Shown piece after piece: positions 1-39,913 of a stretch of DNA of 39,913 bases. The notes below the pieces were generated by a model. That model saw only the letters and a program-made list of their open reading frames with translations, was not told the DNA's origin and made no database searches. Each line of letters starts with the position of its first letter. Within the stretch, counting starts at the first letter, position 1. The position numbers and the translations under genes are program-made. Source of the stretch: a virus. The DNA is taken from the IMG/VR virus record IMGVR_UViG_3300032236_000910, positions 1 to 39,913 of that record, one strand, 5' to 3'.

Positions 1-213
1 AAATGCAGTAATGTATGTACCAGCAGATACACCACCACCACCTGTACCACCAATATATTGACCTAGTTGAATTGGTTCACCAGACAACATAGAGGTAACA
101 GTTAAAGTTGTACCAGAAATGGAACCTGTAATTACGGCTTCAGTTTGGTTAAGACCAGTACCCATATAGGTCTGTGCTGGCCCTAAAAATAAATCATCGC
201 TAAATTGAGGCAT
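1..213 (-). CDS. Virion protein, C-terminus cut by window edge
   Basis: The ATG at 213 follows a good AAGGAG-type ribosome binding site, and the frame stays open to base 1, so 71 residues are visible. The protein starts MPQFSDDLFLG and runs into Gly/Thr-rich beta-type sequence (GGTGGGGVSAGTYITAF). That style is common in phage head and tail structural proteins. It is the first gene after the capsid terminator, so it may be a separate transcription unit or depend on read-through. The exact role is unknown. The structural assignment is inferred from composition and position. Confidence 0.7.
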   Translation of the reverse strand, partial: MPQFSDDLFLGPAQTYMGTGLNQTEAVITGSISGTTLTVTSMLSGEPIQLGQYIGGTGGGGVSAGTYITAF

Positions 214-248
214 TTTTTTCTCCTTGTGGCTTGAACCACTCAGGTTTC

Positions 249-276
249 AAAAAAGGGTCGGCTTTTACACCGACCC
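249..276 (-). terminator. Intrinsic terminator after the capsid gene
   Basis: Read leftward, GGGTCGG pairs with CCGACCC (7 bp, 8-nt loop) and is followed directly by six T. It lies just past the TAA of the capsid gene and before the next structural gene. This matches the classic arrangement that limits transcription beyond a highly expressed capsid gene. Confidence 0.85.
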
Positions 277-284
277 CTATCTTC

Positions 285-1199
285 TTACAGACCGGGCGTA
301 CCGTAAGCGCAACGTGGGTCAGTGAAGCCCACTGCGTAACGCTCTGTAGCCTTGTAACGCATTGTGTCAGTCTCGAAGTCACCTTCCATGGTCTTCTCCA
401 GACGACGACGCATCAGAAGCTTGAAGCCTTCTGGAGCATCAGTCTGAACCCACCATGCTGTCGATGAAGTCAAACGTGACAATACTGCAGCGCCTTCGTC
501 TAGCAAACCAATCGATTTGATTGGGTTGATGTCGTTGTTGGCGTTACCAGTACGCAACACGGATTTCAACAGAACTTCAGCTTGGAAAATGTTGCCCGGA
601 GCCACGATCAATTGACGTGGAACCAAACGAATCTTCTTACCGTTGTTGTCAACAGCTTGACGAATCTGAATCAGCATCTGCTCAAGCGATGTCTGCGACA
701 GAACGGCTGCTGTAGCCAACTGGTTGCTGAATGTACCGTTAACGATAGGGTGTGCTGTATTGATCAGCGACACACCATCACCACCGGGATATGAACTATT
801 GAAGGCTGTGTTCAACACGTTTGCTGACAACAGTTCTTTGGTTTCAACCAAAGATTGTGCCAAATGACGTGCATACACTTGACCTAAACGGATATGGTCG
901 CCGTCTTCAACGAGAACCTTGGTCAAAGCGAAGGCCAAGCCATACACTTTGTAGAGGTAACGCTGCAAGAACAGAACACCACCCTGTTGATACGTTACTG
1001 GCGTACCGTCAGGTAATTGTGGTGCCGCGCCAAAGCCGTACAGGACAGGCTCTTCGTGGTAGTTACGAGGAATACCATCTTCCTCACGGAAAACGCGTGA
1101 CCATTCGTCAGCGCGTTGATCATAAACACCGTCGAAACATTCGTTGAGAATAGGCTCAACTATCGAACGGAAATCGGTACTGCGCATTGGGGCTGCCAT
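285..1199 (-). CDS. Major capsid protein
   Basis: This 304-aa protein is the probable main shell subunit. It sits at the end of the cassette portal, co-chaperonin, scaffold, 181-aa protein, decoration-type protein. It is followed by an intrinsic terminator. It has no signal peptide or membrane segment. Its mixed alpha/beta sequence has a helix-rich middle (about residues 80-190) and a closing beta segment (STAWWVQTDAPEGFKLLMRR, about residues 246-265). This resembles capsid proteins of environmental phages with the HK97 fold. The start ATG has GGAG six bases upstream. There is no obvious N-terminal scaffold extension, which fits the separate scaffold gene. The assignment rests on size, position and sequence style, not on a visible catalytic motif. 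Confidence 0.75.
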   Translation of the reverse strand: MAAPMRSTDFRSIVEPILNECFDGVYDQRADEWSRVFREEDGIPRNYHEEPVLYGFGAAPQLPDGTPVTYQQGGVLFLQRYLYKVYGLAFALTKVLVEDGDHIRLGQVYARHLAQSLVETKELLSANVLNTAFNSSYPGGDGVSLINTAHPIVNGTFSNQLATAAVLSQTSLEQMLIQIRQAVDNNGKKIRLVPRQLIVAPGNIFQAEVLLKSVLRTGNANNDINPIKSIGLLDEGAAVLSRLTSSTAWWVQTDAPEGFKLLMRRRLEKTMEGDFETDTMRYKATERYAVGFTDPRCAYGTPGL

Positions 1200-1210
1200 G
1201 TTTTAGCTCC

Positions 1211-1810
1211 TTATGCTATTGCAGTAACAGAACCGAAGAACTGTGACTGAGCGTTAACGACACGAACAACTGTGTAGGAATCGCCCCACGCATTGTCCAC
1301 ATATGGTGCTAAATCAACGACACGCATTTGACCCTGAACACCGTTACCAGCAGCAGTTGCAGAGCCCAAAGTGGCTTGCGACAGACCAGTAGTAGTAGAA
1401 CCAGAAGTCACGTTAGTGAAGTTGTATTCGTTACCGAGAGTAGTTTGAGCCATTGAACCGTCAGCTTGGATTTCATAAACGATGTTTTGATCGTTGTAGA
1501 AATAAGCTACGCAAGAACCGGTTGTGTAAGCGGTGCTTGCAGGCCAATAGTTAGAAATACGACGACGACCAGTTGTATCAGTCCACTCGACACCAGCGAA
1601 AGCGCCAGACCACGCAACTGCGGAGCCCGATGCTGGGTTGGTTGTCAAAGGAATGATTACGCCTGCAGAAGCCGAATACGCTACTGGCTGACCCTTCAAA
1701 ATATTGTTGGTGTAGCCAGAAGTAATGCCGTTTGCCAACGCCTGAGCGCGGTCCAGACCTGAAGGGTGGAACGCAGGACGCAAGCCAAACGGAGCTGATG
1801 TGCTGGACAT
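1211..1810 (-). CDS. Probable capsid decoration or minor head protein
   Basis: This 199-aa protein begins MSSTSAPFGLRPAFHPSG and is Ser/Thr/Gly/Ala-rich with many short beta-type stretches. It has no membrane segment. It lies 11 bp upstream of the capsid gene and downstream of the scaffold. Small decoration or cement proteins are often encoded there. I recognise it only as a type that recurs beside capsid genes in environmental phages. A head-fibre or head-completion role is also possible. Confidence 0.55.
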   Translation of the reverse strand: MSSTSAPFGLRPAFHPSGLDRAQALANGITSGYTNNILKGQPVAYSASAGVIIPLTTNPASGSAVAWSGAFAGVEWTDTTGRRRISNYWPASTAYTTGSCVAYFYNDQNIVYEIQADGSMAQTTLGNEYNFTNVTSGSTTTGLSQATLGSATAAGNGVQGQMRVVDLAPYVDNAWGDSYTVVRVVNAQSQFFGSVTAIA

Positions 1811-1828
1811 ATCAATTCTCCTAAATTG

Positions 1829-2374
1829 TTAACCCGAAAATACGGGGGTTTTGCTTGGTTGATTATCAATATCGCCCATGCCTTCACCTTCAACTTGCAC
1901 AAGTCGTCTGCCGTTACTGTCACGAGCGCCCTGAAGGTTTTCCATTTGGACACGAATCTTGTCTGCTTCCTCACGAGGTTTGTCGTGGTGAAAGCTCTTC
2001 ATGACGTCTTGGAAAATCTCCATTGGTAATTTGAACAGCAACATCTCATTACACGAAATGTACCCAACATGTTCTCCATCCTTGACTCGGTAGTCTTCGT
2101 AACCGGGCAACTCTTCCGACTTAACGGGTACGTAGCCTAGGCGAATCCTACGATCAATGGTGTCGTAAGTGTTGGTTGTTGAAAGCCAGCATAGATGCCA
2201 CCCGTCCATTTCGGGTAACTTAGGCAATGCTGATTGCGTCCACTCCTCGCTCCACATACGATTACGTTCCTGCGTAGAAATGAACTTTTCATCTGCTGCT
2301 TTGTGATTCGCCTCCCCGTTAGAACGGTCTTGACGTCCATTAGCACTCAGTGATTTTTTGAGACGTGATTCCAT
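1829..2374 (-). CDS. Head-cassette protein of unknown function
   Basis: This 181-aa hydrophilic protein has a charged, probably disordered start (about residues 1-45). A Trp-rich core follows (MDGWHLCWLSTTNTYDTIDR, about 56-75), then a charged helical stretch with HHDKPREEADKIRVQMENLQ. Its place between scaffold and decoration-type genes suggests a role in head assembly. I do not recognise a domain. The ATG follows a GGGGAAAAC-type ribosome binding site, and the spacing from its neighbours is under 20 bp on both sides. Confidence 0.6.
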   Translation of the reverse strand: MESRLKKSLSANGRQDRSNGEANHKAADEKFISTQERNRMWSEEWTQSALPKLPEMDGWHLCWLSTTNTYDTIDRRIRLGYVPVKSEELPGYEDYRVKDGEHVGYISCNEMLLFKLPMEIFQDVMKSFHHDKPREEADKIRVQMENLQGARDSNGRRLVQVEGEGMGDIDNQPSKTPVFSG

Positions 2375-2391
2375 AATGTTTTCCCCTTAGA

Positions 2392-3375
2392 TTAGTTGTT
2401 ACGGTTTTGGCGATCATAAGCAATGAATTGCTTAATCATCTTTGCCTTACGCTCTGGATTGTCCCAAGCACCTGCTTCTTTCATAGCTCTCACCCTATCA
2501 GGTGATAGTACGAATTGAGAGCGGTTAGACCCTCCGTAAGCGGCAGATGCTTCTCGTCCTGAGCTACCCACAACATTCCTTGGTCGTCTGACATTTCGGG
2601 AATCTTCGTCATTGCTACTATTGTACCTATGAGGTAATTCTTTTTGCAAACGGCTATCTAATTCGTCCCAATAGTCGGGATCGGTTGGGTCCCAACCCTG
2701 AGCTGCCATTAGTTCGTCCATCTTCTTAGCCACCCGAGTATCAGAATCGTTACTGCCGGGGTTGTACCAAGAATTACGACGCATCCAAGCCTGTGCGTTC
2801 TGTTGAACTATAGGATTTGGCTCGTCATTCTGCTGAGTCTTTAATTCTTGGTCAGCTTGATGGCGCATGTTGGCAAGTTTACGGATTTCATCGTTAGCCT
2901 GATGCATTAAATCCTGCGCTTCCACCATACCTTGACCATCTTGGTTTTGGGTGGCTTCCGCAATCTTCATTTTTGCGTATTCAAGCTTCGTTTGCGCGTC
3001 TTCAATGTGCTTGTCGATGCGAATTAGGCCTTCTGTCTTCGTGCTGCGCTCTAATTGCTCTAGACGACGCTTAAACGCTTCATTTTCACGCTGTAATTGC
3101 GTCAATCGAGCGTCTTTTTCCTGATTTGTCTTGCGAATCAGCTCTTTTTTAGCCCGGCGACGGTTACGTTTAGCATCTCTTAGCTCTGCATCGTCGTCTG
3201 GATGGTCGTCATCAGCAGGATCACCCGCCGAACCACCATCTTTTGCCAGCTCAAACCCGTTTTGTTCATCATTTTCTTCGGGAACAAGCAATTTACTGTC
3301 TACTTCAACGACCGCAGAGCCATCATCTGACTCTATCGCATCTAGTTGTAGTTCTTTTTGGTCTGTATTAGCCAT
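2392..3375 (-). CDS. Probable head scaffolding protein
   Basis: This 327-aa protein has very acidic N-terminal residues 1-65, then a long charged coiled coil from about 75 to 185 (KKELIRKTNQEKDARLTQLQ and onward). A basic tail ends DRVRAMKEAGAWDNPERKAK-MIKQF. An acidic start, helical rod and basic C-terminal helix are typical of internal scaffolds that guide prohead assembly and then leave. It lies between the co-chaperonin and capsid genes. Residues 18-25 (DGSAVVEV) repeat a motif found twice at the portal N-terminus. Confidence 0.75.
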   Translation of the reverse strand: MANTDQKELQLDAIESDDGSAVVEVDSKLLVPEENDEQNGFELAKDGGSAGDPADDDHPDDDAELRDAKRNRRRAKKELIRKTNQEKDARLTQLQRENEAFKRRLEQLERSTKTEGLIRIDKHIEDAQTKLEYAKMKIAEATQNQDGQGMVEAQDLMHQANDEIRKLANMRHQADQELKTQQNDEPNPIVQQNAQAWMRRNSWYNPGSNDSDTRVAKKMDELMAAQGWDPTDPDYWDELDSRLQKELPHRYNSSNDEDSRNVRRPRNVVGSSGREASAAYGGSNRSQFVLSPDRVRAMKEAGAWDNPERKAKMIKQFIAYDRQNRNN

Positions 3376-3384
3376 ACAACCTCC

Positions 3385-3837
3385 TTATACGTAGGCTTTG
3401 AACGATAACGGATCATCTGTGATCGCAGCTATCAGCTCATGGTCATTGCAAGTCATGAATAAAACAGGGTCTTTACCGTCTTCGCCGGGTACTACTCGCT
3501 CCCAACGATCTCCACCCCACCTTGGAACACGCACAAAATCACCAATTTCAGCCCACGAGCCTTCAGCCCATGGTTGCATGGTGTCTCTGTTCTTAAACGC
3601 AAGTGGGCCAATAGCCACGACCTTACCGATCATGTTGTTCCACTTTTCGTTTTCCTTGGTTTCATCCACGATGATGATGCGGCCTGCCGTCTTCTTGATA
3701 CGACGCAGTTGCACTATCACGCGACCGCCAAAAGGACGTTGTCCCGGCTTTACTTCAGGGAACGCCCAAGCCATTTCTACTGGATCGGACGTACCCTCTT
3801 GTCCCTCAATTACTGGGATTGGTTGTTGCTCACTCAT
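3385..3837 (-). CDS. GroES-like co-chaperonin (Cpn10 family)
   Basis: This 150-aa protein carries a GroES-type core at about residues 33-142. The strand RPFGGRVIVQLRRIKKTAG matches the family start (GDRVLVK-type). A loop with RIIIVDETKE stands where the GroEL-contacting mobile loop lies. GKVVAIGP and WAEIGDFVRVPRWGG match the GxVVAxGP and xGDxVxxxxxxG segments, and NDHELIAAI matches the closing strand. It is longer than bacterial GroES (about 97 aa) because of a 30-residue leader and an insertion near residues 82-95. It sits between portal and scaffold genes, which suggests it helps host GroEL fold capsid or portal subunits. The ATG follows GAGAGGA by five bases. Confidence 0.8.
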   Translation of the reverse strand: MSEQQPIPVIEGQEGTSDPVEMAWAFPEVKPGQRPFGGRVIVQLRRIKKTAGRIIIVDETKENEKWNNMIGKVVAIGPLAFKNRDTMQPWAEGSWAEIGDFVRVPRWGGDRWERVVPGEDGKDPVLFMTCNDHELIAAITDDPLSFKAYV

Positions 3838-3850
3838 ACTTTTCCTCTCA

Positions 3851-3887
3851 CACCATATTTCAGGTGCATTAACGTGCTTTTCAGCAC
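3851..3887 (-). promoter_or_regulatory. Two leader hairpins before the GroES-like gene
   Basis: In the leftward RNA, GTGCT-GAAA-AGCAC (3874-3887) is a 5-bp stem with a GNRA tetraloop. CACC-TGAAATAT-GGTG (3851-3866) then ends only a few bases before the ribosome binding site. The second hairpin closely matches one at 13062-13076 before the small terminase gene. Neither has a T-run, so they more likely affect RNA stability or translation than termination. Confidence 0.5.
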
Positions 3888-3891
3888 ATGG

Positions 3892-4071
3892 TTAGTCTTG
3901 GTGCTTCTCTTCTTCCAGCATATTGTCGATCATGTCCATTGCCGATTGCAGGCCTTGGTGCTCACCGACCATCCGCTGATATGACTCCCAGTTAATCGGA
4001 GTCCCTACGGATAGGGACATCTGAATTTCCGCTTGTCGTATTTTGATGCGATGAATCAACTGCTCAATCAT
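3892..4071 (-). CDS. Small head-module protein, 59 aa
   Basis: The frame runs ATG to TAA and encodes a helical 59-aa protein that starts MIEQLIHRIKIRQAEIQMSL and ends MIDNMLEEEKHQD. Its start overlaps the stop of the 56-aa gene as ATGA, which indicates translational coupling. It lies between portal and co-chaperonin genes. No domain is recognised. The alternating hydrophobic and charged residues suggest a short coiled coil or a helical hairpin. Confidence 0.65.
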   Translation of the reverse strand: MIEQLIHRIKIRQAEIQMSLSVGTPINWESYQRMVGEHQGLQSAMDMIDNMLEEEKHQD

Positions 4072-4238
4072 TTTTGCTTCTTGAGGCTTGCCAAACCGCC
4101 AGAATGTTTACCTGTATTCTTTACAGGCGTAGACGATCCTTTGGCTTTCAATGATGTGCCATCAAGCTTTGCACCCATTGCTAGGCGTGCGTGATAGCGC
4201 ACATCTTCACCCATTTGCTCTTTATCAGATGTTCCCAT
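4068..4238 (-). CDS. Small basic protein, 56 aa
   Basis: The ATG at 4238 lies inside the last codons of the portal gene (14-bp overlap), preceded by AAGGAGTACC. The product starts MGTSDKEQMGEDVRYHARLA and has a Lys/Gly/Ser-rich C-terminus, ending GGLASLKKQK. Its TGA overlaps the next ATG. It is unrecognised. Tight coupling on both sides supports that it is translated, and the context suggests a head accessory protein. Confidence 0.6.
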   Translation of the reverse strand: MGTSDKEQMGEDVRYHARLAMGAKLDGTSLKAKGSSTPVKNTGKHSGGLASLKKQK

Positions 4239-6690
4239 TTGGTACTCCTTGAGGTTGTGACTCCATTTCTGGTGCCGGTTGTTGTGCAGGCGCCTCTAAA
4301 GGCATCTGCGCTTGAGCATTAACGACATGTTGAATCGTTTGGTGCGTCAACTTTGCATTCTCAATCTCAACTTTTGTCTGATTATTGAGCTGCGTTTTTT
4401 GTAGATCAGCCTGCATCTTGGCCTGCGCTATATGCATGTCAGCCTGATCTTTTTGAGTCTTACGCTGTGTCTCAGCCATGCTAGTGTCTTTAACCACTTG
4501 TGCGTCAGGCGGCAATGGAGGAGGCGTGTTCTGTTTCTGTTTCGCCATATCGATAAGCTTCTGTATCGCCGGCATGAACTGACCAAACACTTCGTTCGTA
4601 TCGATCATTACATGACCACCAATAGCTGCGTATAGCTTGTCTACTTCTGGCGTGTACTTAGGATCATCGTAATCCTCAATAGGTTTGCCCATTGCCTGCT
4701 CAACGTAGCCATTCGACCGGTTCAGATACCACAGCGTCATGTGCTGCTTCAAATGCTCAATCAAGTTGTTCAAATAATTAGGATCAGCAAATGGCGACTG
4801 ACCCAAGAACGGGCTCATCGCAAACTGCAAATGATCTTGAATATGAGCAATATGATCTTGCTGGATATACGCATATGAAGGCTGACCAATCAACATCGCA
4901 GCATTTTCATCCGCAGAGGTGCGCTGTTCAGGTGACGGAGTATCTTTCAATACCTCATTAATGTTTGGCACTTTCATCTGTTTCAGAACGCGCTCAAGAA
5001 CTTTGTTGATCTTGAATTCTTGTGGGTGCTTTTCAGCCAAAGACAACATAGCTTGATTCTGAGCCATGCGCTGAGTCTCAGAGAAAATATGCGGATCAGA
5101 TACCGGCGTTACATCCGTGTTCCGAGCAAAGTCTTCACGAGTGATATCCAGATCAGTCACCATGTCCGACTTCTGCATATCGTCAAAGTGCCAACGATTC
5201 AATCGGCAGAGAATCTTCAGTACGCGCTTTTGCGACTCGTGCAAACGTGCATGGATTGATGAGTAGACTTGTGCGCCTTGCTCAATCAGAGCCTGCGTAG
5301 TGCCCACAGGAGCGTTCGCAGTGACATCGGCAATCTTCTCTTCAGCCGTGGTCAGCACCGACCTTGTGGCCTTATCTAAGAAGCCTAAGAGCTCAAACAA
5401 CACTTGGCTAGGTGGATTGAACGGCATAGGCATAGCAATCTGCCTGATGTCCTGTACACCCGGTGCGCCTTCGATTTCAACGATCTGAGTGACATCAACC
5501 TGCTGGCTCTGACCACTAATCTTCGCGCCCTTCAACTTCAGCATAGTCGCTGCGTTGTTGATGTGAGCGGAGTCGAGTAGGGCACGTAAGCTACCTGTCA
5601 ATGCAGCCGACAGGCCGCCGATCAACTGTGGCAGGCCGATAGCATATGCGCCGCGCCATGGAATGAACTTAAACTCGACGACCCAATCCAGCTTGGTCAT
5701 GGTTTTGTCGGACTCTTCCCAGTTCCTGTACAAGCCGACGACCTCATTGTCTAGCTCGTCGATCATCAGGATGTAAGGTGCGCTCTTGCCCTTAGTCTTT
5801 TCGTCATCCTCAATCTCAAGCCACGTATAGATGTGATACACCTTACGCAGGCCGTCTTTGTTGTCTTCGTACTGCTTACCTTCGATCTTATTGTTGGCCT
5901 TTTGAACCTTATTCTCTTCCAAGGATTCAGTTGCCTTCATGTAGCTGATATCGCGGTACATGCCAGATTGCATGCGGCGCTCAAACTCATACGTCGTAAT
6001 CTCATGCACTTCAGCCGCACGTTGCGCTGTATAGAAGTTGGTTGCCGCGAACGGCAGGATAACGCGATCAATCGGCAGGAATTCTACGCATGGTCGCTTC
6101 TTGTCCTCATCGAACCATAGCTTGAAGTATTGCGAGCCACCCATAGGCAACTGAGTCATCAATACTTCTTGCTCGTCACGGAACTCTTCGATCTGTTCGG
6201 TGATCTGCCAGTTCAGGAAGTTAACCTTGCGTTCTGCTACCGCAGACTTGGCATCATCCTGCTTACCAATAATCTTAGACTTAACAGGGCCGTCAGGTGG
6301 ATACATCTCTTTGATTGCACGAGCAGCAAAGTCAACGCAGCCTTCTGCCATAGCAGGGTGGACTACCTTCGACGCGCCCATGAACGTAGCGCCACCGGGA
6401 GCATCGTTGCCCATGCCGGTACGCTTAATGCCCTCTTCATATTGTTTGTCGCGCAGCTCACGCGCTTGCTTGTCGCTCTCCAGCAAATCAAGGTAACGGA
6501 ACGTCAGATCAGATAACACGCTCTCGCTAACACTGTCAGCCAAGTTGTCGTAGAACTCAGGATTAAACTCAGGGCCATCATCCATGTCAATGATTGCCGA
6601 TCCATCTGGCTGCTCTTCAACGTCCATCTCTGCCATATCTACAATGGCAGAGCCGTCTTCTAGTTCATCAATGTTGATGTCATCCATCAT
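4225..6690 (-). CDS. Portal protein
   Basis: This 821-aa protein is probably the dodecameric head-vertex ring through which DNA is packaged. Its size is at the long end, as in P22-like and other short-tailed phages. Order in the protein: an acidic N-terminus with two DGSA repeats (residues 12-19 and 29-36), a large mixed core (about 45-620), and a Gln-rich helical C-terminus (about 700-790, with KQNTPPPLPPDAQVVKDTSM before it) typical of a portal barrel. TAEEKIADVTANAPVGTTQA (about 447-466) is a portal-like segment. It lies upstream of scaffold and capsid genes. The start overlaps the previous stop as ATGA. Confidence 0.85.
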   Translation of the reverse strand: MMDDINIDELEDGSAIVDMAEMDVEEQPDGSAIIDMDDGPEFNPEFYDNLADSVSESVLSDLTFRYLDLLESDKQARELRDKQYEEGIKRTGMGNDAPGGATFMGASKVVHPAMAEGCVDFAARAIKEMYPPDGPVKSKIIGKQDDAKSAVAERKVNFLNWQITEQIEEFRDEQEVLMTQLPMGGSQYFKLWFDEDKKRPCVEFLPIDRVILPFAATNFYTAQRAAEVHEITTYEFERRMQSGMYRDISYMKATESLEENKVQKANNKIEGKQYEDNKDGLRKVYHIYTWLEIEDDEKTKGKSAPYILMIDELDNEVVGLYRNWEESDKTMTKLDWVVEFKFIPWRGAYAIGLPQLIGGLSAALTGSLRALLDSAHINNAATMLKLKGAKISGQSQQVDVTQIVEIEGAPGVQDIRQIAMPMPFNPPSQVLFELLGFLDKATRSVLTTAEEKIADVTANAPVGTTQALIEQGAQVYSSIHARLHESQKRVLKILCRLNRWHFDDMQKSDMVTDLDITREDFARNTDVTPVSDPHIFSETQRMAQNQAMLSLAEKHPQEFKINKVLERVLKQMKVPNINEVLKDTPSPEQRTSADENAAMLIGQPSYAYIQQDHIAHIQDHLQFAMSPFLGQSPFADPNYLNNLIEHLKQHMTLWYLNRSNGYVEQAMGKPIEDYDDPKYTPEVDKLYAAIGGHVMIDTNEVFGQFMPAIQKLIDMAKQKQNTPPPLPPDAQVVKDTSMAETQRKTQKDQADMHIAQAKMQADLQKTQLNNQTKVEIENAKLTHQTIQHVVNAQAQMPLEAPAQQPAPEMESQPQGVPNGNI

Positions 6691-6923
6691 TTAGCCTTGT
6701 GTTTACTTAGTTCTTTACGCATTGCAGACACACCTTTGGCAATGACCGTTTTAGTCTTCTTACGATTACGCAAAGCCTTTAAATCAAGCGGCTTATGCTT
6801 GCCGCGATTCTTTACTTTGTGCCACTCAGGCTTAACGTACTCACCCGGATCATTGTGAAGATGGTGGTTATGAAACTGATGATAAAAGTCTGACGTTTCT
6901 AATTTAATCTTGCTCATGTTCAA
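6687..6923 (-). CDS. Small basic His-rich protein
   Basis: This 78-aa protein has the cluster FYHQFHNHHLHNDPGEY (about residues 13-29), then a Lys/Arg-rich second half (KKTKTVIAKGVSAMRKELSK). The charge pattern suggests contact with nucleic acid or with a negatively charged partner. The His cluster could bind metal. It overlaps the 1294-aa gene and the portal gene by 4 bp each and so is coupled to both. No family is recognised. Confidence 0.6.
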   Translation of the reverse strand: MNMSKIKLETSDFYHQFHNHHLHNDPGEYVKPEWHKVKNRGKHKPLDLKALRNRKKTKTVIAKGVSAMRKELSKHKAK

Positions 6924-9900
6924 GCTCCATCATTGGTTTCAAGTTTCAAGTCTTTATTTTGAGGCTTGATACTGACTTCTTTGTTGGTGGCAATCGTGAC
7001 TGTTCTTGGCTTGCCTTTAGGAGTAAGTCCATGACCAAGTTTTCTTTCATAAACAGGCTTACCTTTGGCATTAGTAGTCATTTTTTCTTTTGGATCATAG
7101 TGCACAAAAAATCCATGTGAATCAATGTGTGACTTATCTACTTCCCCAGTAGCCTTCTTGTTCTTCAATCCAATAATCACTCCATGCTCACCCTCTGGCT
7201 GCATGTCTAATGGTCTAAAGTCATGGCTGTCACCATTGATGACTTTGAACTTCTGGCCTGTCTCTTCATCATGTACGTGCTCAGGCAAGTGCGATTTATG
7301 AGTAAACGCCATCGCTACGTTGTCACCTTCCAACAAACGCTTACGCATCTGCTTCCAATTGGTGTTCGGATTATCAACGCCTTCTTGGCTAACGCCGGTA
7401 CTCGAATACGTGTAGTGATGATTTGGTGCGACAGGGTTTGTATTGTTCTTGGTGTAATCGTAGAAGGTTACATCAGGATGGGCATTGATGATTGACTTAT
7501 GAACTCGTGGATTAATGTCAGATAAAACATTTAAACGCACACCTAAATGGTTACCATTGGCACCAGCCATATCTTTAGCTGCTTGAATCTCATCATGGAG
7601 CTTAATAGCAAACGAGTGAGGGTCATGAAGGAAAGCCTGCGTCTTCAATAGACTGTTTAATCGTGGGCCTTTAAATTCGCTCAAGTCTTGACCGCCGCCA
7701 AGTTTAAAGTAATTGCCGGATGTTTTTCCTAGGCATTCCGCTTTGCATGATGCTGAGTTGGGGCAAGTATTAAAGCCGGCCTCTTCATATGCAGGCGCCA
7801 ATGCCAAGCCAGTAGTCTCAACGCCACGATTATCAGGAAGTTTAATAGGCTCTTCATCTTTGCCGGTTTCAGTCTTCAGCAATTTGGCATTCTTACCTAG
7901 TAAATCCTTAACCTTGCCGTCACCAGTATGCCCAATGAATTTACCAACAGCTTTAGCCGCCTTAGCACTGTTGGCAATACGATCAGAGTGCGACAGGCTC
8001 AAATGGTGAGCTATCGATTCATCGAATGCTTTGGCTAAATTGTCTTTATTAATCTTCTTAGGATCATAAGGCGTGAACTCAGGCTCTTTCCTTGCCTTCT
8101 GTGTTGCAGGCTGGATGGCAAATGTCTTACGCTTTTCTGGCTGACCACCTTCAGCTAAACCTTGTGGTTGACCATTTACTGGTCCCATTGCCTGCATCTT
8201 CTGACCCTGCGGCGTCATCGATAATAAGTTACCCATCGGTGGGTTCGGACCCTGCGGAGCATTGCTCTCGTATCCACCCGGCTGCTCACCGTCAGCACCC
8301 TCTGGAGCTGAGTTAGGCTGACCATCCTGATTAGGCTGCGGATGAACATCTGCAGGCATAAACTGCTGACCTAACTGTCTGTTGTCCTGATCAATACCGC
8401 CCACTGGTAATCCTTCCTGATCAGATACACCACCAACAGGCATGAAGTCATTGCTTCTTGGGTTAGGGCTGATGTATGACTTAGGCGTCATATCAATAGC
8501 TTGCTCAACGCCAATGCTGTTCATGTAGTCAGGGTTTCTGCGCTGGTTTAATTGCACGCGCATCTGCGCTAACGTAGGTGTCTGCATGTTGTTTCCTTGT
8601 GTGATCCCACCGATTGCTTTACGGACTATGCCGCCTTTGGCGTGGTTTTGAATACCCGCTTGCCATTGTTTTCTGTAACCTTCTTTGCCGCCAAGCATAT
8701 CCAATGAGCCGGGTTTAAACAGCTCTTGGAAATGAGCGGCATCTTCAAAATCTAAAAAGGGAGGAACTTTTTCACCTCTCCTTTGTAACTCAGCTAAAAC
8801 TCCCGCCCCTAAAACATCTTTTGATGTTCTTAAATCAGTGTGATGTATGTCATTAATAATGTGCGAGAAGTTACCTGACTTAACAAAGTCCTGAACAAAC
8901 GGGATGTACTCAGGGTTTGGCTTACGGTTGTTCTTGCCTTTAATTTCTAGAATTGATGCAGGAGCTTTTGCTCCAATTTTTTGTTCATAAATTTTGTTTA
9001 CAAGATTACTCACTTCTTCTTGTTTTTTTAATCTTCCAACGGAATCCAAACTTCTCATAATTTGGTCTTCGTTTTCTGGAGTTATCCCCGCAAACCTTTT
9101 TGCCATGTTTGTAATTTGAAGCGGATCGCCACCATGTTCTCTAATAGTTAGCCAATTCCAACTTCCGGGCTGAACTTCAATAGTCACATGCGGCTCACCC
9201 TTAGCATCACGTAAGGTATATAGCTCTACGTCACCACGCAGCAATGGCTCACAGTGCCCAGCGCCACCAACGCAATGGCGCATGATGTCGCCTTCGTACT
9301 TGGTAGCAGCCCTTACAGCCTCTTCCGCTTCATCCTTAGGCAACCCCTCAGGCAACTTAATCTGTCTCCAGCTCACGCCTTTAGGATTAGATTCATCCAG
9401 TGGGTATTCTTTAAACGTGTGTGTTGCTGGGTTATTAGCAATCTCAAGATCGGTTTTAGTCTTCTGTCTGTTACGCCATGCACTAATCTTGCCCGACAAC
9501 GCAGACACATCATCTACAGTCATCTTCTCTAGGTCTTTGGGCGCAATCTTTAAATGATTTGGAAGTACGGATGCGGGATTCATAGCTTCTTTAAGCTCGT
9601 CAATCATGTGACGGAACTCAAACGAAGTATCCGCATAAGCATCAACAGCGTAGACGTTTGAATTAGGGTCAACTTTAGCTAACCAAGGATTATTTTCGAC
9701 TGCATCTGGTTGTCTTAACTCATGTTTAGCGTGGGCAACTCTCATCTCAGCGTCAACGCTTCTTTCCCATTTCTTAGACGCTGGGTGTGTGCCAAGTGGC
9801 TCACTTTGGACGCCAGCAATTTGCCTCTTACCTTGTAAACCTTTTTCAAAACCCTCAGTTCCTATTGGATGAGCAGCCCACCCCTCTTGTGGAGCGGTTC

Positions 9901-10804
9901 CATGAAACAACCCTTCGGATGCTATGTATTCTTCATCAGCAAACTTCTCTCTAGCCCTTTCTAAATCACCTTCAGACAGCGTTGTGTCTTTTCCTGCTGC
10001 TTTAGCCCGAGCAATGTCAGCTTCCATCTTGGCTAATCTAGCTTGGTTTGCTTCTTTTAGCTTCTCAGCCTCAGCAGCACGACGTTCAATACCTAGACGA
10101 ATAGGGTCAATCTCTGTGCCCATCTCATTCTTGATGTATTTGTTAAGTTTCTTGTCAATAAAATTATTGACAGCTTGATCTATATTTACTCCTTCAATGT
10201 TAACTTCAGCCATTGGCATTCTTGCTGGAATAGCTTTTTTAAGCTTGTTAGTCGTATTCTCTGGCGTACCCGCTATCCAGTTGCCGCCTTTAGGCTTGAT
10301 GATGTTCATCCGTGGATCAACGCCGTACTTGCTAGACAGCTCTACAGCCATCTCAGCCACCGTGGGCGCAATTGCTTTGCCTGCCTTAGCGCCATACTTC
10401 ATAGCTGGGCCAACCAGCGGAGCAACCGCCATAGCCGATCCACCCACCTCGGGGCGCATGTTCATCAGCTTATGAAGTGGGCCACCCTCGGTGGTCAGTG
10501 GGGCATCGTAGGCTATGTTGCCCAGCATCTTGGATACATCGGGTACGCCTAGGGCATTCGATACCATCTCGCCGGGTGGGTTCTCGTAACCGAATGGCGC
10601 AGACATAAATTGATGTGCTGTTTGCAATCCCTTAGACGCTTTGTCTAGCCATGGATACTTAGGCTCAGGCGCCAGATCTGCATTGTCTGCAGGCACTCGC
10701 AGTGGGAACTGCTGGGAGCCGCCGATAGCCATATGGGAAAGGCCTCCACGGGACTTGGTCTGTTTGTCGCCAGTAATTGGATATAAAGGGTAGCTATCAC
10801 TCAT
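6920..10804 (-). CDS. Large polyvalent protein with PcfJ-like and Gp88-like parts
   Basis: This 1294-aa multi-domain protein lies between the terminase and portal genes. Residues 40-170 include Gly/Ala-rich hydrophobic stretches. Residues 235-300 form a charged coiled coil. Residues about 400-570 resemble the PcfJ-like domain, with MRHCVGGAGHCEP (508-520), then LYTLRDAKGEPHVTIEV. Residues 720-890 are a Pro/Gln/Gly-rich linker with repeated GG motifs. Residues about 990-1215 resemble phage Gp88-like proteins, with a Cys cluster TCPNSASCKAECL (Cys 1014, 1020, 1024) followed by GVRLNVLSD. Such polyvalent proteins are thought to be delivered with phage DNA as effectors. Its exact action is unknown, and the domain names are my recognition of motifs. 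Confidence 0.65.
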   Translation of the reverse strand: MSDSYPLYPITGDKQTKSRGGLSHMAIGGSQQFPLRVPADNADLAPEPKYPWLDKASKGLQTAHQFMSAPFGYENPPGEMVSNALGVPDVSKMLGNIAYDAPLTTEGGPLHKLMNMRPEVGGSAMAVAPLVGPAMKYGAKAGKAIAPTVAEMAVELSSKYGVDPRMNIIKPKGGNWIAGTPENTTNKLKKAIPARMPMAEVNIEGVNIDQAVNNFIDKKLNKYIKNEMGTEIDPIRLGIERRAAEAEKLKEANQARLAKMEADIARAKAAGKDTTLSEGDLERAREKFADEEYIASEGLFHGTAPQEGWAAHPIGTEGFEKGLQGKRQIAGVQSEPLGTHPASKKWERSVDAEMRVAHAKHELRQPDAVENNPWLAKVDPNSNVYAVDAYADTSFEFRHMIDELKEAMNPASVLPNHLKIAPKDLEKMTVDDVSALSGKISAWRNRQKTKTDLEIANNPATHTFKEYPLDESNPKGVSWRQIKLPEGLPKDEAEEAVRAATKYEGDIMRHCVGGAGHCEPLLRGDVELYTLRDAKGEPHVTIEVQPGSWNWLTIREHGGDPLQITNMAKRFAGITPENEDQIMRSLDSVGRLKKQEEVSNLVNKIYEQKIGAKAPASILEIKGKNNRKPNPEYIPFVQDFVKSGNFSHIINDIHHTDLRTSKDVLGAGVLAELQRRGEKVPPFLDFEDAAHFQELFKPGSLDMLGGKEGYRKQWQAGIQNHAKGGIVRKAIGGITQGNNMQTPTLAQMRVQLNQRRNPDYMNSIGVEQAIDMTPKSYISPNPRSNDFMPVGGVSDQEGLPVGGIDQDNRQLGQQFMPADVHPQPNQDGQPNSAPEGADGEQPGGYESNAPQGPNPPMGNLLSMTPQGQKMQAMGPVNGQPQGLAEGGQPEKRKTFAIQPATQKARKEPEFTPYDPKKINKDNLAKAFDESIAHHLSLSHSDRIANSAKAAKAVGKFIGHTGDGKVKDLLGKNAKLLKTETGKDEEPIKLPDNRGVETTGLALAPAYEEAGFNTCPNSASCKAECLGKTSGNYFKLGGGQDLSEFKGPRLNSLLKTQAFLHDPHSFAIKLHDEIQAAKDMAGANGNHLGVRLNVLSDINPRVHKSIINAHPDVTFYDYTKNNTNPVAPNHHYTYSSTGVSQEGVDNPNTNWKQMRKRLLEGDNVAMAFTHKSHLPEHVHDEETGQKFKVINGDSHDFRPLDMQPEGEHGVIIGLKNKKATGEVDKSHIDSHGFFVHYDPKEKMTTNAKGKPVYERKLGHGLTPKGKPRTVTIATNKEVSIKPQNKDLKLETNDGA

Positions 10805-10845
10805 GACGTAATTATCCTATCCATTTGCAATCTGAACAACGCCCA

Positions 10846-11070
10846 TCACCTTGGCATATTCCAAGGCTCTCGCAACTGCGCTTGGAGCTTACGCCACCTG
10901 ATCCACTTACGCAGGATCTGGATAGTGTTTTGCTCCCATACTTCGGTGTTAGTGTGTACCGATATTTCAAAGGTGTTCCCTGTGATCGATAGTCTGACAC
11001 CGTCAATGTGGAGTGTCCTGTCGAGGTTTTCTCCGTCTTTTCCGAATTCGACATCTGCGTTATCACCCAT
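10846..11070 (-). CDS. Small protein after the large terminase, 74 aa
   Basis: The ATG at 11070 opens a 74-aa frame with alternating beta-type sequence (VRLSITGNTFEISVHTNTEV) and a basic helix (LRKWIRWRKLQAQLREP). The ribosome binding site is weak. The frame is the same as that of the large terminase and stays open back to its TAG at 11104-11106, with 11 sense codons between. It could be an independent small gene, use an upstream non-standard start, or be reached by stop read-through. An alternative TTG-started frame over the same bases is Ser-rich and less protein-like. Confidence 0.5.
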   Translation of the reverse strand: MGDNADVEFGKDGENLDRTLHIDGVRLSITGNTFEISVHTNTEVWEQNTIQILRKWIRWRKLQAQLREPWNMPR

Positions 11071-11083
11071 GTTGGTATCTGCC

Positions 11084-11106
11084 AGTAATTCAATTACTCG
11101 ACCCTA
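11084..11106 (-). repeat. Palindromic repeat copy 1
   Basis: The core AGTAATT-C-AATTACT (11084-11098, plus strand) is a 7+1+7 palindrome. On the minus strand these 23 bases match 15778-15800 (plus strand) at 22 of 23 positions. The copy begins with the TAG stop codon of the large terminase gene. A third copy of the palindrome lies at 24424-24440. Confidence 0.7.
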
Positions 11107-12537
11107 CGCAGAGTAGGGGTTCTCTCTACCACGGTTATTGTAAATCTCGGCGTCGCTTATGTCTTCCTGCTCAATCTCGTCCCGAGGTGGCGCATCGATG
11201 CTGATCCAGCCGGCGTCACGCAGGTAGCGAAGGCCTTGGCTGATGCAGTCAACGAACTCGTCGTGATCAGTGCCCTCGGGGAAGCTGCAGATCTGGCTGA
11301 CCATGCCCTCTGCCCAATCCCTCACATATCCTTTGTTGACGCTGGACTCCGGCACCCACACGCGACCGGCTTTGATGATGTTGGCGACAATCGACAGGCG
11401 CTGGATCTTGTCAGCCCTGCCGGGGTTGTAAGCATGCACCGGGATATGGGCACGCTGCAGGTCTTGAATCAGGCTGATGCCGGCTGACTTGTCTTCCACC
11501 AGCACGAGGTCAACCAACTTGCGGTCGCGTCCCTCGCCGTACACCACCTCGTACTCTTCGATTACTTTGGGGCGCAGGTCAGGGTACTGCAGGTGATCCT
11601 GCCAGCAGTCCAGTATCAACACGCTCATGCCGCCGTCCATCGGCTTGTAGACGCCGAGAGTGATCGAGCCTGTCGGATCATTGTAGGTCTTGTCCGACGT
11701 CGCGCAGTCGTAGCTCTGGATGATGTACTCGAACTTGGGGAAGGCCTTGCCATTGGGCCAGAGACGGAACCAATCGCGCTTGACGATACCACCTGCCTCG
11801 GGGTCAATCAGCTCGGCGTGGATCTCTTGCTGGCCCAGCTTGGTGCCCTCGTATTGCAGGATCTGCTTCTGAAAGCTTTTGGCTAAGTTAGCCACGTTCA
11901 CGTAGGTCGAAGCTTTGGTCACCACCACGTCGTCACCGTCGCGGCTAATTAGATCCATGATTAATGGCTTCGGCTTTGGGGTGGTGGATACGATGATGCG
12001 CGTGCGCTTACCTAAACGCACCGCGAACTGGATCATGTCCCAGCTATCTTGCAGGTAGTCCCACGCAGCCAGCTCGTCGCACCAGCCACCGTGCCATTGA
12101 CCACCACGGAAGCGCTCGGGCTCACTAGCAGGGATGCCCTTAATAAATGAGCCATTGATTAGCTTCAGCTCGTGCAGGCTCTTGTTATAGTCAGCGATAA
12201 GCTCTTTGGGCACCACGTTAAGCAGGCCGCTATCGCCCTCAAAGCAGGTGCCGCGAATGTCGCCGCTTGTCGGAGCGGATACCAGCCAGCGGCTATTAGG
12301 CTCTTCCCACGCCCACGCCAGTAGCGTCTCAGCACTCGCTCGGGTCTTGCCGGCGCCACGGCCTGCAAGCATGAGCCAGATAGCCCACTCGGTGCCGGGC
12401 GGCTCGATCTGGTGCTTGTGGGCTTTCTTCAGCCAATTCATCTGCCAATTGACGACGGCCTGCTGTACAGGCGATAGCTTGGCGTACTCTTCTTTGAGGT
12501 ACGGCTCGTCGTCCAGTATGGCAGCGGCTGCGCTCAC
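11104..12537 (-). CDS. terL: Terminase large subunit
   Basis: This 477-aa motor packages DNA into the prohead. The ATPase half has a Walker A at LAGRGAGKT (57-65), a Walker B with catalytic acid at GGWCDELAAW (150-159), and a coupling motif IIVSTTPKPK (181-190). The nuclease half has the expected acidic residues: YDCAT (Asp277), LVEDKSAG (Glu348/Asp349) and TDHDEFVD (Asp424, Asp426, Asp430). The length is normal for the family. The start overlaps the small-subunit stop as ATGA. The gene is visibly richer in G+C than the tail genes of this window. Confidence 0.95.
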   Translation of the reverse strand: MSAAAAILDDEPYLKEEYAKLSPVQQAVVNWQMNWLKKAHKHQIEPPGTEWAIWLMLAGRGAGKTRASAETLLAWAWEEPNSRWLVSAPTSGDIRGTCFEGDSGLLNVVPKELIADYNKSLHELKLINGSFIKGIPASEPERFRGGQWHGGWCDELAAWDYLQDSWDMIQFAVRLGKRTRIIVSTTPKPKPLIMDLISRDGDDVVVTKASTYVNVANLAKSFQKQILQYEGTKLGQQEIHAELIDPEAGGIVKRDWFRLWPNGKAFPKFEYIIQSYDCATSDKTYNDPTGSITLGVYKPMDGGMSVLILDCWQDHLQYPDLRPKVIEEYEVVYGEGRDRKLVDLVLVEDKSAGISLIQDLQRAHIPVHAYNPGRADKIQRLSIVANIIKAGRVWVPESSVNKGYVRDWAEGMVSQICSFPEGTDHDEFVDCISQGLRYLRDAGWISIDAPPRDEIEQEDISDAEIYNNRGRENPYSA

Positions 12538-13046
12538 TCTGCTTGTCGCGCCATCTTCATTGACTTCAGTAGCTCACCGAACACATTCAGGTTGTTCTCG
12601 AGCACCACGGGGTTCTCGTCATCCCCAGCATGCACAATGCGGTCGCCGTACTTTTTGGGGCGCAGCTTGGCGGCTGTCCATTTGCGTGCATCGATCCGGT
12701 TTTTCTGCCACTGGATATAAGAGCTGTCCAGCTTGATGGCTAGTTGGTTCCCGTCCTTATCGAATACAGGCGTGGTATCAGGCGTCTCGTCAGCAATAGC
12801 CACGATTTCGTCAGCCATCGATTCGGCCTGCTCTTCCCGCGCACGCACGTATTGGTCGAGGAAGGCAGGTCGCGCCGTCATCCAGTTATAGATCGTCTGC
12901 CTGTTGGGCATGGTTGGATCTTCTGTAATGCTACGCAGTGATTCGCCACCAGCTAGTCTGTGGCATACCTGATTGGCTATCTCTTGAGTGTAGTCTGATG
13001 GCCTGCCTATTGGCAGGTAGTCTGATGGGTCTTTCTTCTTTGTCAC
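12534..13046 (-). CDS. terS: Terminase small subunit
   Basis: This 170-aa protein is the probable DNA-recognition partner of the large terminase. Residues about 18-60 hold a helix-turn-helix typical of small terminases (ESLRSITEDPTMPNRQTIYN), followed by helices rich in charged residues (EEQAESMADEIVAIADETPD) that resemble the oligomerisation region of the Sf6-like group. The start is GTG at 13046, with AAAGGA seven bases upstream. It is the first gene of the leftward head operon. Confidence 0.85.
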   Translation of the reverse strand: MTKKKDPSDYLPIGRPSDYTQEIANQVCHRLAGGESLRSITEDPTMPNRQTIYNWMTARPAFLDQYVRAREEQAESMADEIVAIADETPDTTPVFDKDGNQLAIKLDSSYIQWQKNRIDARKWTAAKLRPKKYGDRIVHAGDDENPVVLENNLNVFGELLKSMKMARQAE

Positions 13047-13061
13047 GATACTATCCTTTCA

Positions 13062-13076
13062 CACGATATTTCAGTG
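13062..13076 (-). promoter_or_regulatory. Leader hairpin before the small terminase gene
   Basis: In the leftward RNA the sequence CAC-TGAAATAT-C-GTG forms a short hairpin just upstream of the AAAGGA ribosome binding site. Its loop and flanks match the hairpin at 3851-3866 before the GroES-like gene. A wider CACAC/GTGTG pairing is also possible. Confidence 0.45.
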
Positions 13077-13087
13077 CATGTGTGGCT

Positions 13088-13116
13088 AGTATAGCAATGA
13101 GTTTGATTGTGCTCAA
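13088..13116 (-). promoter_or_regulatory. Promoter of the head operon
   Basis: Read leftward, TTGAGC (13111-13116) and TATACT (13088-13093) are separated by exactly 17 bases. A TG one base before the -10 makes it an extended -10. It lies 42 bases before the small terminase start. It lacks the TCTAATT element of the other leftward promoters, which suggests different, probably later, timing. Confidence 0.7.
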
Positions 13117-13325
13117 TCTTCGTCGGTTTCTGCGCTCAGGATCTTCTTCTCTGCCCATTTTTTGTAGATTTTGAGCTTCTTGTTCTCTTCCGTCAGATCC
13201 TCGATCTTGGACTTCTGGTGCTTCATTGTGCTACTAGCGCGCTCGATCCATTCCGATACTTCTTTCGGCATCCGATAAGTTGGCTCTTCTTGCGCTTTCG
13301 CGGCAATATCTCTCTTTCTGATCAT
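13113..13325 (-). CDS. Small coiled-coil protein, 70 aa
   Basis: The 70-aa product is highly charged. A probable coiled coil lies at about residues 24-62 (KHQKSKIEDLTEENKKLKIY). It overlaps the preceding membrane-protein gene by 93 bp in another frame, so one of the two starts may be wrong or the pair may be a true nested arrangement. Its TGA lies within the -35 of the head promoter. No family is recognised. Confidence 0.5.
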   Translation of the reverse strand: MIRKRDIAAKAQEEPTYRMPKEVSEWIERASSTMKHQKSKIEDLTEENKKLKIYKKWAEKKILSAETDED

Positions 13326-13473
13326 TCTGTGCCCTTGTCATGTTAGGTAGCATTGCCATTACATAAAATACGCCCGTTAATAGGATAACTATCCCTATCT
13401 TGGCTGCGAGGGTTTCTACCGGCTTTTGGCTCGGCAGATCCCTCATCATTAGGTCGATCTCGCGCTTGTTCAT
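13234..13473 (-). CDS. Small single-pass membrane protein, 79 aa
   Basis: The 79-aa product has a charged start (MNKREIDLMMRDLPSQKP), one clear membrane helix at about residues 23-43 (LAAKIGIVILLTGVFYVMAM), and a charged C-terminal tail. Its ATG overlaps the stop of the preceding gene as TAATG, a good sign of translation. The last 93 bp are shared with the next coiled-coil frame. The function is unknown. Confidence 0.55.
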   Translation of the reverse strand: MNKREIDLMMRDLPSQKPVETLAAKIGIVILLTGVFYVMAMLPNMTRAQNDQKERYCRESARRANLSDAERSIGMDRAR

Positions 13474-13730
13474 TACATGCCGTCGATAACTTCTTCGACT
13501 GTAATTTGGTACACCTTACCGTATATGTCTTCTACACGGATGGTTTTCTTGGTGCTCAGGAACACGCCGTTCTTGTCCAGATCGTACTTGACCACGCCTA
13601 CGCTGGACAGCATTTCGCGGTCGCGTGCGTCTTGGAACTTCAGATCGCGCTGGATTAAGTGCGCGATGTAATCGCAATATGCTGGAGTCATGCTGATTGC
13701 CGGCAATGATGCTGTTGTAAAGTCACTCAT
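13473..13730 (-). CDS. Hypothetical early protein, 85 aa
   Basis: This soluble 85-aa protein begins MSDFTTASLPAISMTPAYCD. Its second half is beta-rich (GVVKYDLDKNGVFLSTKKTI, then VYQITVEEVIDGM). It lies 2 bp after the OB-fold protein gene and overlaps the next gene by one base. Co-transcription from the promoter at 14356-14373 is likely. No family is recognised. Confidence 0.6.
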   Translation of the reverse strand: MSDFTTASLPAISMTPAYCDYIAHLIQRDLKFQDARDREMLSSVGVVKYDLDKNGVFLSTKKTIRVEDIYGKVYQITVEEVIDGM

Positions 13731-13732
13731 GA

Positions 13733-14314
13733 TTAAACCTCCTCTGTTGTGTCAACGATTACTTTCGGGCGCTGGATAACTGTCTGCTTTACGCCGTCAC
13801 GTACTGCGTGTTCCTTGATTGTGGCGATCACCATGGCGCTCTCGCCTTTGTTTGGGAATCCTTTAGCTGTGCCCTTGTAGATGATCGTGTTCTTGTTACC
13901 GTCCTCGCAGATGTACAGGCCGATGGTGCCGTAGGCCGTCTCTATGAGCACAACGTGCACGGTGGTGATCGTCATGACCAGCTTCTCGCCGACAGTGCCT
14001 ACGTGGATCTTGTTGGCGTTCTGTGCGGCGTTCTGAGCTGCCCACTCAGCTTTGCGTGCTGCGTGTGCATCGATGCCCTTTAGGACTGCCTGCGACTGCT
14101 TAGGCGTCAACTTGCCGTAGGTATCAAATGCCTTAGCCATCGAGCCGATAAAGCCGTCTGCGTAGTTGTATTCGTCTGTGCGACCAGCGTTCAACGCGAA
14201 CTCAATCTCGCCAGCACGCTCAGTCTCATTGCGCCATGTCTTGGTGGCGTTGTTGATAATGTTGCGCTTGACTGCGCGGTCGTAAGCCTGTGGGTGCTCG
14301 ATAACTTTAGTCAT
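13733..14314 (-). CDS. Possible OB-fold nucleic-acid-binding protein
   Basis: This 193-aa protein has a helical first half (residues 1-100). The second half has the strand pattern of an OB-fold: VGEKLVMTITTVHVVLIETA, then YICEDGNKNTIIYKGTAKGF, then ATIKEHAVRDGVKQTVIQRP. The last stretch, KxH(x)4GVKQTxxxR, recurs in phage proteins thought to bind single-stranded DNA. It is the first gene behind its own promoter, with AAGGAGATCAAA before the ATG. A role in DNA metabolism is inferred. Confidence 0.55.
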   Translation of the reverse strand: MTKVIEHPQAYDRAVKRNIINNATKTWRNETERAGEIEFALNAGRTDEYNYADGFIGSMAKAFDTYGKLTPKQSQAVLKGIDAHAARKAEWAAQNAAQNANKIHVGTVGEKLVMTITTVHVVLIETAYGTIGLYICEDGNKNTIIYKGTAKGFPNKGESAMVIATIKEHAVRDGVKQTVIQRPKVIVDTTEEV

Positions 14315-14334
14315 TTTGATCTCCTTAAATAAAC

Positions 14335-14378
14335 CTGCAACGCTGCAGTGAGTGAATTATAACTTAAAATTAGAATCT
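14335..14378 (-). promoter_or_regulatory. Early promoter A with leader hairpin
   Basis: The leftward core at 14356-14373 reads CTAATTTTAAGTTATAAT, giving a perfect TATAAT -10 (14356-14361). It shares the CTAATT-N3-(T)GTTA pattern with four other promoters. Its CTAA also supplies the TAA stop of the gene before it. The leader hairpin CTGCA-GCGT-TGCAG (14335-14348) follows and resembles the one after promoter B. Confidence 0.7.
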
Positions 14379-14591
14379 GCAATCATATTTATGCAGCTCG
14401 GCAAAAATATTTTGTATGTTCTTCATTGACGTTGTTAACTTGTCATCTTGCTCAGTTGCCAGTATGTGGATCTCAGACACGCGCTCCCGTGGCCTTGAAT
14501 TACGTACCTGCTCCCAGTACAGCGTGTATTTCTCCATCTGGCTTGGTGGCACCCAGCCGTGTTTCTTCCATGTGTTTTGTACGTCAATCAT
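14370..14591 (-). CDS. Hypothetical early protein, 73 aa
   Basis: The 73-aa product begins MIDVQNTWKKHGWVPPSQME and is rich in aromatic and charged residues, without a membrane segment. The ATG is preceded by GGGAGATAAAA and overlaps the previous gene by 8 bp. The TAA stop lies inside promoter A. The function is unknown. Confidence 0.6.
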   Translation of the reverse strand: MIDVQNTWKKHGWVPPSQMEKYTLYWEQVRNSRPRERVSEIHILATEQDDKLTTSMKNIQNIFAELHKYDCRF

Positions 14592-14787
14592 TTTTATCTC
14601 CCGTTAAATGTCTTTCTTCCCAAAGTATCTCTTTAAGTTTGATGATGCGTTTCAATTTAGATTCATTACAAAAATCTAACCGCCGCAACTCAGCGGCAGC
14701 TCTGCTAAATGTTCGTAGGCCGTTATCGCCGCCAAGCGCTTCAAGTTCCTTAGCTATCTTAATTGCTTCATTTTCTTGGTTGCTCAT
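14584..14787 (-). CDS. Hypothetical helical protein, 67 aa
   Basis: The chosen ATG at 14787 follows GGAGACGAATA and overlaps the previous stop as TAATG. A longer frame upstream lacks these signals. The product starts MSNQENEAIKIAKELEALGG and is helical with Leu/Arg/Lys heptad-like patterns. No family is recognised. Confidence 0.6.
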   Translation of the reverse strand: MSNQENEAIKIAKELEALGGDNGLRTFSRAAAELRRLDFCNESKLKRIIKLKEILWEERHLTGDKND

Positions 14788-14948
14788 TATTCGTCTCCAA
14801 AACAGTCTAAAAGCTCTTGTATCGCGTCTTCGGGGCTTGATCCATAACAATGGACATCATCACCGTCAGCGCCCTCAAAGTAGGCTATGTACTTGTCGCT
14901 GCTGTTGACCCAGTGCTCATTAAAAAACGCTTCTGCTTTTCTTTTCAT
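14787..14948 (-). CDS. Hypothetical acidic protein, 53 aa
   Basis: The frame runs from ATG at 14948, behind a strong CCGGAGATAATC site, to TAA at 14787-14789. The product starts MKRKAEAFFNEHWVNSSDKY and ends EELLDCFGDE-like, with Asp/Glu throughout. Tight coupling to the next gene and the strong ribosome binding site support translation. The function is unknown. Confidence 0.6.
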   Translation of the reverse strand: MKRKAEAFFNEHWVNSSDKYIAYFEGADGDDVHCYGSSPEDAIQELLDCFGDE

Positions 14949-14964
14949 GATTATCTCCGGTGGT

Positions 14965-14993
14965 GTGGATCCATAAACGATTTATGAATCCAC
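14965..14993. repeat. Intercistronic inverted repeat
   Basis: Arms GTGGAT-C-CATAAA and TTTATG-A-ATCCAC pair at 12 of 13 positions around a CGA loop. It lies between the 102-aa and 53-aa genes. No T-run follows on either strand, so an RNA-processing or stability role, or a protein-binding site, is more likely than termination. Confidence 0.6.
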
Positions 14994-15007
14994 AAATTTA
15001 ATAACAT

Positions 15008-15316
15008 TTAGAAGTTGTAATCGTAGAACTTCTTTGGCTTGTCGCTCAGTTGGAATCGGCGTCCGTGTGGGCACTTCCAGCCACGCTTGCCCAAGCGAAT
15101 ACGGATCACTGGGCGGGACTCGTCGCTGCTGATGTGCCACTTCTGATTCTGCTGATTTACGCAGTGGCCTGCAAAGCCGCCTGCCACGAATTCCATCTTT
15201 ACTGAGTCATCGCGCTCTGCTTTCATCTCGCGGATCTCAATTGTCTTGTCGCTGACGACGCGAACTACTTCATATGGGTCAACGTCGCTGTAGCCGTAGT
15301 GATTTGCGTATTGCAT
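15008..15316 (-). CDS. Conserved phage hypothetical, 102 aa
   Basis: The start chosen is ATG at 15316 (TTGGAGAAAATT upstream). The longer frame upstream would overlap the neighbouring gene. The product begins MQYANHYGYSDVDPYEVVRV and continues with VSDKTIEIREMKAERD. A Cys/His-containing stretch near residues 55-90 (FAGHCVNQQNQ, GWKCPHGRRF) could bind metal. Proteins with the YSDxxPYEVVRxVSDKTIEIR pattern recur in phages without known function. Confidence 0.65.
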   Translation of the reverse strand: MQYANHYGYSDVDPYEVVRVVSDKTIEIREMKAERDDSVKMEFVAGGFAGHCVNQQNQKWHISSDESRPVIRIRLGKRGWKCPHGRRFQLSDKPKKFYDYNF

Positions 15317-15334
15317 AATTTTCTCCAAAGTAGT

Positions 15335-15349
15335 GGGGGACAAGCCCCC
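15335..15349 (-). promoter_or_regulatory. GC-rich leader hairpin
   Basis: GGGGG-CTTGT-CCCCC, in the leftward RNA, is a perfect 5-bp stem between the 106-aa gene and the 102-aa gene, about 20 bases before the ribosome binding site. There is no T-run. It adds to a series of hairpins before ribosome binding sites in this early region. Confidence 0.5.
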
Positions 15350-15356
15350 GTCAGGT

Positions 15357-15677
15357 TTATTTTTTAGGGGAAACACGAATGTCAGCACGACCTTCTTTGC
15401 GGAACTCTGCAAGCTTGTCTTCTGTGATGCCGTAAGCCACGCACAACGCTGTGTAGTCAACCGTGCCTGATACAGCAACCAGCTTGACTTCTACGCTGTG
15501 CAACTCGCCTGCGTGCTTGCCTTCGCCATACTTGTTAGCGATGTCAGCTTTCATTGCTTTGACTTGTTCTGCTAATGCTTTGGCTTGCTGGTCGAGCACG
15601 TAAAGTGCATCGATGTCTGATGTGAGTGTCTCGACTGTTGCGAGTGTCTGGATAAGTGCCTGAGTTGCTGTAGTCAT
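15357..15677 (-). CDS. Hypothetical early protein with coiled coil, 106 aa
   Basis: This 106-aa protein has a helical N-terminal two-thirds (TLATVETLTSDIDALYVLDQ onward to residue 55). It ends with a compact segment (YTALCVAYGITEDKLAEFRK). It is the first gene after promoter B, with TAGGAGACTCAA before the ATG. The function is unknown. The helical pattern resembles proteins that act as small oligomers. Confidence 0.6.
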   Translation of the reverse strand: MTTATQALIQTLATVETLTSDIDALYVLDQQAKALAEQVKAMKADIANKYGEGKHAGELHSVEVKLVAVSGTVDYTALCVAYGITEDKLAEFRKEGRADIRVSPKK

Positions 15678-15696
15678 TTGAGTCTCCTAGATAAAC

Positions 15697-15736
15697 CTGC
15701 GCAAGTGCAGTGAGACGAACTATAACAAGAAATTAG
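15697..15736 (-). promoter_or_regulatory. Early promoter B with leader hairpin
   Basis: The leftward core at 15719-15736 reads CTAATTTCTTGTTATAGT, with TATAGT as the -10 and TG one base before it. An inverted repeat CAAGAA/TTCTTG (15726-15743) overlaps it. The leader hairpin CTGC-ACTTGC-GCAG (15697-15710) is followed by GTTTAT. This is nearly the same arrangement as after promoter A. Confidence 0.7.
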
Positions 15737-15776
15737 ATTCTTGTGTAAAGTATTTTCAAATAAAAGCAAAAATATT

Positions 15777-16052
15777 TTAGGGTCGAGTAATTAAATTACT
15801 CGCCAAGTTCTTTAATGTTTCATTTAATGCATCAATTTCGTCCATCTTGGCTATGCGCCAAGCGGCTTTCTCGCCATGCCAGCCCATGCGGGAGCCTTGG
15901 TGGCAGCTCTTGCATAAGGCCACCACTGCGTAACTACAGCTCTGTTTGATGTGATGGGCGTCCGATGGCCCGGGAGCCGCGCAGACGCTACAGGGTAGCT
16001 CTTTGATCCTGCCGATCCACTCGCGCTCCCCCTTAGTAAGCTTATTGTTCAC
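15777..16052 (-). CDS. HNH-type nuclease of the Ref-like (RecA-dependent) group
   Basis: This 91-aa protein has the order PCSVC (Cys21, Cys24), DAHHIK (Asp31, His33, His34), LCKSCHQG (Cys47, Cys50, His51) and WHG (His59). Two CxxC pairs around a His pair and a final His are typical of small HNH nucleases related to the P1 Ref protein and to DUF968-like proteins, which cut DNA in recombination. The start is GTG at 16052, overlapping the previous TGA. Its last codons contain the second palindrome copy. Confidence 0.75.
   Translation of the reverse strand: MNNKLTKGEREWIGRIKELPCSVCAAPGPSDAHHIKQSCSYAVVALCKSCHQGSRMGWHGEKAAWRIAKMDEIDALNETLKNLASNLITRP
15778..15802 (+). repeat. Palindromic repeat copy 2
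   Basis: CGAGTAATT-A-AATTACTCG (15784-15802) is a perfect 9+1+9 palindrome. Together with upstream bases from 15778 it matches copy 1 (minus strand of 11084-11106) at 22 of 23 positions. It lies in the last codons of the HNH gene. Confidence 0.75.
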
Positions 16053-16342
16053 AGCCCAAACTCAGTAGTGGGAAATTGAAAATATGGCGTACTAGCTGTA
16101 TCAACCTTTTCGGTAGCCGCTCCAGCTCCGTTGTTAAATGCCGCAAACGAATGTGTTTTTAGCTGATCCAGCAGGCCGGCGCACATGTTGTAGTGCAAAG
16201 GCGCATTAACCAGCTCTTGGTGACGCTCCATGAGTCCCTGCACTACATCGATCTGCTGTTGGATCATCATCATTACCGCCAGCCGGTGATCCCTTGCCAT
16301 TATTTCCTTGGCCCAAACTTTTTTCTCGTCTAATGGTTTCAT
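16049..16342 (-). CDS. Hypothetical protein, 97 aa
   Basis: The 97-aa product starts MKPLDEKKVWAKEIMARDHR. It is helical over residues 1-65 (MMMIQQQIDVVQGLMERHQE) and ends in a loose tail (STPYFQFPTTEFGL). The ATG follows AAGGAGAAAACA. It overlaps the HNH gene as GTGA. No family is recognised. Confidence 0.55.
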   Translation of the reverse strand: MKPLDEKKVWAKEIMARDHRLAVMMMIQQQIDVVQGLMERHQELVNAPLHYNMCAGLLDQLKTHSFAAFNNGAGAATEKVDTASTPYFQFPTTEFGL

Positions 16343-16352
16343 TGTTTTCTCC

Positions 16353-16688
16353 TTACATTACTGCTTTGTCCATAACCCGATTGCTGGCCTCTGTGGAGCG
16401 CCATACATCGATCCTAGCCTGCGCTGCTACCAATCCCCACCGTAACGTCTCTTCTTGCTCTGTGGCGGCTTCTATGCCCTTCAGGATCTCTACGTAAGCC
16501 GGATCGGCGTATGCTTCGATCTCCGCTGCAGCCACCGTCTTGATACCGGCGGTCATTGCGGCTTTCATAAGCATAGCCTTCTGAGACTTTCTATACTCTT
16601 CAAGGTATACCCTGCGGGACTTGGCAAGGGCATACTTAGCGCCCTGCGTGTACAGGTAGTCCACCGCATCATTGATATCGTCTGTCAT
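16353..16688 (-). CDS. Conserved phage hypothetical, 111 aa
   Basis: This all-helical protein has the segment EIEAYADPAYVEILKGIEAA (about residues 56-75) and ends WRSTEASNRVMDKAVM. Proteins with YADPxYxExLxGxxxATE and LRWxLVAAQARIxVWRxxEASNR recur in phages of Proteobacteria, where their role is not established. The ATG follows AAGGGTTAGTT, placed on the stop of the previous gene. Confidence 0.65.
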   Translation of the reverse strand: MTDDINDAVDYLYTQGAKYALAKSRRVYLEEYRKSQKAMLMKAAMTAGIKTVAAAEIEAYADPAYVEILKGIEAATEQEETLRWGLVAAQARIDVWRSTEASNRVMDKAVM

Positions 16689-16690
16689 AA

Positions 16691-16918
16691 CTAACCCTTC
16701 ATAAAACTCATCAGCTCTGCGTTAAGCTTTGCCTGTGCCCACTTTTGAGGGCCAGACAGTTGCATCAGAGCCAATGAAAATTGCACAAAGTTGTGAAGCT
16801 TTTCTAGCTCCCTCTCGTCTACTTCACCCTTACGGATGCTTTCTATTACGTTCGCCACGCCTATGCGATTGCCATCAACTACCGCCTGCCAATCATAGTC
16901 AAACTTTTTCTTCGGCAT
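16691..16918 (-). CDS. Hypothetical protein, 75 aa
   Basis: The product starts MPKKKFDYDWQAVVDGNRIG and is mostly helical (ESIRKGEVDERELEKLHNFV). It overlaps the preceding gene by 20 bp and ends with TAG two bases before the next ATG. There is no membrane segment or metal site. The function is unknown. Confidence 0.55.
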   Translation of the reverse strand: MPKKKFDYDWQAVVDGNRIGVANVIESIRKGEVDERELEKLHNFVQFSLALMQLSGPQKWAQAKLNAELMSFMKG

Positions 16919-17108
16919 TCTCTTCTTCCGTAGGCCATTGAGTTCTTATTACGGGTCTACCGCGCATGTCTTCTGAGCCTTTTATCATTGTTAGAAATTC
17001 CTCTAATCGAACTAGTGGCAGGTCTAACCCCTTTCCAGCAAATGCCTTGCCTGCGTCATACCCTGCAAGCCATGCTTTGGCCTCGGCTGGTGTGTATTCT
17101 TTATCCAT
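16899..17108 (-). CDS. Hypothetical protein, 69 aa
   Basis: The start chosen is the ATG at 17108. It has GGAGG six bases upstream and overlaps the previous TGA as TGATG. An upstream start has no ribosome binding site. The product begins MDKEYTPAEAKAWLAGYDAG and ends with acidic residues (WPTEEENAEEKV). The role is unknown. Confidence 0.55.
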   Translation of the reverse strand: MDKEYTPAEAKAWLAGYDAGKAFAGKGLDLPLVRLEEFLTMIKGSEDMRGRPVIRTQWPTEEENAEEKV

Positions 17109-17311
17109 CAGATCCTCCGTTGGCACATGAATGCCTGCACATCCACCCTGAATGCACCGGCGTATTTGCAGTCACCGATGATTCGGCTTTCAGTCTGTAT
17201 TTGACCCCAACTTATGCCAATAAAAAAAGTCAGTAGAGCTATGAATGATTTAGCCCATACACCAGCTAACCATTTCATAACTTCCCGATAATTAATGTTC
17301 TCAATCATCAT
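17108..17311 (-). CDS. Small membrane protein, 67 aa
   Basis: The product has one membrane helix at about residues 18-35 (VWAKSFIALLTFFIGISWGQ) and a short tail with two Cys. It overlaps the resolvase gene by 4 bp and the next by one base. A membrane-anchored early protein is inferred. Nothing identifies its partner. Confidence 0.55.
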   Translation of the reverse strand: MMIENINYREVMKWLAGVWAKSFIALLTFFIGISWGQIQTESRIIGDCKYAGAFRVDVQAFMCQRRI

Positions 17312-17760
17312 TTTCCGTACCTCGCAATTAGTGCAGCATCCGCATAAGCCTGACCTCTGGCTTTTGTATCAAGGTCACGCCACGTAGGCCACAGTTGAAT
17401 CGCTCTGGCTCGGGATGCGTCTTTATCCGTGCCAATCAAGCCTGCGGCCTTTTTCCACTTCTGTGGAGTCACCATTGTATGTGGAAGACCAAGAGCGCCT
17501 AGGACTCCCATGACAGTGCCGCAGCTATGCCCAAAATTAAACATCGATGTAACGCCCTGACCGGGCATTGCGTGTACCTGCTCGATATATACGTGATCTG
17601 GATACTTAGCCATATCCATAAAGTCAGTAAGTTCTGCAGCATTTACACGCTTGGCTGATCCCACCTGATACGTAGGCATCATCATCCATTCGATCGGGAC
17701 GTTGTCTTGCAATAGGACGATTGCGCCGGACGCACCGGGATCAATTCCAACTATCAGCAT
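17308..17760 (-). CDS. RuvC-like Holliday junction resolvase
   Basis: This 150-aa protein cuts branched DNA by family inference. It has an RNase H-type fold signature: GIDPGASGAI (Asp7), VYIEQVHAMPGQG (Glu60) and YADAALIA (Asp141). TPQKWKK (98-104) is also typical of phage RuvC relatives. The start is set at ATG 17760, with GGGAGCCAATA before it. A longer frame upstream adds sequence unlike the family. It would resolve concatemers before packaging or act in recombination with the exonuclease and SSB-like protein. Confidence 0.8.
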   Translation of the reverse strand: MLIVGIDPGASGAIVLLQDNVPIEWMMMPTYQVGSAKRVNAAELTDFMDMAKYPDHVYIEQVHAMPGQGVTSMFNFGHSCGTVMGVLGALGLPHTMVTPQKWKKAAGLIGTDKDASRARAIQLWPTWRDLDTKARGQAYADAALIARYGK

Positions 17761-18013
17761 TATTGGCTCCCGAGTAGTGCATCGTTCGATCCCTGTTAGC
17801 CTCTTCAAGACTGTGCATCTCGTCTTGGAACCTAGCCCTAAGCTCTTTCAAGGCCTTTAATGCCAGCTCGTCCTTACCGTGGTACATGATGCTGATCAGG
17901 TCGGCATCCGTGGCTCGATACATGATTTCCTTCAATGTTTTGACTTCGCTTGGCAGGATGCCGGGCTTGGTGTGGACTGATAGCCAGTAAGCAAAATTGT
18001 CTGACTCAATCAT
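17741..18013 (-). CDS. Hypothetical helical protein, 90 aa
   Basis: The start is ATG at 18013 behind AAGGGGGCAATC. The product begins MIESDNFAYWLSVHTKPGIL and is helical, with LALKALKELRARFQDEMHSL. It overlaps the resolvase start by 20 bp, so translation of the two is probably linked. No family is recognised. Confidence 0.55.
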   Translation of the reverse strand: MIESDNFAYWLSVHTKPGILPSEVKTLKEIMYRATDADLISIMYHGKDELALKALKELRARFQDEMHSLEEANRDRTMHYSGANNADSWN

Positions 18014-18273
18014 GATTGCCCCCTTGCGCGTATAGTTTCTTGAATAGCTTCCAGTGATGCCGCGCAAATCTTATGAAAGCCTACTGGTGTTTCTGGATAC
18101 CATTGCAATTGCCAGATTGAATCTTCCGCAATAGCCTTCTTCATTTCTTCTGGCGATATAAATTCTTCTTCAAAACCTCTGTTATAAATGTATTCTTCAG
18201 CAGACTCATAAAAGTCTCGATGTTCATTGTGCGTCAAATACAAACCGCATTTATGTTTTGGTAACCAATTCAC
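18010..18273 (-). CDS. Phage hypothetical with WYPxTPVGFH segment, 87 aa
   Basis: The start is GTG at 18273, overlapping the TGA of the gene before. The product contains LYLTHNEHRDFYESAEEYIY (about 12-31) and IWQLQWYPETPVGFHKICAA (about 53-72), a pattern I recognise from many phage hypotheticals. It ends IRARGQS, matching the end of the preceding protein. The bases for the final ARGQ also form the ribosome binding site of the next gene. Confidence 0.6.
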   Translation of the reverse strand: MNWLPKHKCGLYLTHNEHRDFYESAEEYIYNRGFEEEFISPEEMKKAIAEDSIWQLQWYPETPVGFHKICAASLEAIQETIRARGQS

Positions 18274-18464
18274 CCCTGCCCCCTTGCGCGGATACGGTCA
18301 CGCAGTTCAAAATATTGAGGTGGTATCAATTCAGCACACGCTTCGCGCTCTGCTGCTGCGACTATGTATGCAAAGCGTTCATAGTATGGATCAAACCAGT
18401 TTAAATCCCATGAATCAGGAACACCAGCCTCACGCGCCATGCGGATAACGTCATCCTTATTCAT
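18270..18464 (-). CDS. Phage EREACA/RARGQ small protein, 64 aa
   Basis: The product starts MNKDDVIRMAREAGVPDSWD, has FAYIVAAAEREACAELI (about 31-47), and ends IRARGQG. This AAxEREACA plus IRARG layout is common in phages of Proteobacteria and has no assigned function. Related modules occur in the genes at 22256 and 27067. It overlaps the previous gene by 4 bp. Confidence 0.65.
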   Translation of the reverse strand: MNKDDVIRMAREAGVPDSWDLNWFDPYYERFAYIVAAAEREACAELIPPQYFELRDRIRARGQG

Positions 18465-18724
18465 TTCTTACCCCTCAGATCAAAGAACTCGCATCTTTGT
18501 AATGTGAACCGCAAAGGCCGCTTCCGGTAAACAGAACACAACACCTTTGCCGGCTGATATTTTGTGCACTCAAAGCAGACTCTACGGTCATCGCCCTCAG
18601 CATCTCTGACTAGCATCGCTTCTGCTAAATCCTCGGCCTCTTGTTCGTCTAGGCCTTCTTTAATAAATATTTTTACCCTGCGTGCATAGGTTTCCAACTC
18701 TGGTGCTGACCATGCTCTTCCCAT
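18461..18724 (-). CDS. Small Cys4 zinc-binding protein, 87 aa
   Basis: The first half is helical (LDEQEAEDLAEAMLVRDAEG). The second half has four Cys in CFECTKYQPAKVLC and LQRCEFF. The GDDRRVCxEC and LQRC pattern is frequent in phage proteins and suggests a zinc-ribbon-like fold. It is the first gene after promoter C, with TGGAGGATAT before the ATG. The function is unknown. Confidence 0.65.
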   Translation of the reverse strand: MGRAWSAPELETYARRVKIFIKEGLDEQEAEDLAEAMLVRDAEGDDRRVCFECTKYQPAKVLCSVYRKRPLRFTLQRCEFFDLRGKK

Positions 18725-18740
18725 ATATCCTCCATTAAGC

Positions 18741-18778
18741 CCACACGTTGTGGTAGGAAGAATATAACACGAAATTAG
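18741..18778 (-). promoter_or_regulatory. Early promoter C with leader hairpin
   Basis: The leftward core at 18761-18778 reads CTAATTTCGTGTTATATT. The TATATT -10 has TG one base before it, and TTGAGA stands 16 bases upstream as a fair -35. The CTAA supplies the TAA stop of the gene before. The leader hairpin CCACA-ACG-TGTGG covers 18741-18753. Confidence 0.7.
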
Positions 18779-18993
18779 ATAATCTCAATAACAGAATTTA
18801 CTCTGTCAATATTCATGGTGCCAATACATTCAATATTCCAATCCTTTCCATTCGGGTCTTGCTGAGTCCATGATGGGACTTGTATCCATACTTCCTTGCA
18901 TAGATATTCTTTTTTATCGTCGAATACGCGCCACTTGTGGTCTACGGTTCCACGCTCACCAGCTCGGGTGTTGTATCTGATTCTGAACTTCAT
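18775..18993 (-). CDS. Hypothetical beta-rich protein, 72 aa
   Basis: The product starts MKFRIRYNTRAGERGTVDHK and looks like a small beta-sheet protein (WRVFDDKKEYLCKEVWIQVP). The ATG overlaps the oxygenase stop, so the two are coupled. The stop is part of promoter C. No family is recognised. Confidence 0.6.
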   Translation of the reverse strand: MKFRIRYNTRAGERGTVDHKWRVFDDKKEYLCKEVWIQVPSWTQQDPNGKDWNIECIGTMNIDRVNSVIEII

Positions 18994-19619
18994 ATGATTT
19001 CTACCTCTGGCTCTGCAGCCTGCGGAGCTGGCGCCACCGATATGTTCATGTGAACGAACTTCATCGGCTTCTCGCTGTTTAGATTCCGGCTAAAGCTATG
19101 CGGTAGCCAGCTCGGCGTGAAAATAATTACGCCTTCTTTAGGACTAAACACGCCCAATGGGGATGCAGGAGTCATCTTGTCTTCATCAGCCTGCGGCAGA
19201 TTAATTATTACCTTCGCAGCTCGTGGGTCGTACACCACCAGCTTGCAGGCCTTGTCAGGGACTTCCAAAAAATAGAACGCACTGATCTGCGCTCCAGCGC
19301 CATGGATATGCTGCTCCATGCTGCTCTGAAAGTTGTGTTCCTGCGTCCACATCTCCGTAAAGTAGGTCACCAGCCTGTCCATCGCGTAGCCCTGCGAGGC
19401 CAAGATATTCCATGCCGTCTGAGATACGTACTGCGCAAACTCCAACGCCTGCGGCTCGTTCGAGAAGTCATGCGTCATCACCGTCATTTTCTTCCCATGA
19501 CAGTCTTTTGAAACCTCTAGGTATTTGTCCGACACAGCCCGAATGGGCTCAAGAAATTCTGTTTTCTCGACAGCGTAGATGGTGGTTGCGAAGTAATTGA
19601 TTTCTTCCAGTTGATCCAT
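18990..19619 (-). CDS. 2-oxoglutarate/Fe(II)-dependent oxygenase
   Basis: This 209-aa protein probably hydroxylates a protein or a small substrate using iron, oxygen and 2-oxoglutarate. The C-terminal half fits the putative 2OG-Fe(II) oxygenase group common in phages. MEQHIHGAGAQISAFYFLEV (101-120) carries the first metal-side histidines (His104/His106). LVVYDPRAA follows, and GVIIFTPSWLPHSFSRNLNS (163-182) carries the distal His174. An Arg or Lys after it should bind 2-oxoglutarate, and FVHMNIS is the closing strand. It has its own promoter (D) and GGAGGCATC before the ATG. The substrate is unknown. Confidence 0.75.
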   Translation of the reverse strand: MDQLEEINYFATTIYAVEKTEFLEPIRAVSDKYLEVSKDCHGKKMTVMTHDFSNEPQALEFAQYVSQTAWNILASQGYAMDRLVTYFTEMWTQEHNFQSSMEQHIHGAGAQISAFYFLEVPDKACKLVVYDPRAAKVIINLPQADEDKMTPASPLGVFSPKEGVIIFTPSWLPHSFSRNLNSEKPMKFVHMNISVAPAPQAAEPEVEII

Positions 19620-19643
19620 GATGCCTCCGTGATTGATCGTAAG

Positions 19644-19661
19644 AGTCTAACACGGGATTAG
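19644..19661 (-). promoter_or_regulatory. Early promoter D
   Basis: The leftward core reads CTAATCCCGTGTTAGACT. CTAA and TTAG form an inverted repeat with a 7-base gap, as at promoter E. The -10 is TAGACT with TG one base before it. It lies 25 bases before the oxygenase start, so the leader is very short. Confidence 0.6.
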
Positions 19662-19956
19662 GGTCTGGCTCGGGGATTTTGGGGGGACTTACCCCGCCTT
19701 ATTTTATTTTCACCCAAAGACCCCCCTACCCCACGAGAGAGTAGAGAGGGAAGGTGCTTCACCCCACAAGAGTGGATCGTCATGCTACGGATTGATTACC
19801 GTATGCCCCTCGGCTTGACGATGCGACCAGCCGCACGGATTATTAAGGATCTGCCCCCGCTCACAAACTTCGTGGCTTACCGTGTACTCTTTTCTTCCGC
19901 GCCCTCGAGTGTGAAGTCTTTCTATCGTGCGGAGTACGGGTAGGCAGAAAGCAAAA
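19662..19956. other. Non-coding stretch with inverted repeats
   Basis: No convincing gene is seen. Short frames here are Arg/Ser-rich without acidic residues, as expected of untranslated sequence. Visible structure: G6 at 19681-19686 against C6 at 19721-19726, and a nested element with outer arms ATCGTCA/TGACGAT (19776-19782 and 19816-19822) around TACGG/CCGTA (19786-19790 and 19799-19803). The next block, 19953-20095, continues the pattern. A replication origin or regulatory RNA would fit, but neither is shown. Confidence 0.5.
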
Positions 19957-20052
19957 AACCCTTATGGGAACGAGCTTTAGGCTTGGTTGCCGCATACGAG
20001 TCTGCACTGACAGATTTTCGCAGCTTTGACGAAGCCCGCTCCCATAAGGGTT
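19953..20052 (-). ncRNA. Structured RNA or long-loop terminator
   Basis: In leftward RNA the arms 20034-20052 and 19957-19975 pair over 19 bp. Two of the pairs are G-U, and the same positions would be A-C mismatches if the other strand were transcribed. Six T (19953-19958, partly inside the stem) follow. The 58-nt loop can form a further GCTGC/GCGGC stem enclosing TCTG/CAGA. It ends the replication operon and could be an intrinsic terminator, a small stable RNA, or both. Confidence 0.55.
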
Positions 20053-20074
20053 CGGATGTCGTTTCAGTGAACTA

Positions 20075-20095
20075 CGACGGGTTACCAAGCCGTCG
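20075..20095. repeat. Perfect 6-bp hairpin upstream of the structured RNA
   Basis: CGACGG and CCGTCG flank a 9-base loop (GTTACCAAG on the plus strand). It lies 25 bases after the stop of the primase-like gene and 22 bases before the 19-bp stem, within the same leftward transcript. Confidence 0.5.
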
Positions 20096-20119
20096 ATATG
20101 CGTATTCTACTGCAAACTA

Positions 20120-20977
20120 CTATACAGGTGTCAATACACCCATAAGCTTCCTTACCACCGCAAACAGGCCATGTTTGTGATGCAGGTCATTAGCGTCAAA
20201 TCCCTCTTCATCAGCCATCACCCAAGGGCATCCTGTGGCCTCTGCAGCCTTGGCGCCTGTGCCGCTTGCGTCGTTATCCGCAAAGATCATTACCTTGCCG
20301 GGTATCTGGCCTGCCACCGCCGTCAGGTTCCCAGCACTAAAGCAAACCACCACCGAGGCCTGCATACCGCAGCTTCTGAGCGCGTGATAAACGCTCAGGC
20401 CTGTTGCATACCCCTCGACCAGCCAAGTCTCACCAGCGTCCTTTACGCCCATCCTAAAGACCGCATTCTTAGCTCTCATGCCTGTCAGCATCTTCTTTAC
20501 ATACTTGCGCTCGTCGCTGTCCCAAATAATCTGCTGATAGCCCTGCAGCTTATTGGTCGCCACGTTACGCATTGGGATCAGTAGGACGTCATCCAACACA
20601 AACCCCTTCTCAGCGCCAAACCCCTTAGCCCTCAGATAAGGGTGCTCTTCAAGCTTGGCACTACGCAGGATCATGTCAGCCTTCAATGCTGTCTGCTCAT
20701 ACCTGTGCTGCTGCTCAGATTGCTGAGATTGGCGTTTAGCAGCCCACTGGCGCTTTTCCTCGTATGTCCAAGGCTTGGCATTAGGATCGCTGTACCAAAC
20801 GACCCTAGCCTCGCCTGACCAGTTCATGACCCATCCCCGCTGACCATCCCAAAAGTAGGCGCCATTGTCTGAGCGTGGCTTCTCAGTAGTCCCGCACCGC
20901 TTGATCCGATCAGACGGACTCAGCTTGTTGTAGTCGATCTCCACGCCATGGCTGCGTGCAAAGTCTATAAATGTCAT
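20120..20977 (-). CDS. Toprim-domain protein, probable primase
   Basis: This 285-aa protein has a Toprim signature: WLVEGYATGLSVYHAL (185-200, Glu188) and KVMIFADNDASGTG (228-241, Asp234 and Asp236). The N-terminal part resembles the front domain of phage primase-like proteins (FIDFARSHGVEID, then GAYFWDGQRGWVMNWS), but no four-Cys zinc site is seen. No helicase domain is attached. A separate SF2 helicase lies in the same operon. It probably makes primers for phage replication. The start overlaps the previous TGA as ATGA. Confidence 0.8.
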   Translation of the reverse strand: MTFIDFARSHGVEIDYNKLSPSDRIKRCGTTEKPRSDNGAYFWDGQRGWVMNWSGEARVVWYSDPNAKPWTYEEKRQWAAKRQSQQSEQQHRYEQTALKADMILRSAKLEEHPYLRAKGFGAEKGFVLDDVLLIPMRNVATNKLQGYQQIIWDSDERKYVKKMLTGMRAKNAVFRMGVKDAGETWLVEGYATGLSVYHALRSCGMQASVVVCFSAGNLTAVAGQIPGKVMIFADNDASGTGAKAAEATGCPWVMADEEGFDANDLHHKHGLFAVVRKLMGVLTPV

Positions 20978-21132
20978 GCGCCTTCACCCCAGTAAAGTTC
21001 TAGCCAATCGTCGTATGCCGCCCAGCATAGCAGCCAGCCCCACATTAAATCTTCGTTCTTGGATACATCGCAGTAATATTGAGCCATACGTAAGCAAGTA
21101 TTCTGCGATGGTGGTGGAGATTTATAAGCCAT
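20974..21132 (-). CDS. Small Trp-rich protein, 52 aa
   Basis: The frame runs from ATG at 21132 to TGA at 20974-20976, with both ends overlapping neighbours. The product starts MAYKSPPPSQNTCLRMAQYY and has MWGWLLCWAAYDDWLELYWG, which contains six Trp. This amphipathic segment could touch a membrane or a protein groove. It is coupled to the primase gene. The function is unknown. Confidence 0.55.
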   Translation of the reverse strand: MAYKSPPPSQNTCLRMAQYYCDVSKNEDLMWGWLLCWAAYDDWLELYWGEGA

Positions 21133-21388
21133 TTTTTTCCTTCAAAGCTTGCTCAATTCGTTTTGCATCAAGCAATAGTTGTTTGTGGTTGTAATCAGCA
21201 TCGCCCACATAAGTACCAAATATTCCAAAGATTTCATCATCAGTTAAAGATTGCCACTCACGCTGTGATGGCTCGTGATAAACCCTAAGTATTTCATTCT
21301 CTTTTAATGGGTTTAACACCTCAACAAAGTCTCTCCCCCATTTAGCGGTAGCGTCTATAAATTCGTGTTGACCTAGTTCTTTATCCAC
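21122..21388 (-). CDS. Protein with WxSLTDDEI module, 88 aa
   Basis: The start chosen is GTG at 21388, preceded by AAGGAG at seven bases. Longer in-frame starts would run through the lipoprotein gene. The product starts MDKELGQHEFIDATAKWGRD, then REWQSLTDDEIFGIFG (about 43-58), and ends RIEQALKEKNGL. The same W-SLT-D-DI plus LKEKN ending occurs in the HTH fusion protein at 21554. The module is frequent in phage proteins, without known function. Confidence 0.6.
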   Translation of the reverse strand: MDKELGQHEFIDATAKWGRDFVEVLNPLKENEILRVYHEPSQREWQSLTDDEIFGIFGTYVGDADYNHKQLLLDAKRIEQALKEKNGL

Positions 21389-21557
21389 TGTTTTTCTCCT
21401 TCGTAACGCATTCATAAATTTGGTATTGAACTGGATAAAAGAACTTTCCATTGTTTTGAATAACTGTAGTAGTTCCCATATAAACCTCAATACCACCTCG
21501 CTCTTCACAGCTTTGTCCACATCCAGCAAGCACCAAACAAAGCGCAAGCCATCTCAT
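21381..21557 (-). CDS. Small lipoprotein, 58 aa
   Basis: The ATG at 21557 follows AAAGGAGAAGAACAC. The product starts MRWLALCLVLAGCGQSCEER: a short hydrophobic signal and the lipobox LVLAGC place Cys13 as the lipidated residue. The remaining 45 residues include two more Cys. It overlaps the HTH gene stop (ATGA). Small phage lipoproteins can act in superinfection exclusion or lysis. No choice can be made here. Confidence 0.65.
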   Translation of the reverse strand: MRWLALCLVLAGCGQSCEERGGIEVYMGTTTVIQNNGKFFYPVQYQIYECVTKEKNSG

Positions 21558-22243
21558 GTGTTCTTCTCCTTTAGCTTGGACTCAACAACTTGGTAAACCG
21601 AAATAAAAAAATTGTATGGCATGTAATCAAAACTTTTTTTGTAATTTTCGTTATATGCGTCACTAATATCGTCATTAGTAAGACTTATCCATTCACGATT
21701 TTGTCGTGCAGCCATATCCATCAATCGATTGACTTGTTCTTGCGTGTATCCAATCTGCGACTCTTCGTAGAGTGCCACCTGATTTTCATGTTTAGCTCTT
21801 GAAAAAATTTCGTCATATCCAATTAACCCCGCTAAGTCAGGACGATCAAACCATATCTTATCGACCCACGCCACAGGCTCAGGATTGACTTGAGGGTGCT
21901 CCGTCGATGTCAACGCCACACCATCCTGAGCCATGGCTACAGGGTCGCCAAACACCTCAACAAAACTTGCTGGTGGAAACTCAGGCACTGTTAATTTTTT
22001 AGGTTGCTTCTCGGCTTTCTTTTCTTTGTATGCTTTTTTGTATTCGTTGTAGTAATTGACTAGCTTGTGATAATCGACTTTCAACGCCTCCGACAATCTT
22101 TTTAAATTTTCTTTGGTAGGCGCACCCTCTGAAGCTTCCCATAAACTAATCGCACTTATGGATACACCCATTAATTTTGACAACATTGTTTGGGTGATTC
22201 CAAGCTTCTTACGATATTTTTTGATGTATGAGCCTAAGTTCAT
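21554..22243 (-). CDS. HTH regulator fused to two phage modules
   Basis: This 229-aa protein has three parts. Residues 1-62 are an XRE-family helix-turn-helix (GITQTMLSKLMGVSISAISL, then WEASEGAPTKENLKRLSEAL). Residues 115-160 carry PEPVAWVDKIWFD and NQVALYE, a PVAW-type module frequent in phage proteins. Residues 180-229 carry REWISLTNDDI and end ESKLKEKNT. The first part should bind DNA as a repressor. The other parts may sense or contact partners. The ATG follows AAAAGGAGAAAAAA. It is a candidate regulator of the early promoters. Confidence 0.7.
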   Translation of the reverse strand: MNLGSYIKKYRKKLGITQTMLSKLMGVSISAISLWEASEGAPTKENLKRLSEALKVDYHKLVNYYNEYKKAYKEKKAEKQPKKLTVPEFPPASFVEVFGDPVAMAQDGVALTSTEHPQVNPEPVAWVDKIWFDRPDLAGLIGYDEIFSRAKHENQVALYEESQIGYTQEQVNRLMDMAARQNREWISLTNDDISDAYNENYKKSFDYMPYNFFISVYQVVESKLKEKNT

Positions 22244-22255
22244 TTTTTTCTCCTT

Positions 22256-22507
22256 TTATTGACGTTGTGATGGGATACGGTTACGGATTGCTTCGCCTAA
22301 CTTCTCTATATCAACGCAAGCATCAGCCAGCTTGGCGCACTCTTCACGCTCAATCATGATGGCCTGCTTAGTAGTCTCAATAGCTATTGTCATAATCTCA
22401 GCACGAGCCAACGCTAATGCCTCGTCAAACTCTTGCTGAGTAAACAAATCAACTGCGCCTGAGCCATTCAACAGTCGTTTAGCCAGTGGGCTTAATTCGT
22501 TAGTCAT
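22256..22507 (-). CDS. EREECA-type small phage protein, 83 aa
   Basis: The product starts MTNELSPLAKRLLNGSGAVD and is helical. Its C-terminal part IEREECAKLADACVDIEKLG plus EAIRNRIPSQRQ is the same module as in the 64-aa protein at 18270. The ATG overlaps the previous TGA as TGATG. The function is unknown. Confidence 0.6.
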   Translation of the reverse strand: MTNELSPLAKRLLNGSGAVDLFTQQEFDEALALARAEIMTIAIETTKQAIMIEREECAKLADACVDIEKLGEAIRNRIPSQRQ

Positions 22508-22623
22508 CAGATCACCTCATTTTCTAGTATGTAAAGTATTGCAAACAACAAAATACCCACCCACATCATTGCCCCTGTCACCAGCAGGAAAAACTTAAAG
22601 CCAGCAATAATTCCTTCAATCAT
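22507..22623 (-). CDS. Membrane microprotein, 38 aa
   Basis: The ATG at 22623 overlaps the helicase stop as ATGA and has AAAAGGACATCAA upstream. The product is almost entirely one membrane helix (IIAGFKFFLLVTGAMMWVGI, then LLFAILYILENEVI). Coupling on both sides is the main support for translation. A role in membrane anchoring or exclusion is possible but not shown. Confidence 0.55.
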   Translation of the reverse strand: MIEGIIAGFKFFLLVTGAMMWVGILLFAILYILENEVI

Positions 22624-24149
22624 TTTGATGTCCTTTTCTTAAACGCTATATTCATCTGCCGAATCTTATTGACCACGTTAGTCGTGATCTCTACGTTCGG
22701 TGCCTTACTAAATGCCCACTTAGTATCTTGACCTGTCATCTGCTTAAACAGGTGCCATGCCCTACCCGACTGACTCTCTGGCTTGCTGTGGTAACGCGCA
22801 TACGTGCAGATCTGGTTCCATAGGTGCTCGGCGTTATCTGCAAGTTTTCTTTTATTTGCGCCCTCACCGATAAAGATCTCTTTCATGTGACCCGGCAATG
22901 CTTCGCTTACTTGTTTACTCACACGCTCATACCCGCAGGCCATGCAACGCTTGTGAAACGGCAGGTAGCCACAGCGTGGGCAACCCTTGGCGTCGAACTC
23001 TTCTTTGGTGCGGATTTTTTTATCCAGCTTGTCGCCGGCATCTAGCTCCGCTAGACCATTGAAGTAGATCTCATTGAAGTCTTCAAAGAATCGAATGATG
23101 TTTCCCGAGAAGTCCAGTAGGTGGCAATCCTTCTTGCCTGTCTCAGGCGACACACGCAGGCCACGACCCCACATCTGGATCGCGGTAGACAGTGACTTAC
23201 GCAGTGGGCGTGCATCGCAGATACAGCCAACGTCAGGGACGTCAAAACCCTTTGCTAAAGCCTCCACCGAGATCAACACCTTCAGATGGCTATCAGGCTT
23301 GCGGTACTCATCCAACAACAGCTCACGCTCCTTGGCGGTTGTCTCTGAGGTAAAGACTGCAGCCATAACACCAGCCGCGATGAACTGACGAGCCAGCTCT
23401 TCGCAGTGCTTAATCGTAGAACCAAAAATGATGGTCTTGCGGTTGTCGCCGAACTTCTGCCAATCGTTGACTACATCACCGACAATCTTCAGCTCACGCT
23501 CTTCGGCTGCTTTCTCAGTCCACTCACCACCCTTAGTCTCTGCGCCTGTCATATCAGGCTTGGCGCACGAAAATATCCGCATGGGTACCAACACACCCGA
23601 CTGAGTCAGATCATGCATCGTGGTGGCGTTTACGATGTTTGTGAACATCTTTCCAAGGCCGGTAGTGAACGGAGTAGCCGACAAACCAATTACTGTGGCA
23701 TTCGTTTCCTTGGCAAACTCAGTCCACGCCTTGTAGGTCGTGTGTGCCTCATCGACTACCAGAACGTCCATCTGAGGCCAGAACTCACGCTTGGCGATAG
23801 TCTGGACACTAGCGATCTGGAATAGCTCTTCAGGACGCCGGCGCCAGTGCTTGGCTTGGATGATGCCGTGGGCATGCATGCCGTACCTGTCAGCGACTGC
23901 AGAGGTCTGATTGATTAAGGTTGTGCGATCACATAGGAAAACAGCACGCTTACCCTTCTGGACTGCCTCGTTGCAGATACGCAGGCCTAGGTAAGTCTTC
24001 CCAGCACCCGTAGGCGCCATGATCAATTGATTCTTATGTCCTTCCCTGAAACCCTTCCGTAAGGCCTCGTGAGCCTGTAATTGGAAGGGTCTTGGTTCGG
24101 GAAATTTGGTTCCATCATCGCACTCACTCGGTGCTAGGGCAGTTGTCAT
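22620..24149 (-). CDS. SF2 DEAD/DEAH-box helicase
   Basis: This 509-aa protein has the full motif set: APTGAGKT (45-52), VVDEAH (131-136), GLSATP (155-160), TIIFGST (239-245), VEALAKGFDVP (295-305) and QMWGRGLR (325-332). Residues 390-405 carry a CPRC and CMAC pair that should bind zinc. The layout matches phage UvsW-like or RecG-like remodelling helicases more than replicative helicases. With the primase-like, exonuclease and SSB-like proteins it probably supports replication or recombination. The start overlaps the ParB-like stop by one base. Confidence 0.85.
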   Translation of the reverse strand: MTTALAPSECDDGTKFPEPRPFQLQAHEALRKGFREGHKNQLIMAPTGAGKTYLGLRICNEAVQKGKRAVFLCDRTTLINQTSAVADRYGMHAHGIIQAKHWRRRPEELFQIASVQTIAKREFWPQMDVLVVDEAHTTYKAWTEFAKETNATVIGLSATPFTTGLGKMFTNIVNATTMHDLTQSGVLVPMRIFSCAKPDMTGAETKGGEWTEKAAEERELKIVGDVVNDWQKFGDNRKTIIFGSTIKHCEELARQFIAAGVMAAVFTSETTAKERELLLDEYRKPDSHLKVLISVEALAKGFDVPDVGCICDARPLRKSLSTAIQMWGRGLRVSPETGKKDCHLLDFSGNIIRFFEDFNEIYFNGLAELDAGDKLDKKIRTKEEFDAKGCPRCGYLPFHKRCMACGYERVSKQVSEALPGHMKEIFIGEGANKRKLADNAEHLWNQICTYARYHSKPESQSGRAWHLFKQMTGQDTKWAFSKAPNVEITTNVVNKIRQMNIAFKKRTSK

Positions 24150-24937
24150 TATTTAGCTCTCAGTTTGTCCAATTGTTTTTGAAGATCTTTCACCATCTTG
24201 ACTGCCTCATTTTTTTCATTCATAAGGCCATGCAATCTTGTTTCTAGCTGGGCATTACGTAGGTTTAGACGCTTGATTTCTTCGTGAGCCGTAGCTAACG
24301 CATCATCCGACTCTAAAAGCTTGTACATCGCTTCCTGATCAGCCTGAATGGCTAATTCAGTAGCTTTCATCTCTTCTTCGTCAGGCGCTACACCAGAATC
24401 ACTTGGTGCAATTTTGCTATCAGGAGTAATTGAATTACTCGGCGTTTCCTTTTTGTTAGCTTTTTCTGCGTAATGCTTTTCGACGCTTTGCTTCTGTTTC
24501 TCTTTAGCTTCTGGATTACGGATAGCTGCAACAAATGGCTTAGACACATCGCAGTGCCTAGCAATCTCTGCATCTGTCAGCTTGTCAAAACCTTCAATCT
24601 GCAACGCCATCTTTACTTTGTTGCGCTTGTCCTCATTGGTTAATGGCTTACCGTGCTTACCATTGGCCTTTAGAGCTGCAATCTGTGCGTCACGCAAAGT
24701 TCCGGGGACAAAATGAACTTCAACTTCTTTAACGCCCAACAATTTGTATGCGTGATACCGATGAAAGCCATCAGTCAGCCAGTACGTAGCGCCATCAAAT
24801 ACGGCCTCCAATACCGGAAACCGAGCATCTTCCTTCATAGCTTCAAGGTAGGTATAGACCGTAGGCTGATCTATAACTACTCGGCATTGAGTCCCGCCAT
24901 CAATGCGAATTTTATTTATGTCTAGGTGCAATTTCAT
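24149..24937 (-). CDS. ParB-like nuclease or DNA-binding protein
   Basis: The start chosen is ATG at 24937, preceded by GGAGAACAA. An upstream TTG lacks this. The 262-aa product has a ParB/Srx N-terminal domain, with DGFHRYHAYKLLG at 56-68. A helix-turn-helix-like region follows (LTDAEIARHCDVSKPFVAAI, 120-139), then a flexible Lys/Ser/Pro stretch, then a C-terminal coiled coil from about 195. The layout recalls partition-type proteins. In phages such proteins may regulate transcription or modify DNA. A palindrome copy lies within its flexible coding stretch. Confidence 0.7.
   Translation of the reverse strand: MKLHLDINKIRIDGGTQCRVVIDQPTVYTYLEAMKEDARFPVLEAVFDGATYWLTDGFHRYHAYKLLGVKEVEVHFVPGTLRDAQIAALKANGKHGKPLTNEDKRNKVKMALQIEGFDKLTDAEIARHCDVSKPFVAAIRNPEAKEKQKQSVEKHYAEKANKKETPSNSITPDSKIAPSDSGVAPDEEEMKATELAIQADQEAMYKLLESDDALATAHEEIKRLNLRNAQLETRLHGLMNEKNEAVKMVKDLQKQLDKLRAK
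24424..24440. repeat. Palindromic repeat copy 3
   Basis: GAGTAATT-G-AATTACTC is a perfect 8+1+8 palindrome with the same core as the copies at 11084 and 15784. It is in codons for a linker of the ParB-like protein, where protein constraint is likely weak. Confidence 0.7.
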
Positions 24938-24947
24938 TTGTTCTCCA

Positions 24948-25148
24948 TCAATCAAAAATGTCGGGTCGCAGCTCTTTTGCAGACACTAAGCCTTGGGTTG
25001 CTTTCTCGATTCGTTTTGCCAGCTCAGGCGATGGTTTACGAGATTTCTTGATCAGTAACCCCAACCAAGTCTGAGTAATGCCTAAGTACTCAGCCATCTC
25101 TTTCTTTGAGCCATAAGGCTCGTCTTTAAAGTACTGTTTAAGATTCAT
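24948..25148 (-). CDS. Cro-like HTH regulator, 66 aa
   Basis: The start at ATG 25148 has AAAGGAGCACT before it. A longer frame upstream crosses the promoter and is rejected. The product starts MNLKQYFKDEPYGSKKEMAE, with the recognition part YLGITQTWLGLLIKKSRKPS (21-40), and ends LRPDIFD. This is the typical layout of YdaS/Cro-type repressors. As first gene of the leftward replication operon it could bind the inverted repeat at 25260-25276. That link is inferred. Confidence 0.75.
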   Translation of the reverse strand: MNLKQYFKDEPYGSKKEMAEYLGITQTWLGLLIKKSRKPSPELAKRIEKATQGLVSAKELRPDIFD

Positions 25149-25251
25149 AGTGCTCCTTTCTAGGGTGGGGTACTCGCTGCGTCTGTGATAGCTAAGCGGG
25201 GTGGACTTGCACCACTTCCTTTGTCCTCGCACAGCATCCGCTTTTCCCCAT
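25149..25251 (-). promoter_or_regulatory. Structured leader of the replication operon
   Basis: About 100 nt separate promoter E from the Cro-like start. The leader can pair TGGGG with CCCCA at its ends and AAGCGG with CCGCTT inside, and it holds a GTGG-TGCAAGT-CCAC hairpin preceded by AAAGGAA. The order GGAA, stem with a TGCAAGT loop, then CCCGC recalls the core of cobalamin riboswitches, but other conserved parts are not clearly matched. Confidence 0.4.
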
Positions 25252-25257
25252 GAATAA

Positions 25258-25275
25258 AGTCTAACACACAATTAG
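25258..25275 (-). promoter_or_regulatory. Early promoter E (leftward)
   Basis: The leftward core reads CTAATTGTGTGTTAGACT, with the -10 TAGACT (25258-25263) and TG one base before it. The match to a normal -35 is poor. CTAATT at a fixed distance is shared with promoters A to D. It drives the Cro-like, ParB-like, helicase and primase genes. Confidence 0.65.
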
Positions 25276-25276
25276 A
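25260..25276. promoter_or_regulatory. Operator-like inverted repeat
   Basis: TCTAA and TTAGA flank a 7-base gap. The repeat overlaps the -10 of leftward promoter E and the -35 and spacer of the rightward promoter, so one bound protein could block both. CTAA-N7-TTAG recurs at promoter D. Confidence 0.6.
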
Positions 25277-25289
25277 TTCGTGCTATTAT
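25261..25289 (+). promoter_or_regulatory. Rightward promoter of the SSB-exonuclease operon
   Basis: CTAACA (25261-25266) and TATTAT (25284-25289) are separated by 17 bases. TG one base before the -10 makes it an extended -10. The start would lie about 25296, leaving a leader of about 50 nt with hairpins. Confidence 0.65.
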
Positions 25290-25296
25290 CTTTTTA

Positions 25297-25329
25297 CGGC
25301 AATGTCGCCGGTGATGGTCGAGGCTGACC
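25297..25329 (+). promoter_or_regulatory. Two leader hairpins of the rightward operon
   Basis: CGGC-AATGTC-GCCG (25297-25310) and GGTC-GAGGCT-GACC (25316-25329) are short perfect stems between the promoter and the AGGAG site before the SSB-like start. They extend the rule that leaders in this genome carry hairpins. Confidence 0.45.
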
Positions 25330-25346
25330 GTTTATAGGAGAGCAAC

Positions 25347-25991
25347 ATGAGTTTTATCGTTGAAGACACAGGTGGTAATTTTGAGCGTTGCCCAGCAGGT
25401 ATGCACCTCGGGCGCTGCTATCGGATCGTAGACTTGGGCACCCAAAAGTCAGAGTACATGGGCCAAGTGAAATATCTGCACAAGATTATGCTGGGCTGGG
25501 AAATCCACGGCTCAGATGAAGCCGGCAAGCCCATCAAAATGAAGGACGGACGTCCCTTCGCAATCTTTAAGAACTACACCCTGAGCTGGTCAGAGAAGGC
25601 TAACCTGCGCTTAGATCTGCAGTCATGGCGTGGCAAAGCATTTACGCAGGAAGAGATGCGTAAGTTTGATCTGAAGAACGTCCTAGGCGCTTGGTGCATG
25701 CTAAACATCATTGAGCGTGCCGGTCAGAATGGCAAGACCTACGCCAATGTAGACAACATTTCTCCGGTTCCAGCAATGATCAAACAGAATGGTTTGCCAG
25801 CGGCGGTTAACCCGAATGAAATCTTTAACCTGCAAGAGCCTGACATGGCAATCTTTGCCAACTTCAGCGATCACTTAAAGGCCAAGATTCAATCTTCACC
25901 AGAGTGGGAACGTCTGAAAGACATGTCCCCAGCATTGGCTCAATCAGCAAAATCAATGGCTGATGATCAAGACGAAGATATTCCTTTCTGA
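25347..25991 (+). CDS. Single-stranded DNA-binding protein, phage type
   Basis: This 214-aa protein should coat single-stranded DNA. Its C-terminus DQDEDIPF matches the acidic Asp/Ile/Pro/Phe tip with which bacterial SSB recruits partners. The core has RCYRIVDLGTQKSEYMGQVK (23-42), LQSWRGKAFTQEEMRKFDLK (90-109) and LGAWCMLNIIERAGQNGKTY (112-131), a pattern I recognise from phage SSB-like proteins with an OB-type fold. It is the first gene of the rightward operon, with TAGGAGAGCAAC before the ATG, and is followed by a lipoprotein and an exonuclease. Confidence 0.75.
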   Translation: MSFIVEDTGGNFERCPAGMHLGRCYRIVDLGTQKSEYMGQVKYLHKIMLGWEIHGSDEAGKPIKMKDGRPFAIFKNYTLSWSEKANLRLDLQSWRGKAFTQEEMRKFDLKNVLGAWCMLNIIERAGQNGKTYANVDNISPVPAMIKQNGLPAAVNPNEIFNLQEPDMAIFANFSDHLKAKIQSSPEWERLKDMSPALAQSAKSMADDQDEDIPF

Positions 25992-25999
25992 GGTAACCC

Positions 26000-26269
26000 A
26001 TGAAAATATTATTTTTGATTTCAGTTCTATTGGCGGGGTGCGCTACTAAGGATTATTCGTATGGTGGCGACCACATCCCGCCGGTGCAACTTGTCCTTGA
26101 CCCAAAGGTTCAACAGATGGGCAGGCAAGAGGTGATCAACGCTACGCATAGTTGCGAAACAAACGGCCTTCGGGCTGTCCCAATTATGTCGAAGCGTCTG
26201 GTTAGCGGAATGATGTCGGACATCATCATCGATATCCAATGCATGCCCAAGATGCGTTTAGCTTACTGA
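26000..26269 (+). CDS. Lipoprotein, 89 aa
   Basis: The product starts MKILFLISVLLAGCATKDYS. A hydrophobic signal and the lipobox LLAGC predict lipidation at Cys14. The mature part includes a likely Cys pair (SCETNG and IQCMPK). It lies between the SSB-like and exonuclease genes with a GAGGTAACC site. An early-expressed lipoprotein could block superinfection, which is a guess from context. Confidence 0.65.
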   Translation: MKILFLISVLLAGCATKDYSYGGDHIPPVQLVLDPKVQQMGRQEVINATHSCETNGLRAVPIMSKRLVSGMMSDIIIDIQCMPKMRLAY

Positions 26270-26276
26270 GGAAAGT

Positions 26277-27092
26277 ATGACAACAATAATAGCTAGAGCC
26301 GCAGAGAGCGTTCATTGGTACCGCTTAGAGGATGGTGGCCCACAGTACACCGTCAAAGCTAAAGACGGGTCTGATAGGCCTACCACCCTAGGCGATGCAA
26401 GAAAAATGAACCTAGTCCCCAGCGTGACCACGATATTAAAAATGTGGCCTAAGCCGGGGCTCGAGGCGTGGAAGAACGAACAGTTACTCTTAGCTGCTTT
26501 GACCCTTCCAAAGCGCCCAGACGAATCTGAGAAGGACTATATCGCTCGGATAGTGTACGACTCTAAAGAGACAGGTAAAAAGGCTGCAGAGAGCGGTACA
26601 CATATCCATGAGTCGATTGAGAAGTGGTATCGGGGTGAAAAGAAAGTAGACCACCCTGATATCGCTCTAGCCTTTGAAGAAGCCGTATTCAATCATTTTG
26701 GGTGTGACCCGCATGAGCCATTCGACGCAGAACGATCATTCGCTAATTCATTCTTTGGCGGCAAGGTGGATCTGTGTTGCAGCTCTAGTTCTACAGCTCC
26801 AGATGGAATTGTCCTTGATACAAAGACTAAAGAATTTGATGAGGACGATAAGGTCGTAGGGTATGACGAGAACTGTATGCAGCTTGCAGCCTATCGTAGC
26901 GGCCTTGGCTTACCTAATGCGCGATGCGCGAATGTATTTGTCTCGCGTACTAAGCCGGGTTTAGTCAGGGTCGTTGAATGGACACAAGAAGAGCTAGAGA
27001 AGGGTTGGAAGATGTTTTCCCTGCTAGTCCAACTGTGGCGCATCAAAAATAATTTTGGAGAAGAAAATGCTAAACCGACAGGAAATAAATAA
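26277..27092 (+). CDS. PD-(D/E)XK exonuclease (RecB-like)
   Basis: This 271-aa nuclease has the motif series of Cas4/RecB-type phage exonucleases: GTHIHESIEKWY (107-118), ERSF (152-155), GGKVDL with Asp165 (161-166), VLDTKTK with Asp181 and Lys183 (179-185), and ENCMQLAAYRSGL with Gln202 and Tyr206. No four-Cys iron-sulfur cluster is seen. With the SSB-like protein upstream it probably processes double-strand ends for recombination. A RecT or Beta annealing protein is not visible in this window. Confidence 0.8.
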   Translation: MTTIIARAAESVHWYRLEDGGPQYTVKAKDGSDRPTTLGDARKMNLVPSVTTILKMWPKPGLEAWKNEQLLLAALTLPKRPDESEKDYIARIVYDSKETGKKAAESGTHIHESIEKWYRGEKKVDHPDIALAFEEAVFNHFGCDPHEPFDAERSFANSFFGGKVDLCCSSSSTAPDGIVLDTKTKEFDEDDKVVGYDENCMQLAAYRSGLGLPNARCANVFVSRTKPGLVRVVEWTQEELEKGWKMFSLLVQLWRIKNNFGEENAKPTGNK

Positions 27093-27273
27093 ACTATTCC
27101 ACGAGATGCAGCTCGAGGATAACTACAACTTTCTTGAAGACGATTTAGAAAAGTTAGCCATGGCATACATCAAAGCAGGCGCCAAGAAAGAACGAGAGCT
27201 CTGCATTGATATTGCTAAGGCTTACAACGGAATCGTAGCTCAGAAGATTATTGAGGTGCGAGGAAAGGAATGA
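27067..27273 (+). CDS. ERELC-type small phage protein, 68 aa
   Basis: The start is ATG at 27067 behind TTTTGGAGAAGAA, inside the end of the exonuclease gene. The product starts MLNRQEINKLFHEMQLEDNY and ends with KKERELCIDIAKAYNGIVAQ and an EVRGKE tail. This is the same ERExC plus Arg-Gly ending layout as the proteins at 18270 and 22256. The function is unknown. Confidence 0.55.
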   Translation: MLNRQEINKLFHEMQLEDNYNFLEDDLEKLAMAYIKAGAKKERELCIDIAKAYNGIVAQKIIEVRGKE

Positions 27274-27326
27274 GTATGCTTTGGTTCCTAGTTTGGGTAA
27301 TCTGTATTTTATTGATGACCCTATAA
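27270..27326 (+). CDS. Possible 18-residue membrane peptide
   Basis: The ATG overlaps the previous TGA (ATGA) and has GAGGAAAGGA upstream. The product MSMLWFLVWVICILLMTL is hydrophobic throughout and would span a membrane once. The TAA is at the edge of the terminator. At this length, chance cannot be excluded. Confidence 0.35.
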   Translation: MSMLWFLVWVICILLMTL

Positions 27327-27361
27327 AAAAACCCCTATCCGCTGAAGGTGACGGATAGGGG
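27325..27361 (-). terminator. Terminator between converging operons
   Basis: CCCCTATCCG and CGGATAGGGG form a perfect 10-bp stem around a 10-nt loop. In the leftward direction seven T follow (27325-27331). It ends the tail and ejection operon. Rightward RNA lacks a T-run, though the stem may still hinder polymerase from that side. Confidence 0.9.
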
Positions 27362-27400
27362 CTAAAAGGCCCCCCTGTGACAAGGGACGTGCGAGAAAAT

Positions 27401-28432
27401 TTATCTAGCTCTTCTTTGCGGTGCTAAACGATCGAGAGCACTGTTTAATTCATCTTGGTGACCTTTACCAATTAATGCTCCACCCAACACTTGGGTTGGC
27501 AGCGTAGGGATCATCATAGACAAACCGCCTGCGGTATTTAACAGCTTATTCTTTTCTTCCTGCGTGTACTTCTCTGGATGCAGACCCTTTTGCCATACAG
27601 TTGGAGCGATATCTACAATATCTTTACCTGTAAAGTAACCACCAACAGCACCTAACCCTGTCTTTAAAGCGCCCTTAGCAAAGTTAACGCCCTTACCAAG
27701 CATCTCAGCTCTGCGTGCTGCTCTAGCTTGCGCCTCTGCAGCATCATGCGCGGCACGCTCCGCTCTGAGTTGTGCATCTTTTTCTGCCTGAGCATTAAAA
27801 TTATTACGTCTATCTCGTGCTTGATTAGCTTCATTTTCAATTTCTCTTCCGGTTCTTTCTGTAACAATAAAGTCCCATGGCAAAGGATATTCTTTGCCAA
27901 ATTTAACTATTTCTTCTGGCGCATTTGGATATCGTTTAAGATTTTGCTCTAATTCCCATTTCTCTCGTTGAGCACTCATGTTGTGACCTTGTCTACCCTG
28001 CTTCCCAGTTGGTTGATTTTCACCATGAGTGCTTTGCAAAACTTGAGTAACAATAGAAGGATGAGTACCAGCTACATCATGAGGTATTAGTGGCTCAGGC
28101 CCCATGCTAGGCTCAACACGCATACGAGGGCCAGTAGCGGTAGGTGCAGGCGTAGTGCCACCGTAGACTTCAGGTGAGCCAGATAACGCATTCTTGAATG
28201 CACGAGGAATAAGATTTTTATGCGCCGCATAAGCACCAACAGCAGCGCCAATTTGACCCCTAGTCTCTGATTCAGCTTCTTTCTCTTCTTTAGCTTTCTG
28301 TTGAGCAGCAGCCTCTGCTTTTTTATGCTCTTCTAAATCTTTAGCCGTTGGATTTGTCCAATGAGAAGTCGTGTCACCATGGTATTTTTTCAAATACTCA
28401 TCGGCACTTTCTATTTTGTTTTCATCGCTCAT
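27401..28432 (-). CDS. Probable internal virion or ejection protein, 343 aa
   Basis: The N-terminal half is charged and helical (KAEAAAQQKAKEEKEAESET) with a Pro/Thr-rich linker. Residues 200-250 are an Ala/Arg/Glu-rich helix. Residues 250-330 have Gly/Ala-rich hydrophobic stretches (GALKTGLGAVGGYFTGKDIV, LPTQVLGGALIGKG). Such composition is usual for ejection proteins that cross the host envelope with the DNA. It is the last gene of the tail operon, directly before the terminator. No family is recognised. Confidence 0.5.
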   Translation of the reverse strand: MSDENKIESADEYLKKYHGDTTSHWTNPTAKDLEEHKKAEAAAQQKAKEEKEAESETRGQIGAAVGAYAAHKNLIPRAFKNALSGSPEVYGGTTPAPTATGPRMRVEPSMGPEPLIPHDVAGTHPSIVTQVLQSTHGENQPTGKQGRQGHNMSAQREKWELEQNLKRYPNAPEEIVKFGKEYPLPWDFIVTERTGREIENEANQARDRRNNFNAQAEKDAQLRAERAAHDAAEAQARAARRAEMLGKGVNFAKGALKTGLGAVGGYFTGKDIVDIAPTVWQKGLHPEKYTQEEKNKLLNTAGGLSMMIPTLPTQVLGGALIGKGHQDELNSALDRLAPQRRAR

Positions 28433-28438
28433 GACTGT

Positions 28439-30355
28439 TTACCTTTGTGGCAATTTTGCGGAATTGTATGTTTCCAAAACCTTTTGATATTTCTTGTCCA
28501 ACTCTTTTAAATACTTAGAGTTCAAAAAGATATCAGCGTAAGGTGTATCACTATGGTCTTGATTGTGATATCTCGGTCTTTCATAATTCACGCGCTCATA
28601 AATATCTTTGCTGTGATCAAAGTTTGCACGATCTTTTAGCAATAATTTATAAGCAGTGTCTGGCTGTTGATCAATATGAGCAGCGCCTTTCAACATGCCC
28701 AAGTATTCTTGTTGAGCACCCTTTAAAGGAATACCAGCGTTCTTCAAATTAGCGTTACCAATATTGATTAAATATGAGTACATCTCATCCGCAAATTCCT
28801 TTGCTTCTGGAGGCAAATTAGCTTGTTCAAATGCTTTAATAGGAAAACTAATATTGGCATTAAACGCGCCGGCATGAACAGCAAAACCCTCATTAAGGGC
28901 AGCTAAAAGCGGTGGGCTATTCTGAATCAATGCAAATATGTCTCTAGCCAACTTAGGATTTTTCTCCATCATGCCAATAGCTCGGTCAAACTGATCATGC
29001 AATTTGACGTAATGAGGGCCAGACATAACGTCAGCCCAGTTCTGCATTTTTGATACGTATGGAGCTTCAGCTTGTTTCACAGATTCGTTGTAAGCAGCTA
29101 TTCTTGAATCAGCAACTTTTGGTGCTAATCCTTCGACGTTTGGCATTCTTACAGTAGGCTGATAGCGCTCTTCTTTAGCTTCAACTTTTTGTGTAGGTTG
29201 ACGCTCCCAGTGATTAAGATCGTATTGACCACTCTTAGGATCTGTCGCCCACTTAGGTTGATACCATCCGTTATCCTGCAGAATACGTCTATGCTCTTCA
29301 GTTAAACGCTTTGTATCAATGTCAATAGCATCACCAGTAAGGTGCTTACTATTGGTGCCAACCGGATTTCCTTGTATTGTGAAATTAGGATTATTCGGGT
29401 CGCGCAAATCTTCTTGATCTTTAGGGGTGCGTACATTACTAATGATAGGAACACCCTGCTCGTGAAGTTTATAAGCATCTTCATTAACACGAGCGCCATT
29501 AGGCAAAACTCTAGGCTCTTCAGGTTTTGCACTTGTAGGTCTTTCTGACTTATTTTTCTCATCAGTAATATCAAGAGCCTCTTTAGGCACAGGATACATT
29601 TCTGCAGTGCCGGGCACGTTTTGTTTATTGCCGTAACGCTCATCAAAAAAGTTTTGCAGCTCATCAGATTCTTTAACAGCAGGCGCAACATTCTTAGGCT
29701 GCACATTACCTGTAGGCGGCTGTATAACATTACGCTGATCAACTTCTGTAGCGCCTTCTTCAGGCGCATGTATACGCGAAGCTTCACCTTCAAAACGAGA
29801 TAAATACTCTTTGTCTTGTTGGTTCAAAGGCATACCGGCAGCTTGTTTCTGCTGGATTCTTTGTAAAGCTAATGTCTGATTTTTCTGAGTGTTTTCTAAC
29901 TCTGCCTGCAATGCTTTAACAGTAGGATTGTCTGGCGATGTCGCAGCCATCTCTCTGATCAATGAAGCAGGTGGAGTTTGTCCCGGATGCTTTTTAGCCC
30001 AATCTCTGAGCATTTCATTGACCTTCTTACTCGCACCCAACATCATGTTCGATTGAGCTAGTTCAAGCCTCATCTGAGCTATAGGTAATTGACTAGCACG
30101 ACGCTGTTCTTCAGTTTCACCTAAAGCTTCCATAGCACTACCCAAGGAAGCCGTAAAGCCACCTAGTTGTGGTTTGGCAAATCCAGCAGCCACCTTGAAC
30201 CAGTTTGGCTTTTCATAACGCTTTCTTAGGGCATCAATCGCTTCTTGTTGAGCTTGATTGATTTCCAACATGCGCTCGTCATCCTGCCCATACAAGGGCA
30301 GTTTGCTCATATCAAGGCCAATTTTAGGCAAGCCGCCTTGGTTTTCTCCTGCCAT
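28439..30355 (-). CDS. Virion-associated protein with M15 peptidase motif
   Basis: This 638-aa protein has a helical start (residues 1-190) and a central segment that fits the M15 (VanY-like) zinc peptidase fold: HEQGVPIISNVRTPKDQ (298-314), SKHLTGDAIDID (336-347, with the SxHxxGxAxD ligands His338 and Asp345), and LNHWE (380-384, His382). M15 enzymes cut peptidoglycan cross-links. The C-terminal half (400-638) is helical and resembles internal virion proteins. It probably opens the cell wall locally during DNA entry. It is flanked by other ejection-type genes. Confidence 0.7.
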   Translation of the reverse strand: MAGENQGGLPKIGLDMSKLPLYGQDDERMLEINQAQQEAIDALRKRYEKPNWFKVAAGFAKPQLGGFTASLGSAMEALGETEEQRRASQLPIAQMRLELAQSNMMLGASKKVNEMLRDWAKKHPGQTPPASLIREMAATSPDNPTVKALQAELENTQKNQTLALQRIQQKQAAGMPLNQQDKEYLSRFEGEASRIHAPEEGATEVDQRNVIQPPTGNVQPKNVAPAVKESDELQNFFDERYGNKQNVPGTAEMYPVPKEALDITDEKNKSERPTSAKPEEPRVLPNGARVNEDAYKLHEQGVPIISNVRTPKDQEDLRDPNNPNFTIQGNPVGTNSKHLTGDAIDIDTKRLTEEHRRILQDNGWYQPKWATDPKSGQYDLNHWERQPTQKVEAKEERYQPTVRMPNVEGLAPKVADSRIAAYNESVKQAEAPYVSKMQNWADVMSGPHYVKLHDQFDRAIGMMEKNPKLARDIFALIQNSPPLLAALNEGFAVHAGAFNANISFPIKAFEQANLPPEAKEFADEMYSYLINIGNANLKNAGIPLKGAQQEYLGMLKGAAHIDQQPDTAYKLLLKDRANFDHSKDIYERVNYERPRYHNQDHSDTPYADIFLNSKYLKELDKKYQKVLETYNSAKLPQR

Positions 30356-30357
30356 TC

Positions 30358-31416
30358 TTATCTCCCTTTTGGCAAGCCGCCATAATTACGAAGCGAAGCG
30401 CAGCCAACTGCGCCAAAGTTTTTTTCGTCTACTGAACCCCCAGTTGCGTAACTACCGCCAATTCCATTGGAAGGCAAAGCGCCAAAAACACATTTAACTG
30501 CAGACCAAGTTTTTCCAAGGGCATTAGATATTTTGCAGAAGTTACAGTACAAGCCAAGAGCGCCTGCGCCTAACGCACTAACAGTAGACCAAGGTGACAT
30601 ACACAATGTGGTACTAGTGCCTGTAGGAACCTGATTCTTACCTACAATGCCTGCGTATCTGCAAAGCTTAGACAAGTCATAGCATTGTGCGTTCTGCTTA
30701 ATGGTCTGGCATTCAGCACCAAGCTTGGCTAACAAATCAGAACATTGAATATTGGTACATGTAATTGTTTTGCCCAAATTTGCCAGATTAGCACCAGCTA
30801 CATTTTTGGCACTGGCGCATGCAGCCGCTACGTTACCTGCTGTTGAACCAAGTTGGTTCAGTAAGTTTTGTCTTGCTGTTGCGGCCTGCATAGCAGTTCC
30901 ATAACCAGTATTTTCCATGTTGGCGATCTGACTGTTCAGATCATTAATGGCATTTGCCTGCACCTGACCTAAGACCTGAGCACCACGCTGTGAGCCAAAT
31001 TGACCAGAACCAACCGTAGCTCCAGTAGCCTGTGGAGCTAGATTTTGCTGAATGTTGCGCATGCCAATGTTTGACATACCTTGTACAGCATTCTGGATGT
31101 AGGGACTCATGTAACACTGAGCCAACTGAGCTGGGTTGCCGCCAAACGCTTCAGTTAGATACGGATTGGCTGCGTTAGATATGTTTGTGCCTGCAGCCGT
31201 GCCTAAGACATTTCCGCTTTGACCTAATATAGGGGCAGCAGCGTCAGCATTTGCGGCAGCATTTGTAAATGCTTGTTGCTGTAATGGCGTAGCACCTATG
31301 TACTGAGCATTACCAACATCTGCTTTACCCTGATTAGCAATTGTCGATAGCGCCGAGGTGTAATAATCCGGTGCGGTGGTTTCTTTATTCTGCGATGACT
31401 GTAGTAGGTTAGCCAT
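30358..31416 (-). CDS. Cys-rich virion protein, 352 aa
   Basis: Residues 1-190 are Ala/Gln/Asn-rich, as in phage internal virion or tail-needle-like proteins (ATPLQQQAFTNAAANADAAA). Residues 200-339 hold 11 of the 12 Cys (101, 200, 220, 225, 236, 245, 252, 272, 291, 294, 309, 339), unusual for a cytoplasmically assembled protein. The end has GGSYATGGSVDEKNFG and GGLPKGR. It lies between the M15 protein and the 744-aa protein and overlaps the latter by one base. A virion role is inferred. Confidence 0.55.
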   Translation of the reverse strand: MANLLQSSQNKETTAPDYYTSALSTIANQGKADVGNAQYIGATPLQQQAFTNAAANADAAAPILGQSGNVLGTAAGTNISNAANPYLTEAFGGNPAQLAQCYMSPYIQNAVQGMSNIGMRNIQQNLAPQATGATVGSGQFGSQRGAQVLGQVQANAINDLNSQIANMENTGYGTAMQAATARQNLLNQLGSTAGNVAAACASAKNVAGANLANLGKTITCTNIQCSDLLAKLGAECQTIKQNAQCYDLSKLCRYAGIVGKNQVPTGTSTTLCMSPWSTVSALGAGALGLYCNFCKISNALGKTWSAVKCVFGALPSNGIGGSYATGGSVDEKNFGAVGCASLRNYGGLPKGR

Positions 31417-33650
31417 TATTTACTCCGAGTCTTTATGTATTCGATTGGGTCTTTTGCCTTGGGTGGAATCTTATCCAGCGGAGCACCACGCTTATGAGCT
31501 CTCAGCTTAGTCCGTAATCCGTCAAGGATTTCTGCGCCACGCTTATTATCCCCGCCTCCAAGGGCTGTGACAAATGCTGCTGGGAAGACATACTCTCCAT
31601 CAGCAATCTTAGCTGGGACAGGATTACTGCCACCCTCTTTCTTATGAGGGATCTTTTCACGGAATCCCTCCAATACCTCGCGCCCAGCCTTACTAGAACC
31701 GTCTCCAAGAGACGATACAGTCTCAGCGTCCATAACGTAGTCGCCATCATGCAACATCGCTGGAATGTCATCGGATTGGCCTGTGCCGGCGCCGCAGGCG
31801 TAGTAACCTGTCATGCCGGTAATAAACTCAGGCTTGTGTCCTTTTGGGGCTGCAGCAGCGTATTTGTGTGGCAAGCCACCAGAAGCTAACGGATTAACCT
31901 TTGTCTGCCTGAGCTGCTTTAATGGGTTGTATACCTTTTGTTTTGCAGAAAACAAAAACTCTGGCTTATCGCATATTTTGCTAAAAGTGCTTTGTGTGGC
32001 TTTCTCACAAGGCGTCATATCTTTAATTAACTGCGAAAAATCACCACCGCCGCCTGCTAGGCCACCGATTTTAAATGTACTCATTGTTGGTTGCTCCGTG
32101 GGTGCCGACACAATCGGTTCAGAATCTATTGGTGCAATTTCTTTTTCAGCTTCTTTGTTAACCGTCTTTAAACCGCCATACGGTCCAATAGGCTTCATCT
32201 TATTTAAAAACTCTGGCGTGCTATCTAGGAAAGTAGGAAGGTTTGATCCACCGCTTGATCCACCTGAACCGCCTGAACCACCAGAACCACCGGGAGTAGT
32301 TGGGGTACCACCTAATAAATCAGTTACAGCTTTTCCTGCCCCAAAAAGACTTTTAGCAGTTTTAATAGTATTTAAAATACTTGATGGGGTCGTTGAAGAA
32401 CTAAGTGGAAATTCTTGATTTCCTATCTGAGCAGGACCTTCTGGCCCAATTTGATAGCCGGGCGCATTAGGATTATTAGGTAAACCTGTTTGCCAATCTA
32501 TAGATGGACTTAATCCAGCAGCTATATCTGCAGTTAAACCAGTAGGTAAGCCAGAAAGGGTGTTAAGCGTTTCACCAGCCATAGTGCCAGTACCACTAGC
32601 AATAACACCGGGTAACCCACCTACTAATTCACCACCAACTCCTTCAGCAGCAGCAGTGCCAGCAGTGCTACCCAATAATCCACTAGCACCACCAATGATG
32701 CCGCCAATAGCAGGCGCCAACATAAGGAACGGCGCTAAATCTGCAAAAATACCGGGGTCATTGTTATAACTTACTGCATTAGAATATTGAACCGCTGGTT
32801 GACCTGTTGTCGGGTCATTTTGAGGAACAAGATTGCCATTACCATCAGCTTTAAACAAAATGGTTGCATGTGGATCAACTGAACCACGACCACCCGTTGA
32901 GCCAATAGCATTAGTTATTTGATATAAATTTTTTGATTTGTCATTAATCGCGTTGTACAAAGCATCTTTATTTAAAACATTTTGTGTATTTCCCATTCCA
33001 ACTATTTGCTTTGAATAGTATGGAGTTGGATCAATCCCCGCAGCTTTTGCGGCATTTAAAAAATCAGCATCAGTAACGCTTGCGCCATTTGTTTTTTGGT
33101 ACGTTGGGTTACCCATAACTCCTGCATTTATGGGTTTTGCAATACCATAAACTGCCGCGCCGTTTAATACTTGAACAGCATCAGATTTAGCATTCCAACC
33201 TGAACCATAAATAGCATCACGTATGTTTGAGTTATTAGCTGTTAATTCGTTTGTCCCATATTTTTTTAATTGATCATCAATTGCAGATTGTTTAACAATT
33301 GGCAACCCTGTGTTTGGGTCAAGATTTGAAAAGAATGATGCGTTAGCACCTTGCAATGCAAGTGACTTAGAAGCAGCTTGCGATAATGGCGAACTTTGTT
33401 GCGTTTGTTGCTGAGTTTGCTGTGGTTGTTGAGCAGGAGCAGGACGTAATGCAGATTCAGCCGAATTAAACTGATCGGTCAATCCTCTAAAGTCAATTCC
33501 TAAAGCATCACCAGCACCGCTACCGTCGTTATAAACCGTGTATGTTTTCCCATCAGAAAACTTAACATCCATAGGTGCGCCTTGATTCGATACACGAATC
33601 TTGGCAACAGCATTAATTAGATCTTGTTGAAGTTGTGCTTTAGTAGCCAT
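31416..33650 (-). CDS. Structural protein with C-terminal tandem repeat, 744 aa
   Basis: The N-terminal 70 residues form a small domain. A Gln-rich linker, a region with repeated Gly/Ala hydrophobic stretches (about 290-350) and a GGSGGSGGSGGSSGGS linker (about 460) follow. The C-terminus has two related units, about 627-675 and 676-721, each of the form IPAxxxDGxYVxxAxxVxxLG followed by KxGxExLxGxRxK. This motif recurs in environmental phage virion proteins. It may belong to the ejection or tail complex with the neighbouring proteins. Confidence 0.5.
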   Translation of the reverse strand: MATKAQLQQDLINAVAKIRVSNQGAPMDVKFSDGKTYTVYNDGSGAGDALGIDFRGLTDQFNSAESALRPAPAQQPQQTQQQTQQSSPLSQAASKSLALQGANASFFSNLDPNTGLPIVKQSAIDDQLKKYGTNELTANNSNIRDAIYGSGWNAKSDAVQVLNGAAVYGIAKPINAGVMGNPTYQKTNGASVTDADFLNAAKAAGIDPTPYYSKQIVGMGNTQNVLNKDALYNAINDKSKNLYQITNAIGSTGGRGSVDPHATILFKADGNGNLVPQNDPTTGQPAVQYSNAVSYNNDPGIFADLAPFLMLAPAIGGIIGGASGLLGSTAGTAAAEGVGGELVGGLPGVIASGTGTMAGETLNTLSGLPTGLTADIAAGLSPSIDWQTGLPNNPNAPGYQIGPEGPAQIGNQEFPLSSSTTPSSILNTIKTAKSLFGAGKAVTDLLGGTPTTPGGSGGSGGSGGSSGGSNLPTFLDSTPEFLNKMKPIGPYGGLKTVNKEAEKEIAPIDSEPIVSAPTEQPTMSTFKIGGLAGGGGDFSQLIKDMTPCEKATQSTFSKICDKPEFLFSAKQKVYNPLKQLRQTKVNPLASGGLPHKYAAAAPKGHKPEFITGMTGYYACGAGTGQSDDIPAMLHDGDYVMDAETVSSLGDGSSKAGREVLEGFREKIPHKKEGGSNPVPAKIADGEYVFPAAFVTALGGGDNKRGAEILDGLRTKLRAHKRGAPLDKIPPKAKDPIEYIKTRSK

Positions 33651-33651
33651 T

Positions 33652-33900
33652 TTATGTATTTACCAGAACAGGAGTGATAGACATACTGCCTGCTACAGCT
33701 TTAGCCCAATCCTGCCAATTATCGAAAGGCCGGTGATCAGGCAATCCAGACTGTACAAAGTAACCGATACCATTTAAACCATCGACCCATTCGCGCCAAT
33801 TTTCTTCAGGCACCGTACCCAACTGATTGCTTCCAAACAGTTCAAACATGAGAGCACAGTATTGATCCCATGTCATGCCCCTTGGGTCGTAAGCTATCAT
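33652..33900 (-). CDS. Small tail-module protein, 82 aa
   Basis: The product starts MIAYDPRGMTWDQYCALMFE, has WREWVDGLNGIGYFVQSGLP (about 36-55), then a Trp-rich helix (NWQDWAKAVAG). It is compact and soluble. It overlaps the gp10-like gene by 4 bp. I recognise the pattern from tail modules of related environmental phages but know no function. Confidence 0.6.
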   Translation of the reverse strand: MIAYDPRGMTWDQYCALMFELFGSNQLGTVPEENWREWVDGLNGIGYFVQSGLPDHRPFDNWQDWAKAVAGSMSITPVLVNT

Positions 33901-36365
33901 GGGTTGCCCGTTCCGCGAACGTCGCCTGTCTCTATGTTCAATACTATGCGACCCATGAAGTAGTCGCCATTGACCGTATTACTAATAAACTTGAGCCTCA
34001 TCTCACGACGCTGCTCTTTCATGTCGATCTTGAGTGTATCTTTGGTAAACAAATAAGGATCTGAAGCTATATCCGTATCATCCGCATAGCCCTTACCTGT
34101 GACAATCAAACTCATGTGTTCATTCTGAATAAAGTCAGGCTCAACACGATCAACACGAGTCCAGAGATTATCCCCTGAGCCCTGAGCATTACCCACCAAT
34201 CCAGCCGCTGCACCTAATACGTTTGTCTCAAATGACGAATTAATTGCATTCACGCTCGTCAATGATGTTTGATTAACGCCAGACTCATGAATCCATAAGG
34301 TATTTTGACCCGTAGAATTGGTGACATTATCAGCCCAAATTGGCTTGGTGAACACATCAGAGAAGTAACCGGCTGAACGATTAGCACCAGTGGCTAGTCC
34401 AGCGTCATACCAGCATTTCTCTCGTATGTTGTAAATAATGGCGTCATTGCATTCTGTCGCCGTGCCGCGAGGGTAGAACCACCAGATCTCGCCCCAACGT
34501 GGCACTTTACTAGCCCATACCTTTTGACGTTGAGCAAGGTTAATCCCGTCAAAGAACCAGTTCATGTTCTGTGTATTCGGAACCTCTTGAACCACGCCGT
34601 TATACATTAGGAAACGGTCAACGCCGATCCAGTAGAAAATACCGTCATACTCAATAACGCATGAGCTAGACATAATTGACGATTGAGAGCTAATTAGGTC
34701 ATACCGCCAGTAAAGAGTTGCATTTCCTACGTTTTGTGGTGCATAGGTGACTCGTATAACGCTGTCAAGACTCCAGAACAGGCCTGATGGGCTTGTGGTA
34801 CCGCCACGCAGTGGAAGGCCTTTAACAATCTTATTTGCCGCTACGTTGTTGGCGTTGGCGTCAGCAGATACCCAATCGTTGAAGTTGCCTGCCGAGCAGT
34901 TTTGAATTAATCCATTGTTTCCATACACGAACAGGTATGGGTACAGCATGACTACACCACCAGATATGCTGATGTTGTTGTCAAAGTTTAGTGTCTGAGA
35001 TCCGCTGCCGGTGGCTGCATTGCTTAGTGTCGCCGTCCAAAGATTAGACGTTATGGTCGCCAGCGATGTGATTGTCCCAGTAAATCCAGAACCACCAGCA
35101 AGGCTTGGCAAGGTAAACGAATCTTCAAACAAATAGCCAGCACCAATTGCTGTAACTGTTACTGAGCTTACAGCTCCGCTTGCCACCACGACTGTAGCCA
35201 ATCCACCTGAGCCTACACCGCTGCCACCAACGATTGCTACGTTAGTAAACGTGCCGTTGGTATAAGCCGATCCTACGGTATTGATTGCAACCGTACCAAT
35301 CGTTCCGTATTGATTTAAATTAGAAGACACCACCGTTGTATTGGCTGGAACATACGTACCAGTTACCGATACGCCGGCGCCTATCGCTACATTTGTAGTC
35401 GCAAAGGTGACTAATTTAGATCCTGATGTCAGCGTTCCTGTCTGAGAAAATACGCCAACAGCCGTTAAATTAGTGCCTGTAAATTCACCAATCAGTGGCC
35501 TTGTATTTGTCTGCGAGTCAATCGATGAAAGATTGTCACCCGGATGAGCGATAAGATTGTTTTTACCAGTACCGTTTGCATCATATCCAATGTCCATCTG
35601 CCACAAAGCATTTGAACTACTCGAATAAGCTAGGTTGCCGGTAATGGCGCCTGTAAATGTTCCGTAGGTAGGCGTAACAGTTCCTGTGCCAGCAATCGTT
35701 CCGGTGGCTGTCGCCGTAATTACATTTCCTACCGAAGGTAAAGACGTTAAAGTATTGAAGTAAGCCTGCCACTGAGGTAACGTCGTTGTACCTGTTGTGG
35801 TAACAGTATAGACAACGCCTTTAGTGACAAACTGAGTTGCCGGCAATCCACCCATTGATGCAGCAGGTATTAAGAATGTGTCATTTGCTATGTAGTTTGC
35901 GCCGCCATAGCTAACAGTCAGGCTTGATACTTTATTCGATGAAACAACAACAGTCAGAGTCGCACCGGTGCCTATACCACTACCAGTGACAATCGGAACA
36001 CCAGTATACGTACCGTTTGTATAGCCTAAGCCTGATGTAACAATGCTTACTGTTGTAAGTGGGCCAGTAATAGTTACCGGAGTTGGACCAGTACCAATCG
36101 CTTGGTTATTGTTGATAGTCCACTGTTGGATACCGTTACTAAAACCTGAGATAACCCAAGTCTGCCCGTTTTGGGAGTTTAAGATCACCCCGCGACTGAT
36201 ACCCGGCGCATTTAAAAACGCACCGTTGTAGCCGCCAACCTTCCTAGGCTTGCCGTACTGGAACCTGACCCATTCTCCATTCACGTAAGACGAGGATGCA
36301 AAGAGAGTTCCATCCCTTTGTATCCCCGGTCCTACCTGTAAAACGGCAACTTTTTTAGTAGCCAT
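33897..36365 (-). CDS. P22 gp10-like tail hub or DNA-stabilisation protein
   Basis: This 822-aa protein begins with the family-like segment GPGIQRDGTLFASSSYVNGE followed by WVRFQYGKPRKVGGY. That resembles P22 gp10 relatives, which plug the portal channel after packaging. The C-terminal half has the usual beta-propeller-like pattern (FYWIGVDRFLMYNG, WGEIWWFYPRG, MKEQRREMRLKF). Two inserted Gly/Thr-rich units (about 104-167 and 357-420), each with a YTNGT core, enlarge the protein relative to P22 gp10 (about 470 aa). The neighbours are the adaptor and fibre genes, which fits. Confidence 0.7.
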   Translation of the reverse strand: MATKKVAVLQVGPGIQRDGTLFASSSYVNGEWVRFQYGKPRKVGGYNGAFLNAPGISRGVILNSQNGQTWVISGFSNGIQQWTINNNQAIGTGPTPVTITGPLTTVSIVTSGLGYTNGTYTGVPIVTGSGIGTGATLTVVVSSNKVSSLTVSYGGANYIANDTFLIPAASMGGLPATQFVTKGVVYTVTTTGTTTLPQWQAYFNTLTSLPSVGNVITATATGTIAGTGTVTPTYGTFTGAITGNLAYSSSSNALWQMDIGYDANGTGKNNLIAHPGDNLSSIDSQTNTRPLIGEFTGTNLTAVGVFSQTGTLTSGSKLVTFATTNVAIGAGVSVTGTYVPANTTVVSSNLNQYGTIGTVAINTVGSAYTNGTFTNVAIVGGSGVGSGGLATVVVASGAVSSVTVTAIGAGYLFEDSFTLPSLAGGSGFTGTITSLATITSNLWTATLSNAATGSGSQTLNFDNNISISGGVVMLYPYLFVYGNNGLIQNCSAGNFNDWVSADANANNVAANKIVKGLPLRGGTTSPSGLFWSLDSVIRVTYAPQNVGNATLYWRYDLISSQSSIMSSSCVIEYDGIFYWIGVDRFLMYNGVVQEVPNTQNMNWFFDGINLAQRQKVWASKVPRWGEIWWFYPRGTATECNDAIIYNIREKCWYDAGLATGANRSAGYFSDVFTKPIWADNVTNSTGQNTLWIHESGVNQTSLTSVNAINSSFETNVLGAAAGLVGNAQGSGDNLWTRVDRVEPDFIQNEHMSLIVTGKGYADDTDIASDPYLFTKDTLKIDMKEQRREMRLKFISNTVNGDYFMGRIVLNIETGDVRGTGNP

Positions 36366-37675
36366 TAGAACGTCCCGCTGTTAATACCTACGGTCAATCG
36401 CAATCCTACGGAACTAATTGAACCGACTGATTGCCCTGAAATAGCAAAGTCAAGACTGCCAGAACCAGAAGAGTAATAACCTGTCGTGGTATCAGCAAAT
36501 GTAAGTGAAGGAGCCGCAGCCGATCCGTTGGCTAACTGAAGCGAAGTAATCGCACTCAACGTACCTGAGCTTGCGTTATAGAGGTCTGTACCATCACTAA
36601 TGACAATCAAAGCCTGATTAGCCGGCACCACAATCGTCGTACCTAGCGCAGCCGTTCCAGATGTATTTGATACACCAAAAGTCAGCGAGTAGCCGCCTGT
36701 AGTTAAATTGCGTAACGAGTAAATCTGAACTGTCTGTGGAAGCAGAACCAGCAAGTTTGCCGATAACGTGCCGGTGAACTCTTGGATCACGTTCTTTGCA
36801 AATGCTGCTGACATCTGATATGGCGATGTAAGTGCAGGCGAGTTTACGTTAACGATTAACTGTGTGTAGTTAAAGACATTTGTCTGAGCCAACGCATAGG
36901 TGTACCAATACGTACCATCAGTAGTAAATATGCTTGAATTGGCAATCTGGATCTGTACTGTTGACGAACCGCCGGGGGTCACACCACCGGGATCTGATGG
37001 ATCAATTAAATTGCTGTATCCAGTACCAACTGCAGATACTGTCAAAATACCTGTGCCGTTATTCTTAACAGCGATAAACCAGCCAGAACCAACACTGTTA
37101 GGGTCTGGAAGCTTGACAGTTCCTACGCCACCACTCCATGAAAACAGGTTAGCTCTGTCAGTAGTTAAGAACGTATACGAAGTTGAAAGAGTACGAACAG
37201 GCGTATTTTCGTTCAGCGTATTGCTGATTGCTTTTAAACCGTTACCAGCCAATGCGCCTGCGGTTGCCGACGAAGTGCCAATACCCATGGCAATACTCGA
37301 CCATGTTCCATTGGTGGTGCTGTTATTAGTTAAATAGATGTAATAGGTATTGGAGTTGGAACCCGAAGCCGATAACGGTATGTTGACAATTACATTGCCT
37401 GAATTATCGGTTACGTTAAATGCATATTGACCACCGCTACCTACGTTACGGATGATGATTGCTTGACCAACAGATACCTGAGTAGCCGGTGGCATCAACA
37501 AGTTTAAGCTTGCCGCAGTAGCCGTTACCTCAATGATGTTTGAAGCAATATTTGACGACGCTGTACCGTTAATAGGCCAGTTCAACGTCGTGCTTGTGCT
37601 AATCGTCAGGCTTTCATACGAAACCTGCGATGGGCTGATTGTTTGGCCTGTATAGGGATTTGTGTATGTAGTCAT
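36365..37675 (-). CDS. Tail fibre or appendage protein
   Basis: This 436-aa protein is rich in Ser/Thr/Asn/Gly with short beta repeats. It starts MTTYTNPYTGQTISPSQVSY. The C-terminus has LQLANGSAAAPSLTFADTTT then GYYSSGSGSLDFAISGQSVG, a pattern shared by many phage fibre tips and by sequences before fibre chaperone or receptor-binding parts. Trimeric fibre structure and host binding are inferred. It starts a few bases after the adaptor gene ends. Confidence 0.65.
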   Translation of the reverse strand: MTTYTNPYTGQTISPSQVSYESLTISTSTTLNWPINGTASSNIASNIIEVTATAASLNLLMPPATQVSVGQAIIIRNVGSGGQYAFNVTDNSGNVIVNIPLSASGSNSNTYYIYLTNNSTTNGTWSSIAMGIGTSSATAGALAGNGLKAISNTLNENTPVRTLSTSYTFLTTDRANLFSWSGGVGTVKLPDPNSVGSGWFIAVKNNGTGILTVSAVGTGYSNLIDPSDPGGVTPGGSSTVQIQIANSSIFTTDGTYWYTYALAQTNVFNYTQLIVNVNSPALTSPYQMSAAFAKNVIQEFTGTLSANLLVLLPQTVQIYSLRNLTTGGYSLTFGVSNTSGTAALGTTIVVPANQALIVISDGTDLYNASSGTLSAITSLQLANGSAAAPSLTFADTTTGYYSSGSGSLDFAISGQSVGSISSVGLRLTVGINSGTF

Positions 37676-37680
37676 GTTGA

Positions 37681-38328
37681 TTATCCGTTATCCGCAACAA
37701 CAGCCTGACGATCGGGAATTCTCGACATATCTTCGTCTTTCAAAGACTTGATAGCTTCCATGTATTTCTGCTGAAAGATTTGCCGCTGATCATTTTTAAG
37801 GAAAGGCATAGCCTGCAACAGCGTGCCGTACAGCATCGCATTCGGAGCATTTTGCGTAAGCCAGTTTGTCTGATTACTTGAGCTTAACGGAGCAATACGC
37901 TCATAATAAAGAACCTCAAATGAGTATGCCTGATCCGGAGTAGGCGATATAAACCACCAATCCCAGCTCGTATCTGAGTAATACAGAGGTGGCCCAGTAG
38001 TAGCGCTATTCTGCGAGTAATTAATCAGGTACTCGTACTTGCGAAGCAAAAGAGGGTTCTTGTTGCCGCTGGCATCCGTATAGTTGATTGATACAGTCTT
38101 GCGCCACCGAGCTGGCTTAGGCAGGTTTGGACTGCCTGAATTCATGGTTGATTCGACAATCTGCAGTTGCCCCAAGGTTTTGATCTCTTGGGCAATCTCA
38201 AATTCAGCTAAGGTGATGAATGTAGGGATGGCATTGATCGTCGCCTGATCAGACCTTTCGAGATACTGAAGGACGTAATAGGTCAGACTGTCATAAGTCA
38301 TTACCCACGATGGTATGTTTGTAGCCAT
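37681..38328 (-). CDS. Head-tail adaptor protein, SU10 type
   Basis: This 215-aa protein has a pattern I recognise from adaptors of short-tailed phages: FITLAEFEIAQEIKTLGQLQ (42-61), LPKPARWRKTVSINYTDASG (about 73-92), LLRKYEYLINYSQN, PLYYSDTSWDWWFISPTPDQ, then TNWLTQNAPNAMLYGTLLQA and MPFLKNDQR. It should form the ring under the portal that joins head and tail. It lies upstream of the fibre and gp10-like genes. The 57 bp upstream hold no gene. Confidence 0.8.
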   Translation of the reverse strand: MATNIPSWVMTYDSLTYYVLQYLERSDQATINAIPTFITLAEFEIAQEIKTLGQLQIVESTMNSGSPNLPKPARWRKTVSINYTDASGNKNPLLLRKYEYLINYSQNSATTGPPLYYSDTSWDWWFISPTPDQAYSFEVLYYERIAPLSSSNQTNWLTQNAPNAMLYGTLLQAMPFLKNDQRQIFQQKYMEAIKSLKDEDMSRIPDRQAVVADNG

Positions 38329-38385
38329 TTTTTCCCCGTTAATTCGCCTATTTTCCCATCAGGTTGACAATCTCACAAGGTCACT

Positions 38386-38865
38386 TTAGCTAGATAAATA
38401 TAAGGCTCGTTCGTCCTTACGACGGTTTTCTAGGCCCTTTAAAACCTTACCGCTAGCCTTGCAATACTTTAAAAACTCGTCGGCAGCACCTTGGTAATCA
38501 CCGCGATTATGCTTTTGTCGCAAAGTGCTGCGCTGTAGAGTTCCAAGCCCGACGTTAAAAGAGAAGCTGACAAGAGCGTCCATCCAACCTTGGCGGTTAC
38601 CAGCAGTAGGACAATATTTAAGAACTCCATTCTCAAAACGCTCAAGGTCTTTTGCAAGAATTGCATCTACTTCTTCCATCGTAAATGTTCTGTTCCAGCC
38701 TGCAGGACAAGGCATACAAAGCCTGTCGTCAATCTTCATACTGCATTGATTTGGGTCAATTACATGCCCCACACCAACTGTCCAAAGCTTGGCTGGGCAC
38801 TGATATGGCTTTAACCGCACACCCTCATGATGAGCGATCATCTTTAAAGCTTTTTGGCTGATCAT
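38386..38865 (-). CDS. Lysozyme-type endolysin (GH24)
   Basis: This 159-aa enzyme cleaves the glycan strands of peptidoglycan at lysis. HHEGVRLKPYQCPAKLWTVG (12-31) carries the catalytic triad spacing of phage lysozymes: Glu14, eight residues, Cys23 in place of the T4 Asp, five residues, Thr29. VSFSFNVGLG (about 98-107) and LENRRKDERALYL (about 145-157) are further family motifs. No signal peptide or anchor is visible, so it depends on the holin. It overlaps the holin stop by 4 bp. Confidence 0.9.
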   Translation of the reverse strand: MISQKALKMIAHHEGVRLKPYQCPAKLWTVGVGHVIDPNQCSMKIDDRLCMPCPAGWNRTFTMEEVDAILAKDLERFENGVLKYCPTAGNRQGWMDALVSFSFNVGLGTLQRSTLRQKHNRGDYQGAADEFLKYCKASGKVLKGLENRRKDERALYLSS

Positions 38866-39377
38866 TTGCCAAATGCCCTGCCGCCAAAGTGGAAAGTAAT
38901 AATTGCCGCAAACAATGCCTGCGTCTCGTCATCCCATAGCTGATTTGCCAACTCATTAAATTCAACGCCGCTGCTTATGCCTTTGTAGGCCAATGTAGCG
39001 TCTATAGCCACAAGCAGGAAAAAAAACCCATAAGTAATAACAGGGCGAACCGAAGCGCGTAGGTCTTTCATCCATGTAGATGTGCCTTCACCTAACGCCG
39101 CATCATGCGCGTATATTGCGTTCATCTCAGCTTGCTGTGCGCCTATTAAAGATTGGCGAGTATCTGCCTCAGTCTGTGTCTTGATCTCATCAAGCTTGAT
39201 AGCTTCAATCTGCTGTTGAGCTGCGTAGCCTGCTGCGGCTAGTTGTAACTCACGTTCTGTCTGCATTTGAGCCAGCTTTAACTCATGAGACTTGTCAGAC
39301 TTGTCTTGGAAAAAATCTAATAGTTTGGGCAAGCCGCCCATCAAAAATGATATGAATGTCGAAATTAGTGTCAGCAT
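38862..39377 (-). CDS. Holin of the 3-TM (GTA-type) group
   Basis: This 171-aa protein starts with a hydrophobic segment (ISTFISFLMGGLPKLLDFFQ) and a charged helical middle (35-80). Two hydrophobic stretches follow: ASVRPVITYGFFFLLVAIDA (about 109-128) and an end segment ALFAAIITFHFGGRAFGK. The RxSVRPxITY and FHFGxRA patterns match 3-TM holins of gene-transfer-agent type. It should form the membrane holes that release the lysozyme encoded next. Confidence 0.75.
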   Translation of the reverse strand: MLTLISTFISFLMGGLPKLLDFFQDKSDKSHELKLAQMQTERELQLAAAGYAAQQQIEAIKLDEIKTQTEADTRQSLIGAQQAEMNAIYAHDAALGEGTSTWMKDLRASVRPVITYGFFFLLVAIDATLAYKGISSGVEFNELANQLWDDETQALFAAIITFHFGGRAFGK

Positions 39378-39670
39378 TATTCCCCCTGCAATTCCATCAA
39401 TATTTTTGCGCGTAATTCACGCATCTTCTTTGTCTCTTCCATTGCCCTAACAGTAGCGTTGTTCATGTCCATGTAAGCTATTCCCATCACCGGCAAAACT
39501 AGGACTAACACAATACACAGTACCAGTACGGTAATGAGTAAGCTCCACGGAATGTTTGGCTCGTCCTTATTAGAATCATCACCCATAGGAACCACAATAT
39601 TATGAACGCGACCGCGAGTATTGACGTCATCTGCTCCGCGATTTTTCTTTTTATACTTGCCCGTCGCCAT
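39377..39670 (-). CDS. Small membrane protein in lysis module, 97 aa
   Basis: The product has a basic start (MATGKYKKKNRGADDVNTRG), a membrane helix at about residues 42-66 (WSLLITVLVLCIVLVLVLPV) and a charged helix at the end. The ATG has AGGTGG five bases upstream. It overlaps the upstream frame by 166 bp and the holin gene by one base. A spanin-like or holin-modulating role is possible. No lipobox is present. Confidence 0.55.
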   Translation of the reverse strand: MATGKYKKKNRGADDVNTRGRVHNIVVPMGDDSNKDEPNIPWSLLITVLVLCIVLVLVLPVMGIAYMDMNNATVRAMEETKKMRELRAKILMELQGE

Positions 39671-39913
39671 TGAGCCACCTGTTGCTTATGTAGTTCTTGA
39701 CGTTGTACTTCTGCCCGTTCTGCTTTTACCCTGTCACGCATTGCTTCAAATTCTGACCAGATAGCTCCGAGCTGTGGGGGTGCTGAGTACACGAGAGTTT
39801 CGCGTAATTCAGTCTCCAATCTCTGCATTTCTTTAACAGCCATGACCCTGTTAAATGCCTCTTGGTTTACAGACAGTTCAGGATCACGCGCTTTCTTGGT
39901 CTTTAACTCTTCT
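39505..39913 (-). CDS. Coiled-coil membrane protein, N-terminus beyond window
   Basis: The frame is open through the right edge. The visible codons before the internal Met at 39843 read as normal protein (EELKTKKARDPELSVNQEAF), so the true start is probably outside the window. A charged coiled coil (AMRDRVKAERAEVQRQELHK) precedes a membrane helix (SILAVAFIILWFLWVMILIR), and the protein ends YCVLC. It shares 166 bp with the next gene in another frame. This could be a lysis or membrane accessory protein. Confidence 0.5.
   Translation of the reverse strand, partial: EELKTKKARDPELSVNQEAFNRVMAVKEMQRLETELRETLVYSAPPQLGAIWSEFEAMRDRVKAERAEVQRQELHKQQVAQWRRASIKRKIAEQMTSILAVAFIILWFLWVMILIRTSQTFRGAYSLPYWYCVLC

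Follow-up and report, generated by a model that had tools for sequence, protein, structure and literature searches.

The evidence supports a conserved leftward RNA that is driven by its own predicted promoter, folds with two pseudoknots, and carries an intrinsic terminator at its 3' end. The source DNA is IMG/VR virus record IMGVR_UViG_3300032236_000910, and the whole record of 39,913 nt is the window analyzed here (Table 1). The element lies 3' of the primase gene, between a replication block (primase, HTH regulator, helicase, and ParB-like protein, all leftward) and a second leftward block that includes the TerL and portal genes. Based on its relatives and on comparisons with viral contigs, 85,000 GTDB genomes, 50,697 named phage records, and Rfam 15, we judge that it represents a new family of phage-encoded structured RNA, absent from Rfam 15. 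By analogy with the lambda pR'-6S RNA-tR' unit, it may well work in most of these phages as a leader or attenuator of the late operon, a reading to which we assign a probability of roughly 0.55.

Table 1. Features of the window that bear on the element (strand as in the record)
Feature	Positions	Strand	Basis or remark
Portal gene	4225-6690	-	Block left of element
TerL gene	11104-12537	-	Block left of element
2OG-Fe(II) oxygenase gene	18990-19619	-	Next leftward gene, 333 nt past element
Conserved noncoding 3' region (type i)	19715-19942	-	Conservation in relatives
U6 run, predicted intrinsic terminator T1	19953-19958	-	Six A on + strand
Predicted RNA (class A element), ~145 nt, from near P1 to U run	19953-20097	-	Covariance model and covariation
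P2 closing stem, 22 pairs, 20053-20032 with 19977-19956	19956-20053	-	Folding and relatives
Pseudoknot 1, 3' strand ACCAAG, inside long stem	19982-19987	-	Relatives
P3 inner hairpin, 20022-20018 with 19999-19995 and 20014-20011 with 20004-20001	19995-20022	-	Covariation
Pseudoknot 2, 3' strand UCAGUG in P3 apical loop	20005-20010	-	Relatives
Pseudoknot 2, 5' strand CACUGA in P1-P2 linker, partner 20010-20005	20064-20069	-	Relatives
P1 5' hairpin, stem 20095-20090 with 20080-20075, loop CUUGGUAAC	20075-20095	-	Covariation
Pseudoknot 1, 5' strand CUUGGU in P1 loop, partner 19987-19982	20084-20089	-	Relatives
Sigma-70-type promoter, TTGACA (20134-20129), 19-nt spacer, TAGAAT (20109-20104)	20104-20134	-	11/12 match
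Primase gene	20120-20977	-	Replication block right of element

A predicted pseudoknotted RNA closed by its terminator stem

The covariance model R1, built from 64 members that include the window, scored the window at 156.7 bits (E 1e-35) on the minus strand versus 18.2 bits on the plus strand. R1 was used to align 83 copies, in which 96.4% of cells pair and double-sided changes occur at 29 of 37 pairs (662 cells), numbers that lean upward since the alignment was fitted to the structure and the members are related. None of 500 shuffles equaled this pairing signal, and sliding the partner by one column reduced pairing to ∼50%. The P1 hairpin had double changes at all 6 of its pairs, with 98.8% of cells paired, and P3 had them at 9 of 9. 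A conserved reading frame is unlikely, as the elements show no constraint on length and in 56% of them every sense frame is interrupted by stops.

About 45 nt 5' of the stem belong to the two-pseudoknot structure, which we evaluated by exchanging partners between members, a test that is free of any alignment. Pseudoknot 2 forms at least 5 Watson-Crick pairs in 86 of 88 distinct members, using 55 different sequences, versus only 38% when partners were exchanged; its alignment columns show double changes at 6 of 6 pairs. Pseudoknot 1 of class A, the sequence class to which the window belongs, is little variable: where neither letter is missing, its four core pairs are 100% paired, and one of these changes from U-A to C-G in some members; the two outer pairs are frequently lacking. 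When single divergent loci were considered, pseudoknot 1 was nominally significant in L003, L017, and L019 and not in L006 and L018. Pseudoknot 1 helices of 7 and 9 bp were also recorded.

A sequence-only reading of this DNA had proposed a 19-bp stem that is whole in leftward RNA by virtue of two G-U pairs (A-C in rightward RNA) and that ends at six T. The stem is real and was understated in length, being an unbroken helix of 22 bp with three pairs more. Both internal G-U pairs were located (20039.19970 and 20036.19973, A.C if the RNA were rightward), and the six T were found where expected, as six A on the plus strand; this U run overlaps the end of P2, and some of its U pair within the stem. 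At the two positions, the 83 relatives have G-U in 60 and 53 copies and G-C in 17 and 30, so both sites nearly always pair in leftward RNA. Across the same relatives, the three helix segments of P2 are 97% paired, with double changes at 14 of the 22 counted pairs. A lack of compensatory changes in relatives had been named beforehand as grounds for refuting the RNA, and their presence argues in its favor. The extent first given to the element took in the stem and left outside it the 5' third, with the promoter, the 5' hairpin, and both pseudoknot partners.

The inverted repeat behind the stem (arms 19957-19977 and 20032-20052) is the sole one of its kind within positions 19500-21000. Leftward folding of 19950-20056 yielded -52.1 kcal/mol (z -7.5, with 0 of 200 shuffles as good), versus -41.9 kcal/mol (z -4.4) for rightward folding. 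By sequence, the arrangement is that of an intrinsic terminator, a G+C-containing stem that passes directly into a U run; here it comprises 22 bp and U6, and the T run is kept 3' of the stem in nearly all relatives.

Relatives in viral contigs

Using the window's primase as bait, we recovered 19 related viral loci. Downstream of the primase gene and on its strand, every one (19/19) has a long stem that leads into a T run, with differing sequences. Two sequence classes, A and B, are prominent among the relatives. The class A core reads GGCUUYGUCAAAGC ... GCGGCAACCAAGCCUAAAGC; an exact 20-mer from it matched 82 viral-contig stretches, and a looser pattern yielded at least 119 matches. Class A members were collected by pattern, which may exaggerate the invariance of the patterned bases. 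Together, the class A patterns produced 115 distinct sequences, 4 of which are chance matches from cellular genomes, leaving more than 100 distinct copies of the element in viral contigs. In the 85,000 GTDB genomes, the looser pattern matched 4 times, each without P1, stem, or model score, and we take these matches as chance. The element therefore appears to be essentially confined to viral contigs in the collections searched.

Class B occupies the same site in sister phages and resembles class A in architecture and not in sequence. Its core, GUUAAGUCAGAYUCCGACCCC ... CACCGGGGUYUGUCUUAAC, was found in 34 stretches. A direct upstream-by-junction test of its pseudoknot 1 identified a helix of at least 7 Watson-Crick pairs in 28 of 28 members, versus a mean of 5.0 with exchanged partners. 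We considered and rejected placing class B in the same sequence family as class A, given that the class A model is weak or silent there (L014, 23.9 bits, E 0.004).

No Rfam 15 family matched the element or the window at its gathering score, and the best hit at the element in a permissive scan was PYLIS_3 (17.6 bits, E 0.34) on the wrong strand. BLAST searches with three class A elements and one class B element found no match in the 50,697 named phage records, and the open-licence papers searched contain no description of the element.

Two further kinds of repeat were observed near these loci. In L002, L003, L005, L008, L009, L014, and L020, intergenic inverted repeats (CCAACACGCAUGGGGA ... UCCCCAGCCGUGUUGG) with differing inner sequence lie 3' of the primase gene, in multiple copies in some loci. 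L033, L069, L091, and L118 contain a further promoter, a 5' hairpin (loop UUGGCGG), and a long terminator stem with inner CCGCCAAC, as if a third RNA of like architecture were present elsewhere in those genomes.

Promoter and transcription unit

The predicted promoter, whose -35 box overlaps the 3' end of the primase gene, is the window's only match of at least 11/12; a scan that ends at 18-nt spacers misses it. Upstream regions of class A scored at least 10/12 in 62% of cases versus 2% in shuffles. Many match perfectly, with spacers that are often 18 to 19 nt long. In 53 of 88 members, 8 nt separate the end of a TANNNT box from P1, and in most others this distance is 5 to 9 nt. Because the promoter keeps this fixed distance, the predicted transcript runs from P1 to the U run, ∼145 nt. 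The sequence-only reading had suggested a small leftward RNA that supplies its own terminator, and the fixed-distance promoter, the strand-specific covariation, and the U run all fit such an RNA.

Lambda-type late leaders have a regulator binding site between -35 and -10. The promoter spacers here are long, and strong inverted repeats occur in 19% of them versus 2% in shuffles; the repeat is weak in the window. These repeats differ among promoters (such as those of L014, L034, L055, and L135), for example ACACGTC ATGA GACGTGT, a pattern that would suit promoters with individual operators.

Conserved region beyond the terminator

In most loci, a further conserved noncoding region of 220 to 400 nt, belonging to one of several types, lies directly 3' of the U run. 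Identical types trail class A and class B elements, and no specific coupling was seen. The window's region, type i, is kept in relatives; it has no Rfam match and its folding energy is ordinary (z -0.6), so the case for its RNA nature rests on the relatives. The 3' region of L006 is of another type, the Rfam family RF02932, Betaproteobacteria-1 RNA (94.7 bits), reportedly defined in an NAR paper. Downstream modules in L006, AP1, MW202545, and others, not including the window, reach at least 49.4 bits for RF02932, which lies directly 3' of the element and on its strand in several relatives. Acidovorax phage AP1 (L138, OM049504.1, 11856-11979) carries this RNA immediately 3' of its primase gene and lacks the 5' element. 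AP1 is a cultured phage, and its copy sits in an unannotated gap.

One reading of this adjacency is that T1 is no working terminator and that the element is the 5' domain of a single ornate RNA of ∼400 nt that runs on into the 3' region. Most loci do have the two side by side, and past the U run comes a short conserved linker that often reads GCUUUNUGCC. The modules are nevertheless separable: AP1 has the 3' domain without the element, a coding frame stands between the two in L114, and coding sequence follows the element in L072. The same 3' type is also found behind both classes, and termination is favored by the strict retention of a U run behind a near-perfect stem. We therefore consider a single long RNA improbable.

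No promoter was found in the ∼15 to 20 nt from the U run to the 3' region, and good promoters are rare 180 to 400 nt past T1. An impression by eye that second terminators commonly follow the 3' region did not hold, as they were found in just 7 of 132 cases. From these observations, transcription of the 3' region and the genes after it would depend on read-through of T1 or on a start further upstream. The alternative suggestion of the sequence-only reading, a terminator with a controllable structured loop, gains indirect support from this conserved region and late operon, which lie beyond the U run with no intervening promoter. The small RNA and the controllable terminator both fit the evidence, and both may hold.

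A 53-codon frame (window 19783-19944, plus strand) runs antisense to the conserved 3' region; comparable frames in relatives may simply mirror RNA conservation. A tRNA-like insert was observed in a stem of one 3' region (L062:3327-3442, minus strand; GUGAUUGAUGAUGG ... CCAUCAUCAAUCAC), scoring 33.7 bits for the Rfam tRNA family and uncalled by ARAGORN, with similar inserts in L061, L076, and L128.

Position in phage genomes

Each of 41 long contigs contains exactly one element, of class A in 31 and class B in 10, and none has both. TerL, found in 24 of these contigs, is on the element's strand in all 24 and downstream of it in 21. Of 31 contigs with a portal gene, 30 have it downstream on the element's strand, with circular wrap counted in a few. 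Most genes of such phages share one strand, and the same-strand signal is therefore partly expected. Counting against a late-leader reading are the three contigs with TerL before the element and the one exception for the portal gene, G028, in which it lies on the opposite strand. The positional data thus place the element at the early/late gene boundary in most of these phages, though not in every one. In L171, a terminase-like gene upstream of the element has a LAGLIDADG-like domain, possibly an intein.

Immediate neighbors are diverse, with 81 neighbor pairs over 139 loci. In most loci other than those found through the primase, the upstream gene is not primase, and in some it is on the opposite strand. 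This bears on the simplest explanation, that the stem is an ordinary intrinsic terminator of the primase operon with a long loop of no further function. Terminators between operons are common, and in the window and the 19 primase-found loci this one does follow primase on the same strand. An ordinary terminator needs neither a 5' promoter nor two covarying pseudoknots nor an invariant core; the covariation of both pseudoknots already contradicts it, and we regard it as very improbable.

The main rival to the leader model is a trans-acting structured small RNA, of which T1 would simply be the 3' end. Such an RNA would bind a protein or host machinery, and the early/late boundary would merely be a convenient site for an autonomous RNA gene. 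Its own promoter and terminator, the conserved core, the varied immediate neighbors, and at least one contig (G028) with late genes on the other strand are all as this rival would have them. It leaves unexplained the promoterless conserved region right beyond T1 and the near-constant place upstream of late genes, and an unpaired antisense seed, as an Hfq-dependent small RNA would have, is unlikely since nearly all variable stretches of the element are paired. We consider a trans-acting role possible, if on the unlikely side.

Proposed role

We infer that T1 acts conditionally and that the unit serves as a leader of the late operon. Sequence evidence supports the first steps: a strong host-type promoter would start a leftward transcript at P1, the RNA would fold into P1, P2, and P3, with the two pseudoknots locking the fold, and P2 and the U run would form T1 and end an RNA of ∼145 nt. 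Under the leader model, this RNA would be made early or constantly. Polymerase would pass T1 only once the terminator was overcome by a phage factor, a host factor, or the RNA's own fold, and read-through would then produce the late mRNA along with the second RNA domain. The factor or RNA polymerase would recognize the pseudoknotted core, the conserved part, and the freed short RNA may also act by itself. Counting against a conditional T1, a stem of 22 bp with U6 would not open easily. In terms of biological effect, the element probably helps to time or tune expression of the virion-building gene block.

A more specific proposal is an RNA timer that works without Q, in which a two-pseudoknot sensor with the terminator as its closing helix would form a swappable module (classes A and B) and would gate the second RNA domain and the late operon via a ligand, a factor, or RNA polymerase. 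We put this forward tentatively and think it rather unlikely as a whole.

For phages such as these, whose contigs gave no recognized Q gene, a late-operon leader offers a testable answer to how late transcription is switched on. The element marks the early/late junction in a large group of uncultured phages, and it is an RNA absent from Rfam with more than 100 distinct viral sequences, one copy per long contig, and very strong covariation. The 55 different paired sequences of pseudoknot 2 make compensatory-mutation tests easy to design.

Comparison with known systems

Like GOLLD, ROOL, and similar large phage-associated RNAs (PMC12286853), the element is structured and linked to phages, and tRNA genes or tRNA-like inserts occur near some of its loci. 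It differs from them in being far smaller, and neither the window nor 20 related loci had an Rfam match to such RNAs. RF02932 corresponds to the downstream module and not to the element, and is present without it in AP1.

The HK022 put RNA is ∼70 nt long, has two stem-loops, and acts on terminators further on (PMC9378689). Shared with put are a structured phage RNA from just after the promoter and a proposed effect on termination (PMC9378689). The element differs in being a two-pseudoknot RNA of ∼145 nt that contains its terminator, and its architecture is not that of put; their sequences were compared by the Rfam scan alone. Antitermination by RNA only, acting through RNA polymerase as for put, is a possible mechanism for read-through of T1, though the architecture differs.

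The closest likeness is to the late leaders of lambda and Stx phages. In lambda, RNA polymerase reads through the terminator once Q has been loaded at the late promoter (PMC6606751), and in Stx phages, a short late-leader transcript is processed to a regulatory RNA, StxS (PMC7873438). Shared with these leaders are a strong host promoter heading the late operon, a short transcript with an intrinsic terminator, and late genes beyond. Specifically, the strong promoter is on the same strand as the late operon that it heads, with one portal exception in 31, and where lambda-type leaders have a terminator ∼150 to 200 nt after the promoter and before the late genes, the U run here lies ∼145 nt past the predicted start. 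Among the 41 contigs, the lambda Q family PF06530 was found in none and PF03589 exceeded its cut-off in none; we therefore name no antitermination factor, and the likeness we propose is one of layout rather than of membership. Unlike the lambda and Stx leaders, the element is pseudoknotted, its terminator stem is its own closing helix, and a second conserved region lies past T1. A layout in which the closing helix serves as the terminator, between exchangeable upstream and downstream modules, would be new among phage leader RNAs.
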